Positions 1 through 64,000 of a stretch of 64,000 nucleotides of DNA are shown in pieces (within the stretch, counting starts at the first letter, position 1; every line of letters starts with the position of its first letter). Both the position numbers and the translations under genes were made by a program. Under the pieces are notes generated by a model. The model ran no database searches, was not told the DNA's origin, and was given only the letters and a program-made list of their open reading frames with translations. Source of the DNA: Nannochloropsis oceanica (Eukaryota > Sar > Eustigmatophyceae > Eustigmatales > Monodopsidaceae); the NCBI GenBank assembly GCA_004519485.1, contig CP038114.1, positions 310,001 to 374,000 on the forward strand. Direction: 5' to 3'.

Positions 1-890
1 ACAACGGCCTACCTGAAACAAGCCGGAAGCAAGGGCACCATCGGTTTAAGGGGACAGGTAATTGTGGGAGGGAGGGAGTATGTGTGTGTGAGAGAGAGAG
101 AAAAAAAAGGCGGAATAAACTCAGCTCTGTGCGGGACTCTCACCATCCCTCCCTCATTCCTCTTTTCCTTCCCCTTTTCCTCCTTCTTTTCCTTCCTCCC
201 CTTCTTCCCTTCTATCTGCAGGCCCTTGTCGACCACCACATTTCTGAGGTCCTCACCGTCTTCTTGAACACCTCCTTGAGCACGGAATGGGTCTCCTACC
301 TTGATCATGCGGAAGAGCTGCCAACGTCGCAGGAGAACACTCACATCATCTATCAGTTTTTTGACATGCCCTTGCCCTTGAGCGATCGGGAATTCTTGTT
401 TGAGCGGAGGGTGGAGAGCGACCGGAAACGGAAGACGGTGGTGGCCAAGTACAGGAGTGTGGAGCACGCCAGCAAGCCCCAGAGGAAAAACGTAGTGCGA
501 GGAGTAAGTGGAAGAAGCTTCGGAAGAAGGAAAAGACAGAGGGAGGGAAAGAGAAGGAGAGGGAGGGAGGGAGAGGAGGGCGTTAGTACTTTTGGATGCA
601 TTGACATATTGCACCCCATACATCTCCCACCGACTCACCCTCCCTCTCCCCCTCCCTTCCTCGCTGCCTGCCTCATTTTCAACCAGGAAACCCACAACAC
701 CTTCTGGAAGTTCCGCGTTCTCAACAAGCGACAAACGCAAATAGAGGTCCAATCAACGCTCAATCCCAAGCTACCCATCAACGGGTGGGTGGTACAGATG
801 ATGCAGAACACCTACCAGCGAGCCTCGCTCCTGTCAATGCTGGATTTGGTGAAAAAAGCGGATCCGCACCCCGTGTTTATGCAGTGGTAG
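1..890 (+). CDS. START-domain lipid-binding protein, 3' part
   Basis: The visible 180 residues resemble the C-terminal half of a START (StAR-related lipid transfer) domain, which holds one lipid in a deep pocket. Exons are 1-57, 222-503 and 687-890; both introns are phase 0, with GTAATT and GTAAGT donors and CAG acceptors. Family-like features are the segment from about residue 55 with FFDMPLPLSDREF, and the last exon with FWKF, NPKLPINGW and a terminal helix. The gene begins before the window, so any N-terminal PH domain, transit peptide or membrane anchor cannot be seen. The lipid ligand cannot be deduced. Both introns are rich in CCCT/CTTC pyrimidine runs, as in other genes here. The assignment is by memory of the fold's conserved spacing. 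Confidence 0.72.
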   Translation, partial: NGLPETSRKQGHHRFKGTGNCGREGVCVCERERKKRRNKLSSVRDSHHPSLIPLFLPLFLLLFLPPLLPFYLQALVDHHISEVLTVFLNTSLSTEWVSYLDHAEELPTSQENTHIIYQFFDMPLPLSDREFLFERRVESDRKRKTVVAKYRSVEHASKPQRKNVVRGVSGRSFGRRKRQREGKRRRGREGEEGVSTFGCIDILHPIHLPPTHPPSPPPFLAACLIFNQETHNTFWKFRVLNKRQTQIEVQSTLNPKLPINGWVVQMMQNTYQRASLLSMLDLVKKADPHPVFMQW

Positions 891-1605
891 TGTCAGAAAA
901 AATTGGAATATAGGGAGGAAGCGGGGGAAAGAAGATGCGAGGCAGGCGAAGGAGGCGCACAGGGTGCATTTGGTGATTCGTATAAATCAAAGGGGAAATG
1001 AGAAGATAGGTCAATCTGCTGCGCCTTCCTCGTGGCGAGGAGATTAGGGTCGGGGTTTCCCGTAATTAATTGAACTGCCTCATGGCCACAACCTTGACCT
1101 CGTTTGCGATCGGAGGAAAGGAGGGGCAAGGATTCATGCCCGGCTTAGTTTCCTTCTCTCTGTATCTGAAAGGAGAGAGGGGAGGGGGGATGGGATGTTG
1201 ATTGGTCTTTATTGGTTTGCCGCTACTACTGAGAGACAGGTGAGGTGATGAAGGGTGGGTGTGAGTAAAGTAACATGAGCCTCTCACTCCTACCTCCTTT
1301 CGCGCGGCCGTACATGCGATGTAGATTAGGAAAAGACAGGAAGGTAAGCATTTACATCATATGAAAGGAAAAGGAAATACGTAGATAAAAAGTGAATATT
1401 TACATGTACATACACGTCGCCTACGCATTCAAACCTGGTCTGACTAGACCAGCGAGAGGACGACTGTGGTTGTGGCTCTGTGCACGCGATTTAAGTTTGA
1501 TTTTGGCTTCGATTATTTCTCGCATTTCTTTTTTTTTTTTACTTCCCCCACTCCCTTCCCCTCCTCTGTCTTCCCCTCTCTGGTTTGGTTCAGGTCTTCC
1601 TGTCG
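891..1605. other. Convergent intergenic region
   Basis: This lies between the stop codons of the START gene (+) and the Bax inhibitor gene (-). It holds a T-run and CCCT-rich stretch near 1528-1575, likely 3' ends of both transcripts. No gene is seen. Confidence 0.5.
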
Positions 1606-3341
1606 CTAGTCCCGCCCATTTTCACTGGCCAGCATTCGGAGCAGGTAGATGAAGATGCGGGTTATGTCCTATGGTGGTGGGGGGAGAAAGGAGGGAAGGA
1701 AGGAGGAAATACAAGGATGAGAGCAAGTATTTCGTGGCCTTGAGCCCCATCTCGACGAGAAAGGTCTTCAATCCCTCCCTCCCCCCCCTCTGTCCCTACT
1801 CGGCAAGCCAATTCACGATCCATCATTCCTAGGACACAAGTTCGATGGTCCCAAAGCGTTGCCCTTTAACTCCCAACCCTCCCTCCCTCCCTCCCACCTC
1901 CCTCCCACCTCCCTCCCTATCTCTTTCTTTTTCTTTCTTTTCCACCCACCAAGTAAAGATCCATCGCCCCCAGCACGTAATCTCGGTCGTCCATCTGCGT
2001 CGCCCCTCCGCCCACGATCCTCTGCGTGTCATAAATCAAAAACAGGGAAAACAAAAGCGCGCCAAAGCCCCCCATCACCACCTCAGGTACCTTCACTTTC
2101 AAAAAAAACGCAAACACGCTGCTCATCACGAGAATCAACAACCCCGAAACCAAAGCTGAGCCAAAGGCAGTCAAATCATATTTCGGATTTTTCCGAAACG
2201 CGAAGAGCGACAGGCCGGTAACGGCTGTGGCGGTCTGCAAAGCCGCGAGGAGGACCGCGTCGGCTCTATAGCGGGATGTTATCAGTCCTGCGACGAGGGA
2301 GGAAAGGGAGGAAGGGAGAGAGGGTCGTGAGAGAAGATGAGGGGACAGCACAGAGACATGACAGCACAATCCCACAATCCTCGCATGAATTACTACTTAT
2401 CTACATTCAACAACTCTCCCGCAGTTACTAAACCAAGCAGCGCAAAAAAATATTTCCAAGATTTTCCCCCTCCCGGCTGCACTTCTTCCCCAACAAATTC
2501 CCCTCCCTCCATCTCTCCCTTCTTTAGTTCTCACCTATAATCACGGACTCTCCTGCTGTAAACAGCCCCAACAGGCCCAAATTCGTGGGGAAAACTCGGC
2601 TGTACCTCATCCCTAGCGCAATCGCCGATCCGATGCTTGCTAACATGGACAACAACACGATCCAACTTCCTTTCGTCAGGAGAAATTGGACAAGCTGAGG
2701 GGATTGGAAAAACAGGTAGGTAGTTGCGGCAGTTAAGAACAGCTGGACCCCCAGGATGCCATACACCTACGGAGGGGAAGGGAGTGATGGAAAGGAGGGC
2801 GAGGGTTAGGCAATGCATCGAAGACGTTGAATGGCGGAAAAGAAGTAAAAATGACCAAATCATACAGAGATACGCACGAGAATCTTGTTTTGAACATCAC
2901 CTTTCGAATCAAGCCCACACGCGAGTCTCGACTCTTGATATTTTCTACCACCCGCGGCTCCAACACCAACGGGCGAGCATCAAAATGTTCGGATCCCCAT
3001 GAAGAGGGTGCTGCTGCCGTCGAAGGGGAGGAAGAATGCGACGACGAAGAAGAAGAGGAGGAAGAAGACTTGGGTGGCTGCGTGGTGGTGGGAAAGAAAG
3101 GGAGGGGCGGGAATCCACTGCTACTTCCACCTCCCCCTCCTCCAATGCTACGCCCTACCGCGCCGCCTCGTGTTCGTCTCAGCAGAAAAAAGACGGGTAG
3201 TAGCTCTGAAGATGGTGAACACGTCAAAGGGGAAGAGTTGACTGTGACTATGGATGCAGCAGCAGCGGCTGCGGCAGATGCGTGGCAGGCGTGCAGGAGT
3301 AGTAACACTAGGACGGGCAAGCCATGCTTTCTTCTCATCAT
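1606..3341 (-). CDS. Bax inhibitor-1 / TMBIM family membrane protein
   Basis: A 357-residue protein in four exons: 3341-2901, 2766-2535, 2287-1950 and 1668-1606. Phases match at all three junctions, which rejoin LIRK-VYGILGVQL, SVIIG-LITSRYRADA and MDLYL-DITRIFIYLL. The C-terminal two thirds is a typical seven-helix BI-1/LFG core, with the conserved YDTQ and the ending seen in this family, where an acidic residue pair helps gate Ca2+ leak. The first 147 residues are unlike animal members: a signal-peptide-like hydrophobic start (VLVLLLLHA), then Ala, Gly and Ser runs. BI-1 proteins usually sit in the ER or Golgi and restrain cell death and Ca2+ release. The long leader may send it to another membrane; that is inference. 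Two adjacent ATGs make the first residue uncertain by one. Confidence 0.85.
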
Positions 3342-3863
3342 CCTTCTACGGGGTGCGCGTCAGCGTCGACCCTGGGCAAAAGCCTGAGTGGAAAACCGAG
3401 ACGCTTGCTCGCTCCAGGAGGTAGCTGCCTGTCTTGTTATCGATGGTACGGTACAAAGATAAAAAGTGTGCAGGGGAATAGTGGTAGGGCAAGGAATCCT
3501 TCGTTGAACGAGTTGAAGCAGGCGTCATGTGCCCCCCAAGCCAAGGGCACCTATATATGTATATATATGCCAATTTATACCACCTTCTTTTCTTCTTTCA
3601 AATTGAATGGCTACCTATCTACAAAGATATTTTTTTGTTTGGCTTCGCAACCCAAGCGACGATGGCAGCTTTTGTGCGCAATCGAAGCCAAATCCTTTCA
3701 AAAACTACGGAGACTGAGGGGAAAGTCAAAAATGTTTGAATGAAAATATCAATAACCGTAGTGCTCTACTCGTCCCTTTTCCCCCTCCCGCTCCTTTCCT
3801 CCCACAATGTGGGATCTAGCCCCACAACCCCCTCCCTCTCATCCTCCCTCCCTCGCACCCACC
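3342..3863. other. Intergenic region
   Basis: This is upstream of the Bax inhibitor gene and downstream of the reductase gene, both on the minus strand. It contains a TATATATGTATATATAT stretch near 3550-3570, about 210 bases upstream of the Bax inhibitor ATG. No gene is seen. Confidence 0.4.
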
Positions 3864-5277
3864 CTACCACAACCCGACCCTTCTCCGAGGGAATCTCTCC
3901 CGGTCATGCGCCTTGTACAGCTCGTGCAAAAACCGAGGCCCGGCTGGGACCATCGCAAAATGCTCCAATGTCGGGTGTGAGGAATAATAATGCGTCTTAA
4001 TGTGCTGCATATTGACTGAGAGGGCAACGCCCGGCAGCTGGAAGATCTCCCGAGCGTAGTTGAGAAGGTTGGGGTAGTCTTTTAGGATGGATTTGCGATT
4101 GCATTTGAAGTGGGGGTTGTATACCTGTGGATAATTGAGAGAAATGGGATATATCGATTTAGGTATGTGATGATTATCACTTAAATCGCGGGGATATTTC
4201 AAGGTCGATGATGACCATTCCTAAGTTAAAAGACAAAAAACAAAAAAGGATAAGACAACACAACCTGGAACCTTCCCCCTCCCTTCCTTCTTTCCTCCCT
4301 CGCTTACCTCATCAAATCGCACCAACGTCGGGAACAAGCGAACGTCCGCTTCTGTCAACCGATCCCCCAACAGATACCGCTGTCGCCCAAGTAAAGCCTC
4401 CGCATGATCCATGGCCCCCACCACGCCCTCAACTGCCTCCTCGTACGCGGCCTGGCTGGTGGCAAACCCACACTTATACACGCCATCGTTGATGTTCTCA
4501 TGTAGCCACAGATTGTACTGGTCCACGGCCTTCGCCAGCTCTAAGGGCTTCAGATTCAACGTGGGATTCATCGCCAGAAAATTGAAATTGTCGTTCAGCA
4601 TCTTCATGATGTCCCCGCTCTCATTATTCACAATGGTGGAAGTCGCCTTGTCCCAGAGCACGGGCACCGTGTATTTCCCCTCTGTATCCTTGGATAGTTC
4701 ATATAAGTCGCGAATTGTCCTGGCCCCGTTGATGTAATCAGGGATGCAGCCGTCGCACGAGAAGGCGCCCCATCCGGCGGGGGACGAGAGGGGAGGGTCG
4801 AAGGAGGAGCGGAAAACCCATCCCGTATGGTGGTCCAGCTCGTCGTTGATCCGGGTACGTGTCCACGTGGGGTGCGTAACGCTGATGGAGATGGCATTGT
4901 CGAGGCCTAAGGGGGAGAGGGGGCATGTGCAAGCATGAGAGGGAGGAGAGGGTAGGAGGGTAGGAGAAAGGAAGGGAGGGAGGAAAGGAGGGGGGGGGAG
5001 GCGCAACACCTCATGTACCTTTCAAATAAAGCACCATCAAACACCGAGCCGACCAGGGGCAGGCCAAGGACACGTAGAGATGGTACCTATCCGCCTCTGA
5101 CCGATATTTCCCTTCGGGCTCTATCCAGTTCCTATGCACGCTCGGACTGCGGACAAACCTCCCCTGTTCATCCGTCTCGCTGAGCGACGTCCTAACCCCA
5201 CTAAATTTCGCAGGCCCCTTTCTCTTCTCTTCATCCCTCCTACCATTCCCCCCTCTTCCTTCACCCTTGTCCTCCAT
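3864..5277 (-). CDS. Glutathionyl-hydroquinone reductase (Xi/omega-like GST)
   Basis: A 372-residue enzyme in exons 5277-5019, 4906-4308 and 4124-3864, with phases 1 and 0 matching. It belongs to the ECM4/YqjG/PcpF family, which removes glutathione from glutathionylated quinones using an active-site Cys. That Cys is residue 73 in the motif ACPWS, preceded by the family stretch RYHLYVSL. The N-terminal thioredoxin-like domain runs to about residue 170. The all-helical domain follows, with VYKCGFATSQ and RFDEVYNPHFKCN typical of the family. The ATG at 5277 is the first in frame after an upstream stop. A putative leader exon lies at 6154-5564 on the same strand, so the true N-terminus may be longer and plastid-directed; I could not join the two in phase with a good acceptor. 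Confidence 0.88.
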
Positions 5278-5563
5278 CCCTCCATGTCGGTGGCTGTGGA
5301 GACGCGCGCGGCGGCGAGTGTTGGCAGAGAGGGAGCCTTGGGCTTCGGAAGTCGCGCGGCCCTATTTTTTGGGAATGAGTGGGTAGGTAGGGTAAAGGGA
5401 AGGAGGGTGAAGGAGGGAGAGAGGATGAAGGCATCATAATTCATGATACCAAAAGGAGGGAAGGGAGTAGTACCGTGTCTCTACACCAAGATAACTCACA
5501 ACCCGCAAACGCAGCACATGCCATGCATCCGTCCCTTCCTCCGTCCCTCCACCCTTCACTTAC

Positions 5564-6154
5564 CTCGATCCAAGGAACTCTTTTCCCCAGGGTGCAGCTA
5601 CCGTCAATCCTGGTGCTACTAGTGCTACTGCTGGCACTATCACTATCGCTGTCCTCGCTGTTGTGGGTACCAACGTGCTGGTCATCATCCTCAAAGTCAG
5701 GGTTAAAAAAAGACGAGGGGGGAGGAGGAAATGACGCAGGCACATTGGCGGCAGAAGAAGGGGAGGATGAAATGCCACTACTACTCCCAATCCCACCGAA
5801 TTCACTTCCACCACTGTTGCTGCCCTGCCCACCGCTGCCCCCGCTGCTGCTACTGCTGTCGTCGTTGTCGCCGTGATATGGGGGCCAGCCTCCTGCACTG
5901 GCAGCGTCCATGATAAGGACGTGACGACGACATGGGCGCATGCATGTTACAGCAGCAGCAGCTGGAGACGCAAAAGAATGAGGAGAATTAGAAGAGGGGA
6001 AAGCAGTGTTCCCTTTAATGGTCCGGTGAAAAGACGACGAGGGCAACTGCGGGTTGAAGGCGTTGAGGGGATCGAGTAAGATGCACAGGGCGAGGCACAA
6101 ATGGGAGGGACGGAGAGCCGGGCGCGACAGTCGCATTACCATAGGAGAGGACAT
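5564..6154 (-). CDS. Putative plastid leader exon, perhaps of the reductase gene
   Basis: An open frame of 197 codons from an ATG at 6154 to a consensus donor (GAG|GTAAGT) at 5564. It starts with a hydrophobic signal-like stretch (LCLALCILLDPLNA) followed at once by FNP. That is an Ala-Phe step of the kind that marks the signal-peptide/transit-peptide junction in plastid proteins of diatoms and relatives. The rest is Ser, Gly and Asp rich. Only about 290 bases separate its donor from the reductase ATG at 5277, too little for another gene's last exon, terminator and a promoter. This suggests one gene. The donor is phase 0, while the best acceptor before the reductase frame (CTCCACAG near 5297) would need phase 2. 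A tiny missed exon, or no link at all, remains possible. Confidence 0.4.
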
Positions 6155-6797
6155 GGAATGGTCAGCGACCCTATTTTGACGGCAGCGTGATGGAAAGCGT
6201 GGGATAGGTAGTGTTGACGTTTGTGTGGGTTGAGGAGCTGCTGAGCTTACTTCAAGCGACGGGTTCGAGGCGAGGGTTAGGAGAGAGCGCCACTGGACCA
6301 CGGCGTGACAGCAAAAAATGAAAATTCCGCCTGAAACACGAGAGCAACACCGACAACCTGTACACATATAAGCGGGAGAGGTGTCAGTGAGGTTGGATGG
6401 GTGTTTATGAATGGGTAGTGGCTTGGTAATTGAAGCAGATAGAACTTGAGCGATTCCGTCAAGCAAGAGAGACGGGAAAATTCACCTGAATTTCTAAACA
6501 GGAACAAGAATTGCTGCCGAGGATTTAGCAGCGCTTTCAAAAGTACTGCGGAAAGATTCATCAGTTTTAAAATAGGGCACCCTCTTTTGTGTTTGTGCCA
6601 ACGTGAGCTTTATGTGTGGGGCTTCGCGTGGCACAGCATTTAAATTATCTGGGCGTCGTGCAGCCCTCGTTACAAATTGACCTTGGTTGCCCATGGGTCT
6701 GCGTCTTTCGTCTGCAGGTACATATGTGACGCTCACCCTCTCCCCGCCACCCTACCAGGACGTACATCCATATTTCCCACCGATTCAGGGTATATAA
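6155..6797. promoter_or_regulatory. Divergent promoter region
   Basis: This separates the minus-strand leader exon from the plus-strand secreted-protein gene. A TATATAAA element at 6791-6798 runs into the ATG at 6798, so it may instead be a core promoter for an ATG slightly further down. Nothing else is recognised. Confidence 0.35.
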
Positions 6798-8051
6798 ATG
6801 ATCATGTCTTCCTGGAGCAACAGCAACAGCAGGAGAAGCTGCCTCTCCTTCCCCACCATTGTCGCACTCCTTGTCCTGGTCCTCCTCCTGCAGCTCGGCC
6901 AGGTACAAGCCCGGCTGGGTGGGGGTAGCAGCAAACCCACCAAGAAAACCCCGCCCGTCTGGCCTCCCCTATTGACAGCACGTAAGTCTTAAGTGGAAGT
7001 TGTGGTGGCTGCTTCGTTGTCCTTTTCTACTGTCCTTTAATCTACCTCCCCATCCATGAGGTTAAAAACCAAAGTTTCCGCTGCAGCCGTAGCTATGCAC
7101 TTAGAGTCATCTTAATGACAGCTTGGGTCATTGTCATGGCGGAGCTGTGTCTCTATTATCCCCCCTTGATCTCCCCAGGCTTACTCCCGCAATCGTCTTC
7201 TTTTCCTCCTTCTTTCCCCGTCCCGTAGAGCTGTTGCAAAACCGCGGTGGCAACTTGAGTGACACCACCCTTGCGTATGATTTGCCGAATGGCCGCAACC
7301 TGAACATCATCAAAGATAGGCAGACAGGATTGACCTTATGGGATAATGAGAGGGGAAATGGCTCGACCTATTATTATCACAAGCAACCAGAGGTGGAGAG
7401 CTGCCAGGCGCTGGTAAGGAAAGGAGGGAGGGACTGGAGGAGGAACGGAAATAGGGTTAAAGTCTGCGGATTGAGCTAAATTTATCTGGTCAACACCATC
7501 TTTACCCTGTCCGAAATAATGCAGAACATGCACGTGGGTCTCCTAAAGCCTGATTGGTTGGCTGGGGCCCGCTACAAGGGCGTGGAGGACGTGAACGGGC
7601 ACCAGTGCGACGTCTGGGCGCAGTCGAGCTCCATACATCACCCTTTTGTCACTTACTTTGCGGATGTGGAGACACAGCGGCCGTGGCGGTGGATCTTTTT
7701 TGATGGGGCTATCTTCGATGTAAGTCTTCCTTTATTTAGTTATTTATTTGTTTCAATTTATTTATCTACTTATCGGTTTACACTTTCGTCGATTCATAGG
7801 GATGTCTGGTAAATTTGAAGCTACATAAACTATTTGTCGAGCTCATTTAAGATACCCATGTCTTTCCTTTCTTTCCTCTCATACACGCTTACATTCACAT
7901 CCCTCCCTCTTTTCAGGTGATTGAATGGACCCCTGGAGGCACCCTGCCCGAGGCCGACTGGCAGCTTCCTGCTTATTGCTTTGGGGAGGATGGGGTAGAT
8001 CAAGTGCACTTGGAGGAGCAAAGGCAGAAGGTTCGGTTGTCGATGGCATAA
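6798..8051 (+). CDS. Secreted conserved protein of unknown function
   Basis: A 232-residue protein in four exons: 6798-6981, 7229-7413, 7525-7719 and 7917-8051, all with matching phases. It begins with a clear signal peptide (IVALLVLVLLLQLGQVQA), so it should enter the secretory pathway; there is no later membrane helix. The body has the pattern LKPDWLAGARY-KG, CDVW, FADVETQRPWRW, FFDGA and a C-terminal ADWQLPAYCF. This resembles an uncharacterised plant family (often mislabelled as glycosyl transferase) whose members share WL-GA-YLG, CHVW, PVRW and WQAPVYCF. The resemblance is from memory. Conserved Cys (CDVW, AYCF, ESCQ) could form disulfides. A second in-frame ATG two codons on is an equally good start. 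I do not assign a reaction. Confidence 0.75.
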
Positions 8052-8879
8052 GTAAATGAGAATGAAATAACAAGAAGCGTGGAAGACTGGAGGGAAAGGA
8101 GGAAAAGGCATGGTGCGCTGGGGGCTCGCCTTCATCTCGGAAAAAGGATTAATAACAAGAACGCGCAGTTTTGTCACCAAAATACTATTTTTCTTGTTAT
8201 TATCGAAAGGTTTTGAAAAATTCTCTCTCCATCCACATACCGCCACCCCACTTATATCACCCCAGACTTCACAAAATAAAACGAGCAGATGTAATGAGTT
8301 GACAGGATACTTAGTAAACTCGCTATTCCTGGTTTTGGTAAGATGGAAATATTGCCCTGTGTCGACAAGAATCAATAATAAATGCTACATGGTAGGAAGA
8401 GAATAATAAACAACACAGCGGATCGGCACGCATGCTTTCTCCTCCTCCTCTTCCTGATCCCCGACGACCATGGCAAGTGACAGTCGTGTATAATCGGTGT
8501 ACAGGACAACTTACGATTTCCTTCATGATAGTAGTTGTCATTCAGGGAGTTCTATACACCGTGAAACTTGTGAGAGCTGTTTCTGGGAGTCGAGGATACG
8601 GTCTTCTGACGATGATGACGATCCCCAAGTGCAAGCACACCCAAATGCCCCATGCTTCATGCTTATGCATATATGTCCCTGCATCTACACCCACCACATA
8701 CGCACATGCAGGTCAGACCAGGCCTCTTGCTACTCCGGGGCCCGGGCATCGCTTTTTTTCTTTGGCGACGACTAAACACAAGCAAGCACCCGGCATCATT
8801 TCCCACTGCAAACGACGCCATCACGCCTTCAAAATTCAAACAAACATACGAAACCACCCTGCACAAGCACCAGCAAAGC
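8052..8879. other. Intergenic region, upstream of the RING gene
   Basis: About 830 bases. The last 230 stay open in frame with the RING protein back to 8652, so part may be coding or 5' UTR. An ACACATGCAG acceptor-like site sits near 8710. No separate gene is seen. Confidence 0.4.
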
Positions 8880-9785
8880 ATGGAGACATCAATCCTTCCG
8901 TCGCAGACATCGGTACCAGCGGTACCATCAGCAGGAGACGACGTCACTGCCCCCTCCACGCTCATCAGCGTCACCTCTACAAACCATGCTCCGCCCACCT
9001 CCACCCCTCCCCGTCGGCTTCCCCTCCTCCCCCCGACCAGCCCCCTCAACCCATCCAGCAGCACTGCCGATGCCTTTGCCCAATCTACGTCATGCAAAAC
9101 ACCTCGCACATCTGACGATGACGATGGAGGAGGATTCAGCACCCCCGTCGCTCCTACAACCGGCGCGCTGCACAGCACAGGCTCCGCTCTTCACCACAAT
9201 CACCACCGCCGTCACTCCCACTGCTTGCAACACTCCCCTTCTCCTTCTCCTTCCCAATCCATCAAACCTGATGCCTACGAAGGACGTGATCATGACCAAG
9301 ATTGTCCCATATGCATGAGTCCCCTTGCCTCCAGGTCCATATACAAAACGCGTTGCTCCCACAGGTTCCACAAATCGTGTCTGGTCGAGTCAAGGGCCGC
9401 ACACATAAATGGATGTCCTTTCTGTAGGGGAGAAATCACCCCGGGGCTGACGCCGTTCGAAGCATGCCTGGGAAGGGTGTTAAGTGAGAGGGAACAGATC
9501 ATCTCGAGGGCAAGAACAGCGAGGCAGGCTGTGCTGGCACGGATGCAGCAACGAGGGGAAGGGAGGGAAGGTGGAGGGAGGAGCTTGGCCTTTTCTGTGT
9601 TGAGGGAGGAGGAGGTCCCGTATAGGGGAAGGAGGGGATTAGAGGAGCGGTTTGAGACAGAGGCGATGGTAGGGGAAGGGGAGGAAGGGAGGGTGGGAGG
9701 GGAGGGAGGGAGGAGGGTGGTGATGGCCTTGACGACGGAGGATTTGGGCCATCGGATTGACCATGAAGGGGATTTGCCTTTCTAG
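8880..9785 (+). CDS. RING-H2 finger protein, probable E3 ubiquitin ligase
   Basis: A 301-residue protein whose only recognisable domain is a RING at about residues 142-182. The spacing is Cys-x2-Cys ... Cys-x-His-x2-His-x2-Cys ... Cys-x2-Cys, seen as CPIC, TRCSHRFHKSC and CPFC. Two central His make it the H2 type, which binds two zinc ions and recruits an E2 enzyme. The N-terminal 140 residues are Ser/Pro/Thr rich with short His and acidic clusters; the C-terminal third is Gly/Glu/Arg rich, with no membrane helix. Substrate and location cannot be read. The ATG at 8880 is preferred because the region before it is compositionally poor, but an in-frame ATG at 8652 would add 76 residues. No introns are needed. 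Confidence 0.75.
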   Translation: METSILPSQTSVPAVPSAGDDVTAPSTLISVTSTNHAPPTSTPPRRLPLLPPTSPLNPSSSTADAFAQSTSCKTPRTSDDDDGGGFSTPVAPTTGALHSTGSALHHNHHRRHSHCLQHSPSPSPSQSIKPDAYEGRDHDQDCPICMSPLASRSIYKTRCSHRFHKSCLVESRAAHINGCPFCRGEITPGLTPFEACLGRVLSEREQIISRARTARQAVLARMQQRGEGREGGGRSLAFSVLREEEVPYRGRRGLEERFETEAMVGEGEEGRVGGEGGRRVVMALTTEDLGHRIDHEGDLPF

Positions 9786-10607
9786 AGAGAGAGGATAGGA
9801 GGGAAAAGGAGTCGTGTATAAAGTGGATGGAGGGAGAAAAGAACAGAGTCAGGAAGGAGGGAGGAAAGAAGTGGGGGAAGGAGGGAGATGAGGATGATAT
9901 GGCTGTACAGGACATATCTGAGTAGGAAGGCGGGGAAGGGATCAAGGAGGCATCTGAGTAGGCAGAAGGGAGAGGAAGAATGGAGGCAGGGCGGACTGTA
10001 TAAATAGTAGGGAAAAGGGGGAAGGGAGAAAAGGAGTCAGAGCAGAGTGTAATATAGGGAGAGGAGGATGAGGTTGGTCCATGGGCTAGGGTAGGATTCA
10101 ATGTGTGTGTGAGAGAGGGAGAGAAAGGGAGAGGAGGAGAAAGGGGGAGGAAAAGAGGAAAGAAGACACGAATACTTTCTACTTTTTTTCATTATGCGTT
10201 TTTGGAGTTTACGAATGGAAGAGGAACAGGAATGAATGAATATAGCGCAGGAGAAGAAGCGACATGAAGGTCGGAAAAAGAAGGATCTAGGCATGAAGGG
10301 TATTGATTCTTGATGCCACCGATACATTGTTCAAGTTGTGTGGGAGAATTTTTCTCCCCCCCCTCTCTCTCTCCCTCTGCATCCCTCTATCTATCTAGTT
10401 TTATCGCTTTCCTCAATCTAATTTAATTGGTATTGTCGGCCTAATTAAATCGGTTTTCTCAGTCAAATTTAATCGGTTTTCTTAATCTTATTTAATCCTT
10501 CGTCATTAAAATTTCAACTTCTTGTATACAAGGTACTTTCCAGATCATCACCTTCCCACAGACACCGTCCCTCCTTCTCTCTCTCCCTCGCTCCCTCCTC
10601 CCCCTCC
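9786..10607. other. Convergent intergenic region, purine-rich then AT-rich
   Basis: This lies between the stops of the RING gene (+) and the lactone oxidase (-). 9786-10170 is almost pure GGA/GAA purine on the plus strand. Open frames opposite it are low-complexity and not believed. 10397-10505 holds a degenerate AT-rich tandem repeat, listed separately. Confidence 0.5.
10397..10505. repeat. Degenerate AT-rich tandem repeat, about 23-bp unit
   Basis: Four to five imperfect copies of a unit of about 23 bases built around ATTTAATCGGTTTTCT. They lie just past the stop codon of the lactone oxidase gene. The AT content stands out from the surroundings. It could serve transcript termination for two convergent genes. 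Confidence 0.6.
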
Positions 10608-12619
10608 TCATCGGATCGCCCTCTCCAAGAACAATTCCCGGAGGTGCTGGTTCAAGAACACATCCCGTGGGTCCAGCCTCCGTCGGACCGACAGATACCT
10701 CTCGTACTCTTCCCCGTACATGCGCGATAATTGGTTATAATTTAGATAGTGGAGTTTCCCCCAGTGAGGTTTTGCCCCGTGAGGGATCCAAACCAAGTCT
10801 TCTGCTGCTTTGAAGTAAGGCTCGCAATCATAGCCTTTTACCAGCGTGGCAATCGATACATACCACGACGATGCTCCTTCTCCTCTTTCTCTTCCTCCTT
10901 CTCCTCCCCCTCCCCCCTTCTCCTCGCCTTCGATCTCACTGCCCCTGCAGCTGCCTCTACTCCTCCGAAAAGGACTCAACCATAACTCATCGCCCTTCGT
11001 AACCCTCAGCTGTACTACAAAATTTGCTCCGATCTTCCCTTTCCTCTCTGATAAAAACGCCTGGAAGTCCGCGAAAGCCGCGGGAAAGTTTTCAAAAGGC
11101 ACGAACCACTCGGCCTCACGGTATTGGTCCGGGTGGTCGTCTGGATGAAGGGAGGGAGGGAGCGAAGAAGGGAGGGAGGGAGGGGGAGAAAAGAAACGTC
11201 AGGAAATGGCGTTGCGTGGCGTGTGGTGGGAGAAAAGAAGAAGGGAGAGAAGGATGAAAACAGACATTCATCATTCAGATGCATGCTGGGAAGGACAGTA
11301 TGAAAAGGTTTCGATCGAGAAAGGGGGACAGGGAGGGAGAGAGGGAGGAAGGAAGGGGGGAAGAGCTTGAGCACCATCACCATTGATTTGAACCTACCCA
11401 AGACAATACCCTGGTATCCCTCAGGGTAGAACGAATAGCTGCTCACGCCCCCCGCGAACATGTGGAGGGAAGGTGCCACGAGGTAGCGATTGAGGAAGGG
11501 GATGCAGGCGACGGGGAAGAGGGAGGAGAACCAGCCGGCGGCGGATAAGACGCGGACCTGCAGAACGCCAAGAGACGGTCTAATGTAAAGGAGAAGAGGG
11601 GAATGGACGGCTCTTGTCAGCTTGGACACGAGTGAAGACCCTTGTTTCTCCTCTGCTTCCATTCCGTTGTCGTCGCTGCTGCTGCTGCTGCTGCTGCTGC
11701 TCATCGCCGATATCATCTGACTCCTCACGGTCCGATTCGCCTCCATCAGTTGCGCCGTCTCGGTGTAAGGCACATACCACACCAGCAAATGCTCAGACGC
11801 CTCCGCCAAGGACTCCAAACCCCCCACCACTTCCTCCAAAGGCATCAATCGACTACGTTTAACGACTGAGAATGCACTCACCACCTCCATGGTTACCTCC
11901 GTGATGACTCCAAGCCCTCCCAGATGCACCGTGGCGGCCTCGAACACCTCCCGCATGGCCGCGTCCGCTTCATTCCGACCCACCCGGAGAACTTCCCCCG
12001 CCGCCGTTATCAGCTCCAACGATACGATATCCGCAGACATAATCTGATAGTTGATACCTGTGCCATGCGTGCCCGTAGCCAAGGCGCCCGCGAGGGATTG
12101 TCGGTTTAGCACCCCCGTATTTCTCAGTGCTAGCGGAGGTTTATTTGCGGCGAGGGCTGCGCTTAAGTCACGAATTCGAATACCTGCCTGGACGGTGACA
12201 CGTTTATGGACTGCGTCAATCGAAAAAATTTTGTTGAATTTATCGAGGTTGATCATGACGCCGTCGGTCAAGCCGATGGGAGTCCAACTATGGCCCGCCC
12301 CCACCACTTTAACGGTGTGGTTGTCCCTGACAGCACCTTCCAGTATCTGTAAAAGCTCCGCGTGGTCTGCGGGTTGCTTGAAAACGATCGGGCTTTGAGA
12401 GTAGAACTTGTCAAAGGAAGTCCATTCCACCCGCTGGCCCCGGGCACTTGCTTCTGCGACGGCTGTAGGGTCATTCTCGACGTAGACGAAGCTGTGGCAG
12501 AGGAAGTAGGCCACGAATGCCAGCACGAGGCCCCAAATAGCACTTTTTTCTTGAATGGGGAAGCTTGGCGGGTCCCGGTGCCCGTCGCCGTGGTCGTGGT
12601 CATCGTGGTGCTCGGCCAT
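10608..12619 (-). CDS. Sugar-1,4-lactone oxidase (GULO/ALO type)
   Basis: A 584-residue flavoenzyme in two exons, 12619-11398 and 11140-10608 (phase 1 junction rejoining GIVL-DDHPDQY). It makes ascorbate or an analogue by oxidising an aldono-1,4-lactone. The VAO-type FAD domain carries GAGHSW with His 110 at the position that binds FAD covalently in gulonolactone and arabinonolactone oxidases. The plant enzyme GLDH has Leu there. Further on are ATGTHGTGINY and, in the substrate domain, the ALO signature PHWGKLH and the terminal LDPRDVFLNQHLREL. A His/Asp-rich head precedes one membrane helix at about 27-45, suggesting a membrane-bound enzyme. Two Ser/Gly-rich insertions interrupt the core. 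Upstream non-ATG codons extend the frame, but 12619 is the first ATG. Confidence 0.88.
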
Positions 12620-13132
12620 GTTTTGGCGTAGAACGCGATGCGGCAATGCGGGTTGCCACGGCGGGTGGCGTGGAGAAGCAGGACTGTGCGTGGGCTGTGA
12701 CCTGGGGAGGGAAGAGAGGTTGGGGGGAGTGTGAGAACAAGAGGACAGCTAATTACAGCAGATAACTAATCGTAGAGGCAATAAACAAAAAGCTGGATGC
12801 AATGCATCACTTAGTTGGCTGGTGGATGGGTGGGTGGTGACGTCACCTTGTGGCATGAAATATTAGCATGGCCGTAAGTTTCTTTTCGTTCTTTGTGGTT
12901 TGTGTACCCTATTTCAAGTCTACGGAGGCATCTGGCTCACATTCTTTTTCACATTAAATGCACAACAAGCAATGCGGATTGTGTTTTCCTTGCTGCTGCC
13001 TCTCTATTTTTCATAATTATACACGCACAAATAACCTCCCCCATCCCTTCGTTCATTTCCAATATTCTTGTATGTGCATTCTAAAGGTGGTGGCGGCCGG
13101 GGCATCGTCTTCTCACTCCTCTTTTTCGCTCC
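12620..13132. other. Intergenic region
   Basis: Upstream of the lactone oxidase and downstream of the GTPase gene, both minus strand. No gene or clear motif is seen. Confidence 0.4.
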
Positions 13133-14591
13133 TCACATGACTACCCTTCCCACCGCGATCGTCCGCCCGCTCCTCACAACCACCCGCATTCCCTCCCTCA
13201 CATACTCAGCATGAAACAGAAAGCGAAACCGAGCTCGCACCGTTTCACCCTTACAAGCCACAATCCTCTTCCTTCCCTCGTCATCAATCTTGTCGTCATC
13301 CATACTCATCAGCTTGGCCGTTTGTCGGGTCGTGTAGATGTGCACGGATGGTTCTTGGTTGCAGGACAAGGGACCATGGGCATCGTTTAAGATGAGAATT
13401 TCAGCAGTAAATTCAAAGGTGGCAAGGGGATTGGCAGAAGGAGACACGAGGACGCAGCCTTTGTAGCTTTTAATGGCTTTGGATGAAGGAGGCAACGGAA
13501 GAAGTTCGTCGTTCTCATCATTCTCGTCGTGCTTGTCGTAGACGCTGTTGCTACCTCTACCAAGGCCGTAGCGCCTAGCGGCCAAATTCACCCCCTCCTC
13601 GTCCTCCTCGTGCTCGTCCTCGTTCTCATTCTCCTTCTTCTCGCCCTCATCCTCACATCCTTTTATCTTGTCAAAGCTCAAAGTCACGCATTGCCCCGCC
13701 CCCGCCTCCCTTACCGGCACCCAATGCAAATGCATACTTTTCACCACCACCATCTCGAACTCGCCTCCCCTTCGTCCTTCCTCTCCTCCTCCTTCTCCTC
13801 CTCCTTCTCCCCCTCCTCCTCCCTTCTTCTCCGGCCCTAGTAAAAGCCGATCGCCCACTCTTACTCTTCCTCTATATATCGCTCCGTTCAACACACACCC
13901 TACGCCTTCCACGTCTAACGACCCATCAATGTGGATTTCTGTGGTCAAATCTTCGCGGGACTGAGCCCAGAGGAGAGACCGAGGGAGGAAGCGGAGAAAT
14001 TGGCGGAGGAGAGAAAGGCCTTGCCCAGTGACGCTTGAGACGAGGAAAATGGGGAGGAAGGAGGAAGTGGAGGAAGGGAAAGAGGAGGGCGATGGTGGTG
14101 GTGCTGCTGCTGCTGTTGCTGCTGGGGTGGTGGTAGTGGTCACCATGTACGCCCCCATCGCCTTATCTAAGTCTTCCTCACTGCGGACAAGCAGGGGGCC
14201 AATCCCTTCATCTTCCTTCTTGTGGTTCTTCCCGTCGCTATTGTTCTTTGACGAGCAGGAAGAGGGGAGGGGGGAGGAGGAGGAGGAGGAGGAGGAGAAG
14301 GAAGAGGAGGGACGATGACGAAGCTGGTGCGCAAGGAGGGCAGATTGCACCATACTTACAGTATTCGCAATTTGCTCTTCCGTCGCCGTGTCTGCCTTGG
14401 TGAGGACGACAAACAAGGGCACGCCTAACGCAAGGGCTATATTCAGATGCTCTAGCGGGTTGTTGCTGCTGCTGCTGCCTCTATTACGGCGGTTGCAGCT
14501 AGTGGTGCTGGTGGTGATGGTGGTGCTGGTGGTGGTGGTGGGAGCAGATAGGCCTTTTCTTCCTCTCACAGGGCCAGTATTACGGCCACTC

Positions 14592-14637
<46 letters not shown>

Positions 14638-14723
14638 CCTTGATGTTGTTGTTGTTGTCCTTGATGTTGTTGTCCTTGATGTTGTTGTCCTTGATGTTGT
14701 TGCTGTTCTTGTTGTTGTTGTTG

Positions 14724-14778
<55 letters not shown>

Positions 14779-16147
14779 CGTCCTCCTCCGAAACATCGGA
14801 TGACGAGGTCCCCCCAAATGGCTCCTCCTCTTGCTGCTCCTCCTTCTCCTCCTCCTGCTCTCCAAATCCTGCCTTTCTCGTACCCTCCCTCCCCCCTAGA
14901 CGCTCACTCCCTCCTAGAGTGGAATCAGAGGCAGTGGTAGCAGGGAGAGAGATCATCGCGTGATCGGGCAACAAGCCCACCATGCCCGCCAGAGTCGTTT
15001 TGAGGTATTTCTCATCACCGGCTAGATCAATGAAAGAAATGACTTTAGATGAAGCCTCTTGGATTTCTTGCGCTGACAACGGTTGAGGAATTGGAGAGGA
15101 GGAGGAGGAGGAGGTGGTGGTCGGCCTGTTATTCGTACAGCTGCCAGTGCTCCAGCTCCTGCCACGCCCGTTGCCTTCGCAACTCGTGCCGCCATTGTCC
15201 ACCAAGAGAGGAAGAGTAGGAGGAGTAAGAAGAGAATGAGGAGGAGGAGGAGGAGAGAAGCATGAAGGAGGAGGAAGAGGAGGAGAAGAAGGTGGAGGAG
15301 CACAGTCACCATTCCCACCACCAACAGCAGGACCAGCACTACCGCCCTCGTCTACCCTGTAGTTGGTAACGCTCCCATCCTCTCGAAACCCCAATATATG
15401 CTGACTCACGCTGGATGTCCGTCCATTCTCTACTTCATGATTATGCTTCAAGACCTGCATCCGGGCCAAGCCCCTCCCGTTGTCCAGCCTCCCCTTCGTC
15501 AGCACCCCTACCAACGTACTCTTCCCTCCCTCTCCCCCCCCCAACACCGCCACCCGCACATGTTCGTGCCCACTGTGCAAGTCCACTACTTCCACCACCT
15601 CCCTTTTCAATCTCACCTCCGCCACTTTCTTCGCCCCTCCTCCCCCTATCCCTCCCTCGCTTCCTTCCCCTCCTCTCTCGGTTCCCGCTCCACGCGAGAT
15701 TTTCACATCAACTATACATGCATTCACGCCTTTCGCCATGCGCCTGAGTGTCACTAAAGACTCTCTGAAATCGCCTTCGGATATACCTTCCGGAAAGCCA
15801 TCATCACGGACACCGATTAAATAGATGGCCTCGCCTTGGCTCGATTCATTCAGGCGCCAGTGGAGCTGGGTCGTCAAGTGAGTAAGTCTCTCGGGAGAGG
15901 TGTTGGTCAAGCGCCACTTATGCTCGACGTTTCCTTCCTCGATTTCATGGCCAAAATGTGGGGCAATGGCTAAGAAAGAGGGAGATGAGGAGGATGTGGT
16001 AGCGGTAGTTGTTGTGGTGGTGGTACGAGAAAACAGATCGGTGCCCTCGCTCCGAGAACGGCATTTGCGTGTGCTGGAGCTGCTGGTGCTGGTGGAGGCG
16101 GGGGGAGAAAGAGGGGCGCGACGGGCGGCTGTTTGCGCGGTTGGCAT
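13133..16147 (-). CDS. GTPBP1/GTPBP2-like translational GTPase
   Basis: A single-exon protein of 1004 residues related to GTPBP1/2, EF-Tu-fold GTPases linked in animals to mRNA decay and rescue of stalled ribosomes. Seen motifs: P-loop at about 203-211 (GGGEGGKST; usually GNVDAGKST), switch II DLAGDEKY at 374-381, G4 as TKAD, G5 as SSVTGQG, then beta-barrel domains ending RSGRTIAVGRV. Switch II is odd: the family has DLAGH, and the catalytic His is Asp 378 here. The core is split by long Ser, Asn, Pro and Gly runs, including NNIKDNN repeats from GTT/GCT microsatellites near 14590-14785. These make it far longer than the roughly 600-670 residues of animal members. Whether it still hydrolyses GTP is open. 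Confidence 0.85.
14590..14785. repeat. Coding trinucleotide array (GTT)n then (GCT)n
   Basis: Near-pure GTT, then GTT/CTT/GAT mixtures, then a pure GCT run of about 20 units. On the minus strand they encode Asn and Ser runs in the GTPase, with three NIKDN-type peptide repeats between. It sits between the switch II and G4 motifs. Confidence 0.85.
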
Positions 16148-17130
16148 TCTGCTGTAATTCTACTTGATTTTATGGCAAGTGCTGGTACAGGTTATTTGCT
16201 GTAGCGTTGAGCGATTGCCAATGTTTTTCCTAGGATTTAGGTCTCTCTTCTTCTACAGCTGCAGCTGCTTGGGAATGGAGAGACTCGTCTTCTTGGGGCA
16301 CGTGATGATAAAGACGGCGGGGTTTTGCTTACAACGGTGATAGTTACGGTGCTTATACTGCTGCTGGTACTGGTCATGATCTCTCGCGGCTGCGCCAGGT
16401 CAATCTTTTTTGCCGTATAAATAACAGGATGATGATGCTCCCTCTTTCACTTTGCGAGGATTAGAACTCCGCTCAGCACGCCGTCATCCCTCCAAAACCT
16501 TGGAGGTACACACAGACGGGTGATATAGGAGGAAAGAGAGGTTGTGCTTGATGCAGCTGAGCTACCTGTGGTCATGGTGGGTGTTAAAAACGGGCATGCA
16601 TGGTGTGAGTGACCCGGCTAGCCAGAACCAAGGTATAGGGGAGAGGGAAGTGCTGCCGCCATGGACAGTCACAAGCAGCGAGCAGCTAATCAGGTAGAAA
16701 ATGGCGTTTTCATTTCTCTATAAACTAGGCGCATGGTAGCGCTCGTGCCCACACATAGTCAGAGAACATCCCAAAACATGCAAGAAAAGCCCGCCATGGT
16801 TGATTGGTGGCTCCCCTTCCGGGTCGGTTCGAGACGGAATTCGAGCACCCTCAGGTGAGGAGAGTGTCCACAGGAAACGCACAACACGTGATATCGAAGT
16901 GCAGGTTGTATCAAGCACATTTTTGTTACAGTTCATAATTTAAAAAAAATCTGGACGAACGCACAATAATTGTGACACCTCATACCAAAAATTATTCTCG
17001 TGTTGATTTTTCCATTTTCCAGCTGCCTCACTTTTCACGAGGAAAAGTCAGACAGCCCATATCCATTCATCTTCATACAACCTTCATTTCCTCTACCAAG
17101 CTTGCCCTATTCCTAGTTTCCTTTTGACGC
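16148..17130. other. Intergenic region
   Basis: About 980 bases, upstream of the GTPase gene and downstream of the permease gene. It has a TATAAATAA element near 16414. No gene is recognised. Confidence 0.4.
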
Positions 17131-18648
17131 TCATTTACCCCCCACCCCCGACAAGGTGACCCACGTCCCGTAACACCCACTCACAATCCCGAACACGATT
17201 GTGGCATGCAACAACAAGATCTCTGCGCCGCTTGTCTTGATCTCTCCCTTATTCTTCCGCAACAAATGCAGGAACATCAAGGGGGGGAACACGTACACAA
17301 TCAAAGCCCCCAGAGACGACCCCACCAGACTAACGATCATCCCTACGTCTTTACACAGCAACGACAGACCCGTCGCCCCCGCCAACAAGCCCACAGTCGA
17401 AAGGAACCAGGCCTCCTTCTTGGTGCTCATGGCTGGCGGCAGTACATTCAAAAAAGAGTCCCTCAAGCCCGAAAATAAAAGAGGGTGCGCGCCAATGATC
17501 GATACCGCCGTCGCCACCCTCCCCAGTGTTGCAAGCATGTCTTTCGAGACATGATAATTGTTCAAGACCAGCCCCTGGCTTGCAAGTCCGAAAGTCTCAA
17601 AGCCCAGGACCATAGCGCTCAAATAAATCACCGTCGCCGCGCCCATCGCCACCCCCACAACCTGTGTGAATCTCCCGACGCTCCTCCCCTCCAGCTCGTT
17701 GTAATATTTGACCGCGTTCGTATGTGCCATATAACTGGTCGAGAACATGCTGAACAGAATAGATGTACCCGCCGACATCTTCCACTGTCCAAATTCCGCG
17801 GGACGAGGACGCAAATAAGAAGGGATAGCCGCGAAGAACCTCCCTCCCTTGGCGTAACTCCCATCATACCACCTCAAGGCAATAAACACAACCGTGTAAA
17901 GAACGGCACCGATACCCACATACGAACTGTACTGCAAGGCACTCAAATCTCTCAATAACGTCAAAGGAAACAACACAGTCAAGGTCACACCGAGGATGCT
18001 CGCTTCTCGACTCGACAGCCACTCAGGAAGGCCTGCCCCTTTCAACAAAGACGTAAAGGTATCCCCCACAAAGCACGCATACACAATGCACACCCCAAAC
18101 GCCAAGGCGGTGATCGCGTAGTCCACTATCCATGCGTGGCTCGGTCCGACGGTCCTCGACCATGCCTCCTTGAAGGAATGAGACTTTGTCGCCTCTACCG
18201 ACCTCCCCACCAAAATGAACGTATACGCGGAGCTAACCGCCGAGAACGCCAACAGCAAAAAAGCGGGTATATACCCCGTCCCTGCCCCTGCGGCCAGGCC
18301 GGCAGGCAAAGCAAGCATGCCCCCTCCTATGATATTTTTGGCCAAATTGACGATGGAGGCCATCAATGTGCTCGTCCCAGGGGGAGCTCCGATGGTAGCG
18401 GTAGCCTTGCTGTTGCCACCGCCACCGCCGCGGATTTGCGATAGCAGCAGCGCACGTGATGGGATGCGAGGCAGAGAATGAAAATGGTGAGAGCTTCGAA
18501 TATGCCTCTTATGAAAGAGCTGGACGACGTCCTTGTTGCTGTTGATGGCGCTTGAAACAGCAGGGGAAGAAGCCGCCGGCGCCAGGAAGAAGACGAACGA
18601 AAGAACAGCCAGGACGAAGACCGCCATGCGGACGGGAAGCGCGGCCAT
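17131..18648 (-). CDS. Amino-acid/auxin permease family (AAAP/SLC38-like) transporter
   Basis: A single-exon protein of 505 residues. After a signal-like N-terminus (MAVFVLAVLSFVFFLAPAA) and a 70-residue Ser/Gly-rich linker comes the AAAP core. Helix 1 reads NLAKNIIGGGMLALPAG, the unwound substrate-binding helix typical of SLC38/AVT transporters. About ten more hydrophobic segments follow, including IVYACFVGDTF, ALQYSSYVGIGAVLY and the family's SIIGAHPLLFSGLRD. These proteins move neutral or aromatic amino acids with H+ or Na+. Substrate and membrane cannot be read; the N-terminal signal could direct it to the plastid envelope or vacuole. The frame is open upstream to non-ATG codons, and an ATG 31 codons earlier is a weaker start choice. 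Confidence 0.87.
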   Translation of the reverse strand: MAALPVRMAVFVLAVLSFVFFLAPAASSPAVSSAINSNKDVVQLFHKRHIRSSHHFHSLPRIPSRALLLSQIRGGGGGNSKATATIGAPPGTSTLMASIVNLAKNIIGGGMLALPAGLAAGAGTGYIPAFLLLAFSAVSSAYTFILVGRSVEATKSHSFKEAWSRTVGPSHAWIVDYAITALAFGVCIVYACFVGDTFTSLLKGAGLPEWLSSREASILGVTLTVLFPLTLLRDLSALQYSSYVGIGAVLYTVVFIALRWYDGSYAKGGRFFAAIPSYLRPRPAEFGQWKMSAGTSILFSMFSTSYMAHTNAVKYYNELEGRSVGRFTQVVGVAMGAATVIYLSAMVLGFETFGLASQGLVLNNYHVSKDMLATLGRVATAVSIIGAHPLLFSGLRDSFLNVLPPAMSTKKEAWFLSTVGLLAGATGLSLLCKDVGMIVSLVGSSLGALIVYVFPPLMFLHLLRKNKGEIKTSGAEILLLHATIVFGIVSGCYGTWVTLSGVGGK

Positions 18649-19171
18649 GTTTATCAGCTGTGGGTGTGTCTTTGGAGGTGTGTTCAGGCATATAATTGGG
18701 GTGGTCGCGCATTGTGTTGTCGACGGCCAAGCGTCTCCCATCACGACAAGCAAGGTCGCTCGCAAATGGCGAGAGAGAGAGACGTCCTGTCGCGTTTGAC
18801 TAGCCACGACGTACGGTGGTGTTTATCGGCTTTGCCTCATGAATGCAGACACGAGGATCTTGCCCAGCCCTCGACATCGTCGTTTATGTGATGTCTCGAG
18901 TTGTCTTCGATGATCACGAGTCCCGTTGACAGAACCTCCCCACCCCTACCATAATAACACATACCACTACCACTACCACAGAGACAGCGAAGGAACCAAC
19001 AAATAGGAGTCATACGAGCTGGCTCGAGGCCAGGCCATCGCCCACCCCGTCACTCATCGTCGGGCGTGCGACTTCGCCCTGAAGAGTTATTTCTTTCATC
19101 CAAAGGCCATCCTCCCTCGCTCAACTCAAGGCTAGACCACTACCCTCCCGGTTGCACCTTTACTCAAACCC
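18649..19171. promoter_or_regulatory. Divergent promoter region (permease / NAA50)
   Basis: About 520 bases between two head-to-head genes. It should carry both promoters. No clear TATA box was found. Confidence 0.4.
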
Positions 19172-19993
19172 ATGCACGTGACCTTGGGGGGTATTCACGA
19201 GGGAAATTTGGCTGAGCTTCGGCTTCTGAACGATACCACTTTCCCCGTCCGCTATAACGATAAATTTTATCGCGAGGTTTTAACGACCCTTCCGGAATTT
19301 ACGAGGTATGCTTACGTGCATAACAAGGTGGTGGGGGCAATTTGTTGTCGGGTGGAGGAAGAAGAGGTAGAAGAAGAGAGAGGTGATGACAAAAGGGAAG
19401 AGCAGCAACAGTTGTCATTGCCTGCGTTGCTGCTGCAGCAGCAGCAGCGGGAGGAGGGAGGACTCACGAGGACCCCACTAACAGAAGTAGCACATGGCTC
19501 CATGATTCGAGCTCCTAGAAGAACCAAGCGAAGAAGGAGGCTGTATATAATGACGTTGGGGGTTCAAGCTGCATATCGCGGTCAAGGGATTGGCTCCCGC
19601 TTACTGACCTCTGTGCTGGACGCCGCAACACGACCACCACAGTGCTCCAGCAATGATCCCTGTGACCTCGATATTGAAGAGATCTATCTGCACGTCCAAA
19701 CGTCTAACGCGGACGCCATCAATTTCTACTCGAAATTCGGCTTTGTCACCCGGGAGATAATCAAAAATTATTACAAGAGAATCGAGCCGCCTGATTGTTA
19801 CATTCTATCAAGAACGCTTGGAAGAGGAAAGAATGCGAGGGACAGGAAGAGGGAAACATCAACAGCAGCATCGTCTACTCTGGCGGAGCTAGCAACATCA
19901 GCAACAGCAGCAGTAGGGGACGCAGAAATCAGAGGCATGACACATTTGGTGTGTTCTGTTCAACAAAAAGGCAGTAAAGATAAAATTGCTTAA
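19172..19993 (+). CDS. NAA50: N-alpha-acetyltransferase NAA50 (NatE catalytic subunit)
   Basis: A single-exon GNAT enzyme of 273 residues. NAA50 acetylates N-termini that keep their Met followed by a hydrophobic residue, and works at the ribosome with NatA. Diagnostic features: substrate-binding FPVRYNDKFY (24-33), LYIMTLGVQAAYR (124-136), acetyl-CoA loop RGQGIG (136-141), EIYLHVQTSNADAINFY, and the ending NYYKRIEPPDCYIL. These match human NAA50 nearly word for word. The protein is about 100 residues longer than usual. Residues 61-118 are a Glu/Gln-rich insertion between the strand ending VVGAICCR and RRRLYIM, and there is a Ser/Thr/Ala-rich tail. The ATG at 19172 leads straight into the domain. 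Confidence 0.93.
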   Translation: MHVTLGGIHEGNLAELRLLNDTTFPVRYNDKFYREVLTTLPEFTRYAYVHNKVVGAICCRVEEEEVEEERGDDKREEQQQLSLPALLLQQQQREEGGLTRTPLTEVAHGSMIRAPRRTKRRRRLYIMTLGVQAAYRGQGIGSRLLTSVLDAATRPPQCSSNDPCDLDIEEIYLHVQTSNADAINFYSKFGFVTREIIKNYYKRIEPPDCYILSRTLGRGKNARDRKRETSTAASSTLAELATSATAAVGDAEIRGMTHLVCSVQQKGSKDKIA

Positions 19994-20151
19994 AGAAACA
20001 CAAAGCCAAGAGCCGCATCTACATTCTCTATATCGCTGTTATATCTCGCTTTTTCCTCTCCTTGCCTGCGCTCTGTCCTCTCCCCCCAACCTCCCTACCT
20101 CCCTACCTCCATCCTTTCTTCACAACAGTCAGCCATCGATCCGACCATCAC

Positions 20152-21097
20152 CTACCCATAACAACGGATGGGGTCTGTGCAGCCCTTCGCCGCACTCTGT
20201 CCCCCCCCAAACCTTCCTCCCTTCTCGAGATACTTCTGGTGATACTCCTCCGCAGGCCAGTATACGACCGCCGGCTTGCACTCTGTCACGATTGGCTTAC
20301 TTCCAAATTGAACTTGAGCCTCTTCAAGAACCTTCTTGGCGATGGCGCCTTGTGCTTCGTTGTGGTAGTAGATGCCATGGCGATATTGTGTGCCTTGGGA
20401 GGAGAGGAGGGAGGGAGGGGAGGAAGGAAGGAGGGAGGATGGGTAAGAGAGTGCCAGACATACTGCGCATCAGCCCTCCTTCGCTTCTTCTTATCCACCA
20501 CCTTCACGAATGATACGACGTACCTCGGTCATTCCCTACTTGGTTCTTTAATGTGGGGTTGATGCGAGACAAGAGCAGCTTGCACAAGTATTCGTATGTC
20601 ACCTCCTTGGGGTTGAAAATCACCTGCACCGCTTCCGTGTGCCCGCTCATACCACTACAAACATAATCATACGTCGGCTTATCCTCCTTACCCTGCGTGT
20701 ATCCCACCGATGTATCAATGACACCCGGCACACGCTGGTAAGCCAGCTCCAATCCCCAGAAGCACCCTCCGGCAAATGTTGCGAATTCATGCCCGTCCTT
20801 GCTCTTATCCTTCACCTGACCAGCCAACGCATACTCGGCCGCCTCCTTGGCAGCCATCCCTTTCATCGTCGAATAGTCAATCTCATTCTTCCCCGCGGCA
20901 CCAAAAATGCTGTTCCACAAGTGCCGCTTCACACCGTCCCGCGAGGTACAGACCGGGCCAGAGGGCCGGGAGGGGCTGATTCCCCCACCCCCCACAAGCT
21001 GCGTCAGAGACTTGAGCATTGGGGACTGAAAAGCCCGCACGCCGCCCATGGAAACGCCCATGACTGTGGCTGAGGCTAGGAACGACATAGTTTTCAT
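20152..21097 (-). CDS. MSRA: Peptide-methionine (S)-S-oxide reductase MsrA, plastid-type
   Basis: A 271-residue enzyme in exons 21097-20524 and 20393-20152 (phase 1; junction rejoins NDRG-TQYRHGIYY). MsrA repairs methionine S-sulfoxide in proteins using thioredoxin. The catalytic Cys is residue 112 in GGCFWGLE; GYTQGKEDKPTYDYVCSG, the substrate-binding HTEAVQV, and the C-terminal Cys (CTDPIRCYG) needed for recycling are present. The first 25 residues form a signal peptide ending VRA-FQSP, an Ala-Phe junction typical of nucleus-encoded plastid proteins in red-lineage algae; about 50 residues of transit-like sequence follow. Upstream codons are open but lack ATG. It stands head to head with the C-S lyase gene. 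Confidence 0.93.
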
Positions 21098-21466
21098 TTC
21101 TGTGTGGCATCGTAAAGGTGTAAAGGGGCACGGGTGAGTCAGTATTGCCACGGCTTTCTGGAATGATGAAGGGGCGGGGTTGGACTAGGGGCGGGAGGTT
21201 AAAACTAGCGTGGGGTGTCAAGTGGTGCGCCAAGCGCCCTACGTTCGCAGCAGCCCCATTGTAGGTCGTCCTGGACATAAACCTGTGTGTGGCTGTGCAC
21301 GAGGAAGTGGGACGCAAGCGAAGTGACAAGTTCAAATGCAGAGGAATGCTTCGACGCCGACATTTCCGTAAGTCGTCAACGAATCAGGACGAGACACGAA
21401 CCTCACGCCTCCTTCCCACCTACAATCTGCCAAAAGCAGGAAGAGGGGAAGTTTTGCCTCGCATAT
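21098..21466. promoter_or_regulatory. Shared promoter region, MsrA / C-S lyase
   Basis: Only 369 bases separate the two ATGs of divergently transcribed genes for plastid sulfur-amino-acid enzymes. Both promoters and 5' leaders must fit here. No clear TATA box is seen. Confidence 0.5.
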
Positions 21467-21756
21467 ATGCTGGTGTGGTGTGGACGCCAGAATTCAGCAT
21501 CATCATCGTCCTCGGCCTCCATTTTATCCCGGCCCCGACTACATCGCGGCTACTGTTACTTGCTGCCTCTTGGTCTATCCTCCATACTGCTCCTGCTACT
21601 CTTGATACTGCTACCAACCATGACGCCCGCCTTTCTCCTTCCATCTATAAGGAGCGCTAGAATGTTAAGGCGCTCTGTATCATCCTGGCTGAGGCGCGGC
21701 AGCGCAACTCCCAAGAGCACGCTCTTCATCGCTCCGTCCGGCGTTAGCCTTCACAG

Positions 21757-21800
<44 letters not shown>

Positions 21801-23788
21801 GCGGCGGCGGCAGCGATAGCAAAAATAATAGCAACAGCCACAGCTACGATCCTCTATTCGATGACGTACCGGACCGAAGGTAAATGCTCTCCATATAGAT
21901 CTCTTCGCTGTTTGGTTTTTTAGGAAAGAGCTCCCATTTGGGTGCTTTTTAGCAAAGTCTGTCGGGTCAAATAAATCTCTGAGCTCAACAGCGAGACCTC
22001 TGCTTACTACCCTTGATCCATTCCCTTTCCCTCCCTCCCTTCCCCATCCTCCAACCATCAAAACAGAAATACTTCCAGTTTGAAGTGGTCCAAATATGGT
22101 GATGAGATACTACCGCTGTGGGTGGCTGACATGGACTTCCGGGCGCCACAATGTGTGATTGACGCGATGCACGCTCGGGCCGAGCACGGCGTCTACGGCT
22201 ACTCTGTTCCGAAAGAGGAGGTGACGATGGAGGTGATAAAGTACTTGAAACGGACGGCGCATTACCAGGTACGCAGCAGTTTTTATCTCCTCCGGTGTTG
22301 TTTTCCTCGTGTTATCCTACATATTATGGGTGCATTACAGTCTTGCCATACTGTGTAGATACTGGCACCTATCCTCACCCTTCCTTCCGTGCTTTTTCCT
22401 TTACTTTACTCTCCAACCACAGATTGAGCCCGACTGGATCGTCTGGAGCCATGGCCTGGTCCCTGCGCTCACTGTCGCCGCACGCATGGCTGGTGGGCCT
22501 GGGGATAGCGTGATGACCAACACTCCGATCTACCCTCCCTTCCTGTGGACCCCTAAAACCGCCGACATGACCACACTGCAAGTGCCCCTCAAATTTGAAG
22601 GAGAGGGGGGGGGGGGGCAATGGAGGATGGACATCGCGAAAATGGAAGAGATGGTGACGCCGACGACGAAAATGTTCACGCTTTGTAATCCTCACAATCC
22701 GGTGGGGAAGGTGTTTACAATTGAGGTACGGGTGGGGGGGGTGTCGAGGGCTTCAATTATCCATCGCCCTGCTTTTCATGTCCTTGTTTTTTCAAGGGAC
22801 AGGTATATATTCTTTCCGCCCTCCCTCCCTCCCTCCTCCCCCTCTTCACAGGAACTGCGGCAATTGGGTTATTTCTGCAAGCGTCATGACCTCATCCTTC
22901 TCTCCGACGAGATTTACCACGACCTGATCCTCGACCCAGCACTCACTCCCCACGTCCCCATCGCGGCCCTTGAAGACCCGGAGCTGATGAAAAGGACGAT
23001 TATCCTCCACGCCGCGAGCAAGACGTACAATGTGCCTGGCCTCTCATGCGCCTATGCCATCATTCCCGACCTCGCGCTTCGGACGCGGTTCAAAAAGGCC
23101 GCAAAGGGCTTTGTGACAGGTGAACAAATCGTGTCTTCATTTTAATTAACAAAACGTTTCTTTTATTTTTCAAATCGTCTAGGCTGGTTGGCTTTCGATT
23201 CCCAAGGTTTTGGGAAGGCTTACGCTTGCCTTTCTCTTCTCGTCGTCTTTTTGTTTTTGGTCCCCACTACCAGTCAAACCTTCAGTCACGCATTCCCATT
23301 ACCCTCCTGCACCGGCAACTAGAGCCAGGCATCCATATCTTCTCATCTTGCCCCCCCTCTCTCCCTTACCCTCTCCTTCCCAAGAAATCAACGCCTTCGG
23401 GTACGAATCCTTGTACGCGTCTTACACCGGAGGCGAATCCTGGCGTCAGTCGATGCTTTCCTACCTCAAGAGCAACAGGGACTTCCTCCACCACTTCTTT
23501 TCCACCCGCCTCCCCCTCCTGAAGCCCTACCCCAACCATGACGCCACCTACCTGCTGTGGGTGGATACTTCTGCTTTGGCACCTTATCTCAAGCAAGGAG
23601 AGGAGGCCGCAGAATTCTTCATGAGAGAGGCGAAGGTGGCTGTGTCGGACGGAAGGGACTTTGGAGCTAAGCACCACGTGAGGATTAATTTTGGATGTCC
23701 ACGCGCACGACTGCTGGAAGGGTTGGAAAAAATGGAAAAGGCCGTGAATGAGCTCGTGGCAGCCAGAGGAAAGAAAGAGGGAAAGTGA
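21467..23788 (+). CDS. PatB/MalY-type PLP C-S lyase (cystathionine beta-lyase-like)
   Basis: A 529-residue protein in five exons: 21467-21879, 22067-22268, 22423-22725, 22852-23119 and 23385-23788, all phases matching. It belongs to class I/II aminotransferases of the MalY/PatB branch, which cleave cystathionine or other Cys S-conjugates to thiol, pyruvate and ammonia. Signature pieces: LPLWVADMDF, GVYGYSVP, NPHNPVGK, LLSDEIYHDL, PLP lysine 363 in SKTYNVPGL, and a terminal VRINFGCPRARL. The N-terminus has a run of Leu ending PTMTPAF-LLPS, consistent with plastid import; a Ser-rich linker from an AGC repeat follows. A later in-frame ATG at the TPAF motif is an alternative start. It may supply homocysteine for methionine synthesis, but the substrate is not proven. 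Confidence 0.88.
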
Positions 23789-25398
23789 GAAGGGATGGAC
23801 CCGGGGGGGGAGGAAGGGAGGAAGAGGATGGGAGGGAGCTGGAAAGGGTTATCTTTAATGTATGGGAACGAGAAATGCATAACTCTAAATAGATGGGCCT
23901 TATGGCATGTTTGGCGTCGCGCAAGAACAAGATGTCGGCACGATGTGCATCAAATCAGCTGGATTTTTCCTTTTTTTTCTCCGTTTTTTTTTGTAATTGC
24001 TGGGCTGATCAACCGACGCAAGAGAATTGGCGTTGTATCGAAGGCACTAAAACAGCATCGAAATAGCAGCAAGGTTTGAAACGGTGAGGCTGGTCATCGT
24101 ATACCGGCACCCGATCCTCGTTCAGCTCGGTCGCCGGCTTGGAGCCTCCTCCGCAGCTCGTTTGGCCCACACGCCCACAGATCTCGAGGCCGAACAAAAA
24201 GGAATGGCCATCAGGGACCGCATTCTCGACCAAAACACACACGTCTTCCTCCTTTCGTTGTGTCCACAGTCCTGGATGTAGATCCTATGTTCTTGGGGTT
24301 TGGAGAAACAAGGCCGGAGCTTATTATTTTGTTGCTCGACGGGCACATCTTGCAAGCCCGAGCAAGCAAAAAAAGACGGCTTGCTTCATCGTCGCCCACA
24401 ATATCTTTTGCCTTCAAAGAAGGCCCTTTGAGACCTCCAAGACCACAGTACCACTTCTGTCACTTTTACCAGGCCCACTTAATTATGAATGTCTCATTTC
24501 CCTCAGATTTGGGTATGGGCGTATGGCAACGCAGTGTGCCGGGGATGTCGCCAGCGGCGACGCCAGCTGCTGACTCCCAATTTCTGAAAGAAATTTCCAT
24601 TTCGCGAGACACCGCAAGGACTCCTCCCGCACATTTACGCCTGTTTACCTGGTGGCTGTTTCGTCTCAGTTCCTCCCTTTCGTGTGCATGACGTTTGAAT
24701 CGGAGATATCTGTCGACTGCGACGTGCAACAGCATGCAATAAGGAGAAAGGTTGTGCTTCCCTTCTCGGACTCGCTCCTGTCGGGGCACGGGGCGGGCAG
24801 CTTACTGAATCCCCCCCAACCGACTCACGAATCCACCCCGCCCTCACAATAACAGGTATATCCCGTCCACTCCCCTTGCCGCTGTCTAGCGTGGTAGGGT
24901 GCCCTCCACGGCGCTAGAACGACCAGCCCGACGAGACGGATCAGACCACCGCATACTCGTCCTCGTCCCATCACCCCAACAAGAAAGCACCCAACCGCCT
25001 AAACACGCGCGCCTACAGCCCTTCACGCGTCCTCTCAAACGCCATTCTTGGTGCTTTTCGTCCTTTGTGAGCGCGGCGCTCCGCGTACTCCTCCTCCACC
25101 TTTTTCTCCTCAATCTCCACACGACCGCGCCGGTCGTGCCTTGTTTGGTTGTTTCCCAAAAAATAGACTAGCATTATTTCGCTCAAGATCCTCCTCCGAA
25201 TTGCAAGCAGCAGTAATAGACAAGCAGTCAAAGATCTTCTCTGAGCCACAACTACAACTTAACTGGCTGACCCTTTCGCCGCCGCCTCCACCTCCTTCTC
25301 TACCACCGTCTCCTCCTCCCACTCCTCCTCTTCCTCCTGCTTTACCACACCCGTCCCTCCATCATCATCAATTTTTTTTAAAAAAAGCAGAGAAAGGA
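23789..25398. other. Long intergenic region upstream of the PI4-kinase
   Basis: About 1.6 kb. Short open frames on both strands (for example near 24084-24690) match nothing I know and lack codon character. The frame of the kinase is open back to 25048 without an ATG, so 25048-25398 is likely 5' UTR; it ends in CTCC/CTTCC pyrimidine and an A-run just before the start. Confidence 0.4.
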
Positions 25399-27485
25399 AT
25401 GCCCAAAGACCTCTCCGTCCTCAAGTTTGGCTCCAGTCTTAGTAGCCCCCGCGCCGCCAGTCTCTCGACCCCTCGCCGTGACACCACCCCCTCCTCCTCT
25501 GCCGCCGCCCTGGCCCGCCTCGGAATAAATATGAATTTGAAAATGAGCAGCAGCAGCAGCAGCAGCAGCAGCAGTGGTAGTAACAGCAGCAGTAGTATCA
25601 GTAGCAGCAGCAGGTCAGCCTCCCCTTTCTCGAACCCCTCTTTCACCCGAAGCAGCGACTTGGCAACCAACCCCACTCTGATGCGTCTAGGCGGTGGAAG
25701 CGCCTTCCCTCCCCCTTCCTCCTCCTCTTCTTCCTCCTCCTCCCCCTGCCTCAACGCTTCCTCTCAAGCATGTGATGTGTCTTCTTCCTCTTGCACCTCC
25801 TCCTCCGCTGCCGCCGCGCTGGCTTTCAACCGACAATTTAATGAATTAGAAATTTTTTCTCAATCTTCGTCCCAGCCCACTTCTTCCTCCTATGCTGCTT
25901 CCCAAGGCTCTCCCACCTCGGTCTTCTCTGCTTATCTTGAACAGGAGCAACAGCAAGAGCAGCAGTGTCTTTCCCTCTCCTCCTCCTCCTTTTCCTCTCC
26001 TTCGTCTTGCGCCAAGCATGCCGTACCTCCCCTCCCCTCCCTCCTCCCCGCCAACACCACTCTTCGACTCCTCCGCCGTGCCCACTCCTCCTCTCCCCTT
26101 CCCCCTGCTCCTCCTCGCTCCCCCTCCCCCACCTTCTCGCCTTCCCTCTTCCTCTCGCCTAATGACCTGAAGGCCGACTCCACCCCCTGCTCCTCCTCCC
26201 CTCCTCCCACCCCCCTCCCGCTTCAATTCCTCCCCCTCCCCTCCAACCCCAATCAACCCTGCTCTGCTACCGCCCTCCGTGTCTTGCTTAAACGTCAGCG
26301 TACTTTGGACGATCCTCTCTCCACTTCCACCGCCAACAACAGTAGCAGCAGGGACAACAACAACTACAACAAAAACAACAGCAGCAGCAGCAGCAGCAGC
26401 AGCAGTGCAATCGTGAGCGGGAACGTGAGCGATTCCTCTTTCTCCGCGTCCTGTTCCTTCACTCCCTCCCTCCCTTTCTCCATCCCCCGTCACTCCTCCA
26501 CCTCCTCCTTCAAACCCAAATGTACTTGGGCCATCCCCCCCTCTCTCCCTTCCTCCTCTTCCTCCTCTTCCTATCCTTCCTCCCTCCTCCTCAAGCACCT
26601 TACCCACGACGTAGAGAAAGGCCTTCAAGCGGGAAATGCTTTAATCATGGCAGATATCTCGTGCTCGGGCGCCTATTTCTGTCGGAATGCCTGCGGTAGA
26701 CTCATAGGTGTGTTCAAACCCATTGACGAAGAACCGTATGCCGTGAACAACCCCAGAGAAGAGTACCGTTATCGAGAGAGGGAGGGATGGAGTGATGCAG
26801 GCAGTACTCCGATTGAGGAGTCGTCCGGGCATTATACGCGGGCGAGTGCTGCGGGAGGGACGAAGGGAGGAAAGGGAGGAGGAAGGATGAAGGTAGGGGT
26901 TGCGCCCGGAGAGGCAGCAGTGAGGGAAGCAACAGCGTTTGTGTTGGACGATGGCTTTGCAGGCGTCCCTGCCACTATTCTAGTCTCTTTATGTGCCCCC
27001 CGTCTACAGCAGCAGCAGCCGCAGGGGCATTCCTCGTCTCATCACGACCTGTCCCTGCCATCTCTTCCTCCCCTCCGCAAAACCACCAGCGTAGGCCCAG
27101 GTCTTCCTCTTTCCCTTCCTCCCTCCTTCCCCCACCCTCCGCTCTACCCCCACTCGAGCAACAACAGCAATCGCAGCAGCAGCAGGGCCAAGGTAGGCTC
27201 TCTGCAGCAGTATGTGCGCCATGTTGGTTGTGCGGAAGATTATGGTCCCCGTCGTTTTAATCTGGAAGACGCCCAACGCGTGGCCTTGTTGGATCTGAGG
27301 TTATTGAACAGCGACAGGAATGGGGGCAATATCCTCGTGGCCCCGTTAGAGATGATGTTTCTCGGGGGGGAGGGGGGGAAGGAAGGAGAGAATGACGGAC
27401 GGGGGAGGGAATTGTTGCCATTGTTTGGGTCGACGGTGGCGGGGGCGACAGCCTTGACGATGACGGGGGAGAGGAAGCAGCATCA

Positions 27486-27516
<31 letters not shown>

Positions 27517-27958
27517 TGGTGGTGGAAGGAGAACCGCAACTATGATGAAGGTAGCCTAGAGGACTCTTTTCACCTTGATCCGAAGCAGCAGCAGCGTTCT
27601 TCCAACGCTTCTCCCCTCCCCCTCACCCTCTCTTCCTCCTTCTCCTCCTCCGACGGTGGGAACCGAGGGAAGAGAGCGACCAGCCTGAGTACTCCTGCTT
27701 CCCCCGCGGGCTTAAGGAGGATCCACTCCACCGGACCCTTTGAAGTAATGGGAGGGAGGAAAGGAAGGGTAGATGGAGGGTTAGACCACTGCCCTTCTCC
27801 TTTCAAGGCCCGACGGCCCGCCCTCCTGCTTTCTTCCTCCTCCTCATCCTCTTCTCTGTCCTCCCTCCCTCCCTCGTCCTCCCCCTCATCCTCCCCGCGA
27901 CGAGCACACAGTCGGCATCGACTGTTGCGACGGGCCACAAGAAACGCCGCCACTGCCG

Positions 27959-27997
<39 letters not shown>

Positions 27998-28752
27998 GTA
28001 GCAGTAACCTGTGTGTCAGCCCCTCCCCTCTAGTCGGGGAGTACCAACCCCATGACCAGGGAGGGAGGGAGAAGTGGCAACGAGGGAAGGAGGGAGGGAA
28101 GGAAAACTCTCTACGTCTGTTGCCCATCGATCACGGGTTCTGCTTACCCCACCCGTTAATGCTCGAAGACATTGAGCTCTGCTGGCATCACTGGCCCCAA
28201 GCCAAGGCTTTCCTCCCTCCCTCCCTCCGCCGGTACCTCCTGTCCTTGAACGTGGAGGAGGATATTCGCAGGGTGAAAATGTGTCTGGGCGACAGGAGGA
28301 AGGACAAGGGAGAGGGCTTGCCCCCGGCATCTTTCCTGACCCTGAGGATCGGAACGGCACTGGTGCAGCAGGGGTTGTTGCTGGGGTGGGAGGAGGAGGA
28401 GGAGGAGGAGGAGGAGGAGGAACTGGACGGGGATGAGGGAGAGGGTCAGGGGATGGAGGGAGGGAAGGAGAGCAGGTTGACGTTGCATGACTTGGCAGGG
28501 GTGGTGATGAGGGAAGAGGGACCAGAGCGACCGAGTCGGTTGGAAAGAGTGATTGAGACGACGTACCATGCACTGGTTGCGGAGGTGTCCTCTCTCCCTT
28601 CCCCCCGTCCTAGTCCTCCCACATTGAAGTGGGGGGGATTGGTGGAGGATGAAACCTATCACGGGCGGTTCATGGATTTGTTTAAGCCACGACTGCAGGT
28701 GTTATTGGAAAGGGTGGTTGAGGAGAAGAGGGAGGGAGGGAGAGAGGGATAG
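25399..28752 (+). CDS. Phosphatidylinositol 4-kinase, type II / gamma-like
   Basis: A single-exon protein of 1117 residues with a PI3/4-kinase catalytic domain closest to plant PI4K-gamma and type II PI4K. The N-terminal 400 residues are Ser/Pro runs. The kinase N-lobe includes SGAYFCRN, the lysine strand GRLIGVFKPIDEEP, and GEAAVREATAFVLD. The catalytic loop is LLNSDRNGGNIL (Asp 639), and the metal-binding motif is PIDHGFCLP (Asp 911). ELCWHHWPQA follows, as in PI4K-gamma. Between the loop and DHG lie about 270 residues of Ser/Gln/Arg-rich filler where relatives have about 20. Another Gly/Ser insertion follows VNNPREEYR. Plant PI4K-gamma members may phosphorylate proteins rather than lipids, so the substrate is uncertain. 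The start is the first ATG in frame. Confidence 0.85.
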
Positions 28753-30027
28753 GCTTGAGCTGGACTGGATGTGCAAACTATATGTCATATTTGTGCTATA
28801 TCTGTGTAAAACGGAATGTGAAGAGGAAAAGCTGGAGGGAGGGAGGGATTGCATTATTGTGAGTAATGACAGACCAATCAGTTAATTGAAGCCTTATGTG
28901 CGCTTTTATGTCTCTGTTTGTGCGCGTACATGCGTGCGTGTGTCGTCAGTGGCGTGAGTGGTGAAGCGTGTGAAGCAGGGTATAGTGAAAAATCGAATAA
29001 AAAATAAAAATATGGACAGATAGGATATAAAATGTACAACAAGAGCAACGACAAACTGAATAGCGAGGGAGATGAGACACTAATAAAAAGAGAAAAAAAC
29101 GAAGTCTGGAAATGAAGCTGGAATGGTCCGCCTTATGAAGAACAAGAACAAGATCATGTCAAATATTTTACATTCTACCAATAGACGGACACGAAAAATT
29201 GGACACGGAAGGGATGAGATACTAAAGCAGCATTAGAGCCTAGGCAAAGCAAGCAATGCACAGATACCACAACAGGCGGCTTTGTGTAACAAACAAAAAA
29301 CATTGATAACAAGGACCACGAACACCGGGGCAAAGAAAGGGGGAAATTGATTTTTGAAATTGATGTTTTATAAAAGTCACAAAAAACCCTAAGCTCTTCA
29401 TGCTTTGTCTCGTCGTCGTATGATTTTGGTGTGGTTTACTATTCATGTGCTTCTTTCTATTATTTTTTCCCCTGCATGGGCCACTTCCGTCAAAATACCT
29501 GAACAATGTAAGCTTCCTCAAACTTAGCTTCCGATCACTAGGATTGCGGTGTCCCGTACAAGGATTGAACATGAATCGACTTTTCCTCGTGGTTAATGCC
29601 ACCTTACAATCTTATGGAAGTGCGACGCTAGATTGATATTGAAGTCACGTGTACTGTCCAGTAAGGTCTCAAACTGGCCGCATTTCGGACCTCACAGGTT
29701 GAAGCAGGCTATCAATGTTTTCCTCCATGGCCAAAGCAACAGATAAGTGGCAAGCCGTAAACCATTTACGTGAAGAGAGCAAACATTAGCAAAGTTCTTG
29801 ACATGCCCCTTTTGTATCTCACGCGGAACATCCCTCGCACCGGTGCGTTCCGTCACCGCGTTCGCCGTGCTTCGCTCGCCTAGCCTCGCACTCCGAGTTG
29901 TCCTCCACCATGCCCTCACGACGCATTCACAAGTCTTCTTGTTCAACCCATTCCATCCAATCACGCCACTATTGACCATACAGGACCCACGTAAGTCCCG
30001 ACCCCCTTCACGCGAATAACGGAGAGA
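28753..30027. other. Intergenic region with TAF13 leader
   Basis: About 1.3 kb, AT-rich between 28900 and 29400. It holds the 3' end of the kinase transcript and the TAF13 promoter. An ACG|GTAAGT-like donor near 29992 suggests a 5' UTR intron possibility. A tRNA-like hairpin near 29545-29640 was considered and rejected. Confidence 0.4.
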
Positions 30028-30783
30028 ATGGCCGGCCGCGGCAGCAACCTTTCGACCTCTCAACAAGCCATCTCGGCCGCCCCCCCCCAAAAGAAAGAAA
30101 AGGGTCTGCAAAATGACTTGGTGAAGATGGTGTACGGGTACGGAGACGAAAAACAGCCCATGCAGGAGTCAATCGACCTGTTGGACAGTCTGGTGAAGGA
30201 GTACTTGGAGGAAATGTGCCTGCAGGTGAATTACATGGGATGCGAGGGGGGAGAAGAGGGTTGCGATATGTATGAAGCCGTTCCGGTTTGGCCTGTGGAC
30301 GACAGGCATACTTGTCTGCCGGCATATTTTGTATCTATGTGATGGCTGACTGATGGGGCTGTGGTCGCAATTCCTCATGGAAGTCTGGTAATGGGGTAAT
30401 GGCAAAGCAGATCGGTAGTGATGATGCTTGATCTATCTGCGCACGTCTCTTCCATCTGGGAATGACTGAATTGTTTTTTTTGCGCTCGGATCTTTCAAGG
30501 TTCTCGCTCACTCGGTATGATGTTGTAAAAAGACAATTTTCCCCCACATACACAACCAACCTATCAGCCTCCTTCCCTCCCTCCCTCCCTCCCTCCCTCC
30601 CTCCCCTTCGCACAGGCCTACGAAGTTGCCTTACTCTCCCAACGCGACGTCCAGACCAGCGATTTTATTTTCTTGATCCGCAAGGACGTTCGGCGCTACA
30701 AACGAATGAAAGATTTACTCGAAGCAGACGAGGAGCTGCGTGATGCCCGTGACCCGAAAGTGAAGAAACTAACCGAGGCTTAG
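30028..30783 (+). CDS. TAF13: Transcription initiation factor TFIID subunit 13
   Basis: A 121-residue protein in exons 30028-30225 and 30616-30783 (phase 0). TAF13 is a histone-fold subunit that pairs with TAF11 inside TFIID for RNA polymerase II initiation. Family marks are LVKMVYGYGDEKQPMQESID, LLDSLVKEYLEEM, and after the intron the second half of the fold with VQTSDFIFLIRKDVRRYKRM and KDLLEADEELRDAR. The length is close to that of yeast and human cores. The 390-base intron ends in an array of CCCT repeats directly before CGCACAG. The 26 residues before the fold are polar and probably disordered. Confidence 0.95.
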
Positions 30784-31602
30784 GGGAGGAAGAGATAAAT
30801 GGATGGAGGGAGGACTAAATCAGCAGATGCATGTATATAGGGTAGCCGAGGCGACCAGGTCAACATAAATTGGACAAGCGTAGATCCGCCGCAACATCAA
30901 TTTTAAATCACCTCTTGGCTTTTTCTTCTTCTTCTTCTTCTTCTTCTTCTTCTTCTTCTTCTTCTTCTTCTTCTTCTTCTTCTTCTTCTTCATCTTCATC
31001 TTCTTCTTCTTCTTCTTCTTCTTCTTCTTCTTCTTCTTCTTCTTCTTCTCCTCCTTCTCTGGTCATTATTGTAGGTTATGAGGGTGTCGATGTGCTCAAT
31101 TTGTTTTACACCTCCACATTGTCCTTTTTGCCACTCCTTTCGCCTTCTATCTTCTGCTTTGTACCCGCTCTCAGCTCATTACACAAACACGACCATCACA
31201 GGATGGAGACACGCCTTCTGTCCTCTTCCCTTGGCAGGCAGGCTCTTTCTGTCCTGGATTATCCTCCTGGGCTGTTGTTTCCTATCTAGCCTTCCCCTTA
31301 CGATTTTCAATGTCTCCTCTCCTTCTCTTTCTTCATCTACTTCTGCGCTTTCCTCAACCCCCTGTAGGCTGTCCTCGTCGTTATCACTCACTCACGCACC
31401 ACGTCCCACACGGAGACTATAGTCATCATCATGCATGTTTGAACTTCGCTTTCAATTCATTTCATTTCAAGCATAGCAATCTTCTCGTCCCCCCACCCTC
31501 CTTCCTTCCCACATCTCTTCTCTACCGTTCGCGACTCTTCCAAAGCGATCTCCCATCCACTGCCCACCCACCCATCCCCATTCCCTCCCTCCCCTGCTCG
31601 CT
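30784..31602. other. Intergenic region with TTC microsatellite
   Basis: Between the convergent TAF13 and tryptophan synthase genes. It contains the TTC array listed below. An open frame made by the array (poly-Ser) is not believed. Confidence 0.5.
30922..31049. repeat. (TTC)n microsatellite
   Basis: About 128 bases of CTT/TTC repeats with a short CATCTTCATC interruption near 30990. Non-coding, downstream of TAF13. Confidence 0.95.
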
Positions 31603-33858
31603 CTACCTAAAGATGTTATCTAAATTGACCCCCAAGGCCTTCGCCACTGTGATCATATCCTTATCCCCTCGCCCGCACAAGTTCATTAGCACCACCGCGT
31701 CCTTGGGCAACTTTTTCGCCTCCTCAATCGCCGTGAACAGGGCATGACTCGGCTCCAACGCCGGGATAATCCCTTCGGTCTTACAAAGCATCTTAAACCC
31801 TTCCAGCGCCTGCTTGTCAGTCACCGCCACATACGTCGCCCGTCCCGAGTCCTTCAAAAATGCATGCTCAGGCCCCACTCCCGGGTAATCTAATCCCGCA
31901 CTGATCGAGTGCGTCTCCAATATCTGTCCATCTCCATCCTGCTGCAAATATGTCCTTGTGCCGTGCAACACTCCCGGTCGGCCCATACTCAATGTCGCTG
32001 AGTTCTTCCCATCCAACCCCTCTCCTCCCGCCTCGGCCCCCACCAGCCTCACACTCTCGTCCTCTCTAAACGGATGGAACATACCAATGGCATTGGACCC
32101 CCCCCCCACGCATGCCACTACGACGTCAGGGAGCCTTCCCTTCATCTCCAAAATCTGCTCCCGGGCCTCCTTCCCGATGATAGACTGGAAATCCCTTACA
32201 ATGGTAGGAAAGGGGTGAGGTCCAATGGCCGAGCCGATCAGGTAATGCGTCGTCCTCACGTTGGTCACCCAGTCACGCATCGCTTCATTGATGGCGTCTT
32301 TCAGGGTGCGGGAGCCGCTCTCCACAGGAACAACCGTTGCGCCCAACATCTTCATTCGGAAGACATTCAAAGCCTGCCGTTCACAATCCGCCGCGCCCAT
32401 GTAAATGATGCATTCCATGTCCATCAAAGCGCACACAGTCGCCGTTGCCACCCCATGCTGCCCTGCTCCCGTCTCAGCAATAATTCTCCGTTTTCCCAAC
32501 CGTTTCGCCAGTAACGCCTGTCCCACCGCGTTGTTGATCTTATGAGCCCCCGTATGCGCCAGCTCCTCCCGTTTCAACCAAATCTCCGCCCCACCCACCA
32601 CCTCTGTCAGTCTCTTGGCAAAGTACATGGGCGTTGGCCCTCCAATATACTGCTTGCGGAAGAAGGCAATCTCCTCGTGAAACGACGGGTCCGCCAACGC
32701 CTTAGTATAAGCCTCTTCCAACTCCCTGTGGGCCTCCACCAAGGTCTCAGGGATATATCGGCCACCGAACTGGCCAAAATGACGATGCGTCACGTCCCTC
32801 TCCTCAGCCTTCTCCTCCCCCGCGGCCTTCCCATTTCCGTTCATCCCCTCATGACTCACTCGCCCGGCATCTCCCGCACCCCCCGGCTTTCCCGCCCCTG
32901 CTTTCAACTCCCTGATAAATCCTTCCACCTTCTTCGCCCTCGCCTCGCTGCTCGCCTCCGGTCCCGCCGAATCAATCGCATTCAATATCGCACTTCCCAC
33001 CACCACACCATCCGCAAGCTTTGCGACCTGTTGCACATGCTCCGGGGTTGAGATACCGAAACCCACCGCCAATTCCTTATCCGTCACCGCCCTAATCCTC
33101 CCAAGAAATTCCTTCAGATCGACAGGTACGTCGTTCCTTGAACCCGTCACACCTGTCAAAGAGACGCAATAACAAAAGCTACCGGCGCTTTGAGCCAGGT
33201 AGGCCAAACGGTGATCGGCACTAGTAGGAGTCAGCAGGGGGACATACGACAGAGCACGACTCTGGCAATGCTTGATAAATTCCGCCCCTTCTTCCGGTGG
33301 CAAATCCACAACAATAAAACCATCACCACCCGCAGCGGCCAGGTCGTCCATGAGCTTCTCCGAGCCGTAGTTGAGAAATGGATTAAAGTACCCCATTAAC
33401 ACCACGGGGATCGTCAGGCCCTGCGCCCGTGCTGCTTTGATGTAATCGAGGCAGTCGGGAAGGCGGACTTTGTTTCGCAAGGCCACCTCACTGGCACGTT
33501 GAATGGTTGTGCCGTCCGCTTGAGGGTCGGTGAAAGGGACGCCCAGCTCGATGACATCGGCTCCGCCGCTTTGCAGGGCAAGGAGGAGGGGTATGGTGTC
33601 ATCGCGAGTAGGATAGCCAGCCGTAATGAAAGCAACAAGAGTAGCCGTGCCCTTGCTGCGGGCCTCAGCGAAGGCTTCGACGAGCCGGGCGTTGCCTCGG
33701 TCGTTGGAGTTGGACATGGTTGCTTGTGACGAGGGTGGTGGTATAGTGGGCTTTGGATTTGGGGCGGCGAAAGCGGTGGTCTGGAGCGGCAAGAGACACA
33801 GCAGCAGTAGCAACAAGCAGGCTATGATGAGGAGGAAAGGGTTTCCCGTGCTCGGCAT
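31603..33858 (-). CDS. Bifunctional tryptophan synthase, alpha-beta fusion, plastid-type
   Basis: A single-exon fusion of 751 residues. It makes tryptophan from indole-glycerol phosphate and serine; the alpha part releases indole and the beta part joins it to serine with PLP. The signal peptide ([21 protein letters not shown]) is followed by FAAP, the plastid-import Ala-Phe motif. The alpha domain (about 55-320) has Glu 104 and Asp 115 in [13 protein letters not shown], the two catalytic acids. A Gly/Glu-rich linker (about 320-355) leads to beta, which has [13 protein letters not shown] lysine 440 in [31 protein letters not shown] and the closing LCGRGDKD. All key residues are intact. The alpha-then-beta order matches the fungal TRP5 enzyme and is also known from stramenopiles; bacteria and plants usually keep them apart. 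Confidence 0.97.
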
Positions 33859-34440
33859 GCACTGTGGTGGTTATGAAGGTCGAGAGAGACGAAATGGGAC
33901 AAGGGGTGAGATCGATTAACCGATGAAGTGCACCGAACAGAGCGCTTGGCCCTACACCAAATTTGTATAGGCATCTCCTGTAATCCACACACAAGAGTGG
34001 AAGATTCCCTATTACTGCTGCAGAGGTGTGCACTATGCGAAAGGGGCAGGCTGTGTGATGTGAGGTGGCTAAGGGTGTGTAAGAGGAGGCAGGAGGATAC
34101 TCATTCGGCAACAGCGTGTGTGTGTGGAGCCCAGACATCGACACTGAGGAGGTTGACCAGAGGCAAAAAACTATAAGCAATATACTAAGAGCCAATCACA
34201 TGAAAGCGGGGTGTCCTTGTTCTTGTGCTTGGGTCGTCCGTAGCTGCGCTTGCCGTGTTGGGTGGTTGATGTAGTGAGGTTTGTGGCGGCGGAGGAGCGA
34301 TGGCCCATTTCTTTTTTTGGGCATTCGGACTTGTGCTGTGATATTTTCAGCTGAGCCCTTTCAACGACATGTGTTACTACTCAAACGTCAATGACCGTAA
34401 AACATTAGAAGAAGGCAACTGGGAAAAAAATAATGAGGCG

Positions 34441-34640
34441 AAAAACGAAGCAAAATTGGCATGCATGGGGAAAACTCAACTGAAAAAAAAGGCAAAAAAC
34501 GAAGCGAATAAAATGCATGCAAAGCGCCCATCCTATCAGATGACACGCATGGTTGCGAAAAGAACGCAGCAGATAAAAAGGAAAATGGCACAAAACGAAG
34601 CCAATAAAATTGCATGCAAGGCAAAAAACGCAGATGGAAA
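34441..34640. repeat. Three-copy interspersed motif beside tRNA-Lys(CUU)
   Basis: Copies start near 34441, 34495 and 34591. Each reads close to AAAACGAAGC, then AAATAAAAT, then TGCATGCAAGG. Spacing is uneven (about 54 and 96 bases), so this is not a simple tandem array. It lies directly 3' of the minus-strand tRNA gene. Confidence 0.55.
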
Positions 34641-34650
34641 AAGGAACTTC

Positions 34651-34654
34651 AAAA
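34651..34654 (-). terminator. Pol III terminator for tRNA-Lys(CUU)
   Basis: TTTT on the transcribed strand ten bases past the tRNA 3' end, backed up by a TTTTT at 34638-34642. Confidence 0.5.
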
Positions 34655-34663
34655 GAACACAGT

Positions 34664-34782
34664 CACCCAGTAAGGGGGTCGAACCCTTGGCCTTAAGATT
34701 AAGAGTCTTACGCTCTCATTTGCCGGGGCGGGATCTCGATCACACTTAATCCTTACACCGGAACCAACTGAGCTAACCGGGT
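34664..34782 (-). tRNA. tRNA-Lys(CUU) with a 45-base insertion in the D-loop
   Basis: All arms of a cloverleaf are present. The acceptor ACCCGGT pairs with ACTGGGT (one G-T). The D-stem GCTC/GAGC sits at 34770-34773 and 34712-34715. The anticodon stem TAAGA/TCTTA flanks loop CTCTTAA with anticodon CTT at 34703-34701. The T-stem AAGGG/CCCTT flanks TTCGACC, and the discriminator base is G. The D-loop is 54 bases instead of about 9: AGTTGGT, then about 45 extra bases, then GA. Without them the gene is a normal tRNA of 74 bases. There is no canonical intron at position 37/38. The insert includes two CCGG words that could pair. Ectopic tRNA introns in the D-arm are known from the red alga Cyanidioschyzon and from nucleomorphs. 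The insert could be a removed intron or mark a dead gene; the intact stems favour function. Confidence 0.85.
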
Positions 34783-34942
34783 ATGACTTGATCGCAAGGT
34801 AGACTCTAGTACCTTTCAACAAAACGTTCGGCGACATAGCGGCGACCAGCTGAATATCTCGAAAATCTCCCTTTTACAGATTTGTTGCTCCAATCATCGC
34901 TCAAGCTGCACTTACTTCTCTGTACAGCTTTGCGTCGGCTGT

Positions 34943-35797
34943 CTACCAAGGCGGCACGTTGGACTTCTTTTGTTTCCTCTTTTTCCCAAATTCCCTCCAG
35001 ATCAGCAAAAAGTGGCCCGTCAGGATTAGTACCCCCTCCTCCCTTCCTCCCTCCCAACATCCTACGTACTCTCTTCTCCCCCTCCTCTTCACTCCTCCTA
35101 CCTCTCCCCCTTCCTTCGCCACTGCAAGCGCATTCCTTACTTTGCCGACAAATGCCTTTCCCAAAATTGCAAACCTCTCGAGGAGATCACCCGTCATCTT
35201 ATGGCCGGCTATCAATCCACCGATTTCTTCTTGTTAAGAATGCTGTTGTGCTCCCTCCCTCATCGTCACTCACGACCATCATGCGGTTCTCCATCCCTCC
35301 ACTATCATCATACCTTCCTCCCTCCCCTCGACGCGTCCCCACCTCCTGCATGGCAAACTCCAATGCTGTATTAATACCATCCAGCATGAAAAACCAAAGA
35401 TTCCCCGTCTTGAGCAGGCGGAAATTATACATGATCCTTGCATCAAACATGTCATCGAGAACGGGGTTGGTATGTTTGGAGATGCTCGTCAAAAGTCCCA
35501 CCCATGTGGAGAAAATCCTGAGCGGATTCGCTCTTGCTTGCGGTCTTGAGATTACATCCTTCGCTCAGCATCTTGTTCTTCTTTGTACAATTTGTAGACG
35601 ATGATGAAGGAGATGAAAAATGCGTAGAAGAAAAAGAAGAAGAAGAGGATGAGGAAGAGGAAGTTGGCCGACCTCCACCGAGTAGACAACTGGTGCGAAT
35701 TTGCCCTGTGGATTGTGATGTGTTTGCGGTCGAATAGCGAGCTCATTGTGATTGTCATATGGAGACAGATCGTGGAAGGTCGAGAAGAGGACGTCAT
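34943..35797 (-). CDS. Possible multi-exon gene, unknown, one membrane helix
   Basis: Three minus-strand frames look protein-like. The first (35797-35552) has a basic head and a strongly hydrophobic helix (about 25 residues, partly made by an AAG repeat) ending KLYKEEQDAERR. The second (about 35560-35199) reads RIFSTWVGLLTSISKHTNP, then LLKTGNLWFFMLDGINTALEF. The third (35215-34943) includes GLIAGHKMTGDLLERFAIL and KAFVGKVRNALAVAKEGG. Amphipathic helices and few low-complexity runs argue for coding, but I could not connect the frames with in-phase introns. No family is recognised; a small organelle membrane protein is only a guess. Confidence 0.3.
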
Positions 35798-37061
35798 GGT
35801 GCTGTTCTCAGATGTCTTGCTTACACGCGGATATGTACGGGGACATGGAACGCATGTGGAACGTGAGGTTGTTGCGACTAAAAATCGCTAAGAGCAAGAT
35901 GGCGCGGGGAGGGGATTGATCCAACACCGGATCGATCGCCAGTGATTAAAAAAGCACGTGTGCGTTGTCAAGCCCTTTTTCGACAATACTGCATTAGTCA
36001 ACAGCTTCAAATAATACTCATGTTCAAGGGGAAGGCATCGCAGACGTGTGCCATGGCACACATGGGAAAGAAGGCGACCGGTCAGTGGAGTGCCAACGAC
36101 TCTGGGAAGCATTTCATGGCCCACTATGAGTGGGTGGAGAACGGTGGGCAGGTTCTGGTGTGGATTAATGTTCGAGACTGACGAGGTCGTCAGTTCTAAG
36201 GAGCGACTCAAGGAGTTACAGAACCCACGTCAGAAGACCCACTTAACCATCATGCCTTCGACCGCTGAGACCCTGAAGAAAATTGACAGGAGACAGTCAA
36301 AGACGGACAAGAAGAAACCTTCGTCGGTGCCGGCGACGGCCTTAGTCGAGGAGGGGAATGTGACTCCGTCGGGCATGCCAGAAGTTCTGCAGCCTTGAGG
36401 AAGACTTGATGGAGTGAGGGTTGGTAAGAGAGGGAGAAGGAAGGAGGTCATGTGGAAGCTTCCATGGAGGGAAGCCGGGAAGGAGACCTTATGACGTATG
36501 GGGAAGCGAGGATGGATTTTAGCGGATTAAGCGAGACAGTGAGAGACGATGTTTGGAAATGGCAAGAGGGAAAAAGCCATCATGTCAAGAGGCAAGAGGA
36601 GACGAAGGGATAAAGAGAAGAGCAACTACATGGAAACCAGAAATGAGTGACAAACACTTTTTCAAAGGCTTAAGTCCCTCACTAACACCTTTTCGCCTCT
36701 TTTTTTTTCTGTTGCGTTTCTCTGTGCAATATTATAGCCTTTCTTCGTTTTGCCTTTTTTTCTTTTTTTTCAGCTACGTTTTTCTTTTGTAACTAAGCAT
36801 GTGAAATGATATTATGGGCCGCATTTTGAAGTCCCCTTTCCTCCCACCTGATAGCTTGTTTCGCACGCGACATCATGTGGAAAATCATAACTGTTGGGCC
36901 GTTTGTGTAGTCTAGTGAAAATTTTGAACGGCAAGCAAGAGATTGTCATAAGTGAGCGTCGATTGGAGAGGGCATGAATTTGGCAAGGCCGAAAAGAATA
37001 CTTATATTCAACACAATAGGCTGCGCGAGGATAGTATCTACTACTACTACTACTATCTCCC

Positions 37062-37068
37062 AAAAAAA
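37062..37068 (-). terminator. Pol III terminator for tRNA-Lys(UUU)
   Basis: Seven T in a row on the transcribed strand, about 30 bases past the tRNA 3' end. Confidence 0.55.
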
Positions 37069-37097
37069 GTTGGGAAGGTTTGATACAGCTTGATCTG

Positions 37098-37175
37098 CAC
37101 CGCCGTGGGGGGTCGATCCCCAGACCTTCAGGTTAAAAGCCCGACGCTCTACCAGTGGCACTGAGCTACGGCGGT
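37098..37175 (-). tRNA. tRNA-Lys(UUU) with an enlarged D-loop
   Basis: A complete cloverleaf. Acceptor ACCGCCG pairs perfectly with CGGCGGT. The D-stem is GCTC/GAGC; anticodon stem TCGGG/CCTGA has one G-T and loop CTTTTAA, anticodon TTT. The T-stem TGGGG/CCCCA flanks ATCGACC, and the discriminator is G. No intron lies in the anticodon loop. The D-loop is 13 bases (AGTGCCACTGGTA), about five more than the usual AGTTGGTA, and the extra part makes a small palindrome CAGTGCCACTG. It lies 2.3 kb from the other tRNA-Lys on the same strand; together they read both lysine codons. Confidence 0.93.
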
Positions 37176-37908
37176 AAATCGTGGAGATCTTCAACTTACC
37201 TTGCTATTTATTAATTTTGATTCAATTCACCTCGATATTTATGAAATAGTACCGTCGACATTTCTATCGGGGTATCGTCGCGAGGCCAGGACTGGCCAGG
37301 CATACAAAGTCCAAGCCAGGTGACAGACGCTGACCGAAGTATATTTCACATTTTTCGATTCATTTCCCGAAATTACCTCGTTTGACTAGTGGTGTTTCTT
37401 TATGGTATTTCATCCTGCAGGGTGTTTTGAAGCTTGGCGAGAAGGGAGGTTGCATAGCGATGACAACATTTACCTTGCCGGAAAACGAGCAAGAATGTGA
37501 AACTTCATGTCTCACACCCTTCTTTAAACCGAAGCCTTTGTTTGCATGTTGTAGACTTTAAAAGTGGCGGTATAACATCAATTAGACGCCAAGCAAGATA
37601 CAAATGTTGCCTCCTCCCACTTCCCACTTCTTTTCTTCCCACTCATCGAACGGCTCTCACGCATTGGCTTCGATCATAAGCAGTACATCGCCACCCATCT
37701 GCGAGCATCCCAGACATGCGATCGCACCACCCACCACGGTAGTCCCACACACACCCTTCATTAACTCTGACATACCCCATCCTCTCAAACTCCACAGAGA
37801 GCGCAGCCTGTTTTTTTATTTCTTGGCGCTGGCATCCAAATCATCCTGCTTCCAAGTTGCTGTTGCTGTTTATGCAAGCGGGAGCCTGTATGCCCTCCGG
37901 CGGGTTGA
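37176..37908. other. Intergenic region upstream of MnmG
   Basis: About 730 bases between a minus-strand tRNA and a plus-strand gene. No gene or clear promoter element is seen. Confidence 0.4.
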
Positions 37909-40356
37909 ATGGCTAAGCGCTCCTCCCTCGTAGCCTTTCTCTCACTCTGTGTCGTCATTATTGTGCCTACACTAGCCTTCCTGTCGCCTGTAGCCTCACC
38001 TAGCATGCAGCGCCTCTTCCCCTCCTCCTCCTCGTTCCTAACCGTGACCAGAAGGATAAGAGGCTCCCCCCGCATGAATCACGCTGTTCAAGCCCGCCAT
38101 TTTGCCCGGGCTTGCACTAGCACCATCACCAATAGGGGCAGCAGTCTGCTTCGCATGTCCTCCCACTCTTCTTCCTCCTCTCACACTTACGACGTCATCG
38201 TTGTCGGCGGAGGCCACGCAGGCTGCGAAGCCGCTGCCGCCAGCGCCCGGACCGGGGCCAAAACCGTGCTGGTCACGCAAAAAATAGAGACTGTAGGCGA
38301 GATGTCTTGTAATCCTAGTATTGGTGGCATTGGCAAAGGGCATTTGGTCCGAGAAATCGATGCGTTGGATGGAGTGATGGGACGGATGATTGACCAGGCA
38401 GGGATTCACTTCAAAATATTGAACTCACGCAAAGGCCCTGCAGTGCGAGGACCACGGGCACAGGCGGATCGGGAGAGGTATCGAGAGGCAATGAGGAAGG
38501 AGCTGGCAGCAACCCCGAATTTGACTATTTTCCAGGGGAGCGTTGAGGATTTGATTTTGGAGGACGGAGGGCGGAGCAGCAGCAGCAGCAGCAGTGGCAG
38601 CAGCAGCAGCAGCAGTGGCATGGAGAGTCATTTGGTGGGACAGCAGAAATTCGTGAGGGGGATCACGACGGCAACGGGTGAGACATTGTTGGCGCCCAAT
38701 GTGGTCATCACCACGGGTACTTTTCTCAAGGGAAAATGCTACTTGGGGAAGGAAACGTATGCTGCAGGGCGACACTTGCGCAACTCGCTAGAGTTGGAAG
38801 CGCCTTCCATCGGGTTGAGTGTAACGTTGGAGGAGAAGTTGGGCTTACCTTTAGGGAGGCTTAAGACGGGTACCCCTCCTCGGCTGGATGGAAAGACGAT
38901 TGATTGGTCGTCTCTGGAGGAGCAGCCGAGCGATGATCCTCCCCGGGCGTTTTCTTATTTAAATGCCGACGGAGGCGTGGCACTTGCAAATCGCTTGATC
39001 AAGTGTCATAAGACATTTACAACCCAAACCACCCACGAACTGGTCCTTAAAAACGCGCACCTCCTTCCTGACTACGACGGCGATGGTGGGCGAGGTGTTG
39101 GTCCTCGGTATTGCCCCTCCCTCTTCAAGAAAGTCGAGCGTTTCCCGGACCGGAACTCCCACATCGTTTGGCTAGAGCCCGAGGGCTTAGACACGGATGT
39201 CGTCTACCCCAACGGTTTGTCAGGGCCTTTCCCAGTAGACGTTCAGGAGTTAATTTTGCATTCCATCCCTGGACTGGAAGAGGTGAAAATCGTGGTTCCT
39301 GGTTACGATGTGGAGTATGATTACGTGGACCCCCGCTCACTGTCTCATTCGCTGGAGGTGAAGAATGTGCAGGGGCTGTACCTCGCGGGGCAGATATGTG
39401 GGACTACGGGTTATGAAGAAGCGGCGGCACAGGGCTTGGTGGCAGGGGCGAATGCGGGGTTGAAGGCGGGGGGGAGGGAGGGGTTGGTGATTGGGCGGGA
39501 TGAGGGGTATATTGGTGTGCTCGTGGACGACCTTGTGACGAAAGGGACGAATGAGCCGTACCGGATGTTTACCTCACGCGCTGAGTATAGATTAAGTCTG
39601 AGGGCAGACAATGCTGATTTACGATTGACGGAAAAGGGATGGAAAGCTGGGGTGGTGGGAGAGGGGAGGATGGAGGCCTTGAGGGAGAGAGAGGGGAGGG
39701 TGGCGTTGGCCATGGGGCAATTGGAGGCTTTTGTGTTGCCGGTGAGGACGTGGATGACGATGGAGGAAACGAAGGGTTTGGAAATATCGGTGAGGGATGG
39801 TGCGCCCAAAAGCGCCGCCGAGGTGCTGAGTTTGAAGGACATTACGTTAGGAGAGATGGAGGCATTGATGATGAAGGTGGTTCCCAGCATGCCTGCGGAC
39901 GAGGATCAGGGAGAGGGAGTCCGGCAAATCTTTCCGACACCCGACGCCGCGAAAGATACGGTCGAGGCGGCGTGCAAGTATCGATTCTACCTGGAGCGGC
40001 AAGAGAAGGAAATGGACTCCTGGAGGCGGAATGCGGCCTTGAGGATCCCCATGGACATTACATACAGTCGAGAAAATTTCCCGTCGCTTTCTGCAGAAGA
40101 GATCCAGAAGCTGGCGGCGCATCGGCCAGTGACTTTTCATGCGGCATCTCAGATATCTGGGATTACCCCCCATTCGCTGGTGTATTTGTTTAACTATGTG
40201 ACGAAGAAAGGAAAGGCGGATAAGAGGGAGAAGGAGGCGCTGAGGGGTGGGAGAGGAGGTAGGGAGGGAGGGAGGGAGGCGGAGATTGTGACTCACCATT
40301 GGCAGGAATTGGAGGAGCAAGAAACCGAAAAGGGATTGATGCAGGAGGACAGGTAG
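37909..40356 (+). CDS. Organellar tRNA uridine-34 modification enzyme MnmG (GidA/MTO1)
   Basis: A single-exon flavoprotein of 815 residues. With MnmE it adds carboxymethylaminomethyl groups to the wobble U of organelle tRNAs. Motifs: FAD fold [10 protein letters not shown] near 99, [42 protein letters not shown], second FAD motif [19 protein letters not shown], and [14 protein letters not shown]. The C-terminal helical domain that contacts MnmE ends with a normal [17 protein letters not shown]. About 90 residues precede the fold: a signal-like [16 protein letters not shown] start with the plastid Ala-Phe step, then an Arg/Ser-rich transit region. Plastid targeting is likely; mitochondrial sorting cannot be excluded. 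A poly-Ser insert interrupts the core (from AGC repeats near 38577), and a charged tail follows. Confidence 0.96.
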
Positions 40357-41016
40357 CAGCAGCAGCAGCAGCAGCAGGAGCAGCAGCAGGAGCAGCAGCA
40401 GGAGCAGGAGGCGGCCAAGGCGAATGCGGGGAGTGGGTGAGGTTGGTATCCAACGCTGAACGCTGAGTAGGGTGTGTATAAATAATGGTTGCCGCCGTCC
40501 GAGCGAGTGGACGATGAGACAAGCGATTAAGGGAAAAGATGACGAGAAGACAAGGAGTGGGAAATGAAGGGCAAAGCAAGCAGTCGGTGGCGTCTGTAAA
40601 TTCAAATCTTGGTTTTTTAATTTATATCTCATCAAGCACCATGTGTAGCATATATATAGATATATATATATAGATATATATATATATATGTGTGTGTGTG
40701 TGTCAGCATATGCACCCTCACTTGTTTTTCTCATTTATTCAAGGGTTTATTCTTATCGTCTTGTAAGCTTACAGTGCCGCAGCAATACCTCCCTCTCCCC
40801 TTTTTCTCACATCACCATCCTCGCCACGCTCGTATATCCTTTATACCGGGAATAAATGCGCCGAGAAAAATGGACACATATATATGTGTACATAATCGTC
40901 GCTATAAGTAAAAATATATACAAATATACTTACATTCGTCAACTCCGATACCTATTGACGTAAAGCACCATTCCTCTCTTCTCCTCCTTCCTACCTCCTC
41001 GTCCTTTATCTCCTTC
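40357..41016. other. Intergenic region with microsatellites
   Basis: Convergent space after MnmG. 40354-40411 is AGC/GGAGCA repeat, and 40645-40705 is a GATATATATA then TGTG array. No gene. Confidence 0.6.
40645..40705. repeat. (GATATATATA)n / (TG)n microsatellite
   Basis: Alternating TA steps with regular GA interruptions, followed by (GT)n. Lies in the 3' region of MnmG. Confidence 0.85.
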
Positions 41017-41436
41017 TCATGGCAAATCATACTCATATGTGCGTCGCTGCCTCTCTTCCCCCTGTCCCTTCCTCAACGCATGATCCGCAAAGGCCCCCAA
41101 CAAAAAAGTTGGGAAATAGATTGGAAATGTCGCAGCAAACCCATGTATGAAGGCAGTACGACGGGCATTCGGGGCAAGGAGTGCCGCGAGGCCCCCTCGT
41201 GCTGAGGCCAAACCAAGCGAAAGCCCCGTGACTACGTTACCCAGCTTGATACTGCTCGTCAAGAGACTATCGTCAGGATGCGGGAAAAGGCGTGCGGCAA
41301 AGGGGCGGGGGTATAAGAGGCCGGTGTAAGGTGTAGCAACGACATTGGGGTAACCGCGTGTGGAGCCGAGCGACGATGGAGTCGTGGCATTGATGCTGTA
41401 GTCGTTGTCCTCATCCTTCTCCGCTGGCGATTGCAT
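41017..41436 (-). CDS. Small unknown protein with two hydrophobic segments
   Basis: 139 residues from the ATG at 41436. I recognise no family. The N-terminal half is polar. Two hydrophobic stretches follow, LGNVVTGLSLGLASARGGLAALL and FIHGFAATFPIYFPTFLLGAFA, separated by a short basic loop (APNARRTA), with a charged tail. This looks like a small two-helix membrane protein, perhaps of an organelle inner membrane; that is inference. An acceptor-like ACACAG sits 20 bases before the ATG in frame, so an upstream exon is possible. The gene stands head to head with the NSUN5-type gene, with 149 bases between the ATGs. Confidence 0.55.
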   Translation of the reverse strand: MQSPAEKDEDNDYSINATTPSSLGSTRGYPNVVATPYTGLLYPRPFAARLFPHPDDSLLTSSIKLGNVVTGLSLGLASARGGLAALLAPNARRTAFIHGFAATFPIYFPTFLLGAFADHALRKGQGEERQRRTYEYDLP

Positions 41437-41585
41437 ATAAAATTGTTTATCTTCCTGTGTTTGTGGATGTGGTGGTCGTGGTATGAATGATGCAATTGTG
41501 GTGATGAATTTAAGACGATGCCATGGCAATCGCTTCTTGACCTCCCCCCTTCCTCAACTTACACCTACCCAACATCAAAGCCTCC
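41437..41585. promoter_or_regulatory. Compact divergent promoter (149 bp)
   Basis: Separates the small unknown gene (-) from the NSUN5-type gene (+). So short a space implies a bidirectional promoter. Confidence 0.45.
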
Positions 41586-44139
41586 ATGGACCACTACCAA
41601 CAAGCCTCGCGGGTCCTCGCTGACGTCTTAGCCAAGAAGGGTAGCATCAAGACGCTGGCCCTGGCCAAGGACATTCGCAACAAGGTACGTAAAAGCGGAC
41701 AGATAGGCAAGTGCATTGACCTCCCCCATCGTGCGGCAGCCCGCACTTCCCCTCTCTCTGTCGCCCGCTCTTACTCCCTCTTATTCTCTTTGCATACACT
41801 CTCAGTCATCTGGACATCCTTCTGTAGTACTCAGGTTCAGTCCGCTCTTTTTGTGAACGTACCACTCTCAATGAATTTGGTTCAGCCCAAACCCCTCTTA
41901 CCATGCCCCTCTTACCATGCCCACCCACCCATTCAGACTAACACCCTCCCTTTCTGCTGAAGCATTTCGTCAACACCCTCATGACTACACCTCTGCGATA
42001 CAAATCAGCCATCAACTTTGTCCCTGGATGCTCAATCTCCACTTTGCTCTCCCAAGGAAAGCAATCGGTTCTCACTCAAAACCTCCCTCCTTCTCTCCCT
42101 CCATTCGTCCCTCTCTCCCTTCCCTCTAGCGCTTCGTCACGGCCCTGGTCACCGAAACTCTCCGCCATAGATCCACAATTGACGTCGTTCTTCATCGGTC
42201 CAAACTCCACTCCATCCTCCGAAAGCAAATCCGCGACCCCCACCTCCTCGCCCTCCTCCTCTATGATCTTCTCTTTGGCAAAGGCATACAAGGGGGAGGC
42301 TCCGTCAAACGCACCCTGAAGCACCACGAAGCCGTCCTTCGTCGTGCTACTGAGGGGTTGATACTCCCTGAGAAGCACATGTCAAAGCAGTCACAGGGAT
42401 GGGAGGAAGGGGGGGCGGGAGGGACAGCAGCATTCCCGCGCTACGCCAGAGTCAACACCCTAAAAATCTCATTAGCAGAAGCCCGCTCCCAACTCATTTC
42501 TTCCCCCCCTTCCTCCCTCCCTACCTCCTCCTCCTCACGCGTAAGTTTCACGGCCGATGAAATCAAAGATGACGAGCACATCCCGAACCTCCTCCTCTTC
42601 CCCCCCGGGAGCGACCTCCACGACCATCCCTTGGTTAAATCGGGAGCATTAATCCTCCAAGATAAAGCATCCTGTTTCCCCGCCCATGTCTTGCTGGGGA
42701 AAGAGGGAGGGAAGGAGGGAGGGAGGGAGGACTGGTGGGTCGGGGATGTGATTGATGCGTGTGCGGCGCCGGGAAACAAAACGTCCCATGCCGCGGCCTT
42801 GTTGCAGGAGCACGCGAGAGCAGCAGCAGCAGCGTCTGCTGCCTGCCAAGACGTCGGTAGTGCGCCAATTGCTGCCTCTGTGTCCTCAGTGGTGTATGCA
42901 TTAGACAGGGATGGGCATCGGCTGGATATTTTGAAGGAGAGGGTGATAGGGCTGATGGGCGCGAAGGGAAGGCTGGTGGTCCCCCTACTCCAAGACTTTC
43001 TATCGATCAACCCGCAGCAGCAGCAGCAGCAGCCACCAGAGGGAAGAGGTAGAGGCACGAAGAAGGGGAGAAAGGGTGTGGCAGGTTTGGAGGGAGGGAG
43101 GGAGGGAGGGGTGGAAGGACGATTCAGGGAGGTGCGTGCCATCATGCTTGATCCATCGTGCTCCGGCTCGGGGATGGTGAAGAGTATGGAGAGACGGTTG
43201 GAGGAGGAGGAGGAGGAGGTGGAGGTGGAGGAAGGGGAGGAGAGAAAGAGGGGAGGGAGAAAAGAGTGGACATATCGGGATTGGGATGGGGGAGTCAAGG
43301 GAGGGAAGGAGGGCGAGAAGGAGGGCGAGGCGGTGGAGGAGGAAGAGAGGAAGAGTACCAAGGCGGTGATTAAAGATGGCGGGGCGACACAGAGGCTGAG
43401 GGCACTTTCTCAGTTCCAATTCAAAGCGTTAGTCAAGGCCTTGGTTGATTTTCCGGCGGTCAACCGGGTGGTGTACTCGACGTGCTCGATCCATGTCGAG
43501 GAGAATGAGATGGTGGTGGCCGCTGCATTGAAGTCGCAGAGAAAAGCATACGGGAAAGGGGCAGCCGACAAGGAAGGGAAAGAAGGAGGGGGCATGATGG
43601 AAGGCAGTGGAAAGGAGGGAGAAAAGAAGCGGCAAACCCAGGAGCAAAAGCAACAGCTGGCACCATTTGAGCTTGTCCGGGCGTTACCTTCATGGCCTCG
43701 ACGGGGCTTGTCTCGCACGCTCGAGGGGAGGGAGACGGGGTTGAGCGAGGAGGAGGCCAACTGCCTCGTGAGGACCGATCCCCGACATGATTTGACCAAT
43801 GGCTTTTTTGTCGCTTACTTTGAGAGGGAGGGAACGGGAGGAGCAGGGAAGAAATTGAGGCTGAGCAATGTAAAAGGTGGAGGACGAAAAGTGATAAAGG
43901 GTACGGCCGAAACGGTTGCGGTGGTTCCAACCGTGGGTGGGACGAAGCGTCCGCGGGAGGGAGGGGAGAGAACGGAGCAAGGAGGGGATAGATCGGGTGG
44001 GGGTAGGGTCAGTTCCAAGCAGAACAAATCTGCTAAACGACGGGAGAGGAGGAAGAAGCAGAAAAGGCTTGCGGGGGAAGGGAGGGGAGAGGGAGACGGG
44101 GAAGCTCGTGGAGGGGAGGTGCAGAAGACGGCGGAGTGA
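41586..44139 (+). CDS. NSUN5-type 25S/28S rRNA (cytosine-C5) methyltransferase
   Basis: A 702-residue protein in exons 41586-41684 and 42130-44139 (phase 0). NSUN5/Rcm1 methylates one cytosine of large-subunit rRNA in the nucleolus. The first exon reads YQQASRVLADVLAKKGSIKTL, the typical NSUN5 start. The second has LLLYDLLFGKGIQGGGSVK, the SAM-binding DACAAPGNKTSHAA, motif IV DPSCSGSG and motif VI YSTCSIHVEENE. The two Cys of these last motifs form the dual-Cys catalytic pair. Long Lys/Glu/Gly-rich inserts lie between them, and the tail is strongly basic (KRRERRKKQKR), consistent with nucleolar targeting. Relatives are about 430-490 residues. AGC and GGAGGA repeats supply much of the excess. 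Confidence 0.92.
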
Positions 44140-44680
44140 GAAAGGAAATGGGACAACAAAGTAAGATTGACAAATTAAAGGTGAATAAATAGATTTCGCT
44201 GCGTTATAACTCAAATTTTGCCCGTGATGTTTTGTTTTTCCCTATTGTTGTTGTGAAGCTTCAGGAGTGTGTGCGTGCGCCGAGCGAGGCGCGGTTGAAA
44301 GGAGGGAAAAGCAAACCACAAAAGCCTTCCAAAAAAGGGACCAAAACAGTTGAATCTAAGGACACGAATACCTCAGACACGGTATTATTGTATATATCTC
44401 TATTCTTGGTGTGTTTGTGCCTTCGCTTTTCGAACGCGTCGTCAGGAGGCAGGCCATGGATGGGCCATGGACCTTCTCGCTAGTGGACATTGTGCCGCGG
44501 CCTGGCTGCCATCCAGTCGACCCCCCCACCGTTCTCCCGCATTCTTCACGCCGCATGACTTGTTGATGACCAAACAACACACCACCTGACCCAAAGCCGA
44601 CACACACTCACATATTCATCACAATTTCCTTGCTATATCACACCTACATTGGCCCTCTTCGCTCTCCTCCACCAGTCATC
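44140..44680. other. Intergenic region upstream of RPS28
   Basis: About 540 bases with no recognised gene; should contain the RPS28 promoter. Confidence 0.4.
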
Positions 44681-45655
44681 ATGGTACGTTATGCCTCCTC
44701 ATGTCCTTGCCCCACCCTCCTTCCCTCCCTTCCTCCCCCTCGTTCCCTTGGTCCCGTTTTGTAACACCTCCTCCTTTCACCTCTTCAACAGGACTCTCAA
44801 CAAGTCAAGCTCGTCAAGGTCAAGTCGGTAGAGGCCCGCACGGGCAGCACGGGGAATGTGACCCAGGTGAGTAGGCGTGCATCGTGCGCCGAGGAGAAGC
44901 GAGTGAGGGAGGGAGGGGATGATTCTACTGCTGGAAGAAATCCGTGGAGAGCATGATGCTGCCTGCAACACAGAGGCCTCCTCGACTTCATGAAATGATG
45001 TGTGGCGGTCGTTGGCCCGCGAGTGGGTGGGCGAGACTAGGGCAGGAGCTGCGTGCGCTTAGAGGGCCTAATCATCCTGCATCCTGCTGGGTTCTACGCA
45101 AACCACCGACCAACCCGACAAGTCTTCCATCCAGTTTTCCTCTATCTTGACACTAGTCGTCCTATCAGTACTACCGAGCCTGTTGTCTGTGCCCTTAATA
45201 CAGCAACACGATGCTTGCCGTCATACTAAACCCTCCATGCGTCATGCTAACCCTGTCCCTCCCTATTTTCCTCTCTCCCTCCTTCCCTTCATTCTCTCGG
45301 AACCTAGGTGCGGGTGGAGTTTTTGGACGACCCTACGCGTAGCATCCGGCGGAACGTGAAAGGCCCCGTGCGGGAGGTACGTCTGCGTTTCAGGGAGGAG
45401 GAAAAGCTAGACTGAGGGAAGGAGGGAGAGGCGGGCGAGGTTATTTTGCGTATGGGTGGGATTCTGTGCTGGCTTGTGTACGGACCAGTGCAACTGCGTG
45501 TCTGCAAGGCTGATTTTATTGATACACGACTTCCTTGAGTGGGAAAACACTCTCACCCTTCCTTCTTCCTCCTTCCCTTCCTCTCTTTTTTTCCTGTGCA
45601 GGGGGATGTACTGTGCCTGTTGGAATGGGAGCGTGATGCCCGCCGACTTCGATAA
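44681..45655 (+). CDS. RPS28: 40S ribosomal protein S28 (eS28)
   Basis: A 66-residue protein spread over four exons: 44681-44683, 44792-44866, 45308-45376 and 45602-45655, all phase 0. It is a structural protein near the mRNA exit of the small subunit. The sequence is nearly universal: VKLVKVKSVEARTGSTG, then TQVRVEFLDDPTRSIRRNVKG, PVREGDVLCLLEWERDARRLR. The first coding exon holds only the start codon ATG, cut by GTACGT directly after it; the downstream exon starts GACTCTCAA (Asp-Ser-Gln). Introns total about 770 bases against 201 coding, a high share typical of ribosomal protein genes in intron-containing algae. Confidence 0.95.
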
Positions 45656-46843
45656 GCTGCGGCCGACGTTGCCGCCATCGCCGCAGCAGCAGCAGGAGTC
45701 ACACCAAAAGCAGCACCAGTAGCAGCAGCAGCAGCAAGTGGGAGAGGAGCAGCAGCTGCCGAATAGCAACATTAAATGGGGAACTTTTGTGGAAGCAGGA
45801 GCAGCATTGTCTTTTCTTTCCTCACTATATTGTCTTCTCTCATTGCAGCAATAGCAGCAGAAGGAACGGGTTGAGAGGGGAAAAGGGGGGGCTTCGCGCT
45901 AGGTGAGAGAACGATAGAAGCAAAAGGACCTGGGGAAAACTATCACTTGGCTTGACCTACGCTCTTTAAATATTCCACGGGATGGTGTACATTCCTCTTT
46001 CCTTGTTCGCTTTCTCTATTTCTCTATTTATCTACATATCTATCTACCTATCAATCTATCTACCTTTTTCTATCTTTCTACCCCTCTCTATCCCTCCATC
46101 TATCTACCTACCTACCTCGCTCCATTTGGGGTGAGGAGATGAGGAGACGGAAAAGCAAACGCACGTGCAAGACTTACTGGATGAGTGGGTGGGCATGTAA
46201 AGCTATGTGAAAAAGAATAAGGTCAGAGACGCAAAAAGGAACAGAAAGAGCGTGAAGACTTTTTCCCGCGCACAAAAACGAATCTAAATAAGGGGAAGAC
46301 TCTTCATCTTTTTCATTCCATTTCTTCCTTTTTTTCCTTTTTCTTCTACTTTTTTTTCCATGAGTAAGATAGACTATACAAGAAGCTGGTTTTGCTCCTC
46401 CTCTTCCTTCCCCTGTTCCTGCTTTTGCTGCTGCAACAGTTTTTGATGTTGCGTATTCTTCTAATACTGCATGATCATAGCGTGATTTATAGGGTGTGTT
46501 GCTGTTTTCGATTATACTGTACGACCAATTTTGCTTTTGGTGGGTGTTGATACTTTGGTCTCTGTAGTCGCTGCTGCTACATTTATGCTTTCTCCTTCTA
46601 CGTCCAGATATTGACAGACATGCTTCAGAGCCTTTATTACTATGTTAATTCCTTCACTGAGAAGTAAGAGACCTTTCGCAGGTTTTCAAGAACCCCAGCC
46701 ACCCCACTTTCCCTAACAACGAGCATTTAAATATGAACGGATCATCCACAGGGATAAATCAATAGGGCAACGGGTCATAAAATCGCTTTGAAGCATCCCT
46801 CTTCCTCTCACTTTCTCCCTTCCTCTTTTTCCTGCTCCTTCCC
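45656..46843. other. Convergent intergenic region
   Basis: About 1.2 kb between RPS28 and the LEA_2-like gene. It starts with a CAG-rich 3' UTR and has a CTAT/CTAC microsatellite near 46016-46120. No gene is seen. Confidence 0.45.
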
Positions 46844-48208
46844 CTACCCTTTCTTCCAAATAGGATGCAGGTGCGTCCCACACACATCTCCCCACCCTCC
46901 CTCCCGCCCTGCCCCCCTCCCGCCCGCTCCCCAGTCATTCTCAAATTCACACTCCAGTCTCATCAGAATCGGAAATGCGATCGGAACCCGCCTCCCCAGT
47001 ACGAAGGCATCGACCCTCACGTCTGCATTCAGGCCTAGCCTTGAAGTGAGCTTACCCAACACTTCGTCCACCAGCTGCTGCCCTAAAACAGTCGTCCCTC
47101 CGTGTGCCCCATCCCGCCCTTCCCCCCCCCCGCCGCCCTCAGCCTGAATGCTGTTCACGTGGTAGAACGTGGCGTTGGCATGGACGGCGACTGAGCCAGA
47201 AGGGGGAAGGCGTATAGGGGGGATTAGGGCCTGCAAGGAGGGAGGGAGGGAGGGAGGGAGGGGGGGAGGGGGAAAGACGGGGAAGAAAGGCAAATGTTAG
47301 TCTTCTTTTTTTTTCCTCCATAGGGAGATTTTTCCCCCTCTTTCTCCTACCAACCTCTCTCTTTTCTCGTTTCCTTCCTTTTCTTTTTTATCCTTTACCT
47401 CCCTTCCCCCCTTTCCTCCCTCTTACCATGCCTAGAGCCGCTCCGTGATAGCTCACGTGTACGGCTGGATCTTCGATATGGACTTTGAACCTGCTTTTAT
47501 TGTCAACAATGCCGTCGAACGAAACCACCGCGTTAAGATAGGGCCCGTCGATAAGGAGATTTTGGACAGCACTTGGGTTGAGGGTGATGAGCGGTGCTGT
47601 GAGAGGGAGGGAGGGAGGGAGGGTGGAAGGGTGAGAGGCAGGAAGATTTAAGTAAAGTTAGATCGAAAATGTGCCTGTGAAACATACACAATCATATTCA
47701 CACCCATTCCTCTACTCCTTTAGTCATGCCATAACTTACGTGCGATCGTAGCCACCAAGCCCAGGTACGCACTCAGCACCGCCAAAACCCCAAGCGACAA
47801 CACGACCACCACCCACCCTGCGGTCCGCAGGCCCGGGCAGGTGCGTCGATCATCAGCAGTGCTAGCCACACCAGCAGCAGCAGAGTGTGGGCAGCACATC
47901 GTCCTCCACCTAGCCATCTCACTGCTTTCCTCCTGCTCTTTCAATCGCATCGAGCCTTTGGTCGCTCCTCCTCCCTCCTCCTCCTTCATCTCTTCTCCCC
48001 ATCTTTCCCTTCTCTCACTTCCCCCTTCTCTTCTTCGCTCCCCTCCCTCTAGCGTGTCATTGAATAAGCTTTCTCTGTCGTCCGTCTCCCCCATCGTTAC
48101 CTCTCGCCCCGGTGGAGAGGACGGAGAGTATGTAGAAGGTATTGAAGCCGTGCTATGGCTCGTGGAGGCGATCGAGGTAAAACTCTCCCCGCTTCGAAAC
48201 GGGGACAT
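46844..48208 (-). CDS. Membrane-anchored LEA_2-like protein
   Basis: A 341-residue protein in exons 48208-47740, 47596-47427 and 47230-46844 (phases 1 and 0). The first 135 residues are polar and Glu/Arg-rich, followed by one membrane helix (GWVVVVLSLGVLAVLSAYLGLVA). The part outside looks like an LEA_2/WHy beta-sandwich: PLITLNPSAVQNLLIDGPYLNAV, FDGIVDNKSRFKVHIEDPAVHVSYHG, a hydrophilic hairpin, then ATFYHVNSI and RLGLNADVRVDAFVLGRRVPIAF. This NDR1/HIN1- or TMEM106-like layout (cytosolic tail, one helix, beta domain in the lumen or outside) is known from plants and animals. The assignment rests on strand pattern, not on an alignment. A Gly-rich segment interrupts the domain. Confidence 0.6.
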
Positions 48209-49008
48209 GGGCGAGTGTGATGAATGCTATCCGTGAACAAGCGCGTCTGAAACGCAATGGGTGGCGGTGGGCTCGCTGGTGCAGCAGATGTTGCCTAGAC
48301 AGGTAAGGGATAGGACGACGGCCAGGGCCAGGGCGAGGAGGGCCGCCTCCTTCCTTCTGAACGATTGTGGTGCGTGGTGGGTAAGGAGGGGTGGTTTGGG
48401 TAAGCCGACAACCCTTCTCTGTCTTCATGCATGTTGCGATGTCCGGGCAAGCGCCCACTCTATGTAGGAGGAAACAAGCACTGATCGGGTGATACCCACA
48501 ACAGAAGTGAATGGTCAAAGCAATGATGAAAATTTCAATTCAGCTGCGTTCTCCAAGGAGTCCTCGGTGATTTTTCCTCCCCTTTCATCTCTTTGTCTTC
48601 CTGTTTCCTACAAGACACAAGAGAATTAAATATAATCGTGATCGGCATTTTGGGGCATTAAAATACATCAGAATTTCCCCTTTCCCTACAGGTCACGGAA
48701 TGGAGGAGACGCTTGGGAATACGTGTTCTGAGACGGGAAGGGTCGGTATAGGCATGTTGCGCGAACGCCGGAAAAGCTCTTTTCAAAGACGCCGTTCCGG
48801 ACTTAGAAAACCGCGGTGGAACGACAAGGCCATAACATGGTGATTCATCCAAAATAGGTATTTTTCATTCTTTACTCTTCTTTTCGATACAGCAAGTGCA
48901 ATATCCCTTGTAAGCATCATGGATTGGATGGACCGAGATACAAAACGGTCTTCCAAATTTATTTTGATTCTTTAAGTCTTGCCCCTTCCTCCTTCCCTCC
49001 CTCCCTCC
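48209..49008. other. Intergenic region
   Basis: About 800 bases upstream of the LEA_2-like gene and downstream of the SCI1-like gene. No gene is recognised; an open minus-strand frame at 48658-48852 is short and unsupported. Confidence 0.4.
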
Positions 49009-50936
49009 CTACTCCGTGGTCCTCTTCGGGATTGTAATCCTCTGCCCTGGCTTCAACCCCAACGTGTCAAACAATTTCTGCATAGCGTCCTTCTCCTTCC
49101 TCGCCGCCTCTTCCATCCTCTCTTTCTGTTCCTGTTGGCGTTGGTTCCCCAGCTCCTTTTGCCTGGCCAATCTTCGCCTCATCTCCTCCCCCTCTACATC
49201 CCGCCCTCCTATCCCCAACGCAGCCTCGGATAACTCCAACCCATACCTCCCCTCCTCCTTCGCTCGAGCCGCACCGTGCATTCTCTCCCCCTTGGCATGT
49301 CGGGCTGCAAGCTGCGCTTCCCGACCAGTCGCCTTGGGCACATTTTCTTCTATTATTAAAGCCTTTCGTTCTCTATCACGGGTCCCCGTAAGAGCAAGGT
49401 GGTGAGCGGAGGAGGAAGATGATGACGAGGAGGACGTTGGTCGCTCGGGTGGAGGCATATGATGATGACTACCGGTACCACTGCTATTCAAACTAGTCAT
49501 CCCCCTCCCTCCCCCCCCTCCAGTGGTGGTCCGGACGATCGAATTTGCCATTCGTTCCAAGGCATCCTTCTCCCCGTCGCTCATCTTCTTCGCAAAGCCC
49601 CAGACATGGCCCGTCTTGTGTGCTTCCGTCTGGACGTGGACAGGAACACCGTCGTAGTACATGTCGGGAAGGAGGCCTTTGTTCCACGTGGATACGAAAC
49701 GGTCGAAGTGCTCTTGGGCTTTCTCCCGCGTAAGGGTCTAGGGAGGGAGGGAGGGAGGGAGGGAGGGAGGGAGGGAGGGAGGGAGGGTGGGAGGGTGGGA
49801 GGGTGGGAGGGAGGGAGGGAGGGAGGGAGGAAGGAAATGAGGGAGGAAGGAGGGAGGGAGGGAGGGAGGAAATGAGGGAGGGAGGGAGGGAGGGAGGAGT
49901 AAGGAGGAGTGAGAAAGACGAGTCACATGAAAGCGCCTGTATATTTGTGGGAACATCTCTCCCGCTCCCTCCTTCCCTCCTCCCATTCCTTAATACCTCA
50001 AAGTTAATCCTCTTGACCAGACGGAGCCAGACACGAAACTCAACCTGTCGGCGATAATAGTCATCTACCGCATGCAGCACTTCAGGTATCGGTCGCGCTG
50101 GTGAAGCTGCATCCCCCTTCATCTTTTCCTCTTTTTTTTTTCTCTTCTTCTTTTCCTTCTCTTTTTTGTCCTTGCTGTTGCTGCTGCTGCTGCTCTTGCT
50201 TTTACTTTTGCTCTTGCTGCTGCCACCTCCACCACCACTACCACCGTGCTTCTCTAAATATTTCATGGCTTCCTTGACTAGCCGCCGCTCCTCTCTCTCA
50301 CCTTTCTCCTCCTTCCGCCGATGTTTCTTGGCTCCTTCCCTTCCTCCCTCCTCCATTCCCTCACTCTCTCCGCTGTCGCTCGAGGCGGAATCGTCTTCGC
50401 GCGTGCGTTTCTTATGGTGATTATGTTGACTGGTTTTCTTCTCCTTCTTCTCCTTCTTCTCCTTCTTATGCTTTTTGTTATCCTTCTTCTCTTTCTTGTC
50501 CTTCATTTTGCCGCTGCTGCTGGTGCTGGTGCTATCCTTCTTGTCTCCTAAAGTAGGAAGGTAGGGGAAGGGTCGTGTGCGTGAGTAAATGAAAGGCAGA
50601 CTTGACAACACTTGAGTTTTACAAAGCAAAACGGGCCCGCAAACAGGAGTCTGATAGCTCATTACACGCATACAATCAAAGCCAGTAAGGCAGGGCGTGG
50701 AACCGGGGTTAGGCATTGCACGTACCGTCGTGCCGTCGAGGCCCGCTCCCATTACTGACGTTGCCGCTGCTTGTGCTGTCTGGAGGCGGTGCCACCGTCA
50801 CGCTACCTTTCACATCGTTGCTGCTGTCCCCAACGTTGCCGTCGCTGCTGCTTCTGCTCTTGCTGCTCCTGCTGCTGCCATTGCTCCTATCACTTTTCGT
50901 GCTGCCGACTTCCGAAGAGTCTTCCTGGCGAGGCAT
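49009..50936 (-). CDS. SCI1-like nuclear Lys/Ser-rich protein
   Basis: A 496-residue protein in exons 50936-50726, 50547-49997 and 49737-49009, phases 1 and 0. The N-terminal half is Lys/Glu/Ser-rich like splicing-speckle proteins. The recognisable domain spans the second intron: DDYYRRQVEFRVWLRLVKRINFE, then TLTREKAQEHFDRFVSTWNKGLLPDMYY, ending THKTGHVWGFAKK-like. This is the layout of plant style cell-cycle inhibitor 1 (SCI1) and its eukaryote-wide relatives, nuclear proteins of poorly known role; the match is from memory. The C-terminus has a coiled-coil stretch (RRLARQKELGNQRQQEQKER) and LFDTLGLKPGQRITIP. The second intron contains the longest CCCT array of the window. Confidence 0.65.
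49741..49905. repeat. (GGGA)n array inside an intron
   Basis: About 165 bases of nearly pure GGGA on the plus strand, thus CCCT in the transcript. It directly precedes the acceptor of the last SCI1-like exon. The G-rich strand could fold into quadruplexes. Confidence 0.9.
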
Positions 50937-51516
50937 GCGTCTCTTGAGACTGCGGGGCTGCTCCTTGCTACGCTACTGCTACCCAAGCCTGGCTGGTAGA
51001 TTTTAAGGCGTCGTGCCTTTGCCATAAATTGTGGGTTGTGTATGTGAGTGTGGTGTCAATTTGCGTACAAGTAGTGTTCAATGGTTTCTGGGAGCACTTC
51101 AGAAGCATGACTTAACAACTTGACTTTCTGGGGACTTGGAGGCGAGCGGTTGTTGCCGTTGCTGGCCATGTCCCGCTTTTTGACTTCCCCTGTGAGTCGT
51201 ACACTAACACGCTTCTCATGGCCTCCCAACTACCATCCATACAATGATAGAACGCTCCTACTTGTCCTTTGCCGTGCTTTGTCCGGTGGCGACACCGGTG
51301 GTTAAAGGCGGGGTGAGGCAAGCAGCATAGGACCATCGTGCTGGGTCGTAGCTGTCAAGCAAGACATCAGGGCACCATTCGCCGTACACTCGCCTCTCCT
51401 ACGCGGCCGCGGTGAAGGTCGCCAGTCAGGGATCGCTTCTTTGCTAGGATATCCGATTATTTTTTTCATTAAGACGCAGGGAGGGTCATATACTCATTAT
51501 CAGTGCCCTCAAGAAA
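50937..51516. promoter_or_regulatory. Divergent promoter region (SCI1-like / K+ channel)
   Basis: About 580 bases between head-to-head genes. No core element is obvious. Confidence 0.35.
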
Positions 51517-53709
51517 ATGAATATCACCCGTCGGACAACCTCCTTTCCGGACCCGCACATTAACACGCAGCACTTGGAAGGGGTTGATGAGGAAGGCGGT
51601 GATGCTGCTACTAATGGAAACCGGTCCCAGAACCTCCCTCTTTCAGGCGAGCCGCAGCAGCACGCGGGAGGCAAAGGCCGTCGGCACCGGCGGCGTCCTC
51701 GTCGTGGACATCGACAACGTCGGTCATGGGCATACCACGAAGATGATGGGTTTCAATACGACTATCATTATGATGAGGATGAGGGTGAGGAGGAGGGGGA
51801 GGGTGTTTGCTGCTGTAGGGAGGGTTGCTGTGAGTCGTTTCTTTTTTTCCGGTGCGCAGTGTGTGGGTTATGTGGTCCTGGAGGAAGGGGGGGAAGGCCT
51901 TTCCGATGGCTGCGGCGGGCGGGGAGGAAGACTTGGAGATTCTTCGATAACCATCGACGGGCTTGTTTGGGTTTGACACAATTAAACCCTTCCTCTGATG
52001 ACGAAGAGGAGGAGGAGGAGGAGGAGGAGGAGGAGGAGGATTATTATTTGGAAGAGGAAGGGGAGGAGGGAGGGTTGGCCCCTGCTGGTGGTGCGCGACG
52101 CAGAAACCGAGGGGGGCAACAAGGAGGGGGAGGAAAAGGAGGGGGAGGACGGGAAGTAAGGTTCTCGGGAGGCTCGTACCAGAGCTTGAGGGATACCCCG
52201 TCAACGAGTTCGTTCCGGGCGTTGCACCGGTCTTCCACCATCTCAGTCGAGTACTTGAAGAGGAGGGATCGACGGTGCGTCCTCCCTCCCTCCCTCCCTT
52301 CTTCAATCCTTCTTTCTCTTTATCGTAATCTCACCTCCTTCCTCATCTTTTCTAATGTCCGTTGCTTATTATGATTATGACGCTTTGCTTACTTAAACAT
52401 GCCCTCCCTCCCTCCCTCCCTCCCTCCCTCCCTCCCTCCCTCCCTCCTCCTGCAGTCCTCTGCACATGGCCTGGGCCTTTTTTTTCGTCTACGTGATAGC
52501 GGGCGTTTGGTACTTCATGTGGTTCAAGTCCCTGGACTTCCACAATGCCCTTTTCCAGATCATTAACAGTTTGAGCGCTGTGGGGGTAAGGGGTCCTATA
52601 TGTATTTAATATGTCATCTTCTTTGTTTTTTAATTACCCCATCGGTGGCCGACGATATTCATGTGTTTCCCTCCCCCATTTTTCCTTTGCTCCATTCTTT
52701 GCCTCCCTTTTGTCCTTGAGTACGGAGATTTTAGTCCCACCACGCCGACTGAGCAGGCCCTCACCATCGTCTTCCTCTTTGTTGGCGTGGGCTTTATGGG
52801 CTCTCTGATCGGTATTGTGGCCTCCTCCCGCTTGGACTACCAAGAGGACGTCAAGATAGAATGGCTCGCCCGACAGGAGGAGGGGCAGACGGGGAGGACA
52901 GGCGAGGGAGGGGAGACGGAAGTAGTGGAAGAGCCGGGCGTGAGCTTGATGAGTGCGCAGATGAGGAGGGCGCGGCAACGGGTGATATGGAACATAGGGA
53001 GGATGCTGCTGGCCATTGCGGTGGGGACGGTGGTGCTGGTGCCCGTGGAGGGATGGACGTGGGGGTGAGTCCAGGGAGGAAGGAAAGAAGTGCGACACAA
53101 AGGGCAAAACCCCACTCAACCCTCCTCCTTCTCTTCCCCCCTCCTTCCCTCCCTCCTTCCCTCCCTCCCTCCCTCCAGCTACGGCGTGTTCTTTTCCTCG
53201 CAGATGATCATGGGCAGCGGGTGGGTCGACGTCATGCCCATCTCTGAGTTTGGGGTCTGGTTCTCGCTTTTCTATGCGTTGATGGGCAGTATCTTAATTT
53301 ACCATGCTTTGGGAGACTTGGCCTCCATCCCTCTGACCCTGCGTCAAAGTCTGTTTGAGGCAGAGGTGCTGTCGCAGTGGGGAGACCATCTAACGGGTGC
53401 GTATATTGAGTCCATGCCCGCCTATCTTTCGCCCTTCCTGTCGACTTGTCTCTCTCAAAACCCTCCTCTTCACTCCTACTGCTTGCTTACCCCTTTTTCG
53501 TCATTCCTTCCTTCCCTCCTTCCCTTCCACCCTCCCTCCCACCCTCCCGGCGCTCAGAGGATAAGCTGTACAGTCTTTCAAGAAGAGCCAGTGAAATCAC
53601 AGCCGCGGCCATGTCCTCGTCCCCCTTGCGAAGGGCCTCCGCGCTCCCGGCGAAGATGGGAGGGACGGCGGTGGGGAATGTGGGGCGAAATGACGAGCCG
53701 TTGTTGTAT

Positions 53710-53744
<35 letters not shown>

Positions 53745-55074
53745 ACAGCTGCTAGGGGAGAAAAGGCAATTGCATTCGTTGATGCTTCAGCGGCAGACTG
53801 CCGGGCAGCATTCCCTCGAGGAAGTACCGACAGCTGTAGCAGCTGCAGCAGCAGCAGCTGCAGCAGCCAAGTCCAAGTCTTCCCCCTCTTCATCATCCTC
53901 ACATGTAGCAGGGACGCCCCCTGCCGTCACGTTCTCTTTACTACCTCCCTCCTTCCGTCCTGCTGATGTAGCCAGTGGTGGTGGCGGTGATGGTGGTAGA
54001 GAAGGAGCAGCAGGGAGGAAGGGAGGGAGGGAGGGAGGGAGAGAGGGAGGGCATGGTACCGCCAGCAGCATGACAGAAGGCACATGTGCGGCTAAAGCCC
54101 CTTTCATATCTTCTCCAAACGATTCCTCACCCTCTTCCTTCCCGTCTTTCTCCTCCTCCACCATCCACCCTTTCCCCTCCTCTTTTATCTCCTCCTCCCC
54201 CTCCTCCTCATCCTCTTCCTCCTCTGCTTCTGATGCTCTCGGGGACGCAGCTGTGACAGCGGTCCTTACCCCTCCCTACCTCGCCACTAATTCGGCCTCT
54301 CCCTCCCTCTTCTCTACCTGCTCCTCCATTGCTTCCACCTCTCTTCCCCGTCTTTCGTCCGTGAACAGCAGCAGCAGCGGCAACAGCCGCATGAAACATA
54401 ACGGGACAACAGCTGCAACAGCTGCAACAGCAGCAACAGCAGCAACAGCTACACTAGCCCCAGCACTACCAGCACCAGCACCGGCCGTTGGGACAGCCGA
54501 AAAGAAGAAACCGTCCACAGCCGTTACGAGGGAGGAATTTATCATCTCCATGATGCTTCTCCTGGGGCGCGTGGATATGATGCACGTCCGCGAAGCCCAG
54601 AGGGTTTTCGATCACCTCGACAAGGACAAAACGGGTATCTTAAATGAGACAGACGTTGTCAAGAAGGTGGAGCAACAGACGGGCCTGAGGTATGACTCAG
54701 CGCGCTATCGCATGGGACACGGTGCCAAGGACAGTAAAAAATATGCGTCGCCCAGACGCCTGGCAGCCTTGAAGAAGGGGGGAGAGGGAGGGGGAACGAT
54801 GGGTGCGGCGGGTAGTAGCAGCAGCAGCAACATGCTTGGGACGTCACCGATTAAACCGAAAGAAGGAGGATGGGGAGAAGTAGGAGGAGGCAGAGAAGGA
54901 GGGGATGAGGGCAGGTTGCACTCGTTATCTTCTGTCTCTGCGCCCTCTTCCTCGACCTCGCCTTGGCGGTGGCGGCAGCAAAAGCAACAGCAGCCGCAGC
55001 AGCAGCCGCAGCAGCAGCAGCAGCCGCCGCAGGGAGGGGGAGGGGAAGGGGGGGAAGAATATAAGAAAGGGTAG
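51517..55074 (+). CDS. Two-pore-domain K+ channel (TPK/KCO-like) with EF-hand
   Basis: A 988-residue protein in five exons: 51517-52274, 52456-52585, 52721-53064, 53179-53396 and 53558-55074, all in phase. The 250-residue head is acidic, His/Cys-rich and cytosolic. Pore unit 1: helix MAWAFFFVYVIAGVWYF, filter SAVGYGD (293-299), helix ALTIVFLFVGVGFMGSLIGIV. Pore unit 2: helix NIGRMLLAIAVGTVVLV, pore loop FFSSQMIMGSGWVDVMP (415-431), helix FSLFYALMGSILIYHALGD. The first filter is normal apart from Ser for Thr; the second lacks GYG. The tail (485-988) is Ser/Gln filler around one EF-hand loop at 838-849 (DKDKTGILNETD), suggesting Ca2+ control as in plant vacuolar TPK channels. Two such subunits would normally form one pore. 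Location is not readable. Confidence 0.82.
52396..52447. repeat. (CCCT)n tract in a channel-gene intron
   Basis: About thirteen CCCT units just before the CTCCTGCAG acceptor at 52455. Same motif as in other introns here. Confidence 0.9.
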
Positions 55075-55601
55075 AGCAGAACATGGAATGTGCTAGGGTG
55101 TGTGGTAGGAAAAGTAAAGGGAATGGAGGAGAGGAAGGTATCTCCTCTCTGCGTGTACGTAGATCCTGAGTGATCAAGGTACACATATTATGTATATGAC
55201 ACGTCAACTTAAAACAATTAACATAGCCCCATCAGAGACACCACGATGTCGACAAAGCGATGATGCGAATAAAGAAAGAAAACCAACCATGAGTCTTTGC
55301 AACCGCCTTGCCTGCTTTTTGCTGTTGCGTCACCCTCTCGTTTTCATTGCCTGTTTTGGCGTCCTTTTATCCCTCCTTTTTCTCATATGTATATAGACAG
55401 AATTTATGTACACACAGGATTTATGTAAATGTCACTCAGCATCTGTTCATTTCATTGTATTCCCTTCTTTTCATTCTCATGGCACATTCCTCCTTCCCTC
55501 TACCTCTTCTCATCCCGACAGAGCCACACACACACACACAGAGGAACAAACACACACTCACACATTCACACAAACGCACATATGCACATTTCTGTAGAAT
55601 T
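55075..55601. other. Convergent intergenic region
   Basis: About 530 bases between the stops of the channel gene (+) and the Gln-rich gene (-). It has a CACA-rich stretch near 55525-55580. No gene. Confidence 0.45.
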
Positions 55602-55873
55602 CTATGTCTTCCCCCTCTTCTTACAGACATATCCCCCCCCCTCCTTCCCTCTCTCCCTCTTCGTCCGCCCCACACCACTCCCTCCCTCCATCCCTCCCCC
55701 TCCCCTTCCCCCTCCCCCTTCTCCCTCTCGCACAAATACCATCGTCAGCTTCTTCCCTTCCTGTACTGCAAAATCAAATGCATCCTCTCTTCTCTCCCTC
55801 CCTTCCTCTCTCCCTCTTCGCTCTTCCCTCTGACCTCTACCATTCTGGAGCTGCCGCAGACTGAGTCCCCGCC

Positions 55874-55972
<99 letters not shown>

Positions 55973-56336
55973 GCTTCTCTACTACCTTTTCAACCTTCCT
56001 CGCGCGCTGTCCTCGCATCACATCGCCACAATGCCTTTGCTGTGTCCCTCTTCTTCCACTACCCCCTCCCTCCCGCTCTCCGCTTTTCTGCAGGAGGTAT
56101 TGTGCAATGGAGATGGTGCCGTCGGGGGAGGAAGCAAAATAGGACATGGCGGCACTAGGCGAAGCAGCAGCGGGAATTGGCGTTGCTGCCGTAGCCAGGC
56201 CATAGGAACGGCGAGGAGGAGGGGTGGGAGGAAGAGAGGGAGGACGAGGGGGAGGGGCAACATCCAGCTGCTGCTTCTGCTGCTTCTGCTGCTTCTGATC
56301 CTCCTTATCCTCTACCATCGCATCTGCTGCTTCTGC

Positions 56337-56376
<40 letters not shown>

Positions 56377-58154
56377 ACTGCTGCCAAATGCACATTCAGA
56401 ATCCTCCCTTGATTTCTCACCTCCTCCTCATCCTCCTTCTCATGCTGGTTTTTGTTTTCGGTAGCAATAGCAGCAGCAGCCAAGTGTGCATCCACCACCA
56501 CCTCAATCCCAGTCATCGTCTCCTCCATTTCCTCTTCCTCTTCCTCGCCCTGCACCACCACCCTCGTCTCCTTTTCATTCCTTCCCTCTACCCTTTCATT
56601 CGGTTCCTGTTCTTCTTCTTTCTCCTCCTCCTCATCCCCATCTCGGTGTTGATAAGAGAAATGTTTCCTCCCCGCAAGCAAATCAGGACTCTCTTCTTCC
56701 TCTTCCTCTGCCTCTGCCTCCGCCTCTCCCTCCTTCGATACCTCGTTCTTCTTCTTTTCCTCCTTCTTCGTTTCATCAAATTCAGCTATTTGAGCGCAAA
56801 GCACTTTCTCTTTCTCTTTCTCTTCCTCCTCTTTCTTATCAAGCTGCTGCTGCTGCTGCTGCTGTTGACGACGGTGAAGAACACGAACAGGCAGTGGAGG
56901 AGGAGGAAAAGGAGGTCGCGAGAAGAGCTTTATGGCAGAAGGAGGGTATGGTCCATGGAGGACTCCTCCCTCCCTCCCTCCCTCCTTTCCCCTCTCGGCA
57001 GTAATTCCCCCTCCTTCCACAGCTCCCTCCCTCCCTCCCTCCTCTTTCCCGTCCCTCGCCAATCGGAGCAGCCTGAATTCATTCGCCATACCTTCCACCT
57101 TCACCTTTAGAATCCTCACCTCCTCCTCTACCTGCTGTTCCCTCTCTATTGCAGCAGCTGCGGCTGCTGCAGCTGTGGCCGCTGCCACTCGTTGCTGCTC
57201 CTGGACGGAGGAGAGTTCTGCCGCGAGTTTACTGAGACGGGCGGGCATGTCTGTTAGATGTTGCTCTTGTTCTTTTCGCTGTTTTTGCTGCTGCTGCTGC
57301 TGCTGATGCTGCTGATGCTGCTGCTGTCGCTGCTGGTGTCGATCTGGAGACGGTGGAGGAGAGGGGGGAAAGGCCTTCGCCGGGACTGCCTGATGGTGGT
57401 TGTGCTGCTCCTGCTCCTCCTGCTGCTCCTGTAGCTGGCGCTTGACTTCATGCACGTCTTTAATAAGTGTGAGTAGTGAGTCCAGCATTTGCTGCTGTGT
57501 CTTTGCTGCTACCAAGTCATCCACACCTCCCTCCTTTCCTCCCCTCCCACCCTCCTGCCGCTGCTGCTGCTGTTGCTGCTGGAGGTGGGTATGCTGGGAC
57601 TGCGAATAGGAGTGTTGCGAAGGTTGGCTAGGTGTATTGCCGATGATAAGAGATGTGTAAGGAGGAGGAGCAGCAGCAGCAGCAGAGACAAGACCAGTCC
57701 AGTCTCCCCCACCTCCTCCTCTTCCTCCACCTCCTCCTCCTCCTCCTTCATTCGAGTAGTACGGTGGTGGATGAGATGGAGGAGGACGGGGTGCAGCTGG
57801 CGCTGGGAAATCGGCGGTAGACCATTGACGATGTAGTTGTTGTTGTTGTTGAAAGTGATCGTAAAGTGAGCGCTGTGATTGCTTTTCCTGCTGTTGTCGG
57901 TTGTAGGGGGAGTGAGGGAGAGGGAGGCCTCTCACCCGGCCGTTGTTATTATTATTGCTGCTGTTGTTGCTAATATTACTGCTGCTGCCTCTGCCCCCCC
58001 CCGTCGCTGTGCAACTATACCGCAGGATACTATCCAGGGAGACGCTGCTGCTGCTGCTTGCGTTGGCGCGATGGGCAGGAGCAGGTATGCGGGACGAGGA
58101 GGACGAGGAGCCACGGTACGCGGAGGAGTAGGAAGAGGAGTAGCGATACTGCAT
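55602..58154 (-). CDS. Large Gln/Ser-rich coiled-coil protein, unknown
   Basis: A single open frame of 850 residues starting at the ATG at 58154. I recognise no family. The head is Ser/Tyr/Asn/Pro-rich. The middle (about 230-370) is coiled-coil: QQQMLDSLLTLIKDVHEVKRQL, ARLSKLAAELSSVQEQQR, EEEVRILKVKVEGMANEFRLLRL. A strongly acidic block and Ala-rich helices follow, then a short well-conserved-looking motif SSPDGTISIAQYLLQKSGE, and a run of more than 30 Gln. The coiled-coil and SISIAQYLL-like parts have the look of real coding sequence, while most of the rest is trinucleotide repeat. Antisense frames are also open because of the repeats and are not believed. Introns hiding in the repeats cannot be excluded. 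Confidence 0.6.
55876..55972. repeat. Pure (CTG)n/(CAG)n array, about 31 units
   Basis: Uninterrupted CTG on the plus strand, read as CAG (Gln) in the minus-strand gene. It is the longest pure trinucleotide run of the window. Confidence 0.95.
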
Positions 58155-59297
58155 GACGGAGAAGAAAAGAGAGGCGGAAGTACTGGAGGGAGGGCACAGG
58201 AGGCCAACAACCTCTGCGGCCTGTACATTGATGTACGGGGATAGTTTGTGTGAGTGACTGCGGTGAGAGGGAGGGAGAGAGGGAGGATTGAGGAGGTTGG
58301 CTGGGAGGGTAAAACAAGCTGTCCGCTCGAAACCAAAGAGACAAGCGAGCTACAACAGCGATCCGAAAAGGGAGATGATCAATATGGACGTGATGTAGAG
58401 ATTGGCGTGTTGAAGCTTTTCTGAAGCTTTTCTGTTTTGTCGTCCTTGTCTGGAAATGTTGAGCAAGAGGACGAGGAGGAGGTCGACGAGGGGGCCGAGA
58501 AGGAGGAAGAGGAGCGGGAGGAAGACTCAACATCTAGTGTTACTTGCGTACAATCATCATGCTACCGCCCGCATCACTCAGTCTCACACAACACACGCAA
58601 TCAAATATTGCACAGGCTCTGGAACAACGCGGCGCCCCAGCCTAACTTTAAGTTAGCAAAAGCAAAGCAGAGCCCAAATCGAGCGACTCCTCTGTTGGGG
58701 TTAAGCATCCCTCCCGTCCTTGCCTCCACCTGAAAGGCCAGCTGCATCAAGCACCTACACCCGCGGTGTAGTTCACGTGGTGAGCATTGTTAAGTCTACC
58801 GTCCCTCTGTCTGCTCTCGCATCGCCACCCGTGCCGGGGGTTTGCGTTGATAGACCCGTGCAGGACGACCATGATAATTAAAAGCCGCCGCCCTCCCGCC
58901 CTGGCCTCCCATAATCCCTTCTTCTGGGCCTTATACTTCCTCGCACTTACACATAACAGTATTTCCATCCACCTTTTTCTTCCATCCCGCGCAATGCTGC
59001 ACATGTGGGGCAATAGCTCTTTTTATCATAGTCCCCCAGCCTCCCCCACCACCAACACCCACCACCACCCTATCTCCCTCCCTCCTTTCCCCTTCACAGC
59101 ACCCTGAGAACGACAGAAGAATGCATCTTGTCTGTTTGATCACTTAACGAACCAAGAGTCTGACCCGTCTCTGATATCCTCGTCCCCTCATAGGAAACGA
59201 AGCCACTCCCCCCGCTCCGTTCCTATAAGACACCAGCAGCGCCACCTCTCACCATTTCTACCTTCTCAAGCAAACAAACAAACAAACAAACGGGAAG
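58155..59297. promoter_or_regulatory. Divergent intergenic region (Gln-rich gene / YJU2)
   Basis: About 1.1 kb. An AAAC repeat (ACAAACAAACAAAC) directly precedes the YJU2 start codon. No gene is recognised. Confidence 0.4.
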
Positions 59298-60758
59298 ATG
59301 GGCGAGCGCAAGGTCCTCAACAAGTACTTCCCCCCGGATTTCGATCCCAACCTGGTGCCACGGACGAAATTCAATCAATTTAAGCAGATCGAGACGCGGA
59401 TGATGCTGCCGTTTAACATCCAATGTGAAACGTGCGGCGAGTTTATGTACCGAGGGAAGAAGTTCAATATGCGGTAGGTGTGGAGGGAGGGAGGATAGGA
59501 GGGAGGGGGGGAAAGAGGGAAGGAGGGGGATGCGTTTTTGGGTTCCCCTTCGCCGCCAACAGTGAGGCGCTTTACCGACTTGACCACCACCTTCTTTTCT
59601 CACTCCCTCTGTCTTCCCCTCTCCCTCTCTCTCTTTTTCGTCGCTCGGGTGTTTCGCGTACCCATCCTCACTCTCACACACGCGCACAATCACACCCGTA
59701 CGTCCCTCTCCAGCAAAGAAGACGTGCAAGGCGATACGTACAAGGGCATCAAGAAATTTCGCTTCTATATGAAGTGTCTCACTTGCTCCCGGGAAATCAC
59801 CTTTATCACCGACCCGGAAAAGATGGACTACGCTATGGAGGTAAGGCTGCTGCATGTCTTTCCTCCCTCCCTCCCTCCCGCCCTCACTCACTCCCTGCTT
59901 CCCTCCCTTTTTCGTGGATATGAGACTGAAAAGGTAGCAAGATGTAATAGAAGCATCAGATCGTCGAGTGATTGACCCCTCCCTCCCTCCCTCCCTTCTC
60001 TCCTCCCCTTCTCACCCTAGGTGGGTGCGAAACGCCTCTTCGAAGTGTGGAAAGAGCAAGAAAAGGCCGAGAAGGAGGGGGAGGAGAAGCGGGCCGTCGA
60101 GGAGCAGCAAGACGCAATGAAGGCGCTCGAGCACAGGACGATTGACTCAAAATTAGAGATGGACATACTGGATGCATTGGAAGAGACCAAGGCCTGGGGG
60201 AATAAGCGGGACCTCATCCGGGGGGATCATCTGGTAGGGCTCTTTAACCAGCATGTAGAAGGGGAGGAGGGAGGAGGGGGGGTAGAGAAGGAGGAGGAAG
60301 AGGAGGCCCGCAAGGCGTTTGCGAGGGCCCGGAGGGAGGGTGGGGGGGAGGGGGGACTAAAAAAGTTGGAGGATTCGGATGGGGAAGGGGAGGAGGGAAA
60401 GAGGGAGGGAAGGGGGGAGGGGGGGCTGTTGGTGGCGGGAGCAGCGATGGGGCCGAAAGGTGGCGGGGGTTTCAAACCTGTGATAAGCATAAAGGCGAAG
60501 AAGAGGAAGGGGGAGGGAGAGGAGAATGGAGGGAAGGTAGAGAAAAAAAAGAAAAAGGAGAAAGAAGTGGAGAGAGGGGGGATACCCCCAGCAGCCTCTG
60601 CAGCTCCAGTAGCATCAACAATAAAAGTGCCACCAGTGAGGGCAGCAACAGCGCCAATTAGCGGTGATGGTGGAAATGGAGGTGGAGGTGAAGGGGGGGG
60701 GGCGGCGGGATTGGGGGGCTTAATGGCCAGCTATGGCTCATCATCGGATGAAGACTAA
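59298..60758 (+). CDS. YJU2: Splicing factor YJU2 (CWC16/CCDC94)
   Basis: A 346-residue protein in exons 59298-59473, 59714-59840 and 60021-60758, phases 2 and 0. YJU2 joins the spliceosome after Prp2 and promotes the first step by holding the branch helix. The N-terminus is nearly invariant: [16 protein letters not shown], then a zinc site of four Cys (43, 46, 80, 83) in [15 protein letters not shown] and [14 protein letters not shown], and [17 protein letters not shown] Glu/Lys-rich helix follows, with [24 protein letters not shown]. The tail is Gly/Glu/Lys-rich and ends in the acidic SSSDED seen in relatives. In a genome with many introns this is an expected core gene. Confidence 0.95.
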
Positions 60759-61512
60759 AGAAGATGAGGACCTCGAAAGAAAATAGTTTAAATGTAGAGG
60801 AACAATGCGAACACTTGGACAAATGCAAGGTCGACAATGCTGCTTCGCAAGACTTTTTTATTGCCCCACCCACAAGTTGTCGCCAATTGATTGCTTGGTA
60901 CCTCCTTCATTCCTTCCTTCCAACCATTCCCCTCCCTCCTCCCGTCCTCGATAGAGAAAAGAGCAACCTCCACATAAGGAGAAAGATAACAAGCGCAAGA
61001 TGCATACAACGAAACATGTCAAAGAATTTGCTTGTCCTCTTTCTTGGTGGTGAAAAGTACTCTCTGCTTTCTCTCATTTCATCACTCCCTGCCCCCCTGT
61101 CCCGTGCTCCTTCCCCCATGGACTTGGAGCTGCTGTATGTATGCCTCATTCCTCATCACTTCAGTCTGTGGTACTACCACTGACCAGCGATGGGTCGCCA
61201 CTTTTGCTCGTCGCTTGGCTGCGGCAGCAGCTCGGCCTCGAACCGACTCGGACACAGCGTCATGGTATTTCCAGGCCCCTTTTCCTGTGATTTTCCGTTC
61301 AACCACAACCACACAGCCTCCCTGTCCATGCCACAGAGTACCAGACAAACACAGGACTGCTTTGCACCTGCCGTCTGTCAGCCTGTGCCTTGGTGGTGGG
61401 CGCGATGGAGTGGGGCCATGTTCTCTCTTTGAACCTCCTGGGAAATCTCCGGCCTGCCGCTTCGGAGACCGACTCTTCTCTCGCGGACCACGAGCTCTAC
61501 GGTGCTGGTCCA

Positions 61513-61865
61513 CTTCCTCTTCTTCCACGCTCACTAGCACGTAGCGTGCTTCGGCGATCACGAGAGTGGTATCTAGCTCGTGGCGAGTAGCTCGTTGATG
61601 CAAGTGCAGCGCCGGGCTTGTGGAGAGGACGAGACTACCTGGTGTGCTTTGTTGTTGTTTCCTACTCGGCTATAAGTCGTCGTCGTATCTTGAACAACGC
61701 TGTCCTCTGACTCCGGGCGACCGGATATCGCCGCACGCAAAGAAAAAAAATACGACACTTCGTCCACACTCCCTCTTCCTTTTCACTCTCTTGCACGTAC
61801 AGAGCTTCGGCGACTACGAGCGTGGTGTAAGACGCGTGGCTACAAGCTCGTTCATGCAAGTGCAG
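61513..61865. repeat. Duplicated 97-bp block, about 75% identical
   Basis: Copies lie at 61513-61609 and 61769-61865, offset 256 bases. They align without gaps over all 97 bases with about 73 matches by hand count. Both begin in CTNCCTCTTC and end in ATGCAAGTGCAG. Read on the minus strand, both give similar peptides: LHQRATRHELDTTLVIAEA against LHERACSHASYTTLVVAEA. This could be two exons or remnants of a repeated gene. Confidence 0.6.
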
Positions 61866-62092
61866 GGCTGTACTGACGGATGTATGCTGACTATTATTTT
61901 GTGTGGTGTGCATTGTTTTTTGTTTGTCCTTTCCTCTAGTCCTTTGTGACTGCACGTACACGTACATCTATACAAAGGTACAAGGATACAGCGAAACCAT
62001 CACACGCCTGATGCACGCATAACCACACACAAAGATACGCGAAGATACGAAATCACGCATACAATCACACGCGCACAACCGCACACACAACA

Positions 62093-62255
62093 CAGCCGCA
62101 CACGCACACACACACACACACACTCACACACACTCACACACACACACACACACACACTCACACACACACACATACACACACAACCACATATACACACACA
62201 CACACACACACACAACCACATACACACACACACACACAACCACACACACACACAA

Positions 62256-62301
<46 letters not shown>

Positions 62302-62330
62302 CCACATACATACGCACAACCACACACAGA
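62093..62330. repeat. (CA)n microsatellite
   Basis: About 240 bases of CA repeats with ACT and ACC interruptions, ending 34 bases before the next gene's ATG. The Cys/Val-rich frames opposite are artefacts. Confidence 0.95.
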
Positions 62331-62363
62331 GCAAAATTCGAAGAGATACCGCATCCTAAAACA

Positions 62364-64000
62364 ATGAACACTGTCACCGATGAAAAGCCGCTTTCTCAGA
62401 AAGTAGTCAGAGAACTCTTTTTTGCTTATCGGTGGGAGATGAGAAACAGGGAATGCTGCATTCCCGTAGACATCGTGGCTACGCATCTGGCCGTCCCTGT
62501 GGGGTTATTGCAGTCCCTCATATCCGGCAACAATGGCTTCCATTGGTCCGATTACTGCAGCGGAGGACCCAGTGAGATTCATTTAGAGTGTCCCAAGACA
62601 AAGCAGGTGCACCTGTGCTGGAACAATGCCTCCCATCTCCTCCTCTCTTTCAAGGGCATGTTGTAAGTACCTCTCTCACATCGTTCTGAAAGAGGGCTGG
62701 GTCTTCTTCCTCCTCTCGTAACCTTTGAATGTTACTCTGTCAGTCTCCTCGTTGCATTTACGGTGTTATTTCATCGGCATGCCTTCATATCCTTCTCCGC
62801 TTCCTCATTTATATCATTTCTTGATTCATCTATGTATTAATGTCGCATTCATCTACTCGTCTACGTTGTCCTGTACAATACAGGAAGCTGGTATCCCTTA
62901 TACAGGACAACGAAGTGGCGGCAAACGTCCGTAACTACCTGTGCAACACTTTAGAGGACGAGTTTGCGCGGATCGAAGCCGCGCACGACAGCACCCTTCG
63001 CTTGTTGGCGGATGACCTTGAAGTGCGGACGGTCCTTCGAGAGACCCGTCAAAAATACTATCCTGCTTTGACAGCCATGGCAGGCAAAGGTTGGGTTGAC
63101 CATTGGCTGGGGAAGGTGTTCAAGTAAGTGAGGGAGGGAGGTAGGGAGGTAGGGAGGGAGGGTCGTAAAGTGAGGGAAGAGGGAGAGAAGGGGCCTTCCA
63201 CGACAATCACGCTTGTCTGCTTGTCAATCCGCCCTACAGAGATGCGTCGGGCTTCATAATTGAAAGCGAATCAAGGAGGGGCGAGAAGGGCTGGTATTTC
63301 TTGAATCATCTTTTCGATGTCATGCATTTCATTCACCTCTCCTTTGTTTTCCTTATCATTCCCCCATGGCACAGGAATGACCTCGTCGGAATCAAAACAT
63401 TTAATGACCGTGTAACGTTTAAGGATCGCACGGGGATTAGCCACAGATCTTATAAAAACTGCTTGACGCCGTAAGGATGCCTTTTTAGTGTGGGGGTAGA
63501 GACGAAGAGGCGCCACCATCCTTTACCCGTTCAACCCAAGTATCTCACAAAGTTTCATATGTGGTAATATTCTTCATTTACGTACCTTTACAGATTGGGG
63601 GCTAATATGAATCGGGAGATGTACTTGATGGCGAAGATGCTCCTTGACAAGGGACATCCCATTGAGGAGGTGTACCATATCACTCGAAAGTCGATGCTTG
63701 CAGTCCAGAAGGGCTACAATTGTTGCCGACGCCTGAAGAAAAGGGACAAGATGCGGATGATGACCCGTCCTGGCTCCAGGAAGGTACGCTTTGCCTCTCA
63801 CTGATATTAAAAGTCCAGAAAAGCGGCTTTTTCTTTTTCCCCTAGCTATTGATATAGCACGTTCAAGAAAACCATCGTTGACGCGGAGAAACTTATACCT
63901 TGAATGCAATGATAGTCTGAATCCCGGCTCTCTCCTTCTTCTTCCCTTCACAAAATACTCAATAGCGCCGACAGCTGCAGCTTGCAAACGAGCCGACGAA
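62364..64000 (+). CDS. Unknown protein, multi-exon, 5' part
   Basis: At least five full exons: 62364-62662, 62884-63123, 63240-63293, 63375-63470 and 63594-63783, with in-phase junctions. A sixth probably starts at 63975 (LQLANEP) and runs past the window. The 293 visible residues are free of low-complexity runs, unlike most proteins here, and I recognise no family. The first exon has a helical start (KVVRELFFAYRWEM) then DIVATHLAVPVGLLQSLI, which could be a helix-turn-helix. Later parts read LVSLIQDNEVAANVRNYL, YYPALTAMAGKGWVDHWL, DRVTFKDRTGISHRSY, and a basic end with HPIEEVYHITRKSMLAVQKGYN. The 54- and 96-base exons are unusually small for this window. A regulatory or DNA-binding role is a guess only. 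Confidence 0.6.

Follow-up and report, generated by a model that had tools for sequence, protein, structure and literature searches.

In the nuclear genome of the alga Nannochloropsis oceanica, a tRNA-Lys(CUU) locus is very likely a working gene whose D-loop is interrupted by a 46-nt, protein-spliced intron at position 20/21. It belongs to a wider pattern: of the 28 distinct standard nuclear tRNA genes recovered from an incomplete and biased sample, 10 carry between them 11 introns outside the 37/38 site, four in D-loops and seven in T-arms, and 13 of the 28 have an intron of some kind. The locus lies in the window, a 64,000-nt stretch of DNA corresponding to C17:310001-374000 of a 29.26-Mb N. 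oceanica assembly with 32 contigs. The available text of the assembly report (PMC6610115) counts 30 nuclear pseudochromosomes, one mitochondrial and one chloroplast, and names tRNAscan-SE as the tool used for tRNA prediction.

The gene is 119 nt long and occupies 34664..34782 on the minus strand, with acceptor base 1 at 34782 and the discriminator G at 34664, exactly where the preliminary description had placed a Lys(CUU) gene with a D-loop insert. Reading the locus as a cloverleaf likewise upheld its account of intact stems, a normal anticodon loop and a 54-nt D-loop. The acceptor stem ACCCGGT/ACTGGGT is paired at 7/7 positions, including one G-U, and the D-stem GCTC/GAGC at 4/4. The anticodon arm TAAGA CTCTTAA TCTTA has a complete stem (5/5) and an unbroken loop, CTCTTAA, with the anticodon CTT at 34701..34703 (-); the T-arm AAGGG TTCGACC CCCTT combines a complete stem (5/5) with the T-loop TTCGACC, and the variable loop is AGGCC. 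The A-box TAGCTCAGTTGG is intact upstream of the insert at 34764..34775 (-), as is the B-box GGTTCGACCCC at 34675..34685 (-), located by pattern matches at C17:344764-344775 and C17:344675-344685, respectively. A TTTT at 34651..34654 (-), nine bases past the discriminator, is a possible polymerase III terminator.

With every stem and both promoter boxes whole, the locus shows none of the decay of a pseudogene. That it is nonetheless a pseudogene broken by insertion, with AAG codons served by an unseen intact gene or by wobble of tRNA-Lys(UUU), is unlikely. Such a reading could draw on the statement, in the part of PMC4090602 available, that insertions in the D- and T-arms of eukaryotes lie mostly in redundant, presumed pseudogenes, and on the reach of the searches: the genome DNA search and the Rfam list, neither of which is exhaustive, contain no second Lys(CUU) copy, and Rfam missed at least three intact nuclear genes, Glu(CTC), Arg(ACG) and Pro(AGG). 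Against it stand the intact stems and boxes, the failure of the DNA search to list another copy, and the recurrence of the same pattern, with junction pairing, in ten isoacceptors including Phe, His and Asp. A scan of one viral contig for part of the Lys(CUU) gene gave no match. AAG is the commoner lysine codon, outnumbering AAA by 18 to 4 in the exon encoding RtcB and by 238 to 140 across 11 long stretches of the window that are free of stop codons.

The insert, read as an intron in preference to a break in a pseudogene, spans 34717..34762 (-), between AGTTGGT and A, and its removal leaves the D-loop AGTTGGTA. It therefore sits in the D-loop and not between positions 37 and 38 as a canonical intron would, in a tRNA gene that is otherwise intact. 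Around the junction, a central helix can form between the exon bases TTG (34765..34767, -) and the intron bases CAA (34720..34722, -), the fourth position being a G-A mismatch, and an inner helix between two intron CCGG segments (5′ side 34758..34761, 3′ side 34723..34726, both -). These three of four central pairs and four inner pairs, with no outer pair, amount to a bulge-helix-bulge (BHB) or half-BHB motif. Its score of 17 was equalled in 3/3000 shuffles and in 0/5000 under another shuffle scheme; the signal is weaker when the cut is left free, the best of 17 cuts being matched in 27/2000 shuffles. Removal of about 45 bases had been proposed to give a normal tRNA; a normal tRNA does result, with 46 nt as the best cut. 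The proposed join AGTTGGT|GAGAGC was one base off on its 3′ side, since it is AGTTGGT|AGAGC that yields both a standard D-loop and the BHB-type motif. The broader suggestion, that this nuclear tRNA gene of a stramenopile carries an ectopic intron in its D-loop, is supported: the host is a eustigmatophyte stramenopile, the junction motif is rare among shuffles, no second copy is listed, and nine further nuclear tRNA genes of the same genome have inserts in the D-loop or T-arm.

One point against this reading is that, folded without constraints, the Lys precursor does not adopt the cloverleaf at minimum energy; its intron is paired with the anticodon arm instead. The intron (34717-34762, -) contains a 7-nt antisense match to its own anticodon loop, seen in 38/2000 shuffles, and the minimum-energy fold of the naked precursor uses this match.

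Standard tools overlook the gene. Within the window, ARAGORN in default mode and Rfam at its gathering score both missed it and reported only a Lys(UUU) gene at 37175-37098. With introns allowed, ARAGORN misread the locus as an intron-bearing Leu(TAA); with the 46 nt left out, it read Lys(CTT). We used our own scanner, which looks for cloverleafs and tolerates inserts in the D-loop, the T-arm and the 37/38 site; it gave the Lys gene a score of 48.6. In its final form the scanner was run on 204 stretches, comprising 203 fetched loci and one piece of the window, with the loci drawn from Rfam matches and from A-box and B-box patterns. All 63 nuclear matches to GGTTCGANYCC (81 in total) were scanned; since the reversed control pattern gives 100 matches, those to GGTTCGANYCC are mostly chance. 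All 17 nuclear matches to TRRCCGAGYGGT were also scanned. From GGWTCAANYCC, 41 were selected among the matches listed (100 of 203), and from TRGCTCAGNNGG only those resembling a tRNA A-box were taken among the matches listed (100 of 113). TGGCGCARYGG contributed the 36 of its 73 matches that end in AATGG or AGTGG, and TRGTNTAGYGGT a further 26 stretches covering 43 matches.

A chance cloverleaf or an assembly error is an extremely unlikely explanation of the Lys locus. A search that permits long gaps has extra freedom, but when the same 204 stretches were read backwards on both strands none scored 34 or more, and the pattern recurs in nine other genes. One forward hit, L116, with a score of 35.9, was set aside as chance.

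The 28 genes comprise 26 found by the scanner, Leu(CAG) found by ARAGORN and Asp(GTC) found by eye, the last having escaped the scanner because of a D-stem mismatch. L116, the half-gene L040, the pseudogene L020 and two tRNA-Sec copies were left out of the count. The sample, incomplete and biased as it is, lacks for example Met, Trp and Cys tRNA genes. The Rfam tRNA search of the genome returned 59 matches, of which 14 were nuclear (13 genes and L020). It missed all ten genes with ectopic introns as well as the intact genes named above, and its gaps therefore prove nothing. A genome query of 16 joined human-type tRNAs yielded no candidate.

D-loop introns are present in Lys(CTT) (window 34664..34782, -), Arg(CCT) (C3:1320696-1320822), His(GTG) (C13:782690-782834) and Gly(TCC) (C16:125179-125375). 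His(GTG) has a 37/38 intron in addition, and Gly(TCC) has three introns, in the D-loop, in the T-arm and at 37/38. T-arm introns are also carried by Ser(GCT) (C11:907983-908142), which has a 37/38 intron as well, and by Phe(GAA) (C12:1104399-1104516), Pro(TGG) (C2:497827-497951), Gly(CCC) (C4:689118-689254), Gln(TTG) (C7:591048-591168) and Asp(GTC) (C18:164038-164158). The inserts in D-loops and T-arms are about 43 to 66 nt long. Six canonical 37/38 introns were found, in Asn, Tyr, Glu(TTC), Ser(GCT), His and Gly(TCC).

The T-arm introns are mostly compatible with a single site. In Gln the T-loop junction is fixed without sliding as TT|CGAAT, which is 55/56, and 55/56 is among the sliding alternatives for the T-loop introns of Phe, Gly(TCC), Pro, Gly(CCC) and Asp, so that 6/7 T-arm introns are compatible with this site. 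The exception is Ser, whose T-arm intron sits at 61/62 or 62/63. Among the D-loop introns, the Lys junction that yields the standard loop is 20/21, and those of Gly(TCC), His and Arg are not fixed. The T-loop inserts of these sister genes also bear on whether the Lys insert might simply be kept as a very long D-loop of the mature tRNA. The 13-nt D-loops of Lys(UUU) and Ala(CGC) may be kept, but the T-loop inserts split TT from CRA, which would be unworkable in a functional T-loop, and we know of no tRNA with a 54-nt D-loop. Retention is very unlikely.

In a BHB, the exon bases at -6 to -3 form a helix with the bases at -6 to -3 counted from the 3′ end of the intron, and past the bulges the two ends of the intron are paired together. 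This rule agrees with the available portions of PMC3978253 and PMC4090602. Each intron was compared with 3000 dinucleotide shuffles at fixed junctions. The fraction of shuffles scoring as well was 0 for the T-arm introns of Gly(CCC) and Ser (the better of two junctions for Ser), 0.001 for the Lys D-loop intron (best of three junctions), and 0.0013, 0.0027 and 0.003 for the T-arm introns of Phe, Gln and Asp, respectively. It was 0.012 for the Gly(TCC) D-loop intron (best of three), 0.023 for the Gly(TCC) T-arm intron, 0.039 and 0.125 for the D-loop introns of Arg and His (each best of three) and 0.278 for the Pro T-arm intron. Taken singly and after correction, none of the Arg, His and Pro inserts has a significant BHB-type motif. 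When values were multiplied by the number of junctions tried, zeros were set to 1 in 3000 and the results were combined by Fisher's method, the 11 ectopic introns gave 2.9e-12, or 6.5e-11 without Lys, and the six 55/56 introns gave 6.8e-9. The six canonical 37/38 introns showed no BHB-type excess (Fisher 0.12, single values 0.047 to 0.68). An earlier version of the test, which scored whichever allowed cut was best, gave weaker results: as with Lys (27/2000), signals fell to 25/2000 for Phe, 4/2000 for Ser, 105/2000 for the Gly(TCC) D-loop intron and 111/2000 for its T-arm intron, while Arg (654/2000) and His (388/2000), each the best of 17 cuts, were at plain chance level. The presence of a pairing excess in the ectopic introns but not in those at 37/38 fits an enzyme that finds 37/38 by way of the tRNA body and relies on BHB-type structure at other sites.

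Splicing in silico restored recognizable tRNAs. For the ten genes with ectopic introns, ARAGORN called the expected tRNA in 10/10 spliced forms, compared with 2/10 unspliced forms (Phe with shifted ends and Pro cut short). The junctions used here were picked for standard loops, and that of Arg is not the best-pairing one; the result therefore speaks for consistency and not for splicing itself. A further locus, L020 301-371 (C16:426250-426320), is intronless and identical to the spliced Gly(CCC) sequence at 64/71 positions. The alignment is gap-free from base 2 to the end, spanning 55/56, and CCA follows. On inspection, the acceptor stem has lost two pairs and the D-stem one, though the locus still exceeds the Rfam cut-off at 34.7 bits. 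Judged from these features, L020 is probably a retrocopy of a spliced, CCA-tailed Gly(CCC) tRNA, which would be an indirect sign that this tRNA loses its intron. No target-site duplication was seen at the locus, and the alternative is an old intronless gene copy with a CCA by chance, which would arise 1 time in 64.

The genome encodes parts of a Sen-type splicing machinery and a ligase. A tRNA endonuclease catalytic domain of Sen34 type is encoded in two exons at a single locus, C15:810834-811162. PF01974 scores the exons at 30 and 16 bits apart and at E 5.8e-16 when joined, and among solved structures the domain most resembles an EndA-like protein (5x89, 1.6e-13) and several Sen34 chains (4.9e-11 at best). 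RtcB is encoded at C10:361566-362840 (E 9.6e-155). An exon-by-exon gene search, a weak one, revealed no second PF01974 locus at E values up to 10. Because only this one locus was found, Sen2 was not identified, and the parts found include neither Sen2 nor Sen54 nor Sen15.

These findings suggest a scheme for the Lys gene. Given its intact A- and B-boxes, polymerase III would transcribe it through to the TTTT at 34654-34651. In the transcript, exon TTG would pair with intron CAA and CCGG with CCGG, in line with their complementarity, placing each junction beside a short bulge; a Sen-type endonuclease would then cut both sites and RtcB would join the exons into the standard D-loop. The same scheme would operate in no fewer than nine further nuclear tRNA genes, beside ordinary 37/38 introns. 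With introns in the D-loops and T-arms of ten genes, the endonuclease would have to accept BHB-type structure at several sites of the cloverleaf. Archaeal enzymes accept such structure at several cloverleaf places. As a tentative and rather doubtful proposal, an archaeal-like, structure-guided enzyme may act at the favoured sites 20/21, 37/38 and 55/56, the trait having perhaps reached the stramenopile nucleus with the red algal endosymbiont.

The closest known parallel is the red alga Cyanidioschyzon merolae, in which more than 62% of nuclear tRNA genes contain introns and at least 12 contain several, three of these in the D-, anticodon and T-arms (PMC9602550). The two share, as far as the available texts describe C. 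merolae, nuclear introns in these three arms, up to three per gene, with BHB-type junctions. The arrangement has been studied experimentally in C. merolae, whereas splicing in N. oceanica is deduced from sequence. The C. merolae introns are scattered over the cloverleaf (PMC3978253, available part), as are its permuted junctions, in contrast to N. oceanica, where 6/7 T-arm introns are compatible with 55/56. Intron-bearing genes are also the majority there, compared with 13/28 of those found here, and the N. oceanica host is a stramenopile. No permuted tRNA gene was met among the loci examined, in an unsystematic search. A table from 2014 names, in the part available, C. merolae as the sole eukaryotic nucleus with multiple-intron tRNAs (PMC4033280).

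The nucleomorph of Guillardia theta, likewise an algal nucleus, has introns in D- and T-arms, with some genes containing several (PMC4090602 and PMC3978253, available parts). These are 3 to 24 nt long, with excision demonstrated by RT-PCR (PMC4090602, available part), and many lack a defined BHB, whereas those of N. oceanica are longer, mostly have the motif and reside in a main nucleus. Archaea such as the Thermoproteales have introns at 20/21 and 56/57, for example, with several in one gene and with BHB or half-BHB junctions (PMC4090602, available part); N. oceanica differs in being eukaryotic and in having 37/38 introns without BHB excess. Canonical eukaryotic introns, of which N. oceanica has six, differ from the ectopic ones in position and in showing no pairing excess. 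Eukaryotic splicing has been held to be pinned to 37/38 by an endonuclease that measures the tRNA body (available text of PMC3978253). In the open-licence literature searched, we found no report of ectopic tRNA introns in Nannochloropsis, a eustigmatophyte or a stramenopile nucleus.

Taken together, these results very probably extend a known kind of intron system to a new major lineage. Until now the trait had been associated with a red alga and with nucleomorphs; its occurrence in the main nucleus of a stramenopile is relevant to what red algae contributed to such nuclei, and if an endosymbiont origin were true, tRNA gene structure would record the merging of two nuclei. As a cultured alga, N. 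oceanica offers a workable system for learning how a eukaryotic endonuclease escapes the 37/38 ruler. Such genes escape standard annotation, so the annotated gene sets of N. oceanica and its relatives may lack essential tRNAs.

Two further ideas about the introns came to little. Among 16 introns, 3/120 pairs fell below 0.01 against 1.2 expected, no clear sign of transposition. Of introns carrying a second B-box, only the 37/38 intron of Gly(TCC) (L024) is striking, with a perfect B-box GGTTCGAGTCC inside a T-arm-like hairpin; the idea is unsupported because this locus was itself found by a B-box pattern.

Several minor features were also recorded. The D-loops of tRNA-Lys(UUU) (window 37098-37175, -) and tRNA-Ala(CGC) (L016 301-378, +), AGTGCCACTGGTA and AGTGTTTCTGGTA, are both 13 nt long, five bases over the usual eight before TGGTA; the extra bases are either kept or very short introns. 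On C7:1151838-1174730, partly covered by L161, fourteen copies of TGGTGTAGTGGT form a tandem array with a spacing of about 1.75 kb, and the scanner saw no tRNA in the fetched part. About 40 bases upstream of tRNA-His, at C13:782846-782856 (L059), there is a GC-rich stretch with a lone B-box GGTTCGAGCCC; it looks like a T-arm without a clear 5′ half. Finally, L065 590-821 (-) on C18 contains two tandem gene copies 174 bases apart; their anticodon loop is CTTCAAA and their variable arm is long, and we read them as putative tRNA-Sec(UCA) genes.
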